DNA of 64,000 bases, from positions 62,001 to 126,000 of the forward strand of contig NZ_HE978535.1 of the NCBI RefSeq assembly GCF_000311785.1. The letters are read 5' to 3'. Origin of the DNA: Brevibacillus massiliensis (GTDB taxonomy: Bacteria; Bacillota; Bacilli; Brevibacillales; Brevibacillaceae). This document shows, piece after piece, positions 1 through 64,000 of this stretch (the stretch's first letter is position 1; each line of letters starts with the position of its first letter). The position numbers were made by a program, and so were the translations under genes. The notes beneath the pieces were generated by a model. It ran no database searches, was not told the origin of the DNA, and saw nothing but the letters and a program-made list of their open reading frames with translations.

Positions 1-1142
1 CGGAGGTCGTCGGGTTTCGGGATCACAAGGTTTTGCTGATGCCGCTCGGAGAGTTATCAGCGATTGGCCCCGGCTGTGACGTGGTCGCGACCGGCAAGCC
101 GCTTTCCGTAAAGGTGGGCCCGGAAATTCTCGGGACGGTGCTTGACGGTTTGGGACGGCCTTTGGACGGGACAAGCCTGCCGTCCGGTTTGGCGGTTTAT
201 CCGACGAACAACCTGCCGCCAAATCCGCTGCAGCGTCCAAGGATCTCGGAGCCGCTGGGTGTTGGCATTCGGGCCATCGACGGCCTCCTGACGGTGGGAA
301 AAGGCCAGCGGGTAGGAATATTCGCCGGTTCGGGTGTCGGAAAGAGCACACTCCTCGGGATGATCGCCCGCAATACCAGTGCCGATATTAACGTCATCGG
401 CCTGATTGGTGAGCGCGGACGCGAGGTGATGGAATTTATTCACCGCGACCTTGGCGAGGAAGGTTTGAAGCGGTCGATCGTCGTGGTCGCCACATCAGAC
501 CAGCCGGCCATGATCAGAATCAAGGGGGCGTTGATCGCCACCTCCATCGCCGAGTATTTTCGCGATCGGGGCCTTAACGTGATGCTGATGATGGATTCCG
601 TCACGCGCTTTGCAATGGCCCAGCGCGAGGTTGGCCTGGCGATTGGAGAGCCGCCTGCGACCCGCGGATACACGCCGTCGGTATTCGCTCTGCTGCCGAA
701 GCTGCTGGAGCGGGCCGGTACGGCGAAGAGAGGCAGCATCACCGCTTTTTACACGGTGCTGGTCGATTCGGACGACATGAACGATCCGATTGCCGACGCA
801 GTTCGCGGTATTCTCGACGGCCACATCGTGCTCGACCGTAAAATCGCCCAAAAAGGGCACTTTCCGGCAATTGATGTGCTGGCGAGCGTAAGCCGGGTGA
901 TGAATGAGATTTGTACCGATGAGCACCTGGCAGCGGCCCGCCGGCTGAAGCAACTGCTGGCGACATACCGGGAGTCGGAGGACTTGATCAATATTGGCGC
1001 GTACAAACTGGGGACGAATCGGGAGATCGACGAGGCGATTCGCAGCCGGGAGCTGATTCACCAGTTTACGGCCCAGGGGACGCACGAGCCGGCGGAGCTT
1101 GCGGAAAGCGTAAGCGAGCTGACAGCAAAATTTTCGGGGTGA
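1..1142 (+). CDS. fliI: Flagellum-specific ATPase FliI (5' end missing)
   Basis: ATPase of the flagellar type III export apparatus; it acts at the cytoplasmic face of the basal body and helps unload chaperone-bound substrates. The frame is open from base 3 (reading E-V-V-G-F-R-D-H), so the gene begins before the window and roughly 60 N-terminal residues are missing compared with a usual 435-440. The Walker A motif GSGVGKST lies near bases 327-350, and the Walker B strand ends in LMMDSVTRFA near base 600. IGEPPATRGYTPSVFALLPKL-type sequence of the F1/FliI family follows. The C-terminal helical domain is complete. The stop lies 6 bases before fliJ, and the fliJ ribosome site overlaps it. Identification is firm. 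Confidence 0.97.
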   Translation, partial: EVVGFRDHKVLLMPLGELSAIGPGCDVVATGKPLSVKVGPEILGTVLDGLGRPLDGTSLPSGLAVYPTNNLPPNPLQRPRISEPLGVGIRAIDGLLTVGKGQRVGIFAGSGVGKSTLLGMIARNTSADINVIGLIGERGREVMEFIHRDLGEEGLKRSIVVVATSDQPAMIRIKGALIATSIAEYFRDRGLNVMLMMDSVTRFAMAQREVGLAIGEPPATRGYTPSVFALLPKLLERAGTAKRGSITAFYTVLVDSDDMNDPIADAVRGILDGHIVLDRKIAQKGHFPAIDVLASVSRVMNEICTDEHLAAARRLKQLLATYRESEDLINIGAYKLGTNREIDEAIRSRELIHQFTAQGTHEPAELAESVSELTAKFSG

Positions 1143-1148
1143 GTACAG

Positions 1149-1601
1149 ATGAGTACGTTTCGCTTCCAACTGCAAAAAATCGTCGATTTAAAGGAAAAAG
1201 AGAAGGAACAAGCTGAGTGGGCGTTTGGCCTCTCCCAGCAGCGGAAGGCGGAAGAGGAGCAGAAGCTGATGCAGCTTGACCGGCATCGCGAAGAAGTGAC
1301 CCAATCGCTGTTCGAATTGCAGCACCAGTCTTGCAGTGCTGCCCAGTTGATGGAGATTGCCCGCTACCGGCATGCGGTGGAGAGGGCGATTGCCACGCAA
1401 AAGAAAACCTTGTTCGGTTGTGAGCAGGAATTGGAGCGCTGCAAACGCCGGTTGACCTTCCACATGCAGGAGTCCAAATTGTGGGAGCGAATGCGCGAGA
1501 AGGCCAAGGAGCAATTTGAAGACAGCGAGCGCAAGCGGGAGCAGAAAGAGCTGGACGAAATGGGCGTAGCGCGCTACATCCAGCGAGTGAAGCAAGCCTG
1601 A
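1149..1601 (+). CDS. fliJ: Flagellar export protein FliJ
   Basis: A 150-residue, highly charged, almost wholly alpha-helical protein, as expected of FliJ, the coiled-coil stalk that links the FliI ring to the FlhA export gate. It starts FRFQLQKIVDLKEKEKEQAE, a typical FliJ N-terminus, followed by long Glu/Lys/Arg/Gln-rich heptads. No membrane segment or signal peptide is visible. The start is supported by a GGGGTGA ribosome site that overlaps the fliI stop. Sequence conservation in this family is low, so the call rests on length, coiled-coil character and position directly after fliI. Confidence 0.9.
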   Translation: MSTFRFQLQKIVDLKEKEKEQAEWAFGLSQQRKAEEEQKLMQLDRHREEVTQSLFELQHQSCSAAQLMEIARYRHAVERAIATQKKTLFGCEQELERCKRRLTFHMQESKLWERMREKAKEQFEDSERKREQKELDEMGVARYIQRVKQA

Positions 1602-1614
1602 AGGGAGGTTCCCC

Positions 1615-2499
1615 ATGGAAGAGATACAGGAAGAGAGAGCGTACAGCAAATGGGAATGGTTTTTCTACATGCTGGTCATACCGGCGCTCTTTGCCAGCCT
1701 TCTGGGCGGAGTTCTCCTGAGCCTGCTCGGCGTTGACGTCATCGGAAAACTGACGTCTGCGGCGAAAGCGATCCCGTACGTCGGACAGCTTGCAGGCGGC
1801 GTGGAAAAAAGCGGCAGCGATACAGCTGCGCCGCCGGCAAAAACACAGGAGGCGCCGCTTCAGACAAAGCTGGCCGAATCGAACCAGACGATCCAACAAT
1901 TGAAATCAGAAGCGGCTGAAAAAGACACGACAATCCAAGCCATGCAAAAACAGGTGGACGAGCTGAAACGGGAACTGGACGACAAACGGGCAGACGAAGA
2001 GGCGAGGCAGAAACAGTTTCAGGATCTGGCCAAGGTCTACACCTCGATGTCGTCGCGCAATGCTGCCTCTATCATCGGGAATTTGTCCGAACAGGAAGCC
2101 GTCGCCGTGTTGGGCAAAATGAAACCCGATCAGCAGGCGGACATCCTGGCCAAAATGGATCCGAAAAAGGCAGCCGACATTTCGATTCTGTTAAAGGATA
2201 CGACAGTCAACAAGGATGAAGACATAGCCGCGCTGCAGCAGCGCGTACAATCCCTGACCAGCGAACTGGCTGCAGCCCGCAAGGATTCGGCCAGCCTCGA
2301 GTCGCTGATCAGCAGCTTCTCCCAGATGAACGCGGACGACGCTGCCAACATTTTGCAAAGCATGGCCGTATCCGAGCGAAAAAAAGTGATCTCCATCCTT
2401 GCCGGCATGGAAAGCGACAGGCGCGCCCAGATCTTGGCATCGTTGTCCAAGAAAGACGAGGGGTTGGCTGCTCGCTTAACGGGCGAGTTGCTCCGATAA
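1615..2499 (+). CDS. MotE/YlxF-like flagellar operon protein
   Basis: A 294-residue membrane-anchored protein. Residues 16-45 form one membrane segment (FFYMLVIPALFASLLGGVLL). A Pro/Ala/Lys linker follows, then a long coiled coil (about 75-130), then a helical repeat resembling the MgtE N-terminal domain (EQEAVAVLGKMKPDQQADIL). A second similar repeat lies near the C-terminus (MNADDAANILQSMAVSERKK). This layout matches YlxF/MotE proteins encoded between fliJ and fliK in Bacillota. MotE-type proteins in other bacteria act as chaperones or stabilisers of the stator protein MotC. The role here is inferred. An AGGGAGG ribosome site precedes ATG. Confidence 0.8.
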   Translation: MEEIQEERAYSKWEWFFYMLVIPALFASLLGGVLLSLLGVDVIGKLTSAAKAIPYVGQLAGGVEKSGSDTAAPPAKTQEAPLQTKLAESNQTIQQLKSEAAEKDTTIQAMQKQVDELKRELDDKRADEEARQKQFQDLAKVYTSMSSRNAASIIGNLSEQEAVAVLGKMKPDQQADILAKMDPKKAADISILLKDTTVNKDEDIAALQQRVQSLTSELAAARKDSASLESLISSFSQMNADDAANILQSMAVSERKKVISILAGMESDRRAQILASLSKKDEGLAARLTGELLR

Positions 2500-2564
2500 T
2501 CGGTACCATCCGTTTATCGTTTACATAGCAACTATTTCTTTGTCAAATACGAGGAGGTGACGAG

Positions 2565-3890
2565 ATGAATGTCATGATGACGACGCCGGCGGTGCCAGGC
2601 TCAATGCCCGGACTCCCCGGAGAAAAGGGACAGGCTTCGACGCCGACAGATCTGCTCGGGATGCTTTTCGCCCTGCAGCTCGGCAGCGCGCTCCAGAATG
2701 CGGATGAAACAGATCAGACCGGTGAGCTTTTGCCGCTGCAGGATGAGCCTGGCGAAGAGCAGATGGAGATGCTGCTGGCCCTGTTGCAACAGTCGCTTGC
2801 CGGCGGAGAGTTCGACCTGACCGACGATTTGCAACCGGCGAAGGAGACGGCGAATCTGCTGCCGCTTCAGCAGTTGGATCATGCCGGGGGACAGCAGGCG
2901 GCGCCAAACCCCGTCCTCCCGGAGCAGTTGCTGCAATTGCTCCGGGCCGCTGAGCAGCCGGAACAGCAAAGTTCGTACACACAAATCCTCCAGCTGCTGC
3001 AAGCCTCGGCCAAAGAGGGACAGCCCGTTCATGTGAGCCAAAGCCTGACGGGGACAGACCAGCTGAAGCTTTTGCTGGGTCAATTAGGGTTTGAAGTGAA
3101 CAAAAGCGAACCAGAAGGCAACCAGGTTCCGACCGCAAAGCAGAACGCTTCCAAAGGAACGGGCTATCAGCTGTTCATGCCGGCGGTCTTGACGGGTTCT
3201 ACCGCCAACGCCAATCTTCAACCGATGCGGGTCAATCAAGCCCTGCTCAGTTACCAGGCTCAGGCTGCGACCCAAGTCCGCCAACCAGCAGTCAATCTGA
3301 CTCAGGCGAACGGGGAACTGGCAAAGATTGATCCAAAGCTGGCGGAACAGCCTGACAGCAGCGCAAACCCGGCGCCCGCTGCTCCAACCCCGGCAAGTAC
3401 GGGACAGCAGTTCGTGTCGGGCGCAGCAAGCAGCGGGGCAGCCGTCTATCAGACCCGGGGAGACCACCTTGCCCAGGACGTCAGCAATCTGTTTGTCAAA
3501 CAGATGAAGCTGGAGAACCAAGACGGCATTTCTCATGCGAAACTTCTGTTGTACCCACGCTCATTGGGGCAGGTGGACGTGAGAATCATCGTTCACAACG
3601 GATTGATATCGGCTCAGTTCCTGGCTGATTCGAAAGCGGGGAAAGAGCTGCTGGACAACCAGCTGCCGCAGCTCAGGGCGGCTTTAGTACAGCAGGGGCT
3701 GCAGGTAGATCGCCTGGAGGTATTGCAGCAACAGCAACAGCCTTCTTACGACTTCCAACAACAAGAGGGCCGTCGCCAGCAGACACCGGAGCGGCAGCAG
3801 CAGCCGGAGGAAGAGACGGAAGTTTTTTCGCTCGACAATCTGCTAGAGGAAGCAGATGAGGCTCAGTCCGGGACGCTGCGCAGGGTCTAG
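2565..3890 (+). CDS. fliK: Flagellar hook-length control protein FliK
   Basis: A secreted molecular ruler that sets hook length and switches the export gate from rod/hook to filament substrates through FlhB. The 441-residue protein has a long low-complexity Gln/Leu/Pro/Ala-rich N-terminal and central part, typical of the unfolded ruler. A compact conserved C-terminal domain spans roughly residues 325-395 (HAKLLLYPRSLGQVDVRIIV, then LPQLRAALVQQGLQVDRLEV). The tail is Gln/Glu-rich. A strong GGAGGTGA site supports the ATG. In related operons flgD follows directly; here it does not (see findings). Confidence 0.93.
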   Translation: MNVMMTTPAVPGSMPGLPGEKGQASTPTDLLGMLFALQLGSALQNADETDQTGELLPLQDEPGEEQMEMLLALLQQSLAGGEFDLTDDLQPAKETANLLPLQQLDHAGGQQAAPNPVLPEQLLQLLRAAEQPEQQSSYTQILQLLQASAKEGQPVHVSQSLTGTDQLKLLLGQLGFEVNKSEPEGNQVPTAKQNASKGTGYQLFMPAVLTGSTANANLQPMRVNQALLSYQAQAATQVRQPAVNLTQANGELAKIDPKLAEQPDSSANPAPAAPTPASTGQQFVSGAASSGAAVYQTRGDHLAQDVSNLFVKQMKLENQDGISHAKLLLYPRSLGQVDVRIIVHNGLISAQFLADSKAGKELLDNQLPQLRAALVQQGLQVDRLEVLQQQQQPSYDFQQQEGRRQQTPERQQQPEEETEVFSLDNLLEEADEAQSGTLRRV

Positions 3891-3894
3891 TGCA

Positions 3895-3970
3895 CAAAAC
3901 GGTCATGACCCGTTTGCCAGCCGCAAGCGGTCACATCCATGTTTTATGAAAAACGTCATGACGTTTTTCA
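3895..3970. repeat. Cluster of inverted repeats between fliK and the TIGR02530 gene
   Basis: Three dyads lie in about 75 bases. GGTCATGACC (3901-3910) is a perfect 10-bp palindrome whose symmetry continues into AAAC/GTTT flanks if one extra C is allowed. CCGCAAGCGG lies at 3921-3930. A perfect 24-bp palindrome lies at 3947-3970, each arm reading TGAAAAACGTCA in its own 5'->3' direction. The first and third share the core GTCATGAC. No T-run follows, so they do not look like a standard terminator. They fill the slot where flgD is normally encoded. Confidence 0.85.
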
Positions 3971-3992
3971 CAGAAAAAGGGGTTGTGCCGAC

Positions 3993-4400
3993 ATGAGTCA
4001 ATCGTTTCGCGTCGGGCAGGCGTACTATCCATCAAAACCAGGTGGAATCGGCAGTCAGCCGAATCCGGCAGCGGCGGTCTCAAGGCCCTTTCAGCATTGG
4101 CTGGAGGAGACGCTGCAGCAAAACTCGGCGGCTGCAGTCGAAGGACCAAAGTTGTCGTTTAGCCATCACGCCTTAAACCGATTGCAGGAACGCGGCATTC
4201 AGCTGGCCGATGCAGAAGTGGCCAGGCTGGAAGGAGCAGTTCAGCGGGCTGCAGCGAAGGGGGCAAGAGACTCCCTCGTCTTGATGGACAATGTCGCATA
4301 TGTCGTCAACATCAGAAGTCGCAAAGTGGTGACGGCACTCGATCAGGCACATATGAAGGAAAACGTCTTTACCAATATCGACAGCGCAGTATTTGCTTAG
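3993..4400 (+). CDS. TIGR02530-type flagellar operon protein
   Basis: A small soluble protein of 135 residues from this start. It carries the core motif of the flagellar operon family TIGR02530: LSFSHHALNRLQERGIQL, then DSLVLMDNVAYVVNIRSRKVVTALD. These genes occur in Bacillota fla/che operons next to the hook genes; the biochemical role is not established. An in-frame ATG exists at 3939 but lies at the edge of the long palindrome and has no ribosome site. The ATG at 3993, preceded by AAAAAGGGG, starts a protein of normal length. I therefore place the start at 3993. Confidence 0.82.
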   Translation: MSQSFRVGQAYYPSKPGGIGSQPNPAAAVSRPFQHWLEETLQQNSAAAVEGPKLSFSHHALNRLQERGIQLADAEVARLEGAVQRAAAKGARDSLVLMDNVAYVVNIRSRKVVTALDQAHMKENVFTNIDSAVFA

Positions 4401-4428
4401 ACGGGCCGGCCCTCATCGAGGAAGCCCG

Positions 4429-4454
4429 CGGTTGCGGACTGACTGAAGCAACCG
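4429..4454 (+). promoter_or_regulatory. Hairpin upstream of flgE
   Basis: CGGTTGC (4429-4435) and GCAACCG (4448-4454) can form a 7-bp stem with a 12-base loop. The last base of the stem starts a third GTCATGAC copy (4454-4461), the core shared by the palindromes upstream of the preceding gene. There is no T-run. The function is unknown; it could stabilise or separate operon segments. Confidence 0.5.
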
Positions 4455-4482
4455 TCATGACAGCATAAGGGGGTAGTGAAAC

Positions 4483-5298
4483 ATGCTTCGTTCTTTGTAT
4501 TCAGGAGTTTCCGGGATGCGCGGCTTTCAAACCAAGCTGGATGTGATTGGCAACAATATTGCCAACGTCAACACGGTAGGGTTCAAGAAGAGCCGGGTGA
4601 TGTTTCAGGATATCCTAAACCAGAATATCGCCGGCGCAACCGCGCCGACTGACAGCGGCATTGGCGGTGTCAACCCGCGCCAGATCGGCTTGGGTTCGAC
4701 AGTAGCATCCATCGACGTCGTCCATACGCCGGGCAGTCCAATGACGACCAACCTGATTTCCGACTTGGCGATTGAAGGCGATGGCTTTTTCATCGTCAGC
4801 CCGACCCAGGATGGAGCCCCTTTCTATCTGACCCGGGCCGGCAACTTTACGCGGGATGCCAACGGATTTTTGGTCACCTCACAGGGGTACTACGTGATGG
4901 ATGACAGCGGATCCGGGCCGATTCAGATCCCGCGCGACGGGTATGTATCATACTCCATCGGCAAAGACGGGGTTGTCACCGGGACGACGCCGGAAGGCAC
5001 CAACGAAGAGATCGCCACGATTGGTGTCGGAGTCGTCAGCAATCCAGGCGGCTTGAAGAAGGTGGGCAATTCCTTGTTCGAATTGACGCCGAATGCACAT
5101 CCGGACGGGGAATTTCAAGTAACCACCCCGGCAGAGGCCAATTCCTCGATCGTATCCGGCCAGCTTGAAATGTCCAACGTCGATCTGACGGAAGAGTTTA
5201 CCGAGATGATTGTCGCACAGCGCGGCTTCCAAGCCAACTCGCGCATCATCACCACGTCCGACAGTATCCTGGAAGAAGTCGTCAACCTGAAGCGGTAG
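4483..5298 (+). CDS. flgE: Flagellar hook protein FlgE (FlgG-like length)
   Basis: An axial protein of the flagellar rod/hook family. The N-terminal signature LYSGVSGMRGFQTKLDVIGN, followed by NIANVNTVGFKKSR, and the C-terminal helix (VDLTEEFTEMIVAQRGFQAN) are both present. The central DLAIEGDGFFIV...LTRAGNFTRDANGFLVTSQGY block is typical. At 271 residues it matches the short hook protein encoded here in B. subtilis rather than the 400-residue enteric FlgE, and by sequence alone it cannot be cleanly separated from distal rod FlgG. The position after fliK and before swrD favours the hook role. AAGGGGGT precedes the ATG. Confidence 0.88.
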   Translation: MLRSLYSGVSGMRGFQTKLDVIGNNIANVNTVGFKKSRVMFQDILNQNIAGATAPTDSGIGGVNPRQIGLGSTVASIDVVHTPGSPMTTNLISDLAIEGDGFFIVSPTQDGAPFYLTRAGNFTRDANGFLVTSQGYYVMDDSGSGPIQIPRDGYVSYSIGKDGVVTGTTPEGTNEEIATIGVGVVSNPGGLKKVGNSLFELTPNAHPDGEFQVTTPAEANSSIVSGQLEMSNVDLTEEFTEMIVAQRGFQANSRIITTSDSILEEVVNLKR

Positions 5299-5310
5299 AT
5301 AGCTAACCAG

Positions 5311-5364
5311 GGTGGAGAAGGGAGCGGGCGAGAAGCTGCGCCCCTCCTGACTGCCACCTTTTAG
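5311..5364 (+). terminator. Imperfect GC-rich hairpin between flgE and swrD
   Basis: GGTGG (5311-5315) pairs with CCACC (5354-5358), with an inner GC-rich pairing between GGGAGCGGGCG and CGCCCCTCC, followed by only TTTT. This is a weak intrinsic terminator or processing stem inside the operon. It could lower expression of swrD and downstream genes relative to the hook gene. Confidence 0.45.
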
Positions 5365-5375
5365 GGGGATATTTG

Positions 5376-5597
5376 ATGGTTTTTCTGACCCGTTTTAACG
5401 GAACAACGTTTTACCTCAATATCACTCACATCGAGACAGTTGAGTCAACTCCCGATACGGTCATTACGCTGACCAACGGGAAAAAATACATCGTCAAAGA
5501 GGCTGCCGAGGAGATAGTCGCGCGCATCACTTCGTTTTACCAGGCGGTTCCGATGGCCGCTACGGTTTCGCGGTCGACGAGCGAATCAGATGAATAG
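5376..5597 (+). CDS. swrD: SwrD/FlbD family flagellar protein
   Basis: A 73-residue protein of the FlbD/YlzI (SwrD) family. VFLTRFNGTTFYLNITHIET and VITLTNGKKYIVKE are the conserved blocks. In B. subtilis SwrD raises flagellar motor power and is needed for swarming. It sits directly before fliL as in B. subtilis. A TTG lies one codon upstream, but AGGGGGA is correctly spaced for the ATG used here. The stop overlaps a spurious ATG 21 bases before the fliL start. Confidence 0.88.
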   Translation: MVFLTRFNGTTFYLNITHIETVESTPDTVITLTNGKKYIVKEAAEEIVARITSFYQAVPMAATVSRSTSESDE

Positions 5598-5610
5598 CGG
5601 GAGGCTACCC

Positions 5611-6051
5611 ATGTTTCAAAACCGGTTATTTAATATGGCGCTTATCATTATCATTGCAATTACTTTGCTCGGCGTGGTCAGTTTTGTCTTATGGCAAACG
5701 TATTACGCTTCTCCGGCAGATGCGAAAGAGGCGACGGCTTTAACTGCCGATGAAATGCTGAAATACACCGTCGATACGGATGAAATCACCACCAATTTGC
5801 TGACAAACAACTTTATAGTCGTGCGCTTTAGCATTACAGCAGACAGCAAATCCGCCAAGGAAGAACTGGAGAAACGGAAACCCCAGGTATTGAATATCAT
5901 CAATAAAACATTGGCAGGACTGACTCCGGAAGACCTCAAGGGAACAGAGGGTCTGAACAAACTGGAAGCCAAGATCATGAATGAGATTAGCGCGATCATG
6001 CAAGACGGCAAGATTTTGCAAGTCATCACAACCGTGAAAAAAATGACCTAG
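5611..6051 (+). CDS. fliL: Flagellar basal body-associated protein FliL
   Basis: A single-pass inner membrane protein of 146 residues that associates with the stator and basal body and supports torque. Residues 7-30 form the N-terminal membrane anchor (NMALIIIIAITLLGVVSFVL). The outer part has the FliL fold (VVRFSITADSKSAKEELEKR, VLNIINKTLAGLTPEDLKG). An in-frame ATG 21 bases upstream overlaps swrD, but GCGGGAGG is ideally placed for the ATG chosen here. Confidence 0.92.
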   Translation: MFQNRLFNMALIIIIAITLLGVVSFVLWQTYYASPADAKEATALTADEMLKYTVDTDEITTNLLTNNFIVVRFSITADSKSAKEELEKRKPQVLNIINKTLAGLTPEDLKGTEGLNKLEAKIMNEISAIMQDGKILQVITTVKKMT

Positions 6052-6088
6052 CGTTATCGCAGGGTTTACGATAAAGGAGGTGACCGCT

Positions 6089-7081
6089 ATGGCCGAGGTT
6101 CTCTCACAGAATGAGATTGATGCGCTGTTGGCTGCTCTGTCTTCGGGGGAGATGGATGCGAATGAATTGAAAAAGGAAGAGAGCGAACGGAAAGTCAGAG
6201 TGTACGACTTCAAACGGGCGCTGCGTTTTTCCAAAGACCAGATTCGCGCACTGACGCGCATACATGAGAATTACGCCAGATTGCTTACTACCTACTTCTC
6301 AGCGCAGCTTAGAACCTTTGTGCAGATTCATGTCGCCTCTGTTGATCAATTGCCATACGACGAGTTTATTCGGTCCATTCCCAAAATGACCATTCTCAAC
6401 ATTTTTGAAGCCCCTCCGCTCGAAGGGCGAATGGTGATGGAGGTAAACCCCAACGTCGCTTATGCCATGCTTGATCGTCTGCTCGGAGGGCAGGGAAATG
6501 TTCCGGTCAAAACAGGGGCGCTGACGGAAATTGAATCGACTGTCATGGAACGAATCTTCAGGAATGCCTTGGAAAGTTTTTCGGAAGCGTGGAAACAGGT
6601 AACGGATCTGGAGCCCTACTTGGATATGATGGAGATGAATCCGCAGTTCATGCAGATCGTTTCACCGAATGAAATCGTCGCCGTGATCTCTTTCAGCACC
6701 AAAATTGGCGACACCACCGGCATGATCAACCTGTGTCTGCCGCACGTGGTTCTTGAGCAAATCATGCCAAAGCTGTCCGGGCAATACTGGTTTTCCTCAC
6801 GCAAGGTGCCTAATGAAGGGGCACAGCGGATTTTGGAAGAGCGGGTCAAAAAAGCCAAGCTTCCGCTCATTGTAGAAATCGGCACCGCGACCATTACCGT
6901 CGGGGAACTGCTTCACTTGAACAAGGGGGACGTGATCCAATTAGACCAGTCTATTGATCAAAAGCTGAATGTCCTCGTCGGCAGCACCGTCAAGTTTCGC
7001 GGACAGGCCGGCACATTGAAAGGCAGGATAGCTGTTCAGATCGACGAAGTCGTGGAGCAAAGGGAGGAACATGATGAGTAA
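6089..7081 (+). CDS. fliM: Flagellar motor switch protein FliM
   Basis: A C-ring switch component of 330 residues that binds phospho-CheY. The N-terminal CheY-P binding peptide LSQNEIDALLAAL is followed by the CheC-like middle domain (about 40-230) and a C-terminal SpoA/FliN-like domain (about 250-320, LNVLVGSTVKFRGQAGTLKG). A GTG three codons upstream lies inside the AAAGGAGGTGA ribosome site, so the ATG is the start. The last 11 bases overlap fliY. Confidence 0.97.
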   Translation: MAEVLSQNEIDALLAALSSGEMDANELKKEESERKVRVYDFKRALRFSKDQIRALTRIHENYARLLTTYFSAQLRTFVQIHVASVDQLPYDEFIRSIPKMTILNIFEAPPLEGRMVMEVNPNVAYAMLDRLLGGQGNVPVKTGALTEIESTVMERIFRNALESFSEAWKQVTDLEPYLDMMEMNPQFMQIVSPNEIVAVISFSTKIGDTTGMINLCLPHVVLEQIMPKLSGQYWFSSRKVPNEGAQRILEERVKKAKLPLIVEIGTATITVGELLHLNKGDVIQLDQSIDQKLNVLVGSTVKFRGQAGTLKGRIAVQIDEVVEQREEHDE

Positions 7082-8324
7082 AGATATGTTGTCGCAGGAC
7101 GAAATTGACGCGCTGCTTCGCGCCAGCAACTCATCAGAAGATGAAGAGCCTGGAAAAAGCCTGGATGTGGCAGAACTGCTCACGCCTCTGGAGCAGGATG
7201 CATTGGGGGAAATCGGGAACATTTCGCTTGGCAGTGCGGCAACCGCACTTTCCACATTGCTGAGCCAAAAAGTGGACATTACGACTCCTACGGTCTCCGC
7301 CATTCGCAAAAGCGAACTGAGCGCCGAGTTTCCGCAACCGCACGTTTCTGTTCACGTGAAATACACAGATGGTTTCGAAGGAGTCAATGTGCTGGTCTTT
7401 CGGATGGAAGACGCGGCCATCATTGCCGACCTGATGATGGGCGGTGTCGGGGATCCGAATGCAATTGAATTCACCGACATCCAGATCAGCGCGGTTCAGG
7501 AAGCGATGAACCAGATGATGGGGTCAGCGGCTACTTCGATGTCGACGATGTTCAATCAGTTGGTCAACATTTCGCCGCCGAGCGTCGACATTATGGACTT
7601 GGCTCAGGGAAACGGCGACGGGAATCTTCCCGACGAAGATACCTTTATTAAAGTCTCCTTCCGCCTGAAAGTGGGAGATTTGATCGATTCCCAAATCATG
7701 CAGCTCATCCCGATCCAATTTGCCAAGCAAATGATCGATCGGCTGATGGGAACCGGGGTTGATACGACAGAGACCGCACAGCTGGCTAGCCCTGGCGTAA
7801 CGTACGATCCGGCACCCGTTGCCGCGGCTGCTGCGTATGCGGAGCCGGCAATCCCGGCTGCCCAACAACAACCGGCTGCTGCAGGTATGTACAACCGTTC
7901 GGCACCGCAGATGCCGCCAACTGCTCCGTCGGCACCCGCAGGAATCCCTCCATACGGGCATACGCCGCAGCACATCGGCGGATTTAGCTCGTATGGGAAT
8001 ACTTCGGCAAATGTTCGTCCGGCGGAATTTATGCCGCTGACGCCGGGCCCGGCCGCCATGACGGACGACAATCTGGGCCTCTTGCTGGACATTCCGTTAA
8101 AGGTGACGGTTGAACTAGGCAGGACCAAGAAATTGATCAAGGAGATTCTGGAACTGTCTTCCGGTTCCATTATCGAGTTGGACAAGCTTGCCGGTGAACC
8201 GGTTGATATCCTGGTTAACAACAAGCTGATCGCCAAAGGTGAGGTCGTAGTCATCGACGAGAATTTTGGCGTACGGGTCACGGACATTGTCAGTCAATGG
8301 GATCGCGTCCAAAAACTGCAATAA
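7071..8324 (+). CDS. fliY: Flagellar motor switch phosphatase FliY
   Basis: A switch protein of Bacillota that combines a CheC-type CheY-P phosphatase with a FliN domain. It has 417 residues. The N-terminal peptide LSQDEIDALLRAS resembles that of FliM. Two CheC-type helices carry the E-x-x-N pattern (LGEIGNISLGSAATALSTLL; VQEAMNQMMGSAATSMSTMF). A long Pro/Ala/Gln-rich linker covers roughly residues 240-330. The C-terminal FliN/SpoA domain follows (LLLDIPLKVTVELGRTKKLI). In B. subtilis FliY removes phosphate from CheY-P at the motor. An alternative ATG lies one codon later. Confidence 0.96.
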   Translation: MMSKDMLSQDEIDALLRASNSSEDEEPGKSLDVAELLTPLEQDALGEIGNISLGSAATALSTLLSQKVDITTPTVSAIRKSELSAEFPQPHVSVHVKYTDGFEGVNVLVFRMEDAAIIADLMMGGVGDPNAIEFTDIQISAVQEAMNQMMGSAATSMSTMFNQLVNISPPSVDIMDLAQGNGDGNLPDEDTFIKVSFRLKVGDLIDSQIMQLIPIQFAKQMIDRLMGTGVDTTETAQLASPGVTYDPAPVAAAAAYAEPAIPAAQQQPAAAGMYNRSAPQMPPTAPSAPAGIPPYGHTPQHIGGFSSYGNTSANVRPAEFMPLTPGPAAMTDDNLGLLLDIPLKVTVELGRTKKLIKEILELSSGSIIELDKLAGEPVDILVNNKLIAKGEVVVIDENFGVRVTDIVSQWDRVQKLQ

Positions 8325-8352
8325 TCTTTTATAATCAAGGAGGAAACCAAAA

Positions 8353-8715
8353 ATGTCCAACAAAGTGTTGGTTGTGGATGACGCTGCTTTCATGAGGATG
8401 ATGATCAAGGAAATCTTGACGAAAAACGGCTTCACGGTCGTCGGAGAAGCGAGCGACGGCGCACAGGCCGTGGAGAAGTACAAGGAGCTTGGCCCTGATC
8501 TGGTGACGATGGATATCACCATGCCGGAGATGGATGGAATTGCCGCGCTCAAGGAAATCAAGAAGCTGGATCCAAACGCCCGGATCATCATGTGCTCCGC
8601 AATGGGCCAACAGGCGATGGTAATCGACGCCATCCAGGCGGGGGCAAAAGACTTTATCGTCAAACCGTTCCAAGCCGACCGTGTAATCGAAGCGATCAGG
8701 AAGACGCTGGGTTGA
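8353..8715 (+). CDS. cheY: Chemotaxis response regulator CheY
   Basis: A single-domain receiver of 120 residues. The acidic pocket D9-D10, phospho-acceptor Asp54 (LVTMDITMPEMDG), Ser82 and Lys104 (DFIVKP) are all present. Phosphorylated by CheA, it binds FliM/FliY at the switch. No output domain is present. It lies between fliY and fliO as in B. subtilis. CAAGGAGGAA precedes the ATG. Confidence 0.97.
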   Translation: MSNKVLVVDDAAFMRMMIKEILTKNGFTVVGEASDGAQAVEKYKELGPDLVTMDITMPEMDGIAALKEIKKLDPNARIIMCSAMGQQAMVIDAIQAGAKDFIVKPFQADRVIEAIRKTLG

Positions 8716-8719
8716 CACG

Positions 8720-9415
8720 ATGATGTTTCACAACAGAAAGGCAATGCTTGCGGCTGTATGCGGCATCCTGCTCTTGCTGTTCGGCTGTCTGCCCGCAGCA
8801 GCCGTCTACGCTGAGAGCACAGGCAATGACACGACTGTGATGGAAGAGTTCGACAAATCGGGCAGTCTGACGCCGCAAACAGACAGCAATGTGCCGACGG
8901 CGGCAGGATCGACAGACAGCTTTGCCCCCAGCGGTTGGAAGATTCTCATGCAGATCTTGTTTTCCTTAGGGGTCATCATCGTACTCATCTACCTGCTGCT
9001 GCGATTTCTGAAGCATCAACAGCTAGGGAGTATGGGAAGAGGGCCGTTTAAAGTCATCGGGGTCATTCCGCTGGGAAATGGAAAATCAGTACAGTGTGTC
9101 ATGATCGGCGACTCCCTTTACGTATTGGGAGTAGGCGAGAACATTCAGTTGCTGCGGCACATACCGGCAGGGGACGAACTCGATTTGATTTTCCAGGAAG
9201 CGGAATTGCAACCGCTGGCAGCGAAGGGATTGTCTGGATGGCTGTCTGCCCTGAGGTCCGGAAAAAAGGCCGAGATACAGGGAGAGCTGTTCGAAAACGA
9301 AGCTGGTTCTTTTGATCAAGCACTGGAAAAACAGTTGAATGCCTTGCAGGAATTAAACAGCAAATCGGCATTGTGGGAAGGCGATCAGCGGCAAAAGGGG
9401 AACAGAGATGAATAA
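8720..9415 (+). CDS. fliO: Flagellar biosynthesis protein FliO/FliZ
   Basis: A 231-residue membrane protein that helps assemble the FliP pore of the export gate. There is a cleavable-looking signal peptide (residues 5-30, ending AAVYA). A second membrane segment follows at about 72-95 (ILMQILFSLGVIIVLIYLLL). Then comes the FliO motif (FKVIGVIPLGNGKSVQCVMIGDSLYVLGV) and a charged cytoplasmic tail. The tail is long, like the B. subtilis protein formerly named FliZ. The ribosome site is weak, and the gene starts 4 bases after cheY. Confidence 0.88.
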   Translation: MMFHNRKAMLAAVCGILLLLFGCLPAAAVYAESTGNDTTVMEEFDKSGSLTPQTDSNVPTAAGSTDSFAPSGWKILMQILFSLGVIIVLIYLLLRFLKHQQLGSMGRGPFKVIGVIPLGNGKSVQCVMIGDSLYVLGVGENIQLLRHIPAGDELDLIFQEAELQPLAAKGLSGWLSALRSGKKAEIQGELFENEAGSFDQALEKQLNALQELNSKSALWEGDQRQKGNRDE

Positions 9416-10169
9416 GCGTTTGTCCATTCTACTTATCCTTTGTCTGTTATTCATGCTCCCAACGCAGGTGCACGCGGCACCGGAGCTTCCCGCTGTACCG
9501 GGAATCGACATCAAAATCGGCGGAGGGGATTCCGGCAGTCCGACGGAAACGGCCACGACTGTGCAGCTGCTCTTGATCCTGACAGTCCTATCCGTTGCTC
9601 CCGCGATTTTGCTGCTCGCGACCAGCTTTACGCGTATTGTCATCGTGCTGTCATTTGTCCGCAATGCGCTCGCCACCCAACAGATGCCGCCGAATCAGGT
9701 GCTGATCGGGCTCGCTTTGTTTCTGACCTTTTTTATCATGGCACCGACATTTGCTGCGGTGAACGAAACGGCGGTCCAACCGTTTTTGCAAGGGCAGATT
9801 TCACAGCAGCAGGCGCTGAGTCAGGCAGTCATTCCCTTTAAGGAATTCATGGCCAAGCAGACGAGGGCAAAGGATTTGGCGCTGTTTCTCGATTACATGA
9901 AAGCGGAACGGCCGACGAGTGTAAAAGACATCCCGCTGACCGCACTCGTTCCAGCCTACGCCATCTCTGAGCTGAAGACAGCCTTTCAGATCGGGTTTAT
10001 GCTGTTTATCCCGTTTCTTGTGATCGACATGGTGGTGTCAAGCATCCTGATGGGGATGGGGATGATGATGCTTCCGCCAGTCATGATTTCGCTTCCGTTT
10101 AAAATTCTTCTATTTATCATGGTCGACGGTTGGCATCTGGTTGTGAAATCGCTTCTGGCCAGCTACTAG
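9408..10169 (+). CDS. fliP: Flagellar type III export pore protein FliP
   Basis: A core pore subunit of the export gate, 253 residues. A signal peptide covers the first 24 residues (ending VHA). The family blocks LLTSFTRIVIVLSFVRNALAT-type, QMPPNQVLIGLALFLTFFIM and FLVIDMVVSSILMGMGMMML are present, with several membrane helices. It overlaps fliO by 8 bases. Confidence 0.97.
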   Translation: MNKRLSILLILCLLFMLPTQVHAAPELPAVPGIDIKIGGGDSGSPTETATTVQLLLILTVLSVAPAILLLATSFTRIVIVLSFVRNALATQQMPPNQVLIGLALFLTFFIMAPTFAAVNETAVQPFLQGQISQQQALSQAVIPFKEFMAKQTRAKDLALFLDYMKAERPTSVKDIPLTALVPAYAISELKTAFQIGFMLFIPFLVIDMVVSSILMGMGMMMLPPVMISLPFKILLFIMVDGWHLVVKSLLASY

Positions 10170-10197
10170 GCCGGATGATCAGGCGAAGGAGGGCGAA

Positions 10198-10467
10198 ATG
10201 AGTACAGAATTGATTTTGCAGATAGCCCAGGGAGCCGTTTCCACGATCCTGTTGGTCACCGCTCCGGCGCTGGGGATTGGCTTGGTCGTCGGCTTGCTGG
10301 TCAGTATTTTTCAGGCGACCACGCAAATTCAGGAACAGACGCTTGCCTTCATCCCTAAGATTGTCGCGGTCATGCTGGCCCTGCTCGTATTTGCTCCGTG
10401 GATGTTGAAAACACTGGTTGAGTTTACGATGAGCATCTACGGAAATTTGCACCGATTTGTGGGATAG
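10198..10467 (+). CDS. fliQ: Flagellar export protein FliQ
   Basis: An 89-residue two-helix membrane protein, the normal FliQ length, wound around the FliP/FliR pore. ALGIGLVVGLLVSIFQATTQ and IQEQTLAFIPKIVAVML are the characteristic blocks. GAAGGAGGG precedes the ATG. The stop is 3 bases before fliR. Confidence 0.96.
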   Translation: MSTELILQIAQGAVSTILLVTAPALGIGLVVGLLVSIFQATTQIQEQTLAFIPKIVAVMLALLVFAPWMLKTLVEFTMSIYGNLHRFVG

Positions 10468-10470
10468 CGT

Positions 10471-11250
10471 ATGGAGTTGATTGAGCAGCAATTATCCGCA
10501 TTTTTACTCGTGTTTGTCCGATTGACCGCTTTTTTCGTCTCGGCGCCGGTGTTTTCTTTCCGGGGCGTGCCCAATCAGTTTAAAATCGGCCTGGCGCTTG
10601 CATTAGCTTTTATCAGCTATTCGCTCGTACCCGATACCGGTCCGATCCCGCTGGACTTGGGCTTTATCCTTTACGCAGTCAAGGAAGCGCTGGTCGGCCT
10701 GCTGCTGGGAACGATCCTGCAGCTGCTGTTTTACACCGTACAAGTCGCCGGCGGAATGATCGATATGCAGCTTGGCCTTGCGCTGGCCAACGTGATCGAC
10801 CCGCGAACGGGCGCTTACGTGCCGCTTACCGGCAGCTTTAAAAACGTCTTGGCCACCTTGTTTTTACTGTCGACGAACGGCCATCACATGATCATTCGCG
10901 GCATACTCGCCAGTTATCAGGCAGTTCCAATCGACCGGGCTTGGCTTTCGTTTGGCAGCGAGCCACTCGTTCAGCTGGTCATGAAGGTATTTTCCTACAT
11001 GTTCATGAGCGGCTTCATGATTGCCGCACCGGTCGTCGTGGCGATTTTTCTCGTAGATCTCTCTCTTGGTATTATCGCCAAAACCGTGCCGCAATTTAAT
11101 ATCTTTGTGGTTGGTTTGCCCATAAAAATTGTCTCTGGCCTGCTCATCCTGTTCATCGTCCTGCCCGGTTTTTACTACGTCCTGAGCGGATTGTTCGGAA
11201 AGATGTTTGCCGCGATGTCCGACATGATGAAGCTCCTGGGAGGCTTGTGA
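10471..11250 (+). CDS. fliR: Flagellar export protein FliR
   Basis: A polytopic export-gate protein of 259 residues that completes the FliP-FliQ-FliR pore. Typical blocks include FLLVFVRLTAFFVSAPVFSF, VKEALVGLLLGTILQLLFYT and GGMIDMQLGLALANVIDPRT. The stop TGA shares its A with the flhB ATG, implying translational coupling. Confidence 0.96.
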   Translation: MELIEQQLSAFLLVFVRLTAFFVSAPVFSFRGVPNQFKIGLALALAFISYSLVPDTGPIPLDLGFILYAVKEALVGLLLGTILQLLFYTVQVAGGMIDMQLGLALANVIDPRTGAYVPLTGSFKNVLATLFLLSTNGHHMIIRGILASYQAVPIDRAWLSFGSEPLVQLVMKVFSYMFMSGFMIAAPVVVAIFLVDLSLGIIAKTVPQFNIFVVGLPIKIVSGLLILFIVLPGFYYVLSGLFGKMFAAMSDMMKLLGGL

Positions 11251-12356
11251 TGAGACAGACAAAGATGCTGTTTCCAATCGACCTGCAGTACTTTAACGGC
11301 GAAAAGACGGAAAAGGCGACACCCCGAAAAAAGCAGGACGCGCGAAAAAAAGGCCAGGTGGCAAAGAGTTCGGAGCTGTCGCCGGCGATCACGTTGGTCA
11401 TGACGTTTTTTCTGCTTCTGATGACAGGCTCGTGGATGCTGGAAGTGTTCCAGAGCATTCTCCGCCAGTCGCTTTCGACCTACACGCTGTGGGACGTAAA
11501 CGAGGAGAATCTGAAGGTCATGATCCAGCAGGTTGCGTTTGCCGGAGGGAAGATCGCGGCACCGGTATTGGGGGTCATCTTGATTTCGGCGGCGGTGACC
11601 AATTACTTGCAGGTAGGCAATCTGTTCACCGTCGAACCGATCAAGCCAAAGCTGGACAAGATCAACCCGATCAAAGGATTCAAACGCATCTTTTCCCTGC
11701 GCAGCCTGGTAGAACTGGCCAAGTCCCTGCTTAAGATCAGTACCGGTTTGTACATCGCCTACGTCATCCTCCTGGCAGCCAAGGACGAGTTGGTCAAGCT
11801 GCCGATGAAGACAGTAGATATCGTGCTCTCCTTTACCGCTGGACAGGCTGTGAAGCTGGGGCTGATGATCGGTGTTCTGCTGTTGGTCTGGGCGTGTTTT
11901 GACTACCTGTATCAGCGGTACGAATACGAAAAAAACCTGCGAATGTCCAAGCAGGACATAAAAGACGAGTATAAGAAGACCGAAGGGGACCCGCTGATCA
12001 AAAGCAAGATCAGGGAGCGCCAACGTCAGATGGCGATGCGCCGGATGATGCAGGAATTGCCCAAGGCGGATGTCGTCATTACCAACCCGACGCACTTCGC
12101 CGTGGCGATCAAGTACGAGGCGGCAGAGATGAGCGCCCCGACTGTGATTGCCAAGGGGCAGGACTACCTGGCATTAAAAATCAAGCAAATCGCCAAGGAG
12201 CACAGGATCGTAGTCATGGAAAACAAGCCGCTAGCCAGAGCGCTGTACAGTCAAGTGGAACTCGGCCAGCAAATTCCCGAAGAACTGTTTAAAGCAGTGG
12301 CGGAAGTACTGGCATACGTGTACAAGCTGCAAGGAAAGACAGCAAGAAGAAGATAG
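11250..12356 (+). CDS. flhB: Flagellar export switch protein FlhB
   Basis: An export-gate protein of 368 residues that changes substrate specificity after self-cleavage. The early EKTEKATPRKKQDARKKGQV motif, four membrane helices and the cytoplasmic domain are present. The cleavage site NPTH (VVITNPTHFAVAIKY) is intact, so autoproteolysis between Asn and Pro is expected. The switch partner FliK is encoded upstream. GGGAGG is spaced better for this ATG than for the GTG one codon upstream. Confidence 0.96.
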   Translation: MRQTKMLFPIDLQYFNGEKTEKATPRKKQDARKKGQVAKSSELSPAITLVMTFFLLLMTGSWMLEVFQSILRQSLSTYTLWDVNEENLKVMIQQVAFAGGKIAAPVLGVILISAAVTNYLQVGNLFTVEPIKPKLDKINPIKGFKRIFSLRSLVELAKSLLKISTGLYIAYVILLAAKDELVKLPMKTVDIVLSFTAGQAVKLGLMIGVLLLVWACFDYLYQRYEYEKNLRMSKQDIKDEYKKTEGDPLIKSKIRERQRQMAMRRMMQELPKADVVITNPTHFAVAIKYEAAEMSAPTVIAKGQDYLALKIKQIAKEHRIVVMENKPLARALYSQVELGQQIPEELFKAVAEVLAYVYKLQGKTARRR

Positions 12357-12377
12357 AGAGCGAAAGGAAGAGACCAC

Positions 12378-14420
12378 GTGGGAAGCAAGCTGAAAGAATT
12401 TGGAGTCATATTCTTCGTCATCAGCATCGTAGTCGCAATGGTCATCCCGTTGCCGGCAAGGCTGCTGGACGTTCTTCTGGTGATGAATATCTCTCTTGCC
12501 CTGGTCATCCTGCTCGTCTCGATGAACACCAAGGAAGCGCTGCAATTCTCCATCTTTCCGACGATGCTGCTGATCACGACGCTGTTTCGTCTGGCTCTGA
12601 ACGTATCGACAACCCGGAATATCCTGAGCGAAGGGAAAAGCGGTAAGGTAATCGAAGCGTTCGGCAGTTTTGTCGTAGGCGGCAACGAAGTAGTGGGCTT
12701 TGTCGTGTTTCTGATCTTGATCGTGATCCAATTCATCGTCATCACCAAGGGGTCGGAGAGGGTCGCAGAGGTGGCAGCCCGCTTTACGCTGGACGCGATG
12801 CCAGGGAAGCAGATGAGCATCGACGCCGACCTGAATGCCGGGATGATCTCGGAAGCGGAAGCCCGCAGCCGCCGGCAAAAAATCGAGCGGGAAGCAGATT
12901 TTTACGGAGCCATGGATGGGGCGAGCAAGTTTGTAAAAGGGGACGCCATTGCAGGAATCATCATTTTTATTATCAACGTATTGGGCGGCTTCATTATAGG
13001 AATGGCAATTCACGGCATGGACTTTGCCACTTCGCTCAAGACCTTTACCAAACTCTCGATCGGCGACGCGCTCGTCGCACAAATTCCGGCTTTGCTGATC
13101 TCCACTGCCACCGGCATCATCGTGACCCGGGCCGCTTCGGAAGGCGGACTCGGCGACGATATTTCGGCGCAATTGTTTGCTTACCCCAGGCTGCTCTACA
13201 TCGTTGCGGGCGTGATCGCGCTGCTCGGCATCGTCACGCCGATTGGTCCGCTGTCGACCATCCCTGTTGGACTGCTGCTGGCCTTTCTCGGCTGGCAGCT
13301 TGACCGGAGCAGAAAGACGCAGATGGTGGAGACGGCACTGCAGGAGGAAGAACAGCAAATTGAGGAAGTTCGCAGTCCGGAAAGCGTCGTCAGTCTGCTT
13401 CAAGTTGATCCGATCGAGTTTGAATTTGGCTACGGATTGATTCCGCTGGCTGACGCGAAGCAGGGCGGCGATCTGCTCGACCGGGTGATTATGATCCGAC
13501 GCCAGTGCGCCCTCGAACTGGGAATCGTGGTTCCGGTCATTCGCATCCGCGACAACATTCAGCTCCGCCCGAATGAGTACGTGATCAAAATCAAAGGGAA
13601 TCAGGTTGCTGCGGGCGAAATTTTGCTCGATCACTATCTCGCGATGAGCCCGGGTTTCGAGGATGATGCGGTTGTCGGTATAGAAACCACGGAACCGGCG
13701 TTTGGACTCCCGGCATTATGGGTAACAGAAGAGAATAAGGAGATTGCCGAACTTTCCGGCTATACGGTGGTTGACCCGCCGTCCGTGGTCGCGACACACC
13801 TGACCGAAGTGATCAAACGCCATGCGCACGAACTGCTTGGACGCCAGGAGACTCGCACCTTGATCGACAACATCAGGGAAACCAGTCCCGTCTTGGTCGA
13901 CGAATTAATCCCGGGACTCTTGTCGATCGGCGAGGTGCAAAAGGTCCTGCAAAAGCTCTTGAAGGAAAAAGTGTCGATTCGAAATCTGCCGGCTATCTTG
14001 GAGGTGTTGGCTGACCACGCCATTTACACCAAAGACCCGGAAGTCCTGACGGAGTACGTCAGGCAGGGCATATCCAGGCAGATCACCCAACAGTATACCG
14101 AGCCAGGCCAGCCGCTTCGCGTCATTACGGCCGGACCGGCGCTGGAGAAGGCGATATCGGAACGAATCGAGCGAACGGAACAGGGAAGCTATCTGGCGAT
14201 CGATCCCGAGACCTCGCAGCGGATCTATCACAGCATGTCGGAGGAGATCAGCAAAATGGTCAATTCCGGGCAGCAGCCGATCGTCCTGACTTCGCCAGCC
14301 ATCCGCATGTATCTGCGGCAGCTGATGGAGCGCATGATGCCCGATGTCCCTGTGATCTCCTACAACGAGCTTGAGCCCCATATTGAAGTACAAAGCGTAG
14401 GGATGGTGAACTTGTCATGA
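12378..14420 (+). CDS. flhA: Flagellar export gate protein FlhA
   Basis: The largest export-gate subunit, 680 residues. Eight membrane helices occupy roughly the first 330 residues. FPTMLLITTLFRLALNVSTT and AEAEARSRRQKIEREADFYG-type FHIPEP-loop sequence are present. The C-terminal cytoplasmic ring domain (about 340-680) binds chaperones. It starts with GTG after a modest AAAGGAAG site. The final ATGA overlaps the flhF start. Confidence 0.96.
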   Translation: MGSKLKEFGVIFFVISIVVAMVIPLPARLLDVLLVMNISLALVILLVSMNTKEALQFSIFPTMLLITTLFRLALNVSTTRNILSEGKSGKVIEAFGSFVVGGNEVVGFVVFLILIVIQFIVITKGSERVAEVAARFTLDAMPGKQMSIDADLNAGMISEAEARSRRQKIEREADFYGAMDGASKFVKGDAIAGIIIFIINVLGGFIIGMAIHGMDFATSLKTFTKLSIGDALVAQIPALLISTATGIIVTRAASEGGLGDDISAQLFAYPRLLYIVAGVIALLGIVTPIGPLSTIPVGLLLAFLGWQLDRSRKTQMVETALQEEEQQIEEVRSPESVVSLLQVDPIEFEFGYGLIPLADAKQGGDLLDRVIMIRRQCALELGIVVPVIRIRDNIQLRPNEYVIKIKGNQVAAGEILLDHYLAMSPGFEDDAVVGIETTEPAFGLPALWVTEENKEIAELSGYTVVDPPSVVATHLTEVIKRHAHELLGRQETRTLIDNIRETSPVLVDELIPGLLSIGEVQKVLQKLLKEKVSIRNLPAILEVLADHAIYTKDPEVLTEYVRQGISRQITQQYTEPGQPLRVITAGPALEKAISERIERTEQGSYLAIDPETSQRIYHSMSEEISKMVNSGQQPIVLTSPAIRMYLRQLMERMMPDVPVISYNELEPHIEVQSVGMVNLS

Positions 14421-15649
14421 GGGTAAAGCGGTATGTTGTCGATTCAATGCCGGACGCTTTGGAACAGATCAAGGTCGACTTTGGGAAGGACGCGATTATC
14501 CTGGGCACCAAACCGGTGAAGACCAGGGGGTTCCTCGGATTTTTTGGCAAGGAAAAAATTGAGGTAATCGCTGCCGTCGATCCCAAGCAGAACGATCAGC
14601 GACAGCAAAACGGGGCAGTCAGGAGTGCGCCTTCAGCCGCCGCGATGCCGGCGGCTGCGGCCAGGCAAGCTTACGGGCGGGGCGGCACCTCGGTGGCTGA
14701 TCCTCCCAGGGTGCAGACCCCGGTTCAGACCGGACGCAAGCAGGAACCGGGCGCTGCGAAACCGCAGAGCGAGGAGTTGGTCAGCGAACTTCGCCAGATG
14801 CGCTCTTTCTTCCAAAAAATGTTGTTCCAAGAGGAAGCAAGCAGCACGCTGCCGCCGGCCTTTCTCGCCGTCAGGAATCGATTGCTGAATCAGGAGGTAG
14901 AGCGCGAGATCGTTTCAGAACTGTTGACCCGGCTTTTGGGGCAGTTTTCCGATCCGGTTTCGGCAAGCCGGGCTGAAGTGTTTGCCCGTGCCACGGAACT
15001 GCTGAAGCAAATGCTCGACAACAGTATGGCCAGGTCGCGGACGATCCCCCGTTCTGTCAAATACGCTTTCTTTTTTGGGCCGACAGGGGTGGGCAAGACG
15101 ACGACCATCGCCAAGCTGGCTGCGGAGGCCATGCTCAAGGAAAGGCGCAGGGTCGGATTTATCACCTCTGACACCTATCGGATTGCGGCAGTGGAACAGT
15201 TGAAAACCTATGCCAACATTCTCAACGCGCCGCTCGAGGTTGTCTTCACTCCAGAAGAGATAGATGCGGCAAAGGACAGGCTCGGCGCCTGCGATCTGAT
15301 TCTGGTAGACACAGCCGGACGCAACTACCGCAACGAAGAGTTTGTCCGCGAGATCAAAGCGCTCTTGCGCCGGGGGGAACAGTGCGAACATTACCTGACG
15401 CTCAGTCTTGCCGCAAAATACGAGGATACAAAAGCGATCATCGAGAATTTTTCCGACGTTCCCGTCAGCAAGGTGATTTTTACGAAATCGGATGAAACCA
15501 GTACGTACGGTTCTATCGTCAACGTCGCCTGTCGATTTCACCTTTCTCTCTCGTACATCACAACAGGGCAAAATGTGCCGGATGATATCGTCGAAGCAAC
15601 TTCGGAGGTCGTAGCCAACTTCATTCTGGGAGACGATGCCGATGCATGA
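14417..15649 (+). CDS. flhF: SRP-type GTPase FlhF
   Basis: A GTPase that helps set the number and position of flagella, 410 residues. A basic N-terminal B domain carries VKRYVVDSMPDALEQIKVDF. A variable linker precedes the NG domain: G1 GPTGVGKTTT, then TSDTYRIAAVEQLKTYANIL, G3 DTAGRN, and G4 TKSDE (FTKSDETSTYGSI). It lacks the M domain of SRP54. The start overlaps flhA by ATGA, and the 3' end overlaps flhG by 14 bases. Confidence 0.95.
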   Translation: MRVKRYVVDSMPDALEQIKVDFGKDAIILGTKPVKTRGFLGFFGKEKIEVIAAVDPKQNDQRQQNGAVRSAPSAAAMPAAAARQAYGRGGTSVADPPRVQTPVQTGRKQEPGAAKPQSEELVSELRQMRSFFQKMLFQEEASSTLPPAFLAVRNRLLNQEVEREIVSELLTRLLGQFSDPVSASRAEVFARATELLKQMLDNSMARSRTIPRSVKYAFFFGPTGVGKTTTIAKLAAEAMLKERRRVGFITSDTYRIAAVEQLKTYANILNAPLEVVFTPEEIDAAKDRLGACDLILVDTAGRNYRNEEFVREIKALLRRGEQCEHYLTLSLAAKYEDTKAIIENFSDVPVSKVIFTKSDETSTYGSIVNVACRFHLSLSYITTGQNVPDDIVEATSEVVANFILGDDADA

Positions 15650-16511
15650 TCAGGCCAAGCAGCTTCGCGAACGCCTATTCCTGCGAGAGGGAATGCGAAG
15701 GACCCGGATCGTTACGATCACAAGCGGCAAAGGCGGGGTCGGCAAGTCAAACTTCACATTGAATTTCGCTTTGGGACTGAAAGCCAAAGGGCAAAAGGTG
15801 ATGATTCTCGACGTCGATATCGGATTCGCCAATTTGGATGTCTTGATGGGGATATCCCCCAAGCACCATTTGCTCGATCTGTTAAAGCCGGATAAAACAG
15901 TCTGGGATGTCGTCGAACGCGGTCCGGACGGGTTGGAGTTTATCGCCGGCGGCTCCGGGTTTACCCAATTAACGCAATTTGACGATGCGGATCTGTCCCG
16001 GTTTTTGGGCAAGATCAGCAGTCTGCAGGGACATGTCGATACCGTCCTGCTCGATACAGGCGGAGGAATCACCAATGAGTCGCTGCAGTTTATGCTCTCT
16101 GCCGATGAAGTCCTGCTGGTTACGACACCGGAGCCGACCGCCATCATGGACGCTTATGCAGTGATCAAAATGATTCATTCATACAACCCGCAAATGCGGA
16201 TCCGAATGGTCATCAACCGGGTTGCTTCCGAACGGGAAGGCAAACAGACAGCCGACAAGCTGACATTGGTCGCCCGTCAATTTCTCGGGATGGAAGTGGA
16301 GACCTTGGGATACATAGCTGACGATATCCGGGTAGCAAAAGCGGTAAAGCAGCAGACTCCGTTTTTTCTTCTCTACCCCCAAACACAAGCGTCGAAAAGC
16401 ATCTGTTCGCTGGTTGACGCCTATTTGCAGAAAGGGACAGAGGGGGCTCAGGCTCAAGGGGAAGGAATGGGCGGTTTTTTAACCCGGATAAAAAGATGGA
16501 TTCGTAAGTGA
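15636..16511 (+). CDS. flhG: MinD-like ATPase FlhG (YlxH)
   Basis: A ParA/MinD-family ATPase of 291 residues that works with FlhF to control flagellar number and placement. The deviant Walker A ITSGKGGVGKSNFTLNFALG is intact. DVDIGFANLDVLMG and LLDTGGGITNESLQF-type Walker B sequence follow. A basic C-terminal helix (FLTRIKRWIRK) could bind membrane. A second ATG two codons downstream is an equally possible start. Confidence 0.94.
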   Translation: MPMHDQAKQLRERLFLREGMRRTRIVTITSGKGGVGKSNFTLNFALGLKAKGQKVMILDVDIGFANLDVLMGISPKHHLLDLLKPDKTVWDVVERGPDGLEFIAGGSGFTQLTQFDDADLSRFLGKISSLQGHVDTVLLDTGGGITNESLQFMLSADEVLLVTTPEPTAIMDAYAVIKMIHSYNPQMRIRMVINRVASEREGKQTADKLTLVARQFLGMEVETLGYIADDIRVAKAVKQQTPFFLLYPQTQASKSICSLVDAYLQKGTEGAQAQGEGMGGFLTRIKRWIRK

Positions 16512-16542
16512 TGTGAACCGATAAGGAAGGGATTTGTCCGTC

Positions 16543-17589
16543 ATGAAAAACATCCGTGTCCTCGTCGTGGACGACTCAGCCTTCATGCGTAAAGTCATTT
16601 CCGACATCCTGGGCAGCGATCCTTCCATCGAAGTGGCAGGCCAGGCCAGAAATGGCCAGGAGTGCCTGCAAAAAGTGAAAGAGCTCTCGCCCGATGTCGT
16701 TACATTGGATATCGAAATGCCCGTGATGAATGGCCTGGAGACATTGGAAAAGCTGATGAGCCTCTCCCCGCTTGCAGTGATCATGCTGAGCAGCTTAACT
16801 ACGGAGGGGGCGGCAGCGACCGTTCAAGCACTGGAACTTGGGGCATTTGATTTTGTCGCCAAGCCGTCAGGCCCGATCTCACTTGATATACATAAAGTTG
16901 CGGATGAACTGATCGAACGGGTAAAGCTGGCGGCTGTCGCCAAGCGAAAGCCGTGGCAGGTTCCGCCGCCCAAGGCGCCCAAGCTGTACTCCCCTTTGCC
17001 CAACGTGAAGCCAGGCCGCAAAATCGTTGCCCTTGGCACGAGTACAGGCGGTCCCAAGGCACTGCAAAGTGTGCTCACGTCATTGCCCGCTTCTTTTCCC
17101 GCGCCAATCCTGATCGTCCAGCACATGCCGCAAGGCTTTACCAAATCACTTGCGCAGCGTTTGGATGCACTGTCGGCGATTCGCGTCGTGGAGGCCGCAG
17201 AAGGAGACGAGATCCTTCCGGGGACTGCGTATATCGCCCCCGGAGGGTATCACTTGCAGGTGAGAGAAAATGACGATGGCAGATTGTATGCCAGCTTGAA
17301 TCAAAGCGAACCGCGGGGTGGGCTCCGCCCTTCTGTCGACGTGTTGTTTGAATCAGTTGGAAAGCTGCGAAACATAAAAAAATGGGCGGTCATCTTGACC
17401 GGTATGGGCAGCGACGGTACGAAGGGTTTAAAAATAATGAAGGAACAAGGAACGGTGACGAGCGTAATTGAAGCGGAATCCAGCTGCGTCGTGTTTGGAA
17501 TGCCGCGATCAGCGATTCAGGCCGGTCTGGCGGACCAGATCGTCCCGCTGGAACAAATCGCTGAAACACTTGTACGAATTGTGATCTGA
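16543..17589 (+). CDS. cheB: Chemotaxis methylesterase CheB
   Basis: A receptor glutamate methylesterase/deamidase of 348 residues with an N-terminal receiver. D10-D11 and phospho-acceptor Asp56 (VVTLDIEMPVMNG) are visible. The esterase domain starts near residue 155 with the catalytic Ser motif LGTSTGGPKALQ, the His motif VQHMPQGFTKSLAQRL and the Asp motif TGMGSDGTKG. AAGGAAGGGA is spaced for this ATG; a TTG three codons upstream abuts it and is unlikely to be the start. No CheR is encoded in this window. Confidence 0.96.
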   Translation: MKNIRVLVVDDSAFMRKVISDILGSDPSIEVAGQARNGQECLQKVKELSPDVVTLDIEMPVMNGLETLEKLMSLSPLAVIMLSSLTTEGAAATVQALELGAFDFVAKPSGPISLDIHKVADELIERVKLAAVAKRKPWQVPPPKAPKLYSPLPNVKPGRKIVALGTSTGGPKALQSVLTSLPASFPAPILIVQHMPQGFTKSLAQRLDALSAIRVVEAAEGDEILPGTAYIAPGGYHLQVRENDDGRLYASLNQSEPRGGLRPSVDVLFESVGKLRNIKKWAVILTGMGSDGTKGLKIMKEQGTVTSVIEAESSCVVFGMPRSAIQAGLADQIVPLEQIAETLVRIVI

Positions 17590-17607
17590 CCGCGGGAGGT
17601 GGAAGGT

Positions 17608-19647
17608 ATGGATTTAAATCAATACCTGGATATGTTTATCGAGGAATCAAAAGAACACCTGCAGGCGATTAACGCAAACCTGCTGCAGCTGGAAAACCAA
17701 CCTGATGACGTAGCGATTGTCAATGAGATTTTCCGGTCTGCCCACACGCTGAAAGGGATGGCCGCCACGATGGGGTTTGAGGACATGGCAAGCCTGACGC
17801 ACGAAGTGGAAAACGTCCTCGATCTGGTTCGCAACCACAAGTTGACGATCAACAGCAGCATCATGGATGTCATCTTTCAAAGTGTCGATTTGATAGAGAC
17901 GATGGTGTACAACATCATTGACGGCGGTGACGGTTCGGCGGATGTATCTGAACCGGTGGCAAAACTGCGGGCGATCGTAGCAGGCGATCTGCAGGCGATC
18001 GCAAGCAGCCCAGCTGAGAAGCCAAAACAATCGGGCAAAGGAGACGCAGCGGATTCGGCAGATGGCCTGCGCCATTACCAGCTGGACGACTACGCGGTCT
18101 CCGTGATGAAGGAATCGCAGACAAACGGATACAACCTGCTTGGCATCCGGGTCAGTTTGCGCGAAGATTGCGTGTTAAAGGCGGCCCGCGCCTATATGGT
18201 CTTTGACCAATTGGAGGCGAACGGGGAAGTGATCAAATCGATCCCATCCGTCGAGGAGATTGAAAACGAACGCTTTGACACCTCTTTTGAGGTCGTGTAC
18301 GTATCGATGAAGACGGAAGCAGAGGTGCGCTCCCTGATCGAGAGCATCTCCGAAATCAGCGATGTAGCGATTGAATCAATCAAGCTGCCAAGCCAAACCA
18401 TTGAAGTCGTAAGCGCCGCCAAGGAGGCCGCAGCCTCCGCACCGGCAGCGCCCGGCAAAAAACCTGCCGAAACCGGTGCTGCTCCGGTGGTGAAACGGCA
18501 GGGCGGCAAGACGATCCGGGTGGATATCGAACGGCTGGATATCTTGATGAATTTGTTTAGCGAGCTGGTCATCGACCGCGGAAGATTGGAGCAGTTGGCG
18601 CGCGATCTAGGCAAGAGCGAGCTGCAGGAAACGGTGGAACACATGAGCCGCATCAGCGGAGATCTGCAAAACATCATCTTGACGATGCGGATGGTGCCGG
18701 TAGAACAAGTGTTTAACCGCTTCCCGCGGATGGTTCGCGACTTGGCGAAGGAATTGAACAAAAAAGTGAATTTGGAAATCGAGGGCGCGGAAACCGAGTT
18801 GGACCGGACCTTTATCGATGAAATTGCCGACCCGCTTGTCCACCTGCTGCGCAACTCGATTGACCACGGCATCGAATCGCCGCAGGTGCGCCTCGCTTCC
18901 GGCAAGCCGGAGGAAGGGACGGTCTCTTTGAAGGCTTATCACAGCGGCAATTACGTGCTGATTGAGGTAAGCGACGACGGGGCCGGGATCTCCAGGGACA
19001 AGATCCTGAACAAGGCAATCGAACGGGGCATCATCACATCGGCACAGGCGGAGGGCCTGAACGACAAACAGGTGTACGACTTCCTCTTCCACTCCGGGTT
19101 CAGTACGGCGGCAGTCGTCTCCGACATCTCCGGACGCGGCGTCGGCCTTGATGTCGTCAAGACGAAGATCGAATCCCTCGGCGGGTCGGTCAGCGTAGAC
19201 TCGAAGCTGGGGCTGGGAACCACGTTCCTCATTCAACTGCCGCTGACCCTTTCGATCATATCGGCCATGTTGGTCCAAATCGGCAGTGAAAAGTACGCGG
19301 TTCCGCTCAGTTCGATCATTGAGACCGCCGTGTACCGCAAAGAGGAGATCATGATGGTTCATGGCCAAAAGGTGATCGATTTCCGCGGACGGGTCGTACC
19401 GCTCGTCATGTTGAAGGAGATCTTCTCCATTCCGAACCCTGCCGAAACGGATGACGTGTCCGTCGTCATCGTCCGCAAAGGGGATAAGATGGCCGGGATT
19501 GTCGTGGACTCCTTCATCGGGCAGCAGGAAATCGTCTTGAAGACGCTGGGCAAATACCTGACAAACGTATTTGCCATCTCAGGCGCGACCATTCTGGGTG
19601 ACGGACAGGTGGCGCTGATACTCGATTGCAATATGTTGATTAGATAA
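17608..19647 (+). CDS. cheA: Chemotaxis histidine kinase CheA
   Basis: The central chemotaxis kinase, 679 residues. The HPt domain carries phospho-acceptor His46 (RSAHTLKGMAATMGF). A CheY/CheB-binding P2 domain lies at about 150-265. Dimerisation helices follow (IRVDIERLDILMNLFSELVI). The ATPase domain has the N box LLRNSIDHGIE, G1 DDGAGIS and G2 GRGVGLDVV. The C-terminal CheW-like domain contacts CheW and receptors. GGGAGGTGG precedes the ATG; the in-frame GTG upstream is part of that site. Confidence 0.97.
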   Translation: MDLNQYLDMFIEESKEHLQAINANLLQLENQPDDVAIVNEIFRSAHTLKGMAATMGFEDMASLTHEVENVLDLVRNHKLTINSSIMDVIFQSVDLIETMVYNIIDGGDGSADVSEPVAKLRAIVAGDLQAIASSPAEKPKQSGKGDAADSADGLRHYQLDDYAVSVMKESQTNGYNLLGIRVSLREDCVLKAARAYMVFDQLEANGEVIKSIPSVEEIENERFDTSFEVVYVSMKTEAEVRSLIESISEISDVAIESIKLPSQTIEVVSAAKEAAASAPAAPGKKPAETGAAPVVKRQGGKTIRVDIERLDILMNLFSELVIDRGRLEQLARDLGKSELQETVEHMSRISGDLQNIILTMRMVPVEQVFNRFPRMVRDLAKELNKKVNLEIEGAETELDRTFIDEIADPLVHLLRNSIDHGIESPQVRLASGKPEEGTVSLKAYHSGNYVLIEVSDDGAGISRDKILNKAIERGIITSAQAEGLNDKQVYDFLFHSGFSTAAVVSDISGRGVGLDVVKTKIESLGGSVSVDSKLGLGTTFLIQLPLTLSIISAMLVQIGSEKYAVPLSSIIETAVYRKEEIMMVHGQKVIDFRGRVVPLVMLKEIFSIPNPAETDDVSVVIVRKGDKMAGIVVDSFIGQQEIVLKTLGKYLTNVFAISGATILGDGQVALILDCNMLIR

Positions 19648-19663
19648 AGAGGAGGGATTTTTC

Positions 19664-20140
19664 ATGATAGAGCATAAAGAGCTTGAGGCAGAAGTGAAGG
19701 TCATCGTGTTCCGACTGCGGGACGAAGAGTACGGGGTAGAAGTCAGCCAGGTGAATTCGATTGAGAAGCTGGAACACATTACCCGTGTTCCGCGGACGCC
19801 AAAATTCGTCAAGGGCGTGATCAACCTGCGCGGCGTCGTCACGCCGATCATCGATTTGCGCAGCCGCTTTGGCCTTGAGGAGGGGGACTATACGGAGTCG
19901 ACGCGGATTATTATCGTGGCGCTCGGCGAACTGGAAGTAGGTTTGATTGTCGACGCCGCGAACGACGTCATTGACATTCCGCAGAGCGCGATCGAGCCGC
20001 CGCCCGAAGTCGTAGGCGGAGTGAAAGCAACCTATCTGCGCGGGGTAGCCAAACTGGACAAGCGCCTGTTGATCCTGCTGAATCTGGACAAGGTGCTGAA
20101 CACGGAAGAAATGAAACAGCTTGATGTCCTCGAGGTTTAA
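19664..20140 (+). CDS. cheW: Chemotaxis coupling protein CheW
   Basis: A 158-residue SH3-like scaffold that links receptors to CheA. Conserved blocks are VIVFRLRDEEYGVEVSQVNS, ITRVPRTPKFVKGVINLRGV and VTPIIDLRSRFGL. A single CheW domain fills the protein. GAGGAGGGA precedes the ATG. The cheC start lies 2 bases after its stop. Confidence 0.96.
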   Translation: MIEHKELEAEVKVIVFRLRDEEYGVEVSQVNSIEKLEHITRVPRTPKFVKGVINLRGVVTPIIDLRSRFGLEEGDYTESTRIIIVALGELEVGLIVDAANDVIDIPQSAIEPPPEVVGGVKATYLRGVAKLDKRLLILLNLDKVLNTEEMKQLDVLEV

Positions 20141-20142
20141 GT

Positions 20143-20775
20143 ATGGCGAATCTTACGAAGCTTGACGCTTTTCAGCTTGACGTACTCCGCGAGGTAGGCA
20201 ACATCGGTGCCGGGCACGCGGCTACGGCATTATCGCAGTTAATTCAAAAAAACATTGACATGAGAGTGCCCCAGGTAAACATTATTCCTTTTGATGAGAT
20301 TGCCGAGTTCGTCGGCGGTCCCGAAGAAGTCGTCGTCTCGGTGTTTTTGCGGGTGGAAGGGGACTGTCCGGGAAACATGTTTTTTATCATCGATCTCCAA
20401 TCTGCCCGCAATATGCTGTCTGAACTGCTCGGTCTGGAGCCAAAGGACGAGGGGGAGCCGCTGTCGGAAATAGAGGTTTCCGCGCTGCGGGAGATCGGGA
20501 ACATTCTGGCCGGTTCCTACCTTTCCTCCCTTGCCGATTTTACCAAACTGGCCATGCAGCCCTCTGTACCCGCGCTGGCCATCGACATGGCCGGTGCGCT
20601 GCTCAGCCACGGGCTTACCCAGCTGGGACAGGTAGGGGATTACGCGTTGACGATCGATACCTTGTTTTTTGAGGGCAGCAAGGCGGTTCAAGGCCATTTC
20701 TCGCTGATTCCCGACCCAGGATCTTTTGAAAAACTATTTACTTCATTAGGAGTCCCGTTCGATGGAAATTATTAA
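20143..20775 (+). CDS. cheC: CheY-P phosphatase CheC
   Basis: A 210-residue adaptation protein with both pseudo-symmetric phosphatase helices intact (VLREVGNIGAGHAATALSQL and ALREIGNILAGSYLSSLADF, each with the E-x-x-N pair). It removes phosphate from CheY-P and also sequesters CheD. The pairing with FliY gives the organism two CheY-P phosphatases. The 3' end overlaps cheD by 14 bases. Confidence 0.95.
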   Translation: MANLTKLDAFQLDVLREVGNIGAGHAATALSQLIQKNIDMRVPQVNIIPFDEIAEFVGGPEEVVVSVFLRVEGDCPGNMFFIIDLQSARNMLSELLGLEPKDEGEPLSEIEVSALREIGNILAGSYLSSLADFTKLAMQPSVPALAIDMAGALLSHGLTQLGQVGDYALTIDTLFFEGSKAVQGHFSLIPDPGSFEKLFTSLGVPFDGNY

Positions 20776-21247
20776 AATTGGCATGGCTGACTTGGGGGTG
20801 GCAAAACCGCCGAGCCGACTAAGGACGACGGGCCTTGGTTCATGCGTCGGTGTCGTGCTCTACGACGACAGGCATAAGGTCGCCGGCATGGCCCACGTCA
20901 TGCTTCCCCACTCAACACTTGGCAAAACGACTGCGACCAGCGTCGGGAAATATGCCGACACCGCGATTCCGGCGCTGCTTGAGCAGATGGAAACAGCCGG
21001 AGCCCATCTTCACCATACCGTCGCAAAACTGGCCGGAGGGGCCCAGATGTTCTCCTTCCTCTCCGGCAGTGATACGATGCGGATTGGGCCGCGGAATGTC
21101 GACGCCTGCAAAGAGATTCTCGCACAGAAAAACATTCCGATTGTGGCAGAGGATACAGGCGGCAGCTTCGGCCGAACCATCGAATTGGATGCGGAAACCG
21201 GAATGCTGATGATTCGCACAGTAAATCAGGGAACGAAGGAAGTTTGA
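20762..21247 (+). CDS. cheD: Chemoreceptor glutamine deamidase CheD
   Basis: A 161-residue deamidase that converts receptor Gln to Glu and feeds back through CheC. The catalytic Cys (TTGLGSCVGVVLYD) and His (VAGMAHVMLPHS) are visible. KLAGGAQMF is also conserved. It overlaps cheC and ends 3 bases before the next gene. Confidence 0.95.
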   Translation: MEIIKIGMADLGVAKPPSRLRTTGLGSCVGVVLYDDRHKVAGMAHVMLPHSTLGKTTATSVGKYADTAIPALLEQMETAGAHLHHTVAKLAGGAQMFSFLSGSDTMRIGPRNVDACKEILAQKNIPIVAEDTGGSFGRTIELDAETGMLMIRTVNQGTKEV

Positions 21248-21250
21248 GCG

Positions 21251-21679
21251 ATGATCAGATCTCTTTCTATCAATCTGTCACTTGGCCTCACTGCCTTTTT
21301 CTTGACGTTCATATTTGCGCTCCCCGGCAATTTGTTCTCGGTTTCACTGGTGCGGGGCTGTTATGCGTTCGTCATCTTCTTTCTGGCTGCCTTTGCGGTG
21401 CGCTGGGCATTTCAGCTGATACTCGGGAAACCGCAAGAAGTGGAGAACACCGGCAATCGCATTGATCTGGTCACACCAGACGAGGTCACCTCTGACAAGG
21501 ATGGAGTGGATCAGCCAATGCCGGCGAATGCTGAGAGAGGTGAACCTGCACCTGCACCGGAACCAAAAGAAGGGGATGATCAGTTTTCGCCGCTGCTGAT
21601 TCCGCGGCTGGAAAAGCAGGATGACGCCTACCGGACGTCTGATCTTGTACATGCCATTCGACGATTTTCTGATGAGTAA
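21251..21679 (+). CDS. Unknown membrane protein between cheD and sigD
   Basis: I do not recognise a named family. The 142-residue product has two predicted membrane helices, at about 7-28 (INLSLGLTAFFLTFIFALPG) and about 34-57 (GCYAFVIFFLAAFAVRWAFQ). An acidic Pro/Glu-rich tail follows, and the last 20 residues end HAIRRFSDE. Position and tight spacing show it belongs to the fla/che operon, so a link to motility or envelope assembly is inferred. B. subtilis has no gene at this position as far as I recall. The ribosome site is weak and may rely on coupling to cheD. Confidence 0.8.
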   Translation: MIRSLSINLSLGLTAFFLTFIFALPGNLFSVSLVRGCYAFVIFFLAAFAVRWAFQLILGKPQEVENTGNRIDLVTPDEVTSDKDGVDQPMPANAERGEPAPAPEPKEGDDQFSPLLIPRLEKQDDAYRTSDLVHAIRRFSDE

Positions 21680-21693
21680 AGGTGGTGTTTCGC

Positions 21694-22482
21694 ATGGCCC
21701 GCGCAAGTGTTCGTGACAAAGCCAAAGAATTTGACAAGTGGGTTCTGTGGAAAGAGGAAGGCAGCAGGTCGGCTGAAGAAGAACTTGTCGAGCAGTTTTT
21801 GCCGCTGGTCAACAAGGTGGCAAACCGATTGTCCGTCGGGTTGCCGGCAAGCGTGGAAAAAGAAGATCTCATCAGTTACGGCCGCTTCGGATTGCTGGAT
21901 GCCCTGGCGAAATTTGACCACACCCGCGGCCTTCAGTTTGAAACGTATGCGATGTGGCGGATCCGCGGCGCGATGATTGACGGCTTGCGGGAGGCAGATT
22001 GGATCCCCCGGACGATTCGCGACAAGGCGAAGAAAATCGAGGAAGCTCATACGGTATTGGAACAAAGCTGCCTGAGGACACCGACCGATCAGGAAGTGAG
22101 CGAGTATCTTGGCATCACCGAAAAAGAGCTCAGGCAGGTGTACTACGACACGTCGATTTCGACGATGATCTCCATCGACGAAGCTGTAGGGGATGAAGAC
22201 GAGCAAAAAACCGCCCGCCATACTTACATTGTCGACGAAATGACGCCGGGGCCCGAGCGGGTGGCCGAACTGGGAAATTTAAAGGAGGTGTTGTCCCGCT
22301 CGATAGACAAGCTGCCGGAAAAAGAGCGTCTGGTCGTATCCCTGTTTTATTTTGAGGAGTTGACACTTACTGAAATTGCTGAGGTAATGAATTTATCCCC
22401 ATCACGAATCTCCCAACTGCATTCAAAAGCAGTCTCTCGTCTGCGTTCAGCGCTGACACGGTGGAAAAGTCAATTGATGTAA
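21694..22482 (+). CDS. sigD: Flagellar sigma factor SigD (FliA family)
   Basis: Sigma-28 family factor of 262 residues that transcribes late flagellar, chemotaxis and autolysin genes. Region 2 is clear (DLISYGRFGLLDALAKFDHT, then TYAMWRIRGAMIDGLREADW). Region 4 carries the helix-turn-helix LTLTEIAEVMNLSPSRISQLH. It lies after cheD, as in B. subtilis. AAAGGTGG is spaced for this ATG; two GTG codons upstream fall within or next to it. Its own operon feeds an early/late hierarchy through an anti-sigma factor not seen here. Confidence 0.95.
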   Translation: MARASVRDKAKEFDKWVLWKEEGSRSAEEELVEQFLPLVNKVANRLSVGLPASVEKEDLISYGRFGLLDALAKFDHTRGLQFETYAMWRIRGAMIDGLREADWIPRTIRDKAKKIEEAHTVLEQSCLRTPTDQEVSEYLGITEKELRQVYYDTSISTMISIDEAVGDEDEQKTARHTYIVDEMTPGPERVAELGNLKEVLSRSIDKLPEKERLVVSLFYFEELTLTEIAEVMNLSPSRISQLHSKAVSRLRSALTRWKSQLM

Positions 22483-22509
22483 GACATTACTTAACCCGGG
22501 AGGTAATGT

Positions 22510-23910
22510 ATGCCGCAGCAACCCTTTCAAATTGAAGTGCATGTATCGGCCGACAAGCTTGCTGCAGACCTCATTTTGCGAGGAGATGGGAGCCAACTTT
22601 CTCTGACTGCCAATCAATTGATGACAGAGCTGCAAAAACATGAGGTCACGTACGGAATCATGCAGGATGTCGTCGAACGAATTTGCCTCTCTCCTCAGTC
22701 GTACATTGATGTCCCCGTCACCATAGCGGTCGGCAAGCCGCCGGAGAATGGAGTGGATGCACAAGTAGAGTACACCTTTGAACAAAAAACGGATGTCACG
22801 AAACCCAAGGAGCTGGATGGCGGGCGCGTCGATTTCTACAACGTCACCCAAATCGCCAACATTGTCCGCGGGCAGTTGCTGGCACGTAAGCATCCGCCCA
22901 CCCCGGGGATCGACGGGGTTGGTGTTGACGGGGCGCCGATTGCGGCGAAGGCGGGACGGGATCTCCCGCTGAAAGCCGGAAAAAACGTGGTGCTTGACCA
23001 AACCAAGACCTTAATGTATGCGGCAATCGATGGACAAGCCTCCTTTACGGAAGGCGGCAAATTAAATATTTTTCCCGTGTATGAAGTAAACGGCGACGTC
23101 GATTTTAGCGTGGGCAATATCGACTTTGTCGGAACCGTTGTCGTACGCGGCAATGTCCCCAGCGGATTTCGCATCAAAGCCTCAGGGGATATTCGCATTT
23201 ATGGCAGCGTCGAAGGGGCAGAACTGGAGGCAGGCGGCTCCGTGCACATCAAGAACGGAATTGCTGCGCAGGACAAAGGGCATGTCATCGCCGGACATGA
23301 CATCGTCACGTCCTATATACAAAATGGCAACGTCACTGCCGGCAATGACATTACCGTTGCGCAGAGTATCATGTTTTCCCAGGTGCGAGCAGGCAGAAAT
23401 GTCGTCTGCACGTCGACAAAGGGAAGCATTATCGGCGGGCTGACGCAGGCGGGGAAAATGGTTGTGGCACGCGTGATCGGCAATTCGAGTTCAACCCCGA
23501 CCAGCGTGGAAGTGGGAGCCAAACCGGAAGTACGCAATGAAATGCAATCGATTTCAAACGAACTTCACAGCATGTACGAAACGCTGAAAAAGACCGATCA
23601 GGGCCTGGGTGTGATCGACAAAGTGATGAAAACGGCTGGTCAGCTTCCTCCCGACAAAAAATTGCTGCAGATCAAGTTAACCAACACGCGGATGACGCTG
23701 GAAAAACAGATCAAAGAGCTGGAAAACCGCTACAGGGAGCTGGAAGAGGAGCTTCGTGACGAGATACCTGCCGTTGTCGAAGCACAGGTCGTGATGTATC
23801 CTGGAGTTAAGCTGGTGTTCGGCAGGCTGGTGCGGTTTATCAAACAAGAGTTTTCCCGCTGCCGATTCCGCGTGCAAGATGGAGAAATCACGTTTACGCC
23901 GCTTGTTTGA
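22510..23910 (+). CDS. DUF342/FapA family protein
   Basis: A 466-residue protein of the DUF342 (FapA) family. An N-terminal alpha/beta part is followed by a long Gly-rich beta-helix (about 170-330: NIDFVGTVVVRGNVPSGFRI, then SGDIRIYGSVEGAELEAGGS). A C-terminal coiled coil lies at about 340-430. No membrane segment is visible. Members occur in motility or polymer-related loci; the molecular role is unclear. A strong GGGAGGTAA site precedes the ATG. It lies directly after sigD. Confidence 0.85.
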   Translation: MPQQPFQIEVHVSADKLAADLILRGDGSQLSLTANQLMTELQKHEVTYGIMQDVVERICLSPQSYIDVPVTIAVGKPPENGVDAQVEYTFEQKTDVTKPKELDGGRVDFYNVTQIANIVRGQLLARKHPPTPGIDGVGVDGAPIAAKAGRDLPLKAGKNVVLDQTKTLMYAAIDGQASFTEGGKLNIFPVYEVNGDVDFSVGNIDFVGTVVVRGNVPSGFRIKASGDIRIYGSVEGAELEAGGSVHIKNGIAAQDKGHVIAGHDIVTSYIQNGNVTAGNDITVAQSIMFSQVRAGRNVVCTSTKGSIIGGLTQAGKMVVARVIGNSSSTPTSVEVGAKPEVRNEMQSISNELHSMYETLKKTDQGLGVIDKVMKTAGQLPPDKKLLQIKLTNTRMTLEKQIKELENRYRELEEELRDEIPAVVEAQVVMYPGVKLVFGRLVRFIKQEFSRCRFRVQDGEITFTPLV

Positions 23911-23938
23911 AGTTTTTTTCCAAAGGAGATGACCGTTT

Positions 23939-24268
23939 GTGAGTCTCAAGGCCGTAGAGCTGCAAATTGCCATACCCAGGACGCAGGAGGTCAGCCGGAT
24001 TCAGGATCAGCACCTGCAGCGTTCGATGCATGAACAGCAGGCTATGATTGCCGATCGCAAGTCGTTCGATGAGGCGATGCGTCAGCGGCCGACAGAGGTG
24101 ACCGAATCCCACCCTTTAGAGGTCCGGGACAAACAGGAGAAACCGAAGAAGCGTCGGCAGGGTGAGGCTGGCAGCCGCGACCAGGCGGCAAACAAGGCAG
24201 CCGCAGGCTCGGAAACAGGACAGCCGGTCGATCCCGTTCGCGGCCGCCATATTGACATCACGCTGTAG
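23939..24268 (+). CDS. Small charged protein of unknown function
   Basis: Not recognised. The 109-residue product has an N-terminal ordered-looking stretch (LKAVELQIAIPRTQEVSRIQ) with a helical segment after it. A highly charged Lys/Arg/Gln/Glu-rich tail ends in the block GRHIDITL. There is no signal or membrane segment. It starts with GTG after an excellent AAAGGAGATGA site and is packed between two operon genes, so it is probably real. A similar small gene often lies between the DUF342 and DUF6115 genes of related operons; that is from memory, not checked. Confidence 0.75.
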   Translation: MSLKAVELQIAIPRTQEVSRIQDQHLQRSMHEQQAMIADRKSFDEAMRQRPTEVTESHPLEVRDKQEKPKKRRQGEAGSRDQAANKAAAGSETGQPVDPVRGRHIDITL

Positions 24269-24292
24269 CGCACGAAAGGTGAAGAGTAATAG

Positions 24293-24808
24293 ATGGAGCA
24301 GCCATTTTATCTGCTGCTTGCGGCAGGAGTTCTTATCGTTATCGTATCGCTCTTTTTACCACGTCGGACACGCCGGGATTCCCGACAAAAACTGTTAGAA
24401 CTGCAGAAGCAGCCGGAGCGCAAAGAACTGGAAATGACCCTGCAGCACTTTGTTGAGCAAGTAAAGGCAGACAATCAGCGGGCGATTGAAAACATGCGGC
24501 AAACCAAATCGGAACTGTTCTCGGAGGTGCGGGAACTGCGTGAACGGCTTCAAGTCCTCGAAGCAGAGATAGCTGAGCTCACCCGCAGCGGCTCCGCCGG
24601 GGCTGCGCCTGCGCCAGAGGAGCAGACAGATGAACCGACAGCGGCAGATGCGCTGCTTTTGCGGGAGCGTTATCGCCAGGCCTTCGATTTGAAAGCAAAG
24701 GGTCTGCCAATTGAGGAAATAGCCAAACAGCTGAGAGCAGGACAGGGTGAAATTGAGTTGATATTCTCGCTTGCCGCACCGAATGGTAGAGGAGGGTCCC
24801 ATGGGTAG
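24293..24808 (+). CDS. SwrB-like (DUF6115) membrane protein
   Basis: A 171-residue single-pass protein. The N-terminal membrane helix (residues 4-23, FYLLLAAGVLIVIVSLFLP) is followed by basic residues. A coiled coil spans about 40-105. The C-terminal helix-turn-helix-like block RQAFDLKAKGLPIEEIAKQL is characteristic of DUF6115. The topology and position before rpsB match B. subtilis SwrB (YlxL), which promotes hook-basal body completion and swarming. Functional equivalence is inferred. The stop overlaps the next start by 8 bases. Confidence 0.78.
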   Translation: MEQPFYLLLAAGVLIVIVSLFLPRRTRRDSRQKLLELQKQPERKELEMTLQHFVEQVKADNQRAIENMRQTKSELFSEVRELRERLQVLEAEIAELTRSGSAGAAPAPEEQTDEPTAADALLLRERYRQAFDLKAKGLPIEEIAKQLRAGQGEIELIFSLAAPNGRGGSHG

Positions 24809-25325
24809 ATGGCTGTTTGGCTTTGGGACCGGCTTGATTGCGGCGGCAGGCGTTTTGTACACGGGTTGGCTGGACGAAGAACCGGCAGGGGCAACGGAAG
24901 AAGAGCTGCGCCAAGCGGCGATGCAGCAGCAGCTCGTCCTGCTGTCTCAGCAGGAGTATGACAAGCTGCTCGAGATGAGCAAAAAACCGCAGCAGACTTT
25001 GGAAAAACCGCCAGTTCCCCCGGCGGATCAAGCGGGCCCACCTCAATCGCAGCCACAGGGGGACGCTTTGCCGAAGGAGACGGCCGCCAAGCCGGACGAG
25101 CCCAAGCCCGAGCTGGTCACGGTGAAGGTTACACCCAAGATGTCCAGTACCGCAGTCGCCCGAATGCTCGTCAGTGCGGGGCTGCTTGACGCGGAGAACC
25201 GCTTTGTCGACAAGCTGCGGGCCGAACAGAAACTCAACCGCGTTCGAACCGGGACCTACCAGTTCGCCAAAGGTACCAGTGTCGAGGAAATCATCCGCGT
25301 AATGACGACTCCCCCGCCAAAGTGA
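24801..25325 (+). CDS. MltG-like N-terminal domain protein
   Basis: A 174-residue membrane-anchored protein. One helix near the N-terminus (LFGFGTGLIAAAGVLYTGWL) is followed by a Pro/Gln/Lys-rich linker. A C-terminal LysM-like domain (about 110-172: VTVKVTPKMSSTAVARMLVS, then RTGTYQFAKGTSVEEIIRVM) resembles the N-terminal domain of the transglycosylase MltG. The catalytic domain is absent, so lytic activity is not expected; peptidoglycan binding is inferred. GAGGAGGG supports this ATG over one 30 bases upstream. The stop lies inside the operon terminator. Confidence 0.78.
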   Translation: MGRWLFGFGTGLIAAAGVLYTGWLDEEPAGATEEELRQAAMQQQLVLLSQQEYDKLLEMSKKPQQTLEKPPVPPADQAGPPQSQPQGDALPKETAAKPDEPKPELVTVKVTPKMSSTAVARMLVSAGLLDAENRFVDKLRAEQKLNRVRTGTYQFAKGTSVEEIIRVMTTPPPK

Positions 25326-25337
25326 GGGGGATTTTTT
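25310..25337 (+). terminator. Terminator of the fla/che operon
   Basis: TCCCCC (25310-25315) pairs with GGGGGA (25326-25331), followed by a T6 run. It overlaps the last codons of the MltG-like gene and separates the motility operon from rpsB. Confidence 0.85.
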
Positions 25338-25350
25338 ACTGGATGCTTTC

Positions 25351-25379
25351 TTGCATTTGCAAAAACCATGTGTTATAGT
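25351..25379 (+). promoter_or_regulatory. Promoter of rpsB
   Basis: TTGCAT (25351-25356), a 17-base spacer, then TATAGT (25374-25379). TG at 25371-25372 makes it an extended -10 (TGTTATAGT). It lies just after the fla/che terminator. Confidence 0.8.
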
Positions 25380-25386
25380 TTTCTAG

Positions 25387-25508
25387 GTGTTAAATTCACA
25401 CGTCTGCCAATTCCAGCGACGGTGCTACTTTTCCGGTAGTCTCGCTTTGGAAGATGCGGGAGGCGGAGGGGAGACACAACAAAACCAAATCAGAGGAGGT
25501 GTGACAAT
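25387..25508 (+). promoter_or_regulatory. rpsB 5' leader
   Basis: About 120 bases of untranslated leader. A small hairpin can form (GCGA...CTAC / GTAG...TCGC, 25416-25445). An AGAGGAGGTG ribosome site precedes the ATG. Ribosomal protein leaders often serve autoregulation, but I do not recognise a known S2 leader here. Confidence 0.5.
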
Positions 25509-26213
25509 ATGGCGGTAATTTCCATGAAACAACTGCTCGAGGCTGGTGTGCACTTCGGTCACCAAACTCGCCGTTGGAACCCGAAAATGGATCGCTATAT
25601 TTTCACCGAACGTAACGGTATCTACATCATCGACCTGCAAAAAACGGTCAAAAAAGTGGAAGAAGCGTACAACTTCGTGCGCGATTTGGCTGCAAACGGC
25701 GGCAAAATGCTGTTTGTCGGAACCAAGAAGCAAGCTCAGGAGTCCGTGAAGGAAGAAGCTGAGCGCACAGGCCACTACTACATCAACCAACGTTGGTTGG
25801 GGGGAACCTTGACTAACTTCGCTACGATCCAAAAGCGGACAGCTCGCCTGGCTGAGTTGAAGCGGATGGAAGAGGACGGGACTTTTGAAGTCCTGCCGAA
25901 AAAAGAAGTCATCATTTTGCGCAAAGAAAAAGAGCGCCTGGAAAAATTCCTGGGCGGTATTGCCGAGATGCGCGAACTGCCGGACGCGCTTTTCATCATC
26001 GACCCGCGCAAAGAGCGCATCGCGGTTGCCGAAGCTCGCAAGCTTGGCATTCCGATTGTAGCGATTGTCGATACAAACTGTGACCCGGATGAGATTGATT
26101 ACGTGATTCCAGGGAACGACGATGCGATCCGTGCCGTTAAGCTGTTGGCCGGCAAAATGGCTGACGCCCTCCTGGAAGGAAGCCAGGGCGGGGAACAAAC
26201 CACGACGGCATAA
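25509..26213 (+). CDS. rpsB: 30S ribosomal protein S2
   Basis: A 234-residue structural protein of the small subunit, needed for S1/initiation-region assembly. The N-terminal [20 protein letters not shown] and [20 protein letters not shown], and the later [15 protein letters not shown] and [20 protein letters not shown], are signature S2 blocks. It is monocistronic-like, with its own promoter and a strong terminator before tsf. Confidence 0.99.
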
Positions 26214-26221
26214 GTAACGAG

Positions 26222-26260
26222 GGTGGACTGAGGGTTTCAGAACCCCGTCCACCTTTTTTT
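26222..26260 (+). terminator. Terminator between rpsB and tsf
   Basis: GGTGGAC pairs with GTCCACC and an inner GGGTT pairs with AACCC, followed by T7. With no obvious promoter before tsf, some readthrough into tsf is likely. Confidence 0.9.
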
Positions 26261-26320
26261 GCACCGTATCGCATTTCTTGCGCATTAGCTTGGAATAATC
26301 AGATGAGGAGGATTTTATCC

Positions 26321-27208
26321 ATGGCAATTAGTGCTCAATCCGTAAAAGAACTGCGCGAAAGAACGGGCGCAGGGATGATGGACTGCAAAAAAGCGTTGGA
26401 AGAAACCAACGGAGATATGGAAAAAGCGATTGACTTGCTCCGTGAACGCGGCATTGCCAAAGCGGCGAAAAAAGCGGGACGGATTGCCGCTGAAGGACTG
26501 ACGGCAACCGCTGTTTCGGGAAATGTAGGGGCGATTGTCGAAGTCAACTGCGAAACTGACTTCGTGGCGAAAAACCCGGAATTCCAAACACTGGTGAAGG
26601 ACATCGCTGAGCATGTCGTCTCCCAGCGCCCCGCAACGGTAGAAGCTGCCCTCGAGCAACCGTTTAAAGGACAAGGCGAAAAACTGGCCCAAGTGATCAG
26701 CGAGAAAATCGCCACCATCGGGGAAAACCTTACGCTGCGCCGCTTTGCCGTATTGGAGAAGTCGGATAACGGCGTGTTTGGCGAATACCTGCACATGGGC
26801 GGAAAAATCGGCGTTCTGGTCGCACTCGAGGGTACTGACAACAAGGAGTTGGCAAGGGATATCGCCATGCACGCGGCAGCAGCCAACCCGCGCTATGCCA
26901 ACCGTGAAGAAGTTTCCCAAGACGAGATCGACCGCGAGCGCGAAGTGTTGAAAAACCAGGCATTGTCCGAAGGGAAACCGGCCAACATCGTGGAGAAAAT
27001 GGTAGAAGGCCGCCTGTCCAAGTTCTTCGAAGAATACGTGCTGGTTGAGCAGCCATTCGTGAAAGATCCTGACAAAAAAGTATCTGCTCTGTTGAAGGAA
27101 GCCGGAGCCAGCCTGAAAGCGTTCACCCGTTTCCAAGTGGGCGAGGGCATCGAGAAGAAGCAAGAAGATTTTGCTGCAGAGGTAATGGCGCAAGTCAACA
27201 AGCAGTAA
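26321..27208 (+). CDS. tsf: Elongation factor Ts
   Basis: Guanine-nucleotide exchange factor for EF-Tu, 295 residues, cytoplasmic. The N-terminal UBA-like motif ([20 protein letters not shown]) and the core [18 protein letters not shown] are intact. An ATG 18 bases upstream is in frame, but it overlaps the GAGGAGG ribosome site that serves this ATG. It follows rpsB as in most bacteria. Confidence 0.99.
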
Positions 27209-27235
27209 CGTCATACATCTTGTCCGAGAAGAAGT

Positions 27236-27263
27236 AGGGAACACCTGTGTGTTCCCTCTTTTT
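27236..27263 (+). terminator. Terminator after tsf
   Basis: A 9-bp perfect stem (AGGGAACAC / GTGTTCCCT) with loop CTGT, followed by CTTTTT. Confidence 0.92.
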
Positions 27264-27265
27264 AA

Positions 27266-28032
<767 letters not shown>

Positions 28033-28033
<1 letters not shown>

Positions 28034-28590
28034 TGCCACAATCCATTTTGAAAAATGCAGAAGAACGCATGTCGAAGGCGATCGCTACATTAAAGAAAGA
28101 ATTGGCTTCGCTGCGTGCGGGTCGTGCCACTCCAGCCCTGCTCGACAAGGTTGTCGTCGACTATTATGGAACGCCAACTCCGATCAGCCAGCTTGCGAAC
28201 GTCAACGCACCTGAGCCGCGCCTGCTGCAAATTCAACCGTGGGACAAATCGGCGATGAAGGACATCGAAAAGGCGATCATGCAATCGGACCTGGGGTTGA
28301 CCCCGTCCAATGACGGCAATGTCATTCGAATTGCAATCCCGCCGCTCACGGAAGAGCGCCGCAAGGAATTGGTAAAAATCGCGAGCAAAGACGGCGAAGA
28401 GGCCAAAGTGGCGATCCGCAACATCCGCCGCGACGCCAATGAGGAGCTGAAGAAGCTGGAAAAAGCGGGAACCATCTCCGAGGACGAATCGCGCCGTCAC
28501 CAAGAAACCGTTCAAAAGACGACAGACAAGTACATTGCAGATGTAGATAAACTGGTAAAAGAAAAAGAAAAAGATATTATGGAAGTCTAA
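28033..28590 (+). CDS. frr: Ribosome recycling factor
   Basis: With EF-G it splits post-termination ribosomes. The 185-residue length is standard. [35 protein letters not shown] and [16 protein letters not shown] are signature motifs. The start overlaps pyrH by one base, and AAGGGGGAT inside pyrH is its ribosome site. Confidence 0.98.
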
Positions 28591-28617
28591 TCGGTCTTTT
28601 ACCAGATGACGGATTTC

Positions 28618-28640
28618 CTTCCCCTCTGCAGGAGGGGGAG
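28618..28640 (+). promoter_or_regulatory. Hairpin in the frr-uppS gap
   Basis: CTTCCCCTC and GAGGGGGAG form a 9-bp stem (one G-U pair) with a 5-base loop. No T-run follows, so it is not a classic terminator. It lies about 40 bases before uppS and may affect mRNA stability or uppS translation. Confidence 0.5.
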
Positions 28641-28678
28641 TAATCACGTCTACATCTCTCTTTCTGGGGGAACACTTT

Positions 28679-29452
28679 ATGCTAGAACGACTCGGTCAAT
28701 TCTTGACGAACAAGCCCAACGCAGCAGAAAGGCCATCCATTCCGGATCAGAACGGAGAGATTCCGCAGCATGTTGCCATCATCATGGACGGCAACGGAAG
28801 ATGGGCGAAGCAGCGCAACCTGCCGCGCATCGCTGGACATCGCGCCGGTATGAAAACGGTGAAGGAAATTGTCAAGGCGGCGGATGGAATTGGCGTCAAA
28901 GTCTTGACCATGTACGCTTTTTCAACGGAAAACTGGAAGCGTCCGCGGGATGAAGTCGACTTTTTAATGAAGCTTCCGCAAGAGTTTCTCTCTACAGAAT
29001 TGGAAGAATTAGTTGAACGAAACGTTCGCATTCGCATGGTGGGCAGTCGTGACAGGTTGCCTGACTACACGCTGTCTGCAATGGAATTGGCAGAGTCGAG
29101 GACCAAACAGAACACCGGTCTTAAGCTTAACTTTGCCCTGAATTACGGCGGTCGTACAGACATCGTGAAGGCTGTGACAGAGCTCGTCCAACTGGTTCAG
29201 GCGGGGAAGTTGAAGCCGGAACAGGTTGATGAAGCAGTGATCTCCCAGCATCTGTACACATCTGATATCCCAGACCCGGATCTTTTGATTCGCACGAGCG
29301 GCGAGATTCGGTTAAGCAACTTCATGCTGTGGCAAATAGCGTATACGGAACTGTGGTTTACTGATGTGCTCTGGCCGGATTTTACCATACAGCATTTCCA
29401 TCAAGCTATCGCTGAATATCAAGGTCGAGCTCGTCGCTATGGCGGGGTTTGA
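28679..29452 (+). CDS. uppS: Undecaprenyl diphosphate synthase
   Basis: A cis-prenyltransferase that makes the C55 lipid carrier for peptidoglycan and wall polymers, 257 residues. HVAIIMDGNGRWAKQRNLPR carries the catalytic Asp. LTMYAFSTENWKRP and the C-terminal DLLIRTSGEIRLSNFMLWQI complete the site. GGGGGA precedes the ATG. It lies next to cdsA and upstream of dxr, grouping isoprenoid and lipid carrier synthesis. Confidence 0.98.
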   Translation: MLERLGQFLTNKPNAAERPSIPDQNGEIPQHVAIIMDGNGRWAKQRNLPRIAGHRAGMKTVKEIVKAADGIGVKVLTMYAFSTENWKRPRDEVDFLMKLPQEFLSTELEELVERNVRIRMVGSRDRLPDYTLSAMELAESRTKQNTGLKLNFALNYGGRTDIVKAVTELVQLVQAGKLKPEQVDEAVISQHLYTSDIPDPDLLIRTSGEIRLSNFMLWQIAYTELWFTDVLWPDFTIQHFHQAIAEYQGRARRYGGV

Positions 29453-29472
29453 GTCGAAGAGGTGGAACAAAC

Positions 29473-30267
29473 TTGAAGCAACGTATGATCACAGGAGTCC
29501 TGGGGGGGATCATTTTCCTGGCCATGGTGTTTATGGGAGGGCTATGGTACTCCATCTTTATTCTTTTATTAGCCCTGATTGGCCTCTATGAGTTCTTGCG
29601 GATGGCAGGGTTCCGGCCGATGGGACTGCCTGGTCTCCTCAGTTACCTGTTATTGCTTGGCACGATCTGGCCTTTTCTTTTCTCAGGTACGTTTGCCGGC
29701 GTTGATTTTTCCAGCGTGTTGATGTCGATACTGCTGTTGCTGCTGTTTTACTCCGTGCTGAGCAAAAATCAACTTCACATCGAACACATCGCCCTGCTGG
29801 TTCTAGGGGCGTTATACATAGGATACGGTTTCAGATATATGGCAGCTACACGTGATATCGCTTCCGGCGATGTCGGATTGTGGCTGACCATTCTTGTCTT
29901 GCTCGGAATTTGGTCGACCGATTCGGGGGCTTACTTCGTCGGCCGGGCCATGGGGAAGCGGAAGCTGTGGCCAGCCATCAGCCCGAACAAGACAGTGGAA
30001 GGTTCGATCGGGGGATTGGTGATCGCCTTGATCGTGGTGGTAGGCGTCAATGCCATCATTGGGCTGCTTTCCTTCGGGCACGCTGCGGCGATCGCTTTCA
30101 TTACGGCGATTGCCGCCCAGATGGGAGATTTGGTTGAATCTGCGATGAAGCGGCACTTCGGCGTCAAGGACTCGGGACGAATTTTTCCCGGACATGGAGG
30201 CGTTTTGGACAGATTCGACAGCTTTTTGTTTGTATTTCCCATCTTGCATTTGCTCCATCTGTTATAA
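29473..30267 (+). CDS. cdsA: Phosphatidate cytidylyltransferase
   Basis: An integral membrane enzyme that makes CDP-diacylglycerol from phosphatidate and CTP, the branch point to all major phospholipids. It has about 264 residues with seven or so membrane helices. The C-terminal signature (SPNKTVEGSIGG, then KDSGRIFPGHGGVLDRFDS) is intact. AGAGGTGG is spaced for a TTG start, giving LKQRMITGVLGGII. An earlier TTG at 29449 overlaps the uppS end and lacks such a site. Confidence 0.96.
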   Translation: MKQRMITGVLGGIIFLAMVFMGGLWYSIFILLLALIGLYEFLRMAGFRPMGLPGLLSYLLLLGTIWPFLFSGTFAGVDFSSVLMSILLLLLFYSVLSKNQLHIEHIALLVLGALYIGYGFRYMAATRDIASGDVGLWLTILVLLGIWSTDSGAYFVGRAMGKRKLWPAISPNKTVEGSIGGLVIALIVVVGVNAIIGLLSFGHAAAIAFITAIAAQMGDLVESAMKRHFGVKDSGRIFPGHGGVLDRFDSFLFVFPILHLLHLL

Positions 30268-30319
30268 CAGCCAAAAGTGATCAGAGGAGAAACACGAATA
30301 ACGGGAAGGAGTGAACCGG

Positions 30320-31462
30320 GTGAAAAAGATCGCCTTGCTCGGCTCGACAGGTTCAGTCGGTCAGAATACACTTGAGGTAGTGGCACAGCAGCCTGATGAA
30401 TTTCAAATCGTGGCGCTGGCCGCCGGGAGCAACATCCGCCTGCTGCAGGAACAAATCAGACAGTATCGGCCGGAAGTGGTATCGGTGGGTTCCAAAGAGC
30501 TGGCCGACGAGCTTCGCCACAGCCTCGGAGCGTCGTACAACCCGGAGATCGTCTACGGTGAAGAAGGGCTGCTGCAGGTGGCCAGCCATCCATCAGCCAA
30601 CTTTGTCATGACAGCAGTGGTAGGCAGCGTAGGGGTGTCGCCGACACTGGCGGCGATTGAAGCGGGCAAGACCATTGGACTTGCCAACAAGGAGACCCTC
30701 GTCAGCGCCGGCCACATTGTCATGGAAGCAGCCAAAAAGCGTGGTGTAGACATCATACCGGTCGACAGCGAGCATTCGGCCATTTACCAGTGCCTGCACG
30801 GGGGACGGCGTGAAGACGTGGCGAAGATCATTCTTACCGCATCGGGAGGTTCCTTTCGCGACCTCACCCGCGAACAGTTGGCTGACGTTACGGTTGCCGA
30901 CGCCCTCAATCACCCAAATTGGAGTATGGGTGCAAAAATTACGATCGATTCGGCAACAATGATGAATAAAGGGTTTGAGGTGCTGGAGGCCCATTGGCTG
31001 TTCGACCTTTCCTTTGACCAAATAGAGTGTGTGCTCCATCGTGAAAGTATCATACACTCTATGGTAGAATACAAAGATAGAGCCGTTATCGCGCAGCTGG
31101 GGACTCCGGACATGAAGGTGCCGATTCAATACGCTCTTGGCTACCCGCGGCGGCTCAGCCTGCAGACAGAGCCGCTGGATCTGATCAAGGCGGGGACCCT
31201 GCACTTCGCCCAGCTGGATTTCGGCCGTTTTCCGATGTTGAAACTGGCGTATGAATGCGGCCGGTTGGGCGGTACGATGCCCACTGTATTAAACGCGGCC
31301 AACGAGGTGGCGGTCGCGCGTTTTTTGCAGGGTGAGGTCACGTTTTTGCAAATCGAACAGATCGTCGAATCAGTCTGCGAGAACCACGAAGTCGTCCATC
31401 ATCCGACGCTGGAAGCGATTCTTGCGGCAGACGCATGGGCGAGGCAGGCGGCTGCACGGTAA
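30320..31462 (+). CDS. dxr: 1-deoxy-D-xylulose 5-phosphate reductoisomerase
   Basis: The NADPH-dependent first committed enzyme of the MEP isoprenoid pathway, 380 residues. The N-terminal Rossmann motif [25 protein letters not shown] and [11 protein letters not shown] catalytic blocks and the late ALGYPRR are present. ispG, later in the same pathway, lies three genes downstream. GTG at 30320 is preceded by GGAAGGAGTGA; the GTG at 30311 lies inside that site. Confidence 0.97.
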
Positions 31463-31515
31463 CTGCGGCAGACTGATCCGGCGATACCATTTGGAGTGAA
31501 AGGTGGATAATCCCT

Positions 31516-32781
31516 TTGCCTATACCTAGCTTAAACTCATTGGGGACCATACTCGCAATTGTCGTGGTGTTTAGCTTACTGGTGCTGATTCATGAGCTGG
31601 GACACTTCCTGCTCGCGAAAAGGGCCGGTATTCTTTGCCGGGAGTTTGCGCTGGGGATGGGGCCGAAGTTGTTTCGTTTCAAACGGGGGGAGACAGAGTA
31701 TACGATTCGCCTGCTCCCGATTGGCGGGATGGTGCGGATGGCTGGCGAAGATCCGGAGATGGAGTTGGTCAAGCCGAACATGGAGATCGGTGTGCAGCTT
31801 GACAAGGCAGGTCGCGTGTGCCGCCTGTACCCGGAGCCGCAAAAAGCCGATCAGTCAAATCTCCTCCGCGGGACAGTCGTCCGCAGCGATTTGGAACGCC
31901 GTTTAACCATAACGTTGGACATCGCGGGAGAGCAGCAGACATTTGCTGTCGACCCGGCGGCCAATCTGATCGTTGACGGTCATGAAGTGCAGATTGCCCC
32001 GCTAAACCGGCAGTTTAAGGGGAAGACGATACTGCAGCGTTTTTGGACGATTTTTGCCGGTCCGGCGGCGAACTTCCTGCTGGCCTTTGTCTTGTTCGCA
32101 GCGGCCGGTTTATTATATGGAGTGCCTTCCGACAAGCCGATCATCGGCGAGGTCAAGGCGGGCGGCCCGGCCGCGATGGCGGGGCTGCAGGAGGGAGACC
32201 GCGTCATTTCCATCCAGGGCAAGCCGGTCTCTACCTGGAGTGAGATCGTCCAGACGGTCAGCAGTTCTCCCGGCAAGACGCTTGTCTTTGTGATCAGCAG
32301 GGATGGGGTGGAGAAGTCCGTACCTGTCCACATCGGGGAAGAAGACCAGATGGGCAAGATGATGGTGTACCAGCCGGTTACCTACTCGCCGGTTGATGCG
32401 GTGATCGGCGGAGCCAAGGAGACATACGGCTACACGATGCTCATTTTGAAGGGGCTCGGGCAGTTGTTTACCGGCGCGGTCGGGATGAAAGACTTGAGCG
32501 GTCCTGCGGGGATTTTTGTCATGACGGGCAAATTTGCCCAGGAAGGGATCGAAATGCTGATGCGCTGGGCGGCCCTGCTTAGTGTCAACCTCGGACTGTT
32601 CAACCTGCTGCCGCTGCCGGCGCTGGACGGCGGCCGGATCGTCTTTTTGCTCATCGAAGCGCTGCGCGGGCGGCCGGTGGATCCGAACAAGGAAGGGATG
32701 GTCCACTTCCTGGGATTCGCCTTTTTGATGCTGTTGATCCTGGTTGTGACGTGGAATGATTTGCATCGCTTTTTCTTTTAG
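31516..32781 (+). CDS. rseP: Site-2 intramembrane protease RseP/RasP
   Basis: A zinc metalloprotease that cuts membrane-embedded anti-sigma factors and signal peptides, 421 residues. The HELGH zinc motif sits in the first membrane helix (LLVLIHELGHFLLAKRAG). A PDZ domain lies at about 200-280 (GGPAAMAGLQEGDRVISIQG). The third zinc ligand motif LFNLLPLPALDGGRIVF is near the C-terminus. It starts with TTG after AAAGGTGG. It keeps the usual place between dxr and the ispG/proS pair. Confidence 0.95.
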   Translation: MPIPSLNSLGTILAIVVVFSLLVLIHELGHFLLAKRAGILCREFALGMGPKLFRFKRGETEYTIRLLPIGGMVRMAGEDPEMELVKPNMEIGVQLDKAGRVCRLYPEPQKADQSNLLRGTVVRSDLERRLTITLDIAGEQQTFAVDPAANLIVDGHEVQIAPLNRQFKGKTILQRFWTIFAGPAANFLLAFVLFAAAGLLYGVPSDKPIIGEVKAGGPAAMAGLQEGDRVISIQGKPVSTWSEIVQTVSSSPGKTLVFVISRDGVEKSVPVHIGEEDQMGKMMVYQPVTYSPVDAVIGGAKETYGYTMLILKGLGQLFTGAVGMKDLSGPAGIFVMTGKFAQEGIEMLMRWAALLSVNLGLFNLLPLPALDGGRIVFLLIEALRGRPVDPNKEGMVHFLGFAFLMLLILVVTWNDLHRFFF

Positions 32782-32836
32782 CGGTAGATAGGTACTGAGA
32801 AGGAAAAATTCTAGAAAGCCCAAAGGGGTGCCTGAC

Positions 32837-33892
32837 ATGTTTACACGTGAGGAGACAAAACCGGTATTCGTAGGGGACGTTCAGATCGGCGGGCAGAAGA
32901 GCGTCGTCATTCAATCGATGACGACTACAGATACGCGCGACGTCGAAGCCACGTTGGAGCAAATCAACCGATTGAACGACGTGGGTTGTCAAATTGTTCG
33001 TTTGGCTGTGATCAATGAGGATGCAGCGCGAGCGATTAAGAAAATCAAAGAGCGTTCCCCGCTGCCGCTCGTCGCTGACATTCACTTTGACTATAAATTG
33101 GCCCTAATTGCCCTGGAAAGCGGAATTGACAAGATTCGGATCAATCCCGGCAATATCGGCTCAAAGGAAAAAACCAAGGCCGTGGTGGAAGCATGCCGCG
33201 AACGCAACGTGCCGATCCGGATCGGCGTCAACTCCGGTTCGGTAGAAAAACGCCTTCTGGAAAAATATGGATATCCAAGCCCGGAAGCGATCGTCGAGAG
33301 CGCGATGGATCATGTTCACATCCTCGAGGAACTGAACTACGACAACATTGTGATCTCGTTAAAATCGTCTGATGTCCCGACGATGATTCAAACGTACACG
33401 CTGATGGCCGAAAAGCGGAACTACCCGCTTCACGTCGGCGTGACGGAAGCGGGGACGCAGTTTGCCGGCAGCATCAAATCGGCTGTGGGGATTGGCACCG
33501 TTCTGGCGGCGGGGATCGGCGACACGATCCGCGTGTCGCTGACCGCTGATCCGGTGGAAGAGATCAAAACGGCCAAGCAGATCCTGCGCAGTCTTGACAT
33601 CGTCAACAACGATCCGATCGTCATCGCCTGCCCTTCCTGCGGTCGCTGCGCGATCGACCTGATCGGTCTGGCAACCAAAGTGGAAGAGGCCGTCGCGACG
33701 ATTAAAAAGCCTCTGAAAATTGCCGTCATGGGCTGTGCAGTCAACGGCCCGGGCGAAGCTCGGGAAGCGGACGTCGGGGTAGCCGGCGGCAACGGAGAAG
33801 GACTTATCTTCCGCAACGGAGAAATTGTCCGTAAGGTAAAAGAGAATGAACTGTTCGAAGAATTGATGAAAGAGATTCATTCCATGGTCTAA
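32837..33892 (+). CDS. ispG: 4-hydroxy-3-methylbut-2-enyl diphosphate synthase
   Basis: A [4Fe-4S] enzyme of the MEP pathway, 351 residues. The TIM-barrel N-terminus ([20 protein letters not shown]) and C-terminal cluster ligands (CPSCGRC and [10 protein letters not shown]) are intact. AAAGGGGTG precedes this ATG; a GTG three codons upstream lies inside the site. With dxr it places two MEP-pathway steps in this cluster. Confidence 0.98.
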
Positions 33893-33903
33893 CGAGAAGT
33901 GCC

Positions 33904-33986
33904 GCCAGTTAAGGAGCCCCCTCGTCGGGGACCACGTTACTGGCTCGCATAGATGTATGATCGACGTAGTGTCACCAGTTAAGGAG
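33904..33986 (+). promoter_or_regulatory. Repeat-containing leader of proS
   Basis: The 12-base sequence CCAGTTAAGGAG occurs at 33905-33916 and again at 33975-33986. The second copy holds the proS ribosome site. The first copy is enclosed in a hairpin: GCCAGT pairs with ACTGGC (33939-33944) and CCCC pairs with GGGG inside. No T-run follows. A T-box consensus (AGGGTGGNACC) was looked for and not found. Confidence 0.55.
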
Positions 33987-33995
33987 GAACCCTGT

Positions 33996-35732
33996 GTGTT
34001 GAAGCAAAGTCAATTACTCATCCCCACGCTTCGCGAAGTGCCTGCAGACGCTGAAATCGCCAGCCACAAATGGCTGCTGCGGAGCGGACTAGCCCGCCAG
34101 CTGGCTTCCGGCGTGTACACCTATCTGCCGCTCGCCCTGCGTGTCATCCACAAGATTCAGGCGATCGTTCGCGAGGAGATGAACCGCTCGGGCGCCCAGG
34201 AGCTGTTGATGCCGACGGTTCAACCGGCAGAACTGTGGGAGCAAAGCGGCCGCTGGGAAGCATACGGACCGGAATTGATGCGGCTTCGGGACCGCCACGA
34301 CCGCCCGTTTGCTCTGGGACCGACCCATGAAGAGGTGATTACCAGCCTGATTCGCGACGAGGTGAACTCGTACAAAAAGCTTCCGCTCAATTTATATCAG
34401 ATTCAAACGAAGTTTCGCGATGAAGTGCGGCCTCGTTTCGGGCTGATCCGCTGCCGGGAGTTCATCATGAAGGACGCGTACTCCTTTGACACTTCGCAGG
34501 AAGGGCTGGACAAGAGCTTCAACGCGATGTTTGATGCCTACACGCGGATTTTCACCAGGGTCGGGCTGAACTTCCGGGCGGTCGAAGCGGACGCCGGGTC
34601 GATTGGCGGGACGGGAACCTATGAATTCATGGCCCTCTGCGAGATCGGTGAAGACACGATCGCCTACTCAACAGACGGCACTTATGCCGCCAACCTGGAA
34701 AAAGCGGAGGTCGTTTACAAACCGTCCGGCAAACAGCCGGAGGGGACAGTACCGCCTGCGGAGAAGATTCATACTCCAGGCGTTCGGACAATCGAGCAGC
34801 TCACCGCAAGCCTCGGGGCAGCCGCCTCTGCGATCATCAAGAGCTTGCTGTACCGGGTGGACGACCGATTTGTCCTGGTGCTCGTTCGCGGCGACCACGA
34901 AGTAAACGAAGTAAAACTAAAAAATCTATACGATGCTGTCGATGTGCGCTTGGCGACTGAGGAAGAAGTTCGCCGCCTGGTGGGAGCTCCCGCAGGTTTT
35001 GTCGGACCGGTCGGCATTGTGTCGAAAGAAGTAGAGATCATCGCGGACAACTACGTTCAGGACGTGTATGACGGCGTAGCCGGCGCCAATGAAGCCGACT
35101 ACCATCTGAAACACGTCGTGCCGGGCCGTGATTTTCAGGTTGCCCGCTATGCCGATTTGCGCAATATCGTCGAAGGCGATGACTGTCCGCGCGGCGGCGG
35201 CAAGATCGCTTTTGCCCGCGGCGTCGAAGTTGGACATGTCTTTAAACTCGGCACCAAGTACTCCAAGGCGCTGGGGGCGACTTTCCTCGACGAAAACGGC
35301 CGCGAACAGCTGATGATCATGGGTTGTTACGGCATCGGGGTATCCCGTACACTGGCCGCTGTCATCGAACAGAATCATGACGAGAACGGCATTATCTGGC
35401 CTGTTTCAATCGCGCCGTTCCACGTGCACGTGATTCCCATCAACGCCAAGGTGGAAGAACAGCGCAAAGTAAGCGAGCAGATTACCGAAACCTTGACGGC
35501 AGCGGGGCTGGAGGTCCTGTATGACGACCGTCCGGAACGCGCCGGTGTGAAGTTCAAGGATGCTGACTTGATCGGACTGCCGCTGCGCATCACGGTTTCC
35601 GACAAAGCACAGGAGGGCCATGTCGAGGTCCGTGTCCGCCGCACAGGCGAAACCCACGAGGTTCCGGTGAATGAGCTGACCAGCTTTGCCCGGGATTTGT
35701 TGGCAAAACTGGATGCACAGCCAATCGCCTGA
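33996..35732 (+). CDS. proS: Prolyl-tRNA synthetase
   Basis: A class II synthetase that charges tRNA-Pro, 578 residues, bacterial type with an editing (INS) domain at about 235-380. Motif 1 region ([20 protein letters not shown]), motif 2 ([20 protein letters not shown]) and motif 3 ([15 protein letters not shown]) are present. GTG at 33996 is 7 bases after AAGGAGGA. An upstream ATG at 33957 lies before the ribosome site and would add a non-family extension. Confidence 0.97.
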
Positions 35733-35768
35733 GTCAAGCAGGAATCGTGGATAATTTTGTCGAAAAAC

Positions 35769-35803
35769 GAAGAGGTACTCCCTGAAAACGGGGTACCTCT
35801 TTT
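35769..35803 (+). terminator. Terminator after proS
   Basis: AGAGGTAC pairs with GTACCTCT, with extra CCC/GGG pairing above a bulge, followed by TTTTGTTT. It separates proS from polC. Confidence 0.88.
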
Positions 35804-35828
35804 GTTTCGGAAATGAGGTGGTTTTTTC

Positions 35829-38800
35829 GTGAACATCGTGGACATGCAGAGACAGCGGTTTTCTCTCCTTCTGCAGCAGTTGGAGATTTCGCCGGAATGG
35901 ATTCCGTCCCATTTTTCCGAAGGACGGATCGCCAAACTGGAAGTACATAGAAATAATCGTGAATGGATTTTTACATTTGTGCTCAAACAGCTGCTTCCCG
36001 CTGAGATTTACCTGGCGTTTACGTCCCGGCTCGAGCGGGCGTTCGCCCATCTGGCCAAAGTGGACAGCAAGATCCAATACGAAGAGAAGCCCTTGGTCGA
36101 ACAAGTGGTGAACTCGTATCGCCAGGTAGTGATCAAGCAGCTGGAGCAAAAGCTGAACGGGCTTGCGGCCACCATTCGACAGGCTGATTGGCAGGTGCTG
36201 GGGGAAGAGGTAAGGATATGCCTGCCCACCGAGATGAGCGCCGAACTGGCAAAGAAAAAACAAGCGGATAAGGAATTGGCAGCCGCTTTCGCCAAAGCGA
36301 CAGATACCATGCCCCATTTTACCTTTGTCATCGAGGAAAAAGCCGAGACGTATCAAGCGTTTTTTGAACAGCGTCAAGAAGAAGAGCGGGCGCTGCTTCA
36401 AGAGGTGATGAGCGCTCAAGAGGAAAAAGAGCAGGCCCAGGCGGCGCCGGAGGCGATTACCAAGCTCGTCATCGGCTATGAGATTAAGGAAGATCCGGTG
36501 CCGATCCAGCAGATCCAGGAAGAAGAACGGCGAATCGTGATCCAGGGAACAGTCTTTCAGACAGAATTGAAGGAGCTGCGCAGCGGGCGTTACTTGCTTA
36601 CCTTCCAAATGACCGATTACACGGATTCGCTGTCGGTGAAGATCTTCTCCCGCGACAAAGAGGATGTGACGCTGCTCGAAGCCATTACGCCCGGAATGTG
36701 GCTGAAAGTGCGCGGCAGCGTACAGTACGACACCTTCATGCGGGAATTGGCGATGATGGCAAGCGACATCAACCAGATCGAGCAAGGCGGGCGGAAGGAC
36801 ACGGCGGAAGAAAAACGGGTAGAACTGCACTGCCATACGCCGATGAGTGCACTCGACGGGGTCGCTTCCGTCAAGTCGTTGATTACGACTGCAGCCAAGT
36901 GGGGACACAAGGCGATTGCCATAACCGACCACGGTGTCGTTCAGTCGTTCCCTGAGGCTTACGATATTGCCAAAAAGAACAACATCAAGTGCATCCTCGG
37001 CATGGAAGCCTATGTGGTGGAAGACGGGATCGATATCGTGTACAACCTGGACCCGGCGGGTTCAAACGATGTCAAACTGGACGAGAACACGACGTATATC
37101 GTCTTTGATACGGAGACCACCGGGTTAAATGCGGCCGAGCATACGATCATCGAGATTGCTGCGGTTAAAATGCGCGGCACGGAAATCGTCGACAAATGGA
37201 CCGAATTGATCGATCCCGGGCTGGAGATCGGTCCGAAGACGACGGAGATTACAGGCATCACCAACGAAATGCTGCGCGGAAAAGAGACGATTGACGTGGT
37301 ACTGCCGAGGTTTCGGGAATTTGCCGGGGACGGCATACTCGTCGCCCACAACGCCGAATTTGACCTGGGCTTCCTAAATGCCTGCGGCAAGCGAATCGGC
37401 ATGGAGCCTTGGACCAACCCGGTGCTTGACACCTTGCCGCTGGCGCGCATGATCTATCCGGGGATGCGCAACTACCGGCTGGGAACGCTGGCCAAGCGGC
37501 TCAATGTGGAATTGATCAACGCTCACCGGGCGCTCGACGATACGGTAGCCTTGGCCCATGTCTTCGGATACATGCTAAAGGAGATGAAGGAGGCGGGCAT
37601 CACCAGCCTCAGCGAGTGCAACGAGCGCAGCAACGCCGAGGCCGACTTCAAGAGCACCCGGCCGTTTCACGTCACCCTGCTGGCCCGGAATAAGGCTGGC
37701 CTGAAAAACCTGTACCGGCTGGTAAGCCGCTCGCACGTTGAGACCTTCTACCGCGTGCCGCGGATCATGCGCAGCCAGATCAACAAGTACAGGGAAGGCC
37801 TGCTCGTCGGAACCGCTTGTAAGGAAGGCGAGTTGTTTCAGGCTATTTTGCGGGGAAAATCGCGGGATGAGCTGGAGCAGGTGGCCCGTTTCTACGACTA
37901 CATCGAACTGCAGCCGATCGAGCACTACGCGCCGCTTTTGCGCAATGAAAATATCCCGTCACTGGACGTGATAAAAAATTACCATACGCTGCTGGTGGAG
38001 ATCGGCAAATCCTTGCAGAAACCGGTAGTGGCGACCGGAGATGTCCACTTTCTCAATCCGCAGGACCACGTCTTTCGCGAAGTCTTTTTGCTGTCGAAGG
38101 GCGATCCGGATGCGGACGACCAACCGCCGCTGTATTTGATGACGACCGATGAGATGCTGGAAGCCTTCAGCCACCTGGGCGAAGAGCTGGCCAGAGAGGT
38201 AGTCGTGGAGGCCCCGAATCGGATTGCGGAAATGATTGAAGAGATCAGCCCGATCCCGGACAAGCTGTATACCCCGATCATTGAGGGGGCGGACGAGGAA
38301 CTGCGGACCATTTGCTACAACAAGGCCAAGCGCCTGTACGGAGATCCGCTTCCGGAAATCGTCGAGCAGCGGCTGGAAAAAGAACTGAACAGCATCATCA
38401 CGCACGGTTTTGGCGTCATCTACCTGATTTCCCAGCGTCTGGTGACCAAATCGCTGTCTGATGGCTATCTGGTCGGCTCGCGGGGGTCAGTCGGCTCCTC
38501 GTTTGTCGCGACGATGTCGGACATCACCGAGGTAAACCCCCTCCCGCCGCACTACCTGTGTCCAAACTGCCAGCACAGCGAATTTATCACCGACGGTTCG
38601 ATCGGCTCCGGCTTTGACCTTCCGGACAAAGACTGTCCGCGGTGCGGCCAGCGCTATGCCAAGGACGGCCAGGACATCCCGTTCGAGACCTTCCTCGGCT
38701 TTAAAGGGGACAAAGTACCCGATATCGACTTGAATTTTTCCGGGGATTACCAGCCGCGGGCCCACAAGTACACCCAGGAGCTGTTCGGGGTGGACAACGT

Positions 38801-40139
38801 CTTCCGCGCTGGAACGATCGGCACCGTAGCGGAGAAAACGGCCTACGGATACGTCCGCAAGTTTGCCGAGGAGCGGGGCAAAGTGCTGCGCGGAGCCGAA
38901 ATTACCCGGCTCGTCCAAGGCTGTACAGGGGTAAAACGGACGACAGGTCAGCATCCCGGCGGCATAATCGTCCTGCCCGACTACATGGAAATTGAAGATT
39001 TTTGTCCCATCCAATACCCTGCCGACGACAACCAGTCAGAATGGCGGACGACCCACTTCGACTTCCATTCGATTCACGACAACCTGTTGAAACTGGACAT
39101 TCTCGGGCACGACGATCCGACGGTCATTCGGATGCTGCAGGACTTGACAGGCATCGATCCGAAGACCATCCCGCTCGACGATCCAAAGACGATGTCCATC
39201 TTCAGCACGACGGAAGCGCTAGGCGTGACACCGGAGCAGATCCGCACGAATATGGGCACGCTCGGCATACCGGAATTCGGGACCAAATTCGTTCGCCAGA
39301 TGCTCGAAGATACCAAACCGACCACCTTTGCTGAATTGGTGCAGATTTCCGGTTTGTCACACGGTACGGACGTCTGGCTGAACAACGCTCAGGAACTGAT
39401 CAGAAACGGGACCTGCAAACTGTCCGATGTGATCGGCTGCCGCGACGACATCATGGTCTACTTGATCTATAAGGGTCTGGAGCCGTCCCGGGCGTTTAAG
39501 ATCATGGAGTCGGTGCGCAAGGGGAAAGGGGTAAGCGAAGAGGATCAGGAAGAGATGCGCAAGAACAACGTACCCGATTGGTACATCGACTCCTGCCAGA
39601 AGATCAAGTACATGTTCCCGAAAGCCCACGCCACCGCTTACGTCATGATGGCCGTTCGGATCGCCTACTTCAAGGTCCACCATCCGCTGCCGTTCTACGC
39701 GACGTATTTCTCGGTTCGGGCGGACGACTTCGACATCCCGCTGATGGTCAAAGGCGGGCCGGCGATCAGGCAGAAGATCGAGGAGATCGAAGGGAAGGGG
39801 CATGAAGCGCCGCCGAAGGAAAAAGCGCTGTTGACCGTATTGGAAATGGCGCTGGAGATGGTCGAACGGGGATTTCGCTTTCAAAATGTCGACCTGTACC
39901 GCTCGGATGCGACCCGCTTTCTCATCGACGGGGACAGCCTGCTGGCCCCCTTCAACGCCCTCCCGGGACTCGGCACCAATGCCGCGCTCAGCATCGTGAA
40001 AGCGCGGGAGGAAGGGGAGTTCCTCTCCAAGGAGGATCTCTTGAACCGCTCGCGCATCTCCAAAACGATTCTGGAATACCTGGAAGAACAGGGAGCGCTG
40101 AAAGGGCTGCCCGACTCCAACCAGCTCAGTCTGTTTTGA
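35829..40139 (+). CDS. polC: DNA polymerase III alpha subunit, PolC type
   Basis: The replicative polymerase of low-GC Gram-positives, 1436 residues. An N-terminal domain is followed by an OB fold (about 235-320). The PHP domain begins with VELHCHTPMSALDGVASVKS. A DnaQ-like 3'-5' exonuclease is inserted within it (YIVFDTETTGLNAAEHTIIE; about 420-580). The palm has PDIDLNFSGDYQ near 965, and a helix-hairpin-helix region lies near the C-terminus. A zinc-finger pair is visible (CPNC...CPRC). It ends with NQLSLF, a beta-clamp-binding type peptide. GTG start after GAGGTGG. Confidence 0.98.
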   Translation: MNIVDMQRQRFSLLLQQLEISPEWIPSHFSEGRIAKLEVHRNNREWIFTFVLKQLLPAEIYLAFTSRLERAFAHLAKVDSKIQYEEKPLVEQVVNSYRQVVIKQLEQKLNGLAATIRQADWQVLGEEVRICLPTEMSAELAKKKQADKELAAAFAKATDTMPHFTFVIEEKAETYQAFFEQRQEEERALLQEVMSAQEEKEQAQAAPEAITKLVIGYEIKEDPVPIQQIQEEERRIVIQGTVFQTELKELRSGRYLLTFQMTDYTDSLSVKIFSRDKEDVTLLEAITPGMWLKVRGSVQYDTFMRELAMMASDINQIEQGGRKDTAEEKRVELHCHTPMSALDGVASVKSLITTAAKWGHKAIAITDHGVVQSFPEAYDIAKKNNIKCILGMEAYVVEDGIDIVYNLDPAGSNDVKLDENTTYIVFDTETTGLNAAEHTIIEIAAVKMRGTEIVDKWTELIDPGLEIGPKTTEITGITNEMLRGKETIDVVLPRFREFAGDGILVAHNAEFDLGFLNACGKRIGMEPWTNPVLDTLPLARMIYPGMRNYRLGTLAKRLNVELINAHRALDDTVALAHVFGYMLKEMKEAGITSLSECNERSNAEADFKSTRPFHVTLLARNKAGLKNLYRLVSRSHVETFYRVPRIMRSQINKYREGLLVGTACKEGELFQAILRGKSRDELEQVARFYDYIELQPIEHYAPLLRNENIPSLDVIKNYHTLLVEIGKSLQKPVVATGDVHFLNPQDHVFREVFLLSKGDPDADDQPPLYLMTTDEMLEAFSHLGEELAREVVVEAPNRIAEMIEEISPIPDKLYTPIIEGADEELRTICYNKAKRLYGDPLPEIVEQRLEKELNSIITHGFGVIYLISQRLVTKSLSDGYLVGSRGSVGSSFVATMSDITEVNPLPPHYLCPNCQHSEFITDGSIGSGFDLPDKDCPRCGQRYAKDGQDIPFETFLGFKGDKVPDIDLNFSGDYQPRAHKYTQELFGVDNVFRAGTIGTVAEKTAYGYVRKFAEERGKVLRGAEITRLVQGCTGVKRTTGQHPGGIIVLPDYMEIEDFCPIQYPADDNQSEWRTTHFDFHSIHDNLLKLDILGHDDPTVIRMLQDLTGIDPKTIPLDDPKTMSIFSTTEALGVTPEQIRTNMGTLGIPEFGTKFVRQMLEDTKPTTFAELVQISGLSHGTDVWLNNAQELIRNGTCKLSDVIGCRDDIMVYLIYKGLEPSRAFKIMESVRKGKGVSEEDQEEMRKNNVPDWYIDSCQKIKYMFPKAHATAYVMMAVRIAYFKVHHPLPFYATYFSVRADDFDIPLMVKGGPAIRQKIEEIEGKGHEAPPKEKALLTVLEMALEMVERGFRFQNVDLYRSDATRFLIDGDSLLAPFNALPGLGTNAALSIVKAREEGEFLSKEDLLNRSRISKTILEYLEEQGALKGLPDSNQLSLF

Positions 40140-40189
40140 TTGGAAAACGGGGGGAGCTTTGCGTTTCCAGATGTATCGCGGTTGTCCGG

Positions 40190-40218
40190 TTGCCTTGAGG
40201 TAGATGTTATGCTATAAT
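40190..40218 (+). promoter_or_regulatory. Promoter of the rimP-nusA-infB operon
   Basis: TTGCCT (40190-40195), a 17-base spacer and a perfect TATAAT (40213-40218). TG at 40210-40211 gives an extended -10 (TGCTATAAT). Confidence 0.85.
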
Positions 40219-40251
40219 TTTTTTGGAAATACTGGTGATACACGACGATGG

Positions 40252-40280
40252 AGAGTGGGGAAACCCACTCTTTCTTTCTG
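40252..40280 (+). promoter_or_regulatory. Attenuator-like hairpin in the rimP leader
   Basis: AGAGTGGG (40252-40259) and CCCACTCT (40264-40271) form a perfect 8-bp stem with a GAAA tetraloop, followed by a T-rich TTTCTTTCT tract. It lies about 33 bases after the -10 box and before rimP, so it can act as an intrinsic terminator inside the leader. Autogenous control of the operon through NusA is an inference. Confidence 0.75.
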
Positions 40281-40316
40281 GGTGAATTCGCGTATGGAAA
40301 TGTGAGGGAGGTACTT

Positions 40317-40775
40317 GTGAGTAAAGTAACGGAAATCGTAGCTGATCTGCTGACGCCAATTCTGGAAGAAATGAACCTGGAATTGGTGGAGGTTGAATAC
40401 AAAAAAGAGGGAAGCAACTGGTTCCTCCGGGTCTATATTGACAATGAAACAGGTACGATTGACATCGACGACTGCGGGACGGTAAGCGAGCGGCTGAGCC
40501 AACGCTTGGACGAAGTGGATCCGATTCCCAACGCCTATTTTCTCGAAGTATCGTCTCCAGGTGCGGAGCGTCCGCTGCGAAAAGAAAAAGACTTTTACAA
40601 AGCCGTCGGCAAACACGTGCATGTCGTCACCAAAGCAGAGATTAATGGGCATACGATTTTCGAAGGGGAACTCACCGAGTTTGACGGTGTGCAGTTGACG
40701 GTGAAAGAAGCCAAACAAACGCACTCCATTCCGCTGGAGTTAATCGACACGGCCCGTATGGCTGTCGTCTTTTAG
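40317..40775 (+). CDS. rimP: Ribosome maturation factor RimP
   Basis: A 30S assembly factor of 152 residues. [20 protein letters not shown] and [20 protein letters not shown], then [19 protein letters not shown], are family motifs. GAGGGAGGT precedes this GTG. An upstream in-frame ATG at 40248 lies inside the leader hairpin region and is rejected. First gene of the nusA-infB operon. Confidence 0.96.
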
Positions 40776-40802
40776 TTGTCGAAAGGAGGAGGCTGCATCA
40801 AA

Positions 40803-41900
40803 ATGAATGCCGAGTTTATTGATGCACTTAATGAAATTGAAAGAGAAAAGGGAATCGCCAAAGAAGTACTGATCGAAGCGATTGAAGCCGCACTGATCTC
40901 CGGCTACAAGCGCAACTTCAACTCAGCGCAAAACGTGCGGGTTGACGTCAACCGCTTTACCGGTCAGGTTCGCGTCTTTGCCCGCAAGGAAGTAGTGGAG
41001 GAAGTGCTCGATCCGCGGTTGGAAATTTCGCTCGAAGCCGCTCAAGAGATCGATCCCAACTACCGGCTGGAAGACATCGTGGAAATCGAGGTGACTCCGC
41101 GGGATTTTGGCCGGATCGCTGCCCAAACGGCAAAACAGGTGGTCACGCAGCGCATTCGCGAGGCCGAACGAGGACTTATTTACAGTGAGTTCATTGAACG
41201 CGAAGACGACATTGTTACCGGAGTGGTGCAACGTCAGGACGCCAGGGCCTACTACATTGACCTGGGCAAAGTGGAGGCAGTCATGCCGCTGACGGAAAAA
41301 ATGCCGACCGACAATTTTAAACCGCAGGATCGGATTAAAGCATACATTATCAAGGTGGAAAAGACGACGAAAGGACCGCAAATCGTCGTCTCGCGGACTC
41401 ATCCGGGGCTGTTGAAACGGCTGTTCGAACTGGAGGTTCCAGAGATTTTCGACGGTGTGGTCGAGATTAAATCGGTGGCCCGTGAAGCCGGCGACCGCTC
41501 TAAAATTGCCGTTCACTCGATCAATCCGGAAGTCGATCCGGTGGGTGCCTGCGTCGGACCCAAAGGGATGCGGGTACAGGCGATCGTCAATGAGTTGAAA
41601 GGCGAAAAAATCGATATCGTCCGCTGGTCTGAAGACCCTGCAGAATACGTTGCAAATGCTCTCAGCCCGTCAAAAGTCGTCTATGTGGACGTCAACGCAG
41701 CGGAGAAAGTGACCAGGGTGATCGTTCCCGACTACCAGTTGTCGCTGGCGATTGGCAAACGGGGGCAAAACGCCAGATTGGCGGCCAAATTGACCGGTTG
41801 GAAAATAGACATAAAGAGTGAAAGCCAGGCGGAACAAGAGGGGATCGCCTATCCCAAAACCGCCTTAAACGAAGAAACGGTGGATGTTGATCTGCAATGA
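40803..41900 (+). CDS. nusA: Transcription termination/antitermination factor NusA
   Basis: An RNA polymerase-binding factor of 365 residues. The N-terminal domain, then S1 (about 135-200), then two KH domains ([40 protein letters not shown]) are in the usual order. The acidic C-terminal repeats of enteric NusA are absent, as normal in Bacillota. AAAGGAGGAGG precedes the ATG. The last ATGA overlaps ylxR. Confidence 0.98.
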
Positions 41901-42187
41901 AAAAGAAGAAGATTCCATTGCGCAAGTGCATCGTTTGCCAGGAGATGCACCCCAAAAAGGAACTGCTCCGCGTCGTCAGAACTCCCGATGAACGGATTGT
42001 CATCGATTTGACGGGAAGAGCAGCCGGCAGAGGGACGTATGTGTGCCGTCGGGAAACATGCATGACTCCGGATACATTTGCATCCGGAAAGTGGAAGAAA
42101 GTGTTGGAACGTGCGTTAAATATGACCATTTCACAAGAACAGTACGATCAATTCCGCAGCGATTGGATGGAGTTGATCGACAAGTGA
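41897..42187 (+). CDS. rnpM: YlxR/RnpM family RNA-binding protein
   Basis: A 96-residue protein of the YlxR family. [38 protein letters not shown] and the later basic helix are conserved. Recent work names it RnpM, a modulator of RNase P in B. subtilis. It is coupled to nusA by ATGA, and its stop overlaps the ylxQ GTG. Confidence 0.92.
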
Positions 42188-42495
42188 ATAAAAAGCTGGG
42201 ACAACTGCTCGGAATTGCCATGCGCGCTCGCAAAATCGTCACTGGTGAGGAGCTGGTGATCCGCGCAATCCGGACGAAGCGGGCGCATCTGGTACTGTTG
42301 GCTTCCGATGCATCCAGCAATACAGCCAAGAAAGTGTCAGATAAATGCTCGTACTACGGTGTACCGTTCTGTATGTTGTTTGATCGATACGAGATCGGGC
42401 GCGCCATCGGCAAAGACGCACGAGTTGCCGTCGCAGTCGTGGATGCCCAGATCGCTGATCGCATCCAACACTTTCTTCACACACCTAATTCTTGA
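42184..42495 (+). CDS. ylxQ: YlxQ, L7Ae-family RNA-binding protein
   Basis: A 103-residue L7Ae/L30e/S12e/Gadd45 fold protein that probably binds a kink-turn [23 protein letters not shown] and [20 protein letters not shown] are characteristic. GTG at 42184 overlaps the ylxR stop (GTGA). Longer upstream readings lie inside ylxR and are not supported. Confidence 0.93.
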
Positions 42496-42506
42496 GAGGT
42501 GATTGT

Positions 42507-44960
42507 ATGAAGACACGCGTGTACGAATACGCAAAAAAGCACAACATGAGTAGTAAGGAGATTCTCACCCTGCTCAAGCGGTTAAATATAGATGTCGCCA
42601 ATCACATGAGCATCATGGATGAGGCGACGATTGCAAAGGTAGAGCAGCATTTGGAGAAGCTGCGCAACTCCGCCCGCGCGGATAAAACAGCAACGTCCGC
42701 TCCGCAAGTGGCAGTCGCTGCTTCGGACAGGGCGAAAAACCCTTCCGGCAATGCAGCAGATAAGGCGAAATCAAGCCCGGAGAGAACGGATAAACGAGGT
42801 CAAACACAAGGCAAGGCTGACGCTAATCGCCATAACGGCAAGGGAAAGCCTCAGCATGGGGAAAAGCGCGGCCAGCAGCAAAATCAGGGGAAAAATCAGG
42901 AGCGCAAACCAAACCATATGAAAAATCATAAACAGACAAAACCAACCGATCGAAACAGAGAAGAAACCCAAGGGATTCAGGGCAGCCAAGATACGTCGGC
43001 AAAGAAAGAGATCGACGATTATGAGGACAAGGTGAACATTCCCGCAAAAGTCTCCACCGAAAAGCGGGAAAAAATCAAGAAGAGCCCCAGCGGCAAGAAA
43101 ACCTTTGAGGAGACGAAGAAAAACCAGCCGTTTAACAAGCAAAATCCTCGCCGTCAGGACCGCCGCAATCAGAATCAATCTCGCGAACAACAGCGGCCTG
43201 CCGCCGAACCGCCAAGCAAAATCGTCTTTACCGAGTCGCTTACGGTCGGCGAGCTGGCGAAAAAACTTCGCAAGGAACCGGCTGAGATCATCAAAAAGCT
43301 GTTCCTCCTCGGCATTATGGCGACGATTAACCAGGATCTTGAAAAAGAGGCCATCGAGTTGATCTGCGCCGAGTACAATGTAGAAGTGGAAGAGAAGATC
43401 ATCATCGACGAAACCAACTTCGAGACGATTGAGGAGACGGACAATCCCGAAGATTTGCTGGAGCGTCCGCCGGTCGTGACGATTATGGGACACGTTGACC
43501 ACGGGAAGACGACGCTGCTTGACGCGATCCGCTCGACCAACGTCGTCGCCGGAGAAGCAGGCGGGATTACCCAGCACATCGGTGCGTATCAGGTAGAGAT
43601 CAAAGGCAAAAAGATCACCTTCCTGGATACACCTGGCCACGCCGCCTTCACGACGATGCGTGCCCGAGGAGCGCAGATTACGGATATCACCGTTCTCGTC
43701 GTGGCAGCAGATGACGGCGTCATGCCGCAAACCGTCGAGGCGATCAGCCACGCGAAAGCAGCCAACGTGCCGATCATCGTGGCTGTCAACAAGATTGACA
43801 AACCCGAAGCCAACCCGGATCGGATCAAACAGGAGCTGACCGAGTACGGTCTGGTTGCGGAAGAATGGGGCGGCGATACGATCTTCTGTCCGCTTTCCGC
43901 CAAACAGCGCACCGGCATTGAGGAGCTTTTGGAGTACATTCTGCTGGTGGCAGAGGTACAGGAACTGAAAGCCAACCCCAACAAGCGGGCTCGCGGTACG
44001 GTGGTCGAAGCCGAACTGGACAAAGGGCGTGGACCGGTCGCGACTGTCCTGGTGCAGCACGGAACGCTGAAAGTCGGCGACCCGATTGTCGTCGGTTCCA
44101 CCTTTGGACGCGTACGCGCTATGGTGAACGACAAAGGCCGGCGGATCAAGGAAGCGGCCCCGTCCACACCGGTGGAAATTACCGGCTTAAACGACGTGCC
44201 GCAGGCGGGTGACCAATTTATGGTGTTTGAGGACGAGAAAAAGGCCCGCTCGATTGGGGAAGCACGGGCGGCCAAGCAGCGGGAGTCCGAACGCAGAGCC
44301 AATACGCGGGTATCGCTTGACGATCTGTTCCAACACATTCAGGAGGGCGATATCAAAGAGCTCAACCTGATCGTCAAAGCAGACGTACAAGGGTCTGTGG
44401 AAGCGATGCGAAGTTCGTTGGAAAAAATCGATGTAAACGGAACGCGGGTCAAAATCATTCACACCGGCGTCGGAGCCATTACCGAATCCGATGTTACATT
44501 GGCAAATGCGTCCAATGCGATCATCATCGGGTTTAACGTAAGACCAGAGCCAAATGCGCGCAATATGGCGGAACAGGAAAAAATCGACATACGGCTGCAC
44601 CGGGTTATCTATAGTGTAATTGAAGAGATTGAAGCAGCGTTGAAAGGCATGCTTGATCCGGTGTACAAGGAAGCGGTTATCGGTCAGGCCGAAATTCGTC
44701 AAGTGTTCAGAGTGTCCAAAGTGGGCAACATCGCCGGCTGCTACGTAACGGAAGGCAAGCTTACCCGCGACGCAGGAGCCCGCCTGATCCGCGACGGCGT
44801 CGTCATTTACGAAGGGAAACTGGATACGTTGAAACGCTTTAAAGACGATGCGAAAGAAGTTGCGGCCGGGTATGAGTGCGGTCTTACCCTGGAGCGCTTC
44901 GGCGATATTAAAGAGGGCGACATTATTGAGGCGTTTGTGATGGAGGAAGTGAAGGCCTGA
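42507..44960 (+). CDS. infB: Translation initiation factor IF-2
   Basis: A GTPase that places initiator tRNA, 817 residues. A short N-terminal IF2 domain ([20 protein letters not shown]) is followed by a long Lys/Gln/Asn/Arg-rich disordered linker (about 55-240). A second IF2_N domain comes next, then the G domain ([34 protein letters not shown]) and C-terminal beta-barrels. A TTG five codons upstream lies inside the ribosome site region; GAGAGGTGATT serves this ATG. Internal initiation to give a shorter form, known in other species, is possible but not shown. Confidence 0.97.
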
Positions 44961-45241
44961 TGGTTGGGGTGGCACGAGTGGAATTGCATCTGCCCGCTTG
45001 CCAGAACCTGAAGGATAAACGCGCGATCGTGAAGAGCGCCATTCATCGCCTGCGCGGCAAATTTAATGTTTCCGTAGCGGAAATGACCTATCTGGAGCAA
45101 TGGCAGCGTACCGAATTGGTAATCGCTGCCGTTGCCAATGACATGGCTTTTTTACAAAGAGAGCTGGCCGCCTGCGTCCGCTTTGTCGAGAACACGCCGG
45201 ATGTCGAGTTGATCCGCAGCGAAACGGAATACTACGACTAG
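44960..45241 (+). CDS. ylxP: YlxP (DUF503) family protein
   Basis: A 93-residue DUF503 protein. VARVELHLPACQNLKDKRAI and VSVAEMTYLEQWQRTELVIA are conserved. The function is uncertain; its constant place between infB and rbfA suggests a role in ribosome work. The ATG overlaps the infB stop by one base. Confidence 0.93.
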   Translation: MVGVARVELHLPACQNLKDKRAIVKSAIHRLRGKFNVSVAEMTYLEQWQRTELVIAAVANDMAFLQRELAACVRFVENTPDVELIRSETEYYD

Positions 45242-45263
45242 GCCCTGCTGGAGGTGAACGAAC

Positions 45264-45629
45264 ATGAGCATGAATAAAACGAGAATGAACCGCGTGGGGG
45301 AGGAAATCAAAAAAGAGCTTAGCCTTATCCTGCAGCGAGGGATGAAGGATCCTCGCATCGGCTTTGTCACGGTAACCGGAGTGGAAGTGACGAACGATCT
45401 GCAGCAGGCAAAAGTCTTCGTCAGCGTATTTGGCAGCCCTGAGCAGCGGGAAGCGAGCCTTGCCGGACTGCAGAAGGCCAAGGGTTACCTGCGCACGGAG
45501 ATCGGCCGGCGGATCCAGCTGCGCCACGTGCCCGATCTCATTTTTAAATTGGATGAATCCATCGACTACGGCAATAAGATCGAGTCCATCCTGCGCAAGA
45601 TATCCGTTCAAGAGGAGGACAAGGGATGA
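45264..45629 (+). CDS. rbfA: Ribosome-binding factor A
   Basis: A KH-like 30S maturation factor, 121 residues. NRVGEEIKKELSLILQRGMK and DPRIGFVTVTGVEVTNDLQQ are diagnostic. CTGGAGGTGA precedes the ATG; a second ATG lies two codons later. The ATGA at the end couples it to nrnA. Confidence 0.97.
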   Translation: MSMNKTRMNRVGEEIKKELSLILQRGMKDPRIGFVTVTGVEVTNDLQQAKVFVSVFGSPEQREASLAGLQKAKGYLRTEIGRRIQLRHVPDLIFKLDESIDYGNKIESILRKISVQEEDKG

Positions 45630-46624
45630 GCGAGTACACCGCTGAGCTTCAGGATGCTGCCCGGTTTATGCGGGAACACGACGACTTCCTGATTATCTCC
45701 CACGTCAGTCCGGACGGCGATACGACAGGATCGGCTCTGGCAGTCGGATTGATGCTGGAGCAGTTGGGCAAGCGCTGTACGTTGGTTAACGAAGGGGAGA
45801 CACCAGCGAAATTCGGTTTTTTGCCGGGGTGTGAACGGATTGTCAACCTCCGGGAGCAGCCGCTGGGCAGGATGTTTTCCCACGTCATTGCCGTTGACGC
45901 CGCAGATTCCAAACGGATTGGCGAGGCGGCTTCCTTGCTTTCGCCGGACGCCCGGATCGTCAACATCGATCATCATCCCACCAACGACCGCTTCGGTCAG
46001 GTGAACGTCATCCGCACGGATGCCGCTGCTACTGCGGAGATTATATACGAACTGGCGGCCGCCGGCCAGTTTCCCATAGACGAATCGATCGCCACCTGCC
46101 TCTACACGGGTTTGCTTACCGATACGGGAGGATTTCGCTATTCCAACACCACATCCCGCGTGATGGAGATTGCTGCCCGCCTGCTTGCCTACGGCATCAA
46201 GCCGGGCGAGATCGCAGAACGCTGTCTTGAATCAATCACGCTGGAGCACGTGCACCTGCTTAAGAGGGCTCTCGGGGCGCTGTCTCTTCACTACAACAAC
46301 CGGGTTGCCGCACTGAAAGTGAGTCATGCCGATCTGGCAGAAACGAACGCTGCGCCAGACGACCTGAGCGGCCTGGTCAACTACGGGCGCAATATCGAGG
46401 GAGTAGAGGTCGGCGTCCTGCTGACGGAAAACGCGCCTGGGGTCGTCAAGGTAAGCCTTCGCTCCCGCAGTCTTGTCGACGTCGCCGAGATCGCCAAAAG
46501 CCTTGGAGGCGGCGGTCACGCTCGCGCCGCGGGCTGTACGCTCAAGGGCGGCCTGGAGCAGGCGGAAGGGCTCGTGCTCGCCAAGCTCGGCGAGGCGCTG
46601 GCAGGAGTGGGGCTTTGTGACTGA
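45626..46624 (+). CDS. nrnA: DHH phosphoesterase NrnA (nanoRNase / pAp phosphatase)
   Basis: Degrades short oligonucleotides and pAp, 332 residues, Mn-dependent. ISHVSPDGDTTGSALAVGLM, VDAAD, and IVNIDHHPTND carry the metal ligands. The DHHA1 substrate motif GGGGHARAAGC is near the C-terminus. The stop overlaps truB by 8 bases. Confidence 0.95.
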   Translation: MSEYTAELQDAARFMREHDDFLIISHVSPDGDTTGSALAVGLMLEQLGKRCTLVNEGETPAKFGFLPGCERIVNLREQPLGRMFSHVIAVDAADSKRIGEAASLLSPDARIVNIDHHPTNDRFGQVNVIRTDAAATAEIIYELAAAGQFPIDESIATCLYTGLLTDTGGFRYSNTTSRVMEIAARLLAYGIKPGEIAERCLESITLEHVHLLKRALGALSLHYNNRVAALKVSHADLAETNAAPDDLSGLVNYGRNIEGVEVGVLLTENAPGVVKVSLRSRSLVDVAEIAKSLGGGGHARAAGCTLKGGLEQAEGLVLAKLGEALAGVGLCD

Positions 46625-47534
46625 TCCAAGCGGTGTTCTCATCTTACATAAACCGGCGGGGATGACCTCACACGACTGCGTGTCCCGCGTACGCCGCTTG
46701 TTTCAAACCAAGAAGGTGGGCCACATCGGGACGCTTGACCCGGACGTGACGGGCGTCCTGCCGATCTGCATCGGCAAGGCGACGCGGATCGTCGAATACC
46801 TGCAGGATTTGCCGAAAGCGTATGAGGCGGTCCTGCGGCTCGGCATGTCGACGACGACTGAAGACGCGGCGGGAGAAGCGATCGATGTCAGTCCCGTGGA
46901 TCCATCGGCGATTACCCCCGAACGCGTTCGTTCCCTGTTCGAGCAGTTTACCGGAGAGATCGAGCAGGTTCCGCCGATGTACTCGGCGGTAAAAGTAAAC
47001 GGCAAACGGCTGCACCAGTTCGCAAGGCAGGGACAGGTGGTGGAAAGAGCGCCCCGCAAGGTGACGATTTACCAACTGCTGCTGCACCATATTGACTATG
47101 CCGATTCAATCGACATTTCATTTTACTGCCGCTGCTCCAAGGGCACGTACATCCGCACCCTCTGTGTTGACCTGGGCGCCGCCCTGGGCTATCCTGCCCA
47201 TATGGCCCGGCTGGTCCGGGTCGAGAGCGGCTCGTTTCGGTTGGAGCAAGCAGTCACGCTGGAGTCCCTCGAAACCCTGCGGCAAGGCGGAGAAGACCTG
47301 TCCGGGGTACTGGTCAGCATCGATGAGGCGCTTTCGTTTCTGCCCCGCTGGGAGGTCCCGGAGCATCGCCGAAAAGCAGTCTTGAATGGATTGGAAACGG
47401 CTTTGCTCAACGCGGAGTATCCGGAAGGAACCCTGATTCGGCTGTACGCGGGCGATGCGCTGCTCGGGATCCACCGGGTTTGCATGGGGCCACGTGGGCC
47501 TTTTGCCAAAGCAGAAAAAGTCTTTCAGTCTTGA
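46617..47534 (+). CDS. truB: tRNA pseudouridine-55 synthase
   Basis: Makes pseudouridine 55 in the T loop of tRNAs, 305 residues. GVLILHKPAGMTSHDCVSRV and the catalytic GTLDPDVTGVLPI (Asp in LDP) are visible. YSAVKVNGKRLHQFARQG and the C-terminal RNA-binding part follow. GTG at 46617 is preceded by AGGAGTGGGG inside nrnA. An extended reading from 46473 overlaps nrnA heavily and is rejected. Confidence 0.96.
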   Translation: MTDPSGVLILHKPAGMTSHDCVSRVRRLFQTKKVGHIGTLDPDVTGVLPICIGKATRIVEYLQDLPKAYEAVLRLGMSTTTEDAAGEAIDVSPVDPSAITPERVRSLFEQFTGEIEQVPPMYSAVKVNGKRLHQFARQGQVVERAPRKVTIYQLLLHHIDYADSIDISFYCRCSKGTYIRTLCVDLGAALGYPAHMARLVRVESGSFRLEQAVTLESLETLRQGGEDLSGVLVSIDEALSFLPRWEVPEHRRKAVLNGLETALLNAEYPEGTLIRLYAGDALLGIHRVCMGPRGPFAKAEKVFQS

Positions 47535-47543
47535 GGTGGGAAA

Positions 47544-48485
47544 GTGAAAACGATTCGACTCTCATACCCTTTGCCAGCCGTGCTTGACGCTGGCCCTTGT
47601 TCCCTGGCGCTGGGCTATTTCGACGGTGTGCACATCGGGCATCGCCGCGTGATTCAGAAGGCGATTGACGTGGCGGCATTGAGCGGCTGGCGGAGCGCCG
47701 TGATGACATTCGATCCGCATCCGCGGGAAGTGCTGGGTCAAACGGGGTATACTCGCTATTTGACACCGCTTGAAGAAAAGTTGGAACAGATCGAAAAAAT
47801 GGGCGTAGATATCGTCTATATCGTCACGTTTGACATTCCCTTTTCGTCGATTTATCCGGAAGATTTCATTAACGAGTTCCTGCTTCCGCTCCAGGTCAAG
47901 CACGTCGTCGTCGGGTTTGACTATACCTTTGGCTACCGGGGGATGGGAACGGCCCTTACGCTGCAGGAAAAGAGCGCTGGACGGTACGGGCTGGACATCA
48001 TCGGACCGGTCAACCGCCTTGGTGAAAAGGTGAGCAGCACGGTCATTCGCGAATACCTGCACGACGGGGACGTCGAACAGGCACGCCTCCTGCTGGGCAG
48101 GCCGTACAAGGTGAAAGGCACGGTCGTTCACGGGGACAAGCGCGGTCGTCAGATCGGTTTTCCGACAGCCAACATCCGGGTAGACAGGCCGTATCTGATC
48201 GGGAAAAACGGCGTCTACGGCGTCCGCTTTACACTCGAAGGAAGGACTTATCACGGTGTGATGAACGTCGGCATCAAGCCCACATTCGAGCTGGAAAAGA
48301 AGCAAAAGTCGCTGGAAGTTCACTTGTTCGACTTTGACGAGGACATCTACGGAAAAGAAGTCGAAGTGGAATTTCTCTTTTTCATGCGGGACGAGCAGAA
48401 ATTTGCCGGGGTGGAGTCGCTGATTGCCCAGATTGAACAGGATGTGGCGCAGGCCCGGCGGCGCCTGGCGACGGAAGCGTTTTAA
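47544..48485 (+). CDS. ribF: Bifunctional riboflavin kinase / FAD synthetase
   Basis: Makes FMN and FAD, 313 residues. The N-terminal nucleotidyl transferase motif LALGYFDGVHIGHRRVI and the C-terminal kinase motif GRQIGFPTANI are intact. GTG start after GAGGTGGG. Last gene of the nusA-infB operon; the rpsO promoter follows. Confidence 0.96.
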   Translation: MKTIRLSYPLPAVLDAGPCSLALGYFDGVHIGHRRVIQKAIDVAALSGWRSAVMTFDPHPREVLGQTGYTRYLTPLEEKLEQIEKMGVDIVYIVTFDIPFSSIYPEDFINEFLLPLQVKHVVVGFDYTFGYRGMGTALTLQEKSAGRYGLDIIGPVNRLGEKVSSTVIREYLHDGDVEQARLLLGRPYKVKGTVVHGDKRGRQIGFPTANIRVDRPYLIGKNGVYGVRFTLEGRTYHGVMNVGIKPTFELEKKQKSLEVHLFDFDEDIYGKEVEVEFLFFMRDEQKFAGVESLIAQIEQDVAQARRRLATEAF

Positions 48486-48500
48486 GCCAGCAGAAATTCT

Positions 48501-48529
48501 TTACTTCTGCCAAACCCTTGTGCTATAAT
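48501..48529 (+). promoter_or_regulatory. Promoter of rpsO
   Basis: A weak -35 TTACTT (48501-48506), a 17-base spacer and a perfect TATAAT (48524-48529). TG at 48521-48522 makes an extended -10 (TGCTATAAT). Confidence 0.78.
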
Positions 48530-48544
48530 CTCTTTGTTGTTGTG

Positions 48545-48595
48545 CCAACCACAGCTTGGTTTACCGACTCTCACCGGCGGAGACTCGGCTGTTGG
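48545..48595 (+). promoter_or_regulatory. Structured rpsO leader (probable S15 autoregulatory element)
   Basis: CCAAC...AGC (from 48545) can pair with GCTGTTGG (48588-48595), closing a branched fold. Inside are a small GG...CC hairpin (48558-48565) and a longer stem in which CCGA/TCGG and TCTC/GAGA pair around a C-C mismatch (48564-48588). The two stems share a few bases, so they may be alternatives. Three-way-junction S15 leaders that repress rpsO are established in other bacteria; this fits that idea but I did not match a known consensus. Confidence 0.6.
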
Positions 48596-48621
48596 GGATT
48601 TTTGTAGGGAGGTGAGTTGAG

Positions 48622-48891
48622 ATGGCGATTTCACAAGAACGCAAGACACAGTTGATCAATGAATTCCGCACGCACGAAAGCGACACCGGTTCGCCGGAAG
48701 TGCAGATTGCGATTCTGACCGAGAACATCAACAACTTGAACGAGCATTTGCGCACGCACAAGAAAGACCACCACAGCCGTCGTGGTTTGTTGAAAATGGT
48801 TGGTCAACGCCGTAACTTGTTAAATTACTTGAAAAACCAAGACGTTGCCCGTTACCGTACGCTGGTAGACAAACTGGGTCTGCGTCGCTAA
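48622..48891 (+). CDS. rpsO: 30S ribosomal protein S15
   Basis: An 89-residue primary 16S-binding protein. [20 protein letters not shown] and [20 protein letters not shown] are signature blocks. GGGAGGTGA precedes the ATG. A strong terminator follows, so it is mainly monocistronic, with pnp next. Confidence 0.99.
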
Positions 48892-48899
48892 TAGCAACG

Positions 48900-48930
48900 G
48901 AAAAAGCGGGGAGACCCGCTTTTTCTTTTC
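48900..48930 (+). terminator. Terminator after rpsO
   Basis: An 11-bp perfect stem (GAAAAAGCGGG / CCCGCTTTTTC) with a GAGA loop. The A-rich left arm may let it also work on the other strand. Confidence 0.94.
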
Positions 48931-49018
48931 GGCTTTTTATTTCTATGGCAGCAGGAAATAATACGTCAAAGCAGAAAAACAAATATCAGAACTGTCTCAA
49001 AGGAGGACTGCTAGCAAA

Positions 49019-51142
49019 ATGGAGCAATACCGTACATACGATTTTGAACTGGCAGGCCGAAAACTAACGCTTGAGTTTGGCAAAATGGCCAAGCAGGCGC
49101 AAGGTTCGGTCCTGGTTCGCTACGGTGAGACTGCGATTCTCTCGGCTGTCACCGTTTCAAAAGAACCAAAAGATCTCGATTTCTTTCCGCTCACCGTCAA
49201 TTACGAGGAGCGGTTGTACGCAGTCGGAAAAATTCCTGGCGGCTTCATCAAGCGGGAGGGGCGGCCAAGCGAGAAGGCGATCCTGGCCAGCCGGTTGATC
49301 GACCGGCCCATTCGTCCGCTGTTCCCGGAAGGCTTCCGCAACGACGTACAGGTGGTCAATACCGTCCTCTCCGTCGACCAGGACTGTTCACCGGAAATCG
49401 CTGCCATGATCGGCACCTCGGCCGCTCTCTGCGTGTCTGAGATTCCCTTCAAAGGACCGATCGCCGGTGTCATCGTCGGCCGAATCGACGGGAAATTCGT
49501 TATTAACCCGACGATTGCCGAAGCGGAAAAAAGCGACATTCACCTGACGGTGGCAGGAACCCGCGACGCGATCAACATGGTAGAAGCGGGTGCAAACGAG
49601 GTGCCGGAAGAGGTGATGCTCGAGGCGATCATGTTCGGCCACAGCGTCATCCAGCAAGTGATCGACTTCCAGCAGAAAATCGTCGAGGAAATCGGCAAAC
49701 CGAAAATGCAGGTTGTCCTGCACCAGATCGATCCCGCGATCAATGAAGCTGTCCGCGCATATGCTGACGCCAAACTGCGCGAAGCCATCCGCATTGAAGA
49801 AAAGCAGGCCCGGGCCGACGCCATCGAGGCCGTCAATGCCGAGACCCAGGCCCATTTCGCCGAGGAATTTCCCGATCAAGCCGCCGACATTGCCGAAGTC
49901 CTGCACGACATCGTCAAAGAAGAAGTTCGCCGCTTGATCACCCATGAAAAAATTCGCCCGGACGGCCGAGCTCTCAATGAGATTCGCCCGATTTCCTGTG
50001 AAGTGGGCATCCTGCCCAGAACGCACGGTTCCGGCCTGTTTACCCGCGGGCAAACACAAGCGCTGAGCGTCTGTACCTTGGGCGCCCTCGGTGATGTGCA
50101 GATTCTCGACGGCCTCGGCTTGGAAGAGTCAAAGCGCTTTATGCATCACTACAACTTTCCGCCGTACAGCGTAGGGGAAGCGCGTCCGCTGCGTCCTCCT
50201 GGCCGCCGCGAAATCGGTCACGGTGCACTTGGCGAGCGGGCGATCGAGCCGATCATCCCTTCCGAGAACGAGTTTCCGTACACGATTCGCCTCGTGTCAG
50301 AAGTGATCGAATCGAACGGTTCCACTTCACAGGCGTCCATTTGCGCCAGCGTGCTCGCCTTGATGCATGCCGGTGTGCCGATTAAGGCGCCGGTAGCGGG
50401 GATCGCGATGGGGCTGATCATGGATGCGGAGGGCAAGCAGTTCTCCATTTTGACTGACATCCAGGGGATGGAGGACCACCTCGGTGACATGGACTTCAAG
50501 GTAGCCGGTACGGCAAAAGGCGTAACCGCCCTGCAGATGGATATCAAGATCGAGGGGATCAACCGCGAGATTCTGGAGCAGGCGCTGACGCAGGCGAGAG
50601 AAGGCCGCATGTTCATCCTTCAAAAGATGCTCGAGACGATCCCGGAACCGCGCAAGGAGCTGTCGCCGTACGCGCCGAAGATTCTCACGATGACGATCAA
50701 TCCGGACAAGATTCGCGACGTAATTGGGCCGCAGGGGCGCGTGATCAACAAAATCATCGAAGAGACCGGCGTGAAGATCGATATCGAACAGGATGGCCGC
50801 GTCTTTATTGCCTCCGTCAATGCGGAAGCTAACCAGCGGGCGAAGAGTATCATCGAAGATCTCGTACGCGAAGTGCAGGTTGGCCAAACCTACCTGGGAA
50901 CAGTGAAGCGCGTGGAAAAATACGGTGCGTTTGTCGAACTGTTCGCCGGGAAAGAAGGGCTGTGCCACATTTCCCAGCTGGCCATCGAGCGGGTAGGCAA
51001 AACGGAAGACGTCGTTCAAGTCGGCGATCAAATTCTCGTCAAGGTGACGGAGATTGACGATCAGGGCCGGGTGAATCTGTCGCGCAAAGCGGTACTGAAG
51101 GAGGAGCAGGCGGCTGCAGGCACTCCGGCAAAGGCTGAGTAA
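49019..51142 (+). CDS. pnp: Polynucleotide phosphorylase
   Basis: A 3'-5' phosphorolytic exoribonuclease, 707 residues. Two RNase PH domains (first: [20 protein letters not shown]; second: [20 protein letters not shown]) flank a helical domain. KH (about 560-615) and S1 (about 620-690, [20 protein letters not shown]) complete it. AAAGGAGG precedes the ATG. Confidence 0.98.
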
Positions 51143-51162
51143 AACAGAATAGGGACAAAACG

Positions 51163-51213
51163 AAAAGCTTCGCTACACGAGTTTAACGCTTCGAGTAGGC
51201 AAAGCTTTTTTCT
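51163..51213 (+). terminator. Terminator after pnp
   Basis: AAAAGCTT pairs with AAGCTTTT across an inner CTAC/GTAG stem, followed by a T-rich tract. Confidence 0.8.
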
Positions 51214-51259
51214 TTGCGCAGCTTTTGGCGTTTTTTGCTTCTACCTCCGCCTCCCGGTT

Positions 51260-51267
51260 CATACATT
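51260..51267 (+). promoter_or_regulatory. Possible sporulation-sigma -10 element before ylxY
   Basis: CATACATT matches the sigma-E -10 consensus CATACAnT, 58 bases before the ylxY ATG. No convincing -35 of the sigma-E type lies 13-15 bases upstream. An 8-base match alone is weak evidence. Confidence 0.3.
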
Positions 51268-51325
51268 TGGACAAAGGGTGTATGCAGCTTTGTACGAATG
51301 TTTGGGAGAGCGGAAGGGTGGTACG

Positions 51326-52312
51326 ATGAACAGACAGACGGGAAAATTGGTAGCTGCAGGTGTCATCTGGGCTTTTTTTCTCTATGCGGCGGTCAATTCA
51401 GATCCGATTGATGGATACGTCAGTGTGATCAAACGGGAGACAAGCGTCGACCAATCTGCACAGCCGGCCGGCCAGGACGATCCGCTGCGCAGGCAGGTGC
51501 TGGAGTGGAAGCAGCAGAAGGACGAGCAGCCGATTGACGCCAAGCTCGATCCGGCGTGGAAGGCGGCTGTCCCCGGCTACAATGGACGGTTGGTCGACGT
51601 TGAGGCGTCGATCCGGCAGATGCGATCGACGGGCATGACCACCCCGGACCAGTTGGTGTACAAGGAAGTGCCGCCCAGCGTCACGCTCGAGCAGCTTGGA
51701 CCCAATCCCGTCTACCGCGGCAATCCGAAAAAACCGGCGATCTGTTTTATGATTAATGTGGCTTGGGGCAACGAGTACCTGGAACCGATGCTCAAGACGC
51801 TGGATCGCTACAAGATCAAAACGACGTTTTTTCTCGACGGTTCCTGGGTCAAACGGAATCCGGAGTTGGCAAAGGAAATTGCCAAACACGGACATGAAAT
51901 CGGCAATCACGCCTACTCCCATCCGGACATGAGCGCGATTGGCAGCCAGCGGATCCGCGAAGAGATCGGTAGAACACAGAAGGTGATAGAAGATGCGATC
52001 GGCATACGGCCGACGCTGTTTGCTCCTCCGTCCGGCGCCTTCAATCAGCAAGTGGTGGACATTGCGGCAAACGAATTCCAGATGAAGACGATCATGTGGA
52101 CGGCCGATACGATTGATTGGCAAAATCCGCCTGTCAGCACGGTAATCGAGCGGGTCCGCAAAAAAATGGACAACGGCGTCCTCGTCCTGATGCATCCGAC
52201 AGCCTCCTCCTCGTCCGCTCTCGAGCAGCTGATTAAAATGGCAAAAGCCGAGGGGATCGCGCCGATGACGGTATCCGAAGTCATATCCAGCAATCGGCTT
52301 GATGTGCCGTAG
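51326..52312 (+). CDS. ylxY: YlxY-type polysaccharide deacetylase-like protein
   Basis: A membrane-anchored NodB-fold protein of 328 residues. It has an N-terminal helix (LVAAGVIWAFFLYAAV) and a NodB domain at about 145-320. The His-box HEIGNHAYSHPDM and the LFAPPSGAFNQ and ADTIDWQNP motifs are present. The usual first motif (TFDDG with two Asp) reads MINVAWGNEY, so the base and one metal ligand are missing. The protein may be inactive or altered. B. subtilis has ylxY at this position, linked by annotation to sporulation. GGAAGGGTGG precedes the ATG. Confidence 0.87.
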   Translation: MNRQTGKLVAAGVIWAFFLYAAVNSDPIDGYVSVIKRETSVDQSAQPAGQDDPLRRQVLEWKQQKDEQPIDAKLDPAWKAAVPGYNGRLVDVEASIRQMRSTGMTTPDQLVYKEVPPSVTLEQLGPNPVYRGNPKKPAICFMINVAWGNEYLEPMLKTLDRYKIKTTFFLDGSWVKRNPELAKEIAKHGHEIGNHAYSHPDMSAIGSQRIREEIGRTQKVIEDAIGIRPTLFAPPSGAFNQQVVDIAANEFQMKTIMWTADTIDWQNPPVSTVIERVRKKMDNGVLVLMHPTASSSSALEQLIKMAKAEGIAPMTVSEVISSNRLDVP

Positions 52313-52327
52313 ATACTCCGGGGAAGG

Positions 52328-52356
52328 TTGTAGTGACCCGCGAAGTTTGTTATAGT
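52328..52356 (+). promoter_or_regulatory. Promoter of mlpA
   Basis: TTGTAG (52328-52333), a 17-base spacer and TATAGT (52351-52356), with TG at 52348-52349 (extended -10, TGTTATAGT). Confidence 0.72.
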
Positions 52357-52439
52357 TAAACGTGTTTATCTCGATCGTTGGCATCTTTTGGGGCATCGGT
52401 GCTGTGCGGCCCCAGCTTGGTACATAGAGGAGGATCTGC

Positions 52440-53696
52440 GTGATTCAAAGACATGACTGTGGAAACGGCCTGCGCATCGTGACGGAGCAAATTCCTTCCG
52501 TGCGTTCGGTTGCGCTTGGCATATGGGTGGGAACCGGATCAAAATTCGAGCAGGAGAGCAATAACGGGATTTCCCATTTTCTTGAACATATGTTTTTTAA
52601 AGGAACCGAAACCCGTTCCGCAAAGGAGATTGCGGAGGCTTTTGATGAGATCGGCGGCAATGTGAATGCCTTTACCTCCAAAGAGTACACCTGCTACTAC
52701 GCCCGGGTGCTCGATCAGCACGCGATGCTCGCCCTAGACGTGTTGGCCGATATGTACTTTCACTCCGTGTTTGACAACGGCGAGCTGGAGAAGGAGAAGA
52801 ATGTCGTCATTGAGGAGATCAGCATGTATGAGGATACTCCCGACGATCTGGTCCACGATTTGATTGCGCGCGCCAGCTTCGCTGACCATCCGCTCGGGTA
52901 TTCCATCCTCGGCACGGAAGGTGTGCTGCGCAGCTTGACACGGGATGACCTGGTCCGCTACATCGATCAGCGCTACACGCCGGACAATACGGTGGTAGCG
53001 GTAGCCGGCAATTTCGACGATCGCCTGATCGAGGAGATCAAGCGGCGCTTTGGACGATACAGGCGTCCAGGCGAGCCGGCCCGGGTGGAACAGCCGGCGT
53101 TTGTCGCCAGAACCATCGCCCGTCACAAGGCGACGGAACAAGCGCATCTCTGCTTGTCGCTACCAGGCTTTCAGGCCGGGCATGACGATATCTACTCGCT
53201 GATTTTGCTGAACAATGTGCTCGGAGGCAGCATGAGCTCACGGCTTTTTCAGGAGATCCGCGAAGAGCGGGGCCTTGCCTACTCCGTCTACTCTTACCAC
53301 ACGGCGTACAAGGAAACGGGGATGTTTACCGTCTATGCGGGAACCGCGCCCGAACAGGTCGGACAGGTGTTTGACATCGTCACGAGCATCCTGCGCGATG
53401 TCAGCGAACGCGGAATTACCGCCAAGGAGCTCAGCAAGGGAAAGGAACAGTTGAAAGGGAGCCTGATGCTCAGCCTGGAGAGCACGAACAGCAGGATGAG
53501 CCGCTTGGGCAAAAATGAACTGCTGCTTGGCCGCCACCTCAGCCTCGACCAAATGACGGAAAAAATCGACGCCGTCACCCATGACTCCGTACTGGCGGCA
53601 GCAAGACAGCTGTTTCACAACCAGCTGGCGATTGCGATGGTAAGTCCGCTGGAACAGTTCCCAGCCAATGTGCAGAACGATGTACTGATCAAGTAG
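52440..53696 (+). CDS. mlpA: M16-family zinc protease MlpA (YmxG)
   Basis: A 418-residue peptidase of the pitrilysin/mitochondrial processing peptidase family. The inverted zinc motif HFLEHMFFKGT is intact, and the distal Glu is in NVVIEEISMYEDTPDDLV. The C-terminal half has the R/Y motif region (SSRLFQEIREERGLAYSVYS). No signal peptide is visible, so it is cytoplasmic. B. subtilis MlpA (YmxG) is encoded at the same place upstream of ymxH and the dpa genes. GTG start after GAGGAGGA. Confidence 0.95.
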   Translation: MIQRHDCGNGLRIVTEQIPSVRSVALGIWVGTGSKFEQESNNGISHFLEHMFFKGTETRSAKEIAEAFDEIGGNVNAFTSKEYTCYYARVLDQHAMLALDVLADMYFHSVFDNGELEKEKNVVIEEISMYEDTPDDLVHDLIARASFADHPLGYSILGTEGVLRSLTRDDLVRYIDQRYTPDNTVVAVAGNFDDRLIEEIKRRFGRYRRPGEPARVEQPAFVARTIARHKATEQAHLCLSLPGFQAGHDDIYSLILLNNVLGGSMSSRLFQEIREERGLAYSVYSYHTAYKETGMFTVYAGTAPEQVGQVFDIVTSILRDVSERGITAKELSKGKEQLKGSLMLSLESTNSRMSRLGKNELLLGRHLSLDQMTEKIDAVTHDSVLAAARQLFHNQLAIAMVSPLEQFPANVQNDVLIK

Positions 53697-53700
53697 AAAT

Positions 53701-53727
53701 AATCCGGGCCAAGACCGGATTTTTTTC
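53701..53727 (+). terminator. Terminator after mlpA
   Basis: AATCCGG / CCGGATT stem with a 7-base loop, followed by T-rich sequence. Confidence 0.88.
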
Positions 53728-53778
53728 GCAATATGGCAGTATAAATCTTATTGTGTAAGGGAGAAAGGGGGCGGAAGC

Positions 53779-54034
53779 ATGCGGTTTAGCGAAATTTGCA
53801 ACAAGGAGATTATCGGCCTTGACAACGGCGAGAGAATGGGAGAATTGCGAAATTCCGATCTGGAAATTGATCCCGGTACGGGTGAAATATCGGCGATCGT
53901 CCTGCCGGGCAGTTCTTTTTTCGGCTGGGGGAAGCGCCGTGAGGACTTTGTCATCCCGTGGAAAAAACATCGTCAAGATCGGTCCGGATACGCTGATTGT
54001 CTCGCTTCGCGGGCATGCCGATCACCTATCATAG
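53779..54034 (+). pseudogene. ymxH: YmxH (YlmC/YmxH PRC-barrel family), frameshifted
   Basis: The first 60 or so residues match the YmxH/YlmC family: MRFSEICNKEIIGLDNGERM, then EIDPGTGEISAIVLPGSSFF, GW and VIPW. The gene then meets an A6 run at 53962-53967 and leaves the family reading frame. The frame one base on continues correctly (KNIVKIGPDTLIVSLRGHAD) and stops at 54034. Removing one A gives an 84-residue protein, the normal family size. As written, translation runs to 54087 with an unrelated tail. A sequencing error, a real mutation or rare slippage could explain it. The family function is unknown. AGGGGG precedes the ATG. Confidence 0.88.
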
Positions 54035-54173
54035 ACGACGATTGTCACCGGACGATCTGGCGGCGAATAGGATGGGGTAGACCGTAACGATTTCCGGGAA
54101 ACCCTCTGCCCTAGGAAAAACCATTTGCGTTTCACCGTTTATGCAGTAAAATGTTTGGAAAGGGGAACACAGC

Positions 54174-55073
54174 ATGCTAACGGGTATTCATGTTGCCTTC
54201 ATCGGGGGTGACGCCCGCCAGTTGGAAGTCATCAAAAAGTGCATTCAACTAGACGCGATTGTAACGCTGATCGGCTTCGACAACCTGGAGAGCAGTTTTA
54301 CCGGGGCAACGAAAAAACCTTTAACATGCGATGTGTTAAAAGACGTGGACGCACTTATCCTGCCTATTGTCGGCACAGATAATGACGGATTCGTCGAGAG
54401 TGTTTTCTGTTCAAAACCGCTGCAGTTTCTCAGTGAGCATGCCGCCTGCCTAAAGAAGCACTGCGTCGTCTATACGGGCATGGCGAAATCATACCTGAAA
54501 ACACTCTTGTTGAGACAGCAAATCACTCTGGTAGAATTGCTCGACCGAGATGAAGTGGCCATCTACAACTCTATCCCGACCGTAGAAGGCGCGCTCATGA
54601 TGGCAATCCAAAACACGGACATTACGATCCACGGTTCACAGGTGATCGTGCTTGGACTCGGCAGGACGGGAATGTCCCTGGCCCGCAGCCTTCATGCTCT
54701 CGGTGCCCGCGTTCGGGTAGGTGCCAGACGTCCGGAGCACATGGCAAGGATTCATGAAATGGGTCTCACTCCGTTTCATCTAAGTGAGCTGCGACCGCAA
54801 GTTGCAAATGCTGATATCATCTTCAACACGATACCTCAGTTGGTAATTACCGCTGAAGTGATCGCACAGATGCCGCAGGCCACGCTGATCATTGACCTGG
54901 CTTCCAAGCCGGGCGGAACAGACTTTCGATACGCTGAAAGACGAGGGATCAAGGCACTCCTGGCACCTGGGTTACCCGGAATCGTTGCTCCCAAAACGGC
55001 TGGACAGATCATCGCCAACACGGTGTCCCGCCTGATTGCGGATCAATCCAAGGACCGGGGGGAACCATCATGA
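54174..55073 (+). CDS. dpaA: Dipicolinate synthase subunit A
   Basis: With DpaB it turns hydroxy-tetrahydrodipicolinate (from the DapA step) into dipicolinate in the mother cell for the spore core. 299 residues. The Rossmann motif VIVLGLGRTGMSLARSLHAL lies at about 160-180. FNTIPQLVITAEVIAQ and LIIDLASKPGGTDFRYAERR are typical. AAAGGGGA precedes the ATG. I could not identify a convincing sigma-K promoter in the 139 bases upstream, although the family is sigma-K controlled in B. subtilis. Confidence 0.96.
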   Translation: MLTGIHVAFIGGDARQLEVIKKCIQLDAIVTLIGFDNLESSFTGATKKPLTCDVLKDVDALILPIVGTDNDGFVESVFCSKPLQFLSEHAACLKKHCVVYTGMAKSYLKTLLLRQQITLVELLDRDEVAIYNSIPTVEGALMMAIQNTDITIHGSQVIVLGLGRTGMSLARSLHALGARVRVGARRPEHMARIHEMGLTPFHLSELRPQVANADIIFNTIPQLVITAEVIAQMPQATLIIDLASKPGGTDFRYAERRGIKALLAPGLPGIVAPKTAGQIIANTVSRLIADQSKDRGEPS

Positions 55074-55666
55074 GCAACCTGAGTGGCAAAACAATCGGCT
55101 GGGGATTAACCGGATCCCATTGCACCTTTGAGGAGACGATGCCGCAAATCCGGTGGCTGGTCGACGCGGGGGCAAGGGTCATTCCGATCGTAACGCATAC
55201 GCTGATGTCGACGGATACGCGTTTTGGAACGTCTGAAAGATGGCAAAAACAGTTGATGGAGATTACGGGTGAGAAGATCATCTCGACAATTCCCGAAGCG
55301 GAACCGCTGGGCCCGTCCAAACTGCTGGATGTGATGGTCATTGCCCCTTGTACAGGAAATTCCACCAGCCGTTTGGCTAATGCGATTACGGACAGCCCCG
55401 TGTTGATGGCGGCAAAGGCGACGATGCGCAACCTGCGTCCCGTAGTCATTGCCATTTCCACGAATGACGGACTTGGCCTCAATGCCATGAACATCGGAAA
55501 ATTGCTCAACGCAAAAAACATTTACTTCGTTCCGTTTGGCCAGGATGCACCTGACAAAAAGCCTACTTCACTGGTGGCTCACATGGACTTGATCAAAGAC
55601 TCATGCGAGGCAGCCCTGGAGGGGCGTCAATTGCAGCCTTTGCTAATAGAAAGATTCAACTGTTAG
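55070..55666 (+). CDS. dpaB: Dipicolinate synthase subunit B
   Basis: A flavoprotein-like subunit of dipicolinate synthase, 198 residues. IGWGLTGSHCTFEETMPQIR and VMVIAPCTGNSTSRLANAIT match the flavoprotein (UbiX/Dfp-like) fold. ATGA overlap with dpaA shows coupling. Confidence 0.96.
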   Translation: MSNLSGKTIGWGLTGSHCTFEETMPQIRWLVDAGARVIPIVTHTLMSTDTRFGTSERWQKQLMEITGEKIISTIPEAEPLGPSKLLDVMVIAPCTGNSTSRLANAITDSPVLMAAKATMRNLRPVVIAISTNDGLGLNAMNIGKLLNAKNIYFVPFGQDAPDKKPTSLVAHMDLIKDSCEAALEGRQLQPLLIERFNC

Positions 55667-55698
55667 ATTTTGTTTGTGTCATAGGAGGAGAGGAAAAG

Positions 55699-56739
55699 AT
55701 GGAGAACCAGACGAAGGTAAACGTCGCAGTGGTAGGTGCGACAGGAGCAGTGGGACAGCAAATGGTCTCGCTTTTGGAGGAGCGCAATTTTCCGATTGCC
55801 CAGCTGAAATTGCTCGCATCCGGGAGGTCGGCAGGCAAGACCGTCCGCTTTAAAGGCCAGGACATCACCATTGAAGAAGCGAAACCGGAAAGCTTTGCCG
55901 GGGTGGATTTTGCTTTGTTCAGCGCCGGAGGAGCAATCAGCAAGGAACTGGTGCCGCACGCCGTCGCTCACGGAGCGGTCGTCATAGACAATACCAGCGC
56001 TTTTCGGATGGAACCTGACGTCCCGCTGGTCGTTCCGGAAGTCAACATGCATGCGGCTCTGCAGCATAAAGGAATTATCGCCAATCCGAACTGCTCGACC
56101 ATTCAGATGGTTGCCGCTTTGAAACCCTTGTATGACCGTTATGGTATAGACCGGGTGATCGTCTCCACTTATCAAGCCGTCTCTGGTGCCGGGGCTTCCG
56201 CGATACAGGAATTGCTCACCCAGAGTGCCGATGTCCTGGCAGGAAAACAGCCGGAGGCGAAAATTCTCCCGGTAAGCAAACTGCCGGTTCACCATCAGAT
56301 CGCCTTTAATGCAATTCCGCAAATCGATGTATTTACGGATAACGGCTTTACCTTTGAAGAAATGAAAATGGTGAATGAGACCAAGAAGATATTTGGAGAT
56401 GATTCCATCCAGGTAGCCGCTACCTGTGTGCGGATACCCGTCGTCAGCGGCCACAGCGAGTCGGTTTACGTCGAACTGAAAGAAGAGTACCAGCTGGAGG
56501 ATGTCAAGGCGCTGCTCGCCGATGCCCCCGGCGTCGTGCTGGTCGATTCGCCGGAGGAGCAGCGCTATCCCCTCGCGACTGATGCCGTAGGCAAGCTGGA
56601 CGTCTTTGTCGGCCGAGTGCGGCGTGATCTCAACCACCCGCGCGGTCTGCACATGTGGATTGTATCCGACAACCTGCTGAAAGGAGCGGCCTGGAACACT
56701 GTCCAAATCGCCGAGGAATTGCTGAAGGCGAGACAATAG
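55699..56739 (+). CDS. asd: Aspartate-semialdehyde dehydrogenase
   Basis: Reduces aspartyl phosphate to the semialdehyde with NADPH, feeding lysine, methionine and threonine. 346 residues. VAVVGATGAVGQQMVSLLEE binds NADP. The catalytic Cys is in GIIANPNCSTIQM. GGAGGAGAGG precedes the ATG; an in-frame ATG at 55603 lies inside dpaB and is not used. Confidence 0.97.
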   Translation: MENQTKVNVAVVGATGAVGQQMVSLLEERNFPIAQLKLLASGRSAGKTVRFKGQDITIEEAKPESFAGVDFALFSAGGAISKELVPHAVAHGAVVIDNTSAFRMEPDVPLVVPEVNMHAALQHKGIIANPNCSTIQMVAALKPLYDRYGIDRVIVSTYQAVSGAGASAIQELLTQSADVLAGKQPEAKILPVSKLPVHHQIAFNAIPQIDVFTDNGFTFEEMKMVNETKKIFGDDSIQVAATCVRIPVVSGHSESVYVELKEEYQLEDVKALLADAPGVVLVDSPEEQRYPLATDAVGKLDVFVGRVRRDLNHPRGLHMWIVSDNLLKGAAWNTVQIAEELLKARQ

Positions 56740-56754
56740 GAGAGAGGATCTTTG

Positions 56755-57978
56755 ATGAAAATTCTCGTCCAAAAGTTTGGTGGGTCATCACTGACGACCG
56801 AAGAATGCCGTAACAGAGCGCTGCATCACGTGGAACGATCGATCAAGGAAGGTTACGCGTTAGTGGTTGTCGTTTCCGCCATGGGACGAAAAGGTGATCC
56901 TTACGCCACGGATTCCCTGCTTCAACTCATTTCGCAAAACGGCGACTCTCTTCCTCCACGGGAGACGGATTTACTGCTTCACACCGGCGAGATCATCTCT
57001 GCTTCCGTCATGTGCAGCCTGCTCCAGTCGCGCGGCATCAAGGCCACGATTTTGACCGGCGGCCAGGCGAGCATCATTACTTCGGACGAATACACGGATG
57101 CACAGATCAATTCCGTCAATCCGGGGCGTATACTCCAAGAGCTTGAGCGCGGCTATGTCGTCATCGTTCCCGGCTTCCAGGGGCGCACCGCGGATTGGGA
57201 GATCACGACGCTCGGCCGCGGGGGAAGCGATACGACAGCGACGGCGCTGGGTGTTGCGCTGCGGGCGGAGATGGTCGATATCTTTACGGACGTGAACGGA
57301 ATTATGACGGCCGATCCGCGGATTGTGAAAGAAGCCCAACCGCTGTCGACCGTTACCTACACGGAGATTTGCAACATGGCACATCTGGGCGCCAAGGTGA
57401 TCCACCCGCGAGCGGTGGAGATCGCCATGCAAGGCAACGTGCCGATCCGTGTCCGCTCTACTTTTACGGATGACGACGGCACGATGGTCACCAGTTTGCA
57501 CGACATAGAGAAGCGGAACATCACGGTTCACGACCGCCTGATCATGGGGATTGCCCACGTGCCCAACATCACCCAGATCAAGGTGTTTTCCAAGGAAGGC
57601 AGGTACGATACCCAGCTTCAGGTCTTTAAAGCGATGGCGACCAACGGAATCAGCGTTGATTTTATCAATGTCAATCCGAGCTGTGTCGCGTACACGGTCC
57701 ACGACAGGATGGGAGAGAAGGCTGCGAAGATTCTGAACGGCATGGATTACGAACCGCAAATCCTTCCGGGCTGTGCCAAAGTATCCGTTATTGGCGCGGG
57801 AATCGCGGGGGTGCCAGGCGTCATGGCGCAGATCGTCGAAGCGTTAACAAGCGAGGATATTCAAATACTACAATCAGCAGACTCCCACACTACAATCTGG
57901 GTACTGGTGCGCCAAGTAGACATGGTGAAAGCTGTCCGATCCTTGCATCGCCAATTTCAACTCCATCTAAGCGGATAA
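56755..57978 (+). CDS. dapG: Aspartokinase I
   Basis: Phosphorylates aspartate, the first step of the pathway, 407 residues. VQKFGGSSLTTEECRNRALH and GRGGSDTTATALGVALRAEM form the kinase site. Two ACT domains follow at about 270-400, which in B. subtilis DapG mediate feedback by diaminopimelate; that specificity is inferred from synteny. An upstream TTG adjoins the ATG. It lies between asd and dapA. Confidence 0.96.
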   Translation: MKILVQKFGGSSLTTEECRNRALHHVERSIKEGYALVVVVSAMGRKGDPYATDSLLQLISQNGDSLPPRETDLLLHTGEIISASVMCSLLQSRGIKATILTGGQASIITSDEYTDAQINSVNPGRILQELERGYVVIVPGFQGRTADWEITTLGRGGSDTTATALGVALRAEMVDIFTDVNGIMTADPRIVKEAQPLSTVTYTEICNMAHLGAKVIHPRAVEIAMQGNVPIRVRSTFTDDDGTMVTSLHDIEKRNITVHDRLIMGIAHVPNITQIKVFSKEGRYDTQLQVFKAMATNGISVDFINVNPSCVAYTVHDRMGEKAAKILNGMDYEPQILPGCAKVSVIGAGIAGVPGVMAQIVEALTSEDIQILQSADSHTTIWVLVRQVDMVKAVRSLHRQFQLHLSG

Positions 57979-58024
57979 CCGGTACGCTGTACCACTATAG
58001 TGTAGAGAAAGGATGAATGAAATC

Positions 58025-58900
58025 GTGGCACTTTTTGGCCGATTGGCTACAGCAATGGTCACTCCTTTTGACCAGCAATTACAGATTGATTTTGAAAAAA
58101 CCGAGCGCTTGATTGACCACCTTCTGTCGACCGGTACCGATGCACTGGTAGTAAGCGGCACGACAGGCGAGTCGCCGACGCTGTCAGCAGAAGAGAAACT
58201 GGCGCTGTTTCGCCATGTTGTCCAGTATGTGAACGGGCGCTGCAAGGTGATTGCCGGTACCGGGAGCAATGATACGGCTTCCAGCATCGCCTTTACCCAG
58301 GCTGCCGAGGCTACCGGAGTGGACGCCGTCATGTTTGTCGCCCCGTATTACAGCCGGACATCCCAGGAGGGGCTGTACCAGCACTTCAAAGCACTCGCAG
58401 AGTCGACCCGGCTGCCTGTCATGCTGTACAATGTACCGGGAAGAACAGCGGTGAACATGACGGCGGAAACGACCCTGCGCCTGGCGAAACTGCCCAATGT
58501 CGTCTGCGTGAAGGAAGCATCCGGCAACCTGTCGCAAATCGCAAAGATCATCGAGCATGCGCCGGAAGGCTTTGAAGTATACAGCGGCGATGACGGTCTC
58601 ACCTTGCCGGTTCTGTCAATCGGCGGAGTAGGAGTGGTCAGCGTAGCCAGCCACATTGTCGGAGCGCAGATGCAGGAAATGATACGTGCTTTCTTTGCCG
58701 GAAAAATGGATGCCGCAGCGGCACTCCATCGAAAGCTGCTGCCCGTTTTTGAAGGGCTGTTCGCTTTTCCCAGCCCGGTGCCGACGAAGACCGCCCTCGA
58801 GAAGATGGGCGTAGCTGTCGGCGGGGTCAGGCTGCCCCTCGTCCCGCCCAGCGATGAGGAACGGGCCTTTATCCATTCACTCCTCTCTGACAACGTATAG
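58025..58900 (+). CDS. dapA: 4-hydroxy-tetrahydrodipicolinate synthase
   Basis: Condenses aspartate semialdehyde and pyruvate. 291 residues. The Schiff-base lysine is Lys163 (VVCVKEASGN), and Tyr135 (MLYNVPGRT) belongs to the triad. SGTTGESPTLSAEEKLALF binds pyruvate. AAAGGATGA is about 10 bases before this GTG; an ATG at 58013 sits one base after AAAGG and would be too close. Its product feeds both lysine and dipicolinate. Confidence 0.95.
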   Translation: MALFGRLATAMVTPFDQQLQIDFEKTERLIDHLLSTGTDALVVSGTTGESPTLSAEEKLALFRHVVQYVNGRCKVIAGTGSNDTASSIAFTQAAEATGVDAVMFVAPYYSRTSQEGLYQHFKALAESTRLPVMLYNVPGRTAVNMTAETTLRLAKLPNVVCVKEASGNLSQIAKIIEHAPEGFEVYSGDDGLTLPVLSIGGVGVVSVASHIVGAQMQEMIRAFFAGKMDAAAALHRKLLPVFEGLFAFPSPVPTKTALEKMGVAVGGVRLPLVPPSDEERAFIHSLLSDNV

Positions 58901-58917
58901 ACAAACAAGAGTGTCTC

Positions 58918-58952
58918 AACGCTTCCGATGCGCATCGGAAGCGTTTTTTTTA
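58918..58952 (+). terminator. Terminator after dapA
   Basis: A near-complete palindrome (AACGCTTCCGAT and its complement around GCGC) followed by T8, a strong intrinsic terminator that closes the dpa/dap operon. Confidence 0.95.
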
Positions 58953-59051
58953 TCGGTGTGGAAGCATCAAGCAGATTCGCCGGAGCGGCCTGACGAACAG
59001 GACGAGCTTCAAATTCTCCTGTCATCAGGACATTCTGACGTTGTATTGTTC

Positions 59052-59081
59052 TTGTTTTTTCTTTTTATGATCGGGTATAAT
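59052..59081 (+). promoter_or_regulatory. Promoter of rnjB
   Basis: TTGTTT (59052-59057), an 18-base spacer and a perfect TATAAT (59076-59081). No TG upstream of the -10. The stretch between it and the dapA terminator shows nothing else. Confidence 0.72.
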
Positions 59082-59144
59082 ATATCTAAGTGATTTGGGG
59101 CGGTTTAGTAAGTGTAACGACAACTAAATATAGGAGGTAAGAAT

Positions 59145-60821
59145 TTGGCGAAGTCCAATCATCAAGTTCTCATTTTCGCCCTGGGCGGAGTAGGCGAAAT
59201 TGGGAAAAACATGTACGTGATTCAAGCTGATGACGACATCGTCGTTATTGATGCTGGCCTAAAATTCCCTGAAGAAGAAATGCTGGGAATCGACATGGTC
59301 ATACCAGATATCACGTACCTCGAGGAAAACCGCGAAAAAGTACGCGGAATTATCATTACGCACGGGCATGAGGATCACATCGGCGGTTTAAGCTACGTTT
59401 TGCGACACCTCAACGTACCCGTATACGCAACCAAACTCACTCTGGGACTCATCGAAGCAAAACTGAAAGAAGCGGGCATACTGAATGAAACCAAGCGTCA
59501 TCTTATCAATGGAGACTCAGAGATTACCCTTGGAAGACTCAAGGCCACGTTTTTTCGAACAAATCACAGCATTCCCGATTCTGTTGGCGTCTGTGTAGAA
59601 ACTCCGGAAGGCACGATTGTTCACACAGGCGATTTCAAGTTTGACATGACGCCGGTCAACAATCAAAACGCTGACATAGCCAAGATGGCTCAGATCGGAG
59701 AGCGCGGCGTGCTGTGTCTGCTTTCAGACAGCACCAATGCCGAACGGCCTGGCTTTACGGCTTCGGAGCGAACCGTAGGTGCGGCGCTGCGGGATGTGTT
59801 TCTCAAGGCGACGGGAAGGATTATTATTTCTACCTTTGCCTCCAACGTTCATCGCATCCAGCAGGTGATCGATGCTGCGGTGGAGCACAATCGAAAAGTA
59901 ACCGTAGTCGGACGCAGCATGGTAAACGTGATGAACATCAGCATGGACCTGGGTTATCTGCACGTTCCGAACGGGATCATTGTGGAACCGGAAGAAATAA
60001 ACAAGCTTCCAGCCGAAAGAGTTGTCATACTGTCTACAGGAAGTCAGGGAGAGCCGATGTCCGCGCTCACCCGCATGGCCCGATCCGCCCATCGGAAAAT
60101 AGACATCCTGCCAGGTGACACAGTTGTTATTGCAGCAACACCGATTCCTGGAAACGAAAAGTACGTCGCCCGGACGATCGATCAGCTCTATCGGGCGGGG
60201 GCAGATGTCATTTATGGCGGACACGGTCCTAACGGTACGGTTCACGTTTCTGGTCATGGCAGTCAGGAAGACCTGCGGCTGATGCTCAATTTAATCAAAC
60301 CGAAGTACTTTATACCCATCCACGGCGAATTTCGCATGCTGCGGATGCACAGCATCCTCGCAGAACAAGTCGGGATTGAACCGGACAACATCTTCCTGCT
60401 GGACAATGGGGATACAGTCGAAATTTCGGGCGGCGTAGCCCGCTACGGGCCAAAGGTGCCTTCCGGAAACGTGTTGATCGACGGACTGGGTGTTGGCGAT
60501 GTAGGGAATATCGTATTGCGTGACCGCAAATTACTATCACAAGACGGAATACTGGTGGTTGTTGTTACACTCAGCAAACAAAATGGCACGATTCTATCCG
60601 GTCCGGATATCATCTCTCGCGGATTTGTCTACGTCCGTGAATCGGAGGAACTGCTTGATGAAGCAAATCGCCTTGTCACCCAAACACTGCAAAAATGCAT
60701 GGATGAAAATGTAAATGAATGGTCCTCTTTGAAGAACAACGTGAAAGATGCGTTGGGGCGCTATCTGTACGAACAGACAAAAAGGCGCCCGATGATCCTT
60801 CCGATCATCATGGAGGTGTAA
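59145..60821 (+). CDS. rnjB: Ribonuclease J
   Basis: A metallo-beta-lactamase/beta-CASP endo- and 5'-exoribonuclease, 558 residues. IITHGHEDHIGGLSYVLRHL has the full HxHxDH metal motif. HTGDFKFDMTPV and the beta-CASP SDSTNAERPGFTASERTVG follow, with the C-terminal domain at about 450-558. At this position B. subtilis has rnjB (RNase J2), so the symbol rests on synteny; the sequence alone does not separate J1 from J2. TTG start after ATAGGAGGT. Confidence 0.92.
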   Translation: MAKSNHQVLIFALGGVGEIGKNMYVIQADDDIVVIDAGLKFPEEEMLGIDMVIPDITYLEENREKVRGIIITHGHEDHIGGLSYVLRHLNVPVYATKLTLGLIEAKLKEAGILNETKRHLINGDSEITLGRLKATFFRTNHSIPDSVGVCVETPEGTIVHTGDFKFDMTPVNNQNADIAKMAQIGERGVLCLLSDSTNAERPGFTASERTVGAALRDVFLKATGRIIISTFASNVHRIQQVIDAAVEHNRKVTVVGRSMVNVMNISMDLGYLHVPNGIIVEPEEINKLPAERVVILSTGSQGEPMSALTRMARSAHRKIDILPGDTVVIAATPIPGNEKYVARTIDQLYRAGADVIYGGHGPNGTVHVSGHGSQEDLRLMLNLIKPKYFIPIHGEFRMLRMHSILAEQVGIEPDNIFLLDNGDTVEISGGVARYGPKVPSGNVLIDGLGVGDVGNIVLRDRKLLSQDGILVVVVTLSKQNGTILSGPDIISRGFVYVRESEELLDEANRLVTQTLQKCMDENVNEWSSLKNNVKDALGRYLYEQTKRRPMILPIIMEV

Positions 60822-60828
60822 GAGACTG

Positions 60829-60858
60829 CAGGCAGCGGGCATTCGCTGCCTGTTTGCA
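60829..60858 (+). terminator. Hairpin after rnjB
   Basis: CAGGCAGCG and CGCTGCCTG form a 9-bp stem with a 6-base loop, followed only by TTTGCATT. This is probably a weak terminator, allowing transcription into tepA. Confidence 0.6.
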
Positions 60859-60936
60859 TTGGAGAAAAATGCATGATTTGGCGACTGGCAATCCATACTA
60901 TGAGGGGCATAACGCTCTGGCAAAGGAGGTATGGAA

Positions 60937-61674
60937 ATGCCGACGAACGACAACCCGCCGCAGCCGGCACCCGACGAAAATCCCGGGAATGACGACTCGA
61001 AGAAGCGGCTCATGGACACGATCACACAGTTGGGGCAAACCAACGTGCCGCAGCTGGAAAGCAATATCTACTGCCTCTCCATCATCGGACAGGTAGAAGG
61101 GCATGTGCAGCTGCCTCCTCAAAACAAGACGACGAAATACGAGCATATCATTCCGCAGTTGGTCGCCGCCGAGCAGAACAAGAAAATCGAAGGGGTCTTG
61201 GTGATCCTGAATACGGTCGGCGGAGACGTCGAAGCAGGGCTGGCGATCGCCGAGATGATCGCCTCTTTGTCCAAGCCAGCGGTGACGCTCGTGTTGGGAG
61301 GCGGGCACAGTATCGGCGTGCCGATTGCCGTGGCAGGCCGATATTCCTTCATTACGGAAACGGCGACGATGACGATCCATCCCATCCGGCTGACCGGTTT
61401 GGTCATCAGCGTTCCGCAGACTTTCGAATACCTCGACAAAATGCAGGATCGCGTCATCCAGTTCGTCGCTCGCCATTCGAAAATCACCGAAGAGAAATTC
61501 AAGGACCTCATGCTGAGGACCGGGGAGCTGACGCGCGACATCGGTACGAATGTGATCGGCGCAGATGCGGTGAAATACGGGTTGATTGACGAAGTGGGCG
61601 GCCTCGGCAAAGCGATCGCCAAATTAAACGCACTGATGGACAGCGTGCGCAGCAGCGAGCAGGTGATGCAATGA
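60937..61674 (+). CDS. tepA: ClpP-fold protein TepA (YmfB)
   Basis: A serine-protease-like protein of the ClpP/crotonase fold, 245 residues. [20 protein letters not shown] and the nucleophile motif [16 protein letters not shown] (Ser near residue 125) are present, and [12 protein letters not shown] holds the His. TepA was described as a translocation-enhancing protein. It has a Pro/Asp-rich N-terminal tail and no signal peptide. AAAGGAGG is spaced for the second ATG (60937), not the one six bases earlier. Confidence 0.92.
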
Positions 61675-61898
61675 TCCTCTATACGACCATGCCGCTGGAC
61701 ATTGTCTTCGAAAACATGGATCAGGTAGAGAAGCAGGTGATTCGCGAGGTTACCTTTGGCTCCGTAACGATGCTGGTAGAGCCAGTCAATCAATACGAAG
61801 CCAAGATCGTGCGCTTGATCAGCCCCGATCCGCAGGACTATCTGAATCCGCGCTTCGCACCCGGCCAAAAAATCGCCTTTCGCCCTGATTTCTCATAG
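61671..61898 (+). CDS. ylzJ: YlzJ-like protein
   Basis: A 75-residue soluble protein of the YlzJ family, found next to tepA and spoIIIE in Bacillota. [16 protein letters not shown] and the later [12 protein letters not shown] are conserved. Function unknown. Coupled to tepA by ATGA. Confidence 0.88.
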
Positions 61899-61904
61899 AC
61901 TATC

Positions 61905-61934
61905 TGTATTTCTTCTATTTTCCTGTGGTATACT
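61905..61934 (+). promoter_or_regulatory. Promoter of spoIIIE/ftsK
   Basis: A weak TGTATT (61905-61910), an 18-base spacer and TATACT (61929-61934), with TG at 61926-61927 (extended -10, TGGTATACT). Confidence 0.65.
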
Positions 61935-61950
61935 AGATTCGATAAGAGAC

Positions 61951-61979
61951 GCAGCCGGCATGTTCTCGGCTGCCTTTTC
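61951..61979 (+). terminator. Hairpin in the spoIIIE leader
   Basis: GCAGCCG (61951-61957) pairs with CGGCTGC (61967-61973), then CTTTTCATT. It lies after the promoter and before the ribosome site, so it may be a weak terminator for tepA-ylzJ or an attenuator of spoIIIE. Confidence 0.55.
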
Positions 61980-62006
61980 ATTCTGTGCAAGGGAAGGAGG
62001 CGTGCC

Positions 62007-64000
62007 ATGGGCAGAAGAAAAAAAATCATACGCCATGGTCCTCAGTCCTTCGTTTGGAATTAACGGGCCTTGTTATTATTGTGTTATCCCTGATCGGGCT
62101 GTGGAAAAGCGGCTGGTTTGGAAAAAATGTGCTCGGCTTTCTGTTTCGCTTTGCCGCCGGTTCGTGGGATTTCGTCATCCCGCTGCTGTTGATCGCCTTT
62201 TCCCTGCGGCTGATGTTTACCCGTAAGACGCCGCGGTTGACGCCGCAGCTGTTCGGCTGCCTGCTGATCTTTATGGCGGTGCTGACGTGGGATCACCTGC
62301 TGTTCTACAAGGAGATTACGGCGAACGGAAGCTTTGCCGGGCAGAGCATCATCCGCGTGACGTTTGACCATTTGATGCTCGACCACAAACAGGACGTGTC
62401 CACCACCGAGGTAGCCGGCGGAATGATCGGAGCCGTTCTCTTCGCTTTTAGTCAAGGACTGTTTGGCATAGTCGGCACAGGTTTGCTGATTGGACTGCTC
62501 TTTCTGGTCGGTTTGATGTTTATCTTCAACCTTTCCTATGTCGATATCCTGCTGTTTTTCAAGGAAAAGCTGCAAAATACATACCGGAAGACAAAAGATT
62601 CGATCAAGGAATCCGTCCAGCTGCTGACCGAAGAGGGAGAAAAGCGCAAACAGCGTCAGGAGGAAAAACGGAAAAAACTGTCAGAACAGGTTAAGGCGGC
62701 AGACGAAAAGGCTTCGCCTGACAGCGAGGGCATCGCTTCTCCGGCAACGGGCTGGGATGAGGCTGAACCGGCAGAGGAGGAGAACCAATCCTTACCGGTT
62801 GCTCCGGTCATCCGGGACTTTACGGAGCGGCTGGACCACGAACCGCAGGCGGCTGGTGCGGTTGTCCCCCCGCCACAGGTGAATTCGACCCTGACGATAA
62901 AGGTGAAGCCCAAACAGCCGGGGCGCACAGAGGCGCAAAACGGCTCTGCGGATGACAACGCCGACAGCGGATTCGACAGTCTGCTCCAGACTGCCGGCGA
63001 AGACAGTACATATGTCATTCCCAATCTGCAGATGCTGGCCCGTCCCAAACCGCATGCCGGGGGGAAGGATGTCGACCACAACTCCAATGCGGCAAAGCTC
63101 GTTCACACGTTAAAAAGCTTTGGCGTCAGTGCGATCGTCTCGGAGGTGCACCGCGGACCTGCGGTTACCCGCTACGAAGTCCAGCCGGCGACAGGGGTGA
63201 AGGTAAGCCGGATCGTCAGTTTGACCGATGACCTGGCGTTGGCGCTGGCTGCCAAGGACATTCGTATCGAGGCGCCGATACCCGGCAAGTCGGCGATCGG
63301 GATCGAAGTTCCCAACACCGAGGTAGCCGTGGTGACGCTTAGGGAAGTGCTCGAATCGGGCAGTTACCGGGATGCCGCAGCGAAGCTGACAGTGGCGCTT
63401 GGGCGGGACATCTCCGGCGAACCGATTGTCGCGGATCTGGCCAAAATGCCCCATCTGCTGGTAGCCGGAGCTACCGGAAGCGGCAAGTCGGTCTGCATTA
63501 ACGGTTTGATTATGAGCATTCTATTTAAGGCAAAACCGCATGAAGTAAAATTGATGATGATTGACCCGAAAATGGTAGAGTTAAACGTCTACAACGGGAT
63601 TCCCCATCTTTTGGCGCCGGTCGTGACCGATCCCCGCCGCGCTTCCGTGGCGCTGAAAAAAGTGGTGGCCGAAATGGAGCGGCGCTACAATCTGTTTGCC
63701 AAGATGGGCAGCAGAAACATCGAGATGTACAACCAGCAGATAACAGACAGTCCGCTGCCGTACATCGTCGTCATCGTCGACGAGCTGGCTGATTTGATGA
63801 TGGTGGCTCCCGGGGACGTAGAGGATGCGATCTGCCGGCTGGCACAGATGGCCCGGGCAGCCGGGATCCATTTGATCATCGCTACGCAGCGTCCGTCCGT
63901 AGACGTCATCACCGGCGTGATCAAAGCGAATATTCCGTCGCGGATTGCGTTCGGGGTTTCATCCATGGCGGATTCCCGCACCATCCTCGACATGGGCGGA
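62007..64000 (+). CDS. spoIIIE: DNA translocase SpoIIIE/FtsK (3' end missing, 5' frameshift)
   Basis: An AAA-type DNA pump of the division/sporulation septum. An AAGGAGG site precedes ATG at 62007, giving MGRRKK, but that frame stops at 62061 after an A8 run (62018-62025). The frame one base off continues without a stop to the window end. It reads a basic tip, then four membrane helices ([20 protein letters not shown] and following), a charged linker, the FtsK alpha domain and the motor with Walker [13 protein letters not shown] and Walker [15 protein letters not shown]. One extra A would join the two. Synteny with ylzJ upstream favours SpoIIIE over a second FtsK. The gamma domain lies beyond the window. 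Confidence 0.9.

Follow-up and report, generated by a model that had tools for sequence, protein, structure and literature searches.

A single-base frame break at an A6 run in ymxH of a Brevibacillus massiliensis draft assembly is probably a homopolymer length error

In Bacillus subtilis, loss of ylmC or ymxH alone was reported to leave sporulation normal and loss of both to impair it, and a second study found a slight competitive advantage for the ylmC mutant and for the double mutant (both as cited in PMC9332280, in the part of that article drawn on here). On the technical side, 2.13-2.78% of the genes on 454 metagenome contigs were reported to contain homopolymer errors, with a bias towards A and T and an increase with run length (PMC3277595, excerpted text). 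For B. massiliensis strain phR, the section of the genome report used here gives 454 GS FLX Titanium as the only sequencing platform, Newbler as assembler, and a genome of 5,051,018 bp with 53.1% G+C, 31 scaffolds, 129 contigs (132 in GenBank) and one rRNA operon (PMC3739172).

The window, i.e. the whole 64-kb stretch of B. massiliensis DNA that was analyzed, contains a ymxH gene of the YlmC/YmxH family that starts at 53779 on the forward strand, holds the family match over its first 62-63 codons and then continues in another frame. The features of the locus are as follows.

52440-53696, + strand: upstream neighbour, an open frame of 418 aa, which we take to be an M16-type peptidase, ymxG-like.
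53779-53967, + strand: ymxH, 5' part, read in the frame of the start codon, A6 run included; matches TIGR02888 and Pfam PRC to residue 62-63, and residues 1-63 in the own-genome search.
53962-53967, + strand: A6 run, the point of the frame switch in the ymxH family sequence, as read from the sequence.
53957-54034, + strand: ymxH, 3' part, read in the +1 frame, with own-genome match, family sequence and a stop at 54032-54034; it is drawn from where the own-genome match begins and shares some bases with the 5' part.
53968-54087, + strand: out-of-frame tail of the literal 102-aa frame, beyond the family match and unrelated to the family.
54174-55073, + strand: downstream neighbour, an open frame of 299 aa, presumably dipicolinate synthase subunit A-like (dpaA).

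The literal ymxH frame (53779-54087, 102 aa) scores 56 bits against TIGR02888 with residues 2-63, covering positions 1-63 of the 76 in the model, hence no single open frame spans the whole domain. When one base is skipped, an 84-aa protein ending at the stop 54032-54034 is obtained, which reaches 75.8 bits over model positions 1-75, and both scores exceed the curated cut-off of 44.2 bits. The Pfam PRC score (PF05239) rises likewise, from 37.1 bits over residues 2-62 of the literal frame to 48.3 bits for the read-through protein. Searching the genome itself with the read-through protein returned residues 1-63 in one frame (98% identity) and residues 60-84 in another (92% identity). The downstream piece contains NIVKIGPDTLIVSL in register with the relatives, therefore the frame change is not a chance resemblance. 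The original prediction that ymxH leaves its start frame for the +1 frame at A6 was thus accurate in coordinates, in run length and in the 84 residues expected after removal of one A.

A YlmC/YmxH match was present in 55 of 59 relative genomes, none of which belongs to the same genus; the matches listed include ylmC paralogues, and internal stops occur in none of them. From 29 fetched ymxH loci, 25 frames were read out, and all 25 are 85-86 aa long; the four loci left out of this readout (L025, L027, L029 and L030) have stop-free listed matches. In none of the 25 frames is the tryptophan codon followed by five or more consecutive As, and in every one two residues lie between the tryptophan and the next conserved I/V, as in the read-through protein. 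In the comparison with relatives that had been proposed as a check, the genes read are thus full-length and lack an A run at the break site. The same genome also harbours an intact ylmC paralogue (C3:232952-233176, frame of 91-92 aa), which reads VIPWRNIVKIG at the place equivalent to the break. A contig search for close relatives, which may omit records of the genome itself and of very near genomes, gave two loci, neither of them useful.

These alignments also bear on the idea that full-length YmxH is made from the sequence as it stands, by programmed +1 ribosomal frameshifting or by RNA polymerase slippage on A6. The overlap of both frames and the conservation of the downstream frame would suit such a mechanism. 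However, a forward shift would be needed, whereas ribosomes on lysine codons within an A run tend to slip backwards, and the zero frame stays open until the stop at 54085-54087, so that no stop would pause the ribosome at A6. Moreover, the site is not conserved: no A run stands there in any of the 25 frames read out from relatives. Homopolymers of length six are also frequent, with 465 of them, all four bases taken together, inside homology-supported stretches of the sampled contigs, and a separate count gave 132 A6 runs in the C1 part. Given the forward shift required and the lack of the site in every relative read, we regard frameshifting or slippage as very improbable. Still slightly less credit is given to the variant in which slippage at A6 would act as low-level phase switch or dosage control, with full-length YmxH in a fraction of the cells of the lineage.

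Whether ymxH is an isolated case was judged from a scan in which genes from stretches of four relatives were compared with 870 kb of the assembly; 759 of these genes could be placed, and they cover 423,252 of the 870,000 bases fetched. On visual inspection, most of the listed rows were set aside as shadow frames of the opposite strand or as conserved leaders before true starts, a sorting that is judgement and not a computed filter; shadow frames of this kind also dominated the frameshift scan of the window. One such row, window positions 40248-40318, lies directly before a gene that we assume to be rimP-like, is conserved and is matched by relatives in other frames; it looks like a conserved leader and not like a frameshift. 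Five breaks were kept, four of them from the scan list and the GerA break from a separate search: the one in ymxH and the following four.

C4:32274 (near 12274 of locus L116): oligoendopeptidase F gene (TIGR00181), frame change at a T7 run; the downstream piece scores 512.6 bits.
C3:154252 (near 14252 of locus L143): CcdC gene (PF07301, DUF1453), frame change at a T7 run, from the break scan, by eye.
Near C1:379.9 kb: Ger(x)C gene, frame change; the longest run at the change is of four Cs.
C1:377.9 kb: GerA gene, short loss, at a place where no base is repeated four times or more in a row.

Runs of six or more make up 0.77% of the homology-supported bases, and three of the five breaks (A6 in ymxH and the two T7) are situated on them, which indicates a strong association with homopolymers. 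Two marks of a homopolymer artefact were found, namely a ymxH break within a homopolymer run after which the family sequence resumes in register, and further breaks of this kind elsewhere in the assembly, two at T7 runs as judged by eye. The association fits sequencing error, although true slippage mutation favours runs too, a point that speaks against taking it as specific for an artefact. Compensating errors in the upstream pnp gene were also considered and dropped: the motif in question, which differs from the B. subtilis motif, is the same in the three relatives in which it was found (G007, G032 and G008), save for one residue in G007.

The main rival explanation takes the extra A as genuine: slippage would recently have inactivated ymxH, and the loss would be tolerated because the intact ylmC covers its role. 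The presence of this paralogue and the normal sporulation reported for B. subtilis lacking either ylmC or ymxH alone would make such a loss bearable, and genuine decay among the spore genes is conceivable because GerA and Ger(x)C germination genes are interrupted in the same genome. Against it, the second half of ymxH bears no visible sign of decay, since the +1 part follows the family nearly to the last position, and all matches listed for the relatives are free of stops. Moreover, similar T7 breaks strike the oligoendopeptidase F and CcdC genes, for which we know of no spore role. The other breaks do not prove error, because to our knowledge none of the other broken genes of this assembly is indispensable. 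On balance, real loss is possible but clearly the less likely explanation. If the break were real, the strain would offer a natural test of the reported redundancy of ylmC and ymxH in sporulation.

The GerA-type and Ger(x)C-type genes lie together and are both interrupted (L070:7007-9990, about 377.0-380.0 kb of C1), and this pair is possibly a truly decayed germination cluster.

Control scans of two relatives gave a mixed picture. In the single-contig assembly of relative G007, 459,339 of 900,000 bases were covered, and six or more genes there were judged by eye to be interrupted (in stretches L039-L043, L075-L094 and L125-L132), one of them presumably MutS-like. Breaks are therefore not peculiar to the B. 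massiliensis assembly, and the G007 data suggest that the G007 assembly holds indel errors as well. In relative G032, with 235,918 of 400,000 bases covered, no break was judged clear by eye; the rate seen in the B. massiliensis assembly (5 in 423,252) would predict about 2.8, which makes for a weak contrast. The break rate may differ between assemblies, as unequal assembly quality would give, with small numbers throughout. Two observations count against an artefact: the GerA-like and Ger(x)C-like breaks lie off long runs, and G007 has at least as many breaks.

The assembly comprises 5,060,362 bases in 37 pieces, and the 870 kb read have a G+C content of 53.4% when N is left out and are interrupted by 18 N gaps, each 304-1861 bases long. 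The gaps resemble those of paired-end scaffolds, although some N stretches could be masking. No SSU rRNA match was found in the assembly, in a search that was positive in only 9 of 14 control genomes. We infer a 454-like platform with flow-type reads.

Collectively, the break in ymxH is probably an artefact that arose when a homopolymer was given the wrong length in a draft assembled from flow-type, 454-like reads. The length of the A run would have been miscalled, leaving one extra A in ymxH of the draft that would be absent from the cell. The cell would then probably carry a normal YmxH of 84 residues. The original prediction had offered sequencing error, fresh inactivation and slippage or frameshifting as causes side by side; the first is now best supported, because of the two T7 breaks, the N-gapped scaffolds and the likeness to a 454-only genome, the second stays as a rival and the third retains little support. 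Single-base breaks at A or T runs in this assembly are a poor ground for calling gene loss.

Compared with the described YlmC/YmxH sporulation proteins with their PRC-barrel domain (TIGR02888, PF05239), the read-through protein matches almost the entire model, and the locus differs in that its reading frame is interrupted at A6. In size, G+C content and fragmentation the assembly resembles the phR 454 assembly as far as the cited section describes it (PMC3739172), but it has 37 pieces instead of 31 scaffolds and gave no SSU rRNA match where phR is described with one rRNA operon; both points speak against identity of the two, which is taken as a lead. Although the platform is inferred here and stated for the 454 contigs in the excerpted PMC3277595, the single-base frame change in an A run, the scaffolded draft and the two T7 breaks resemble the homopolymer frameshift errors described there.
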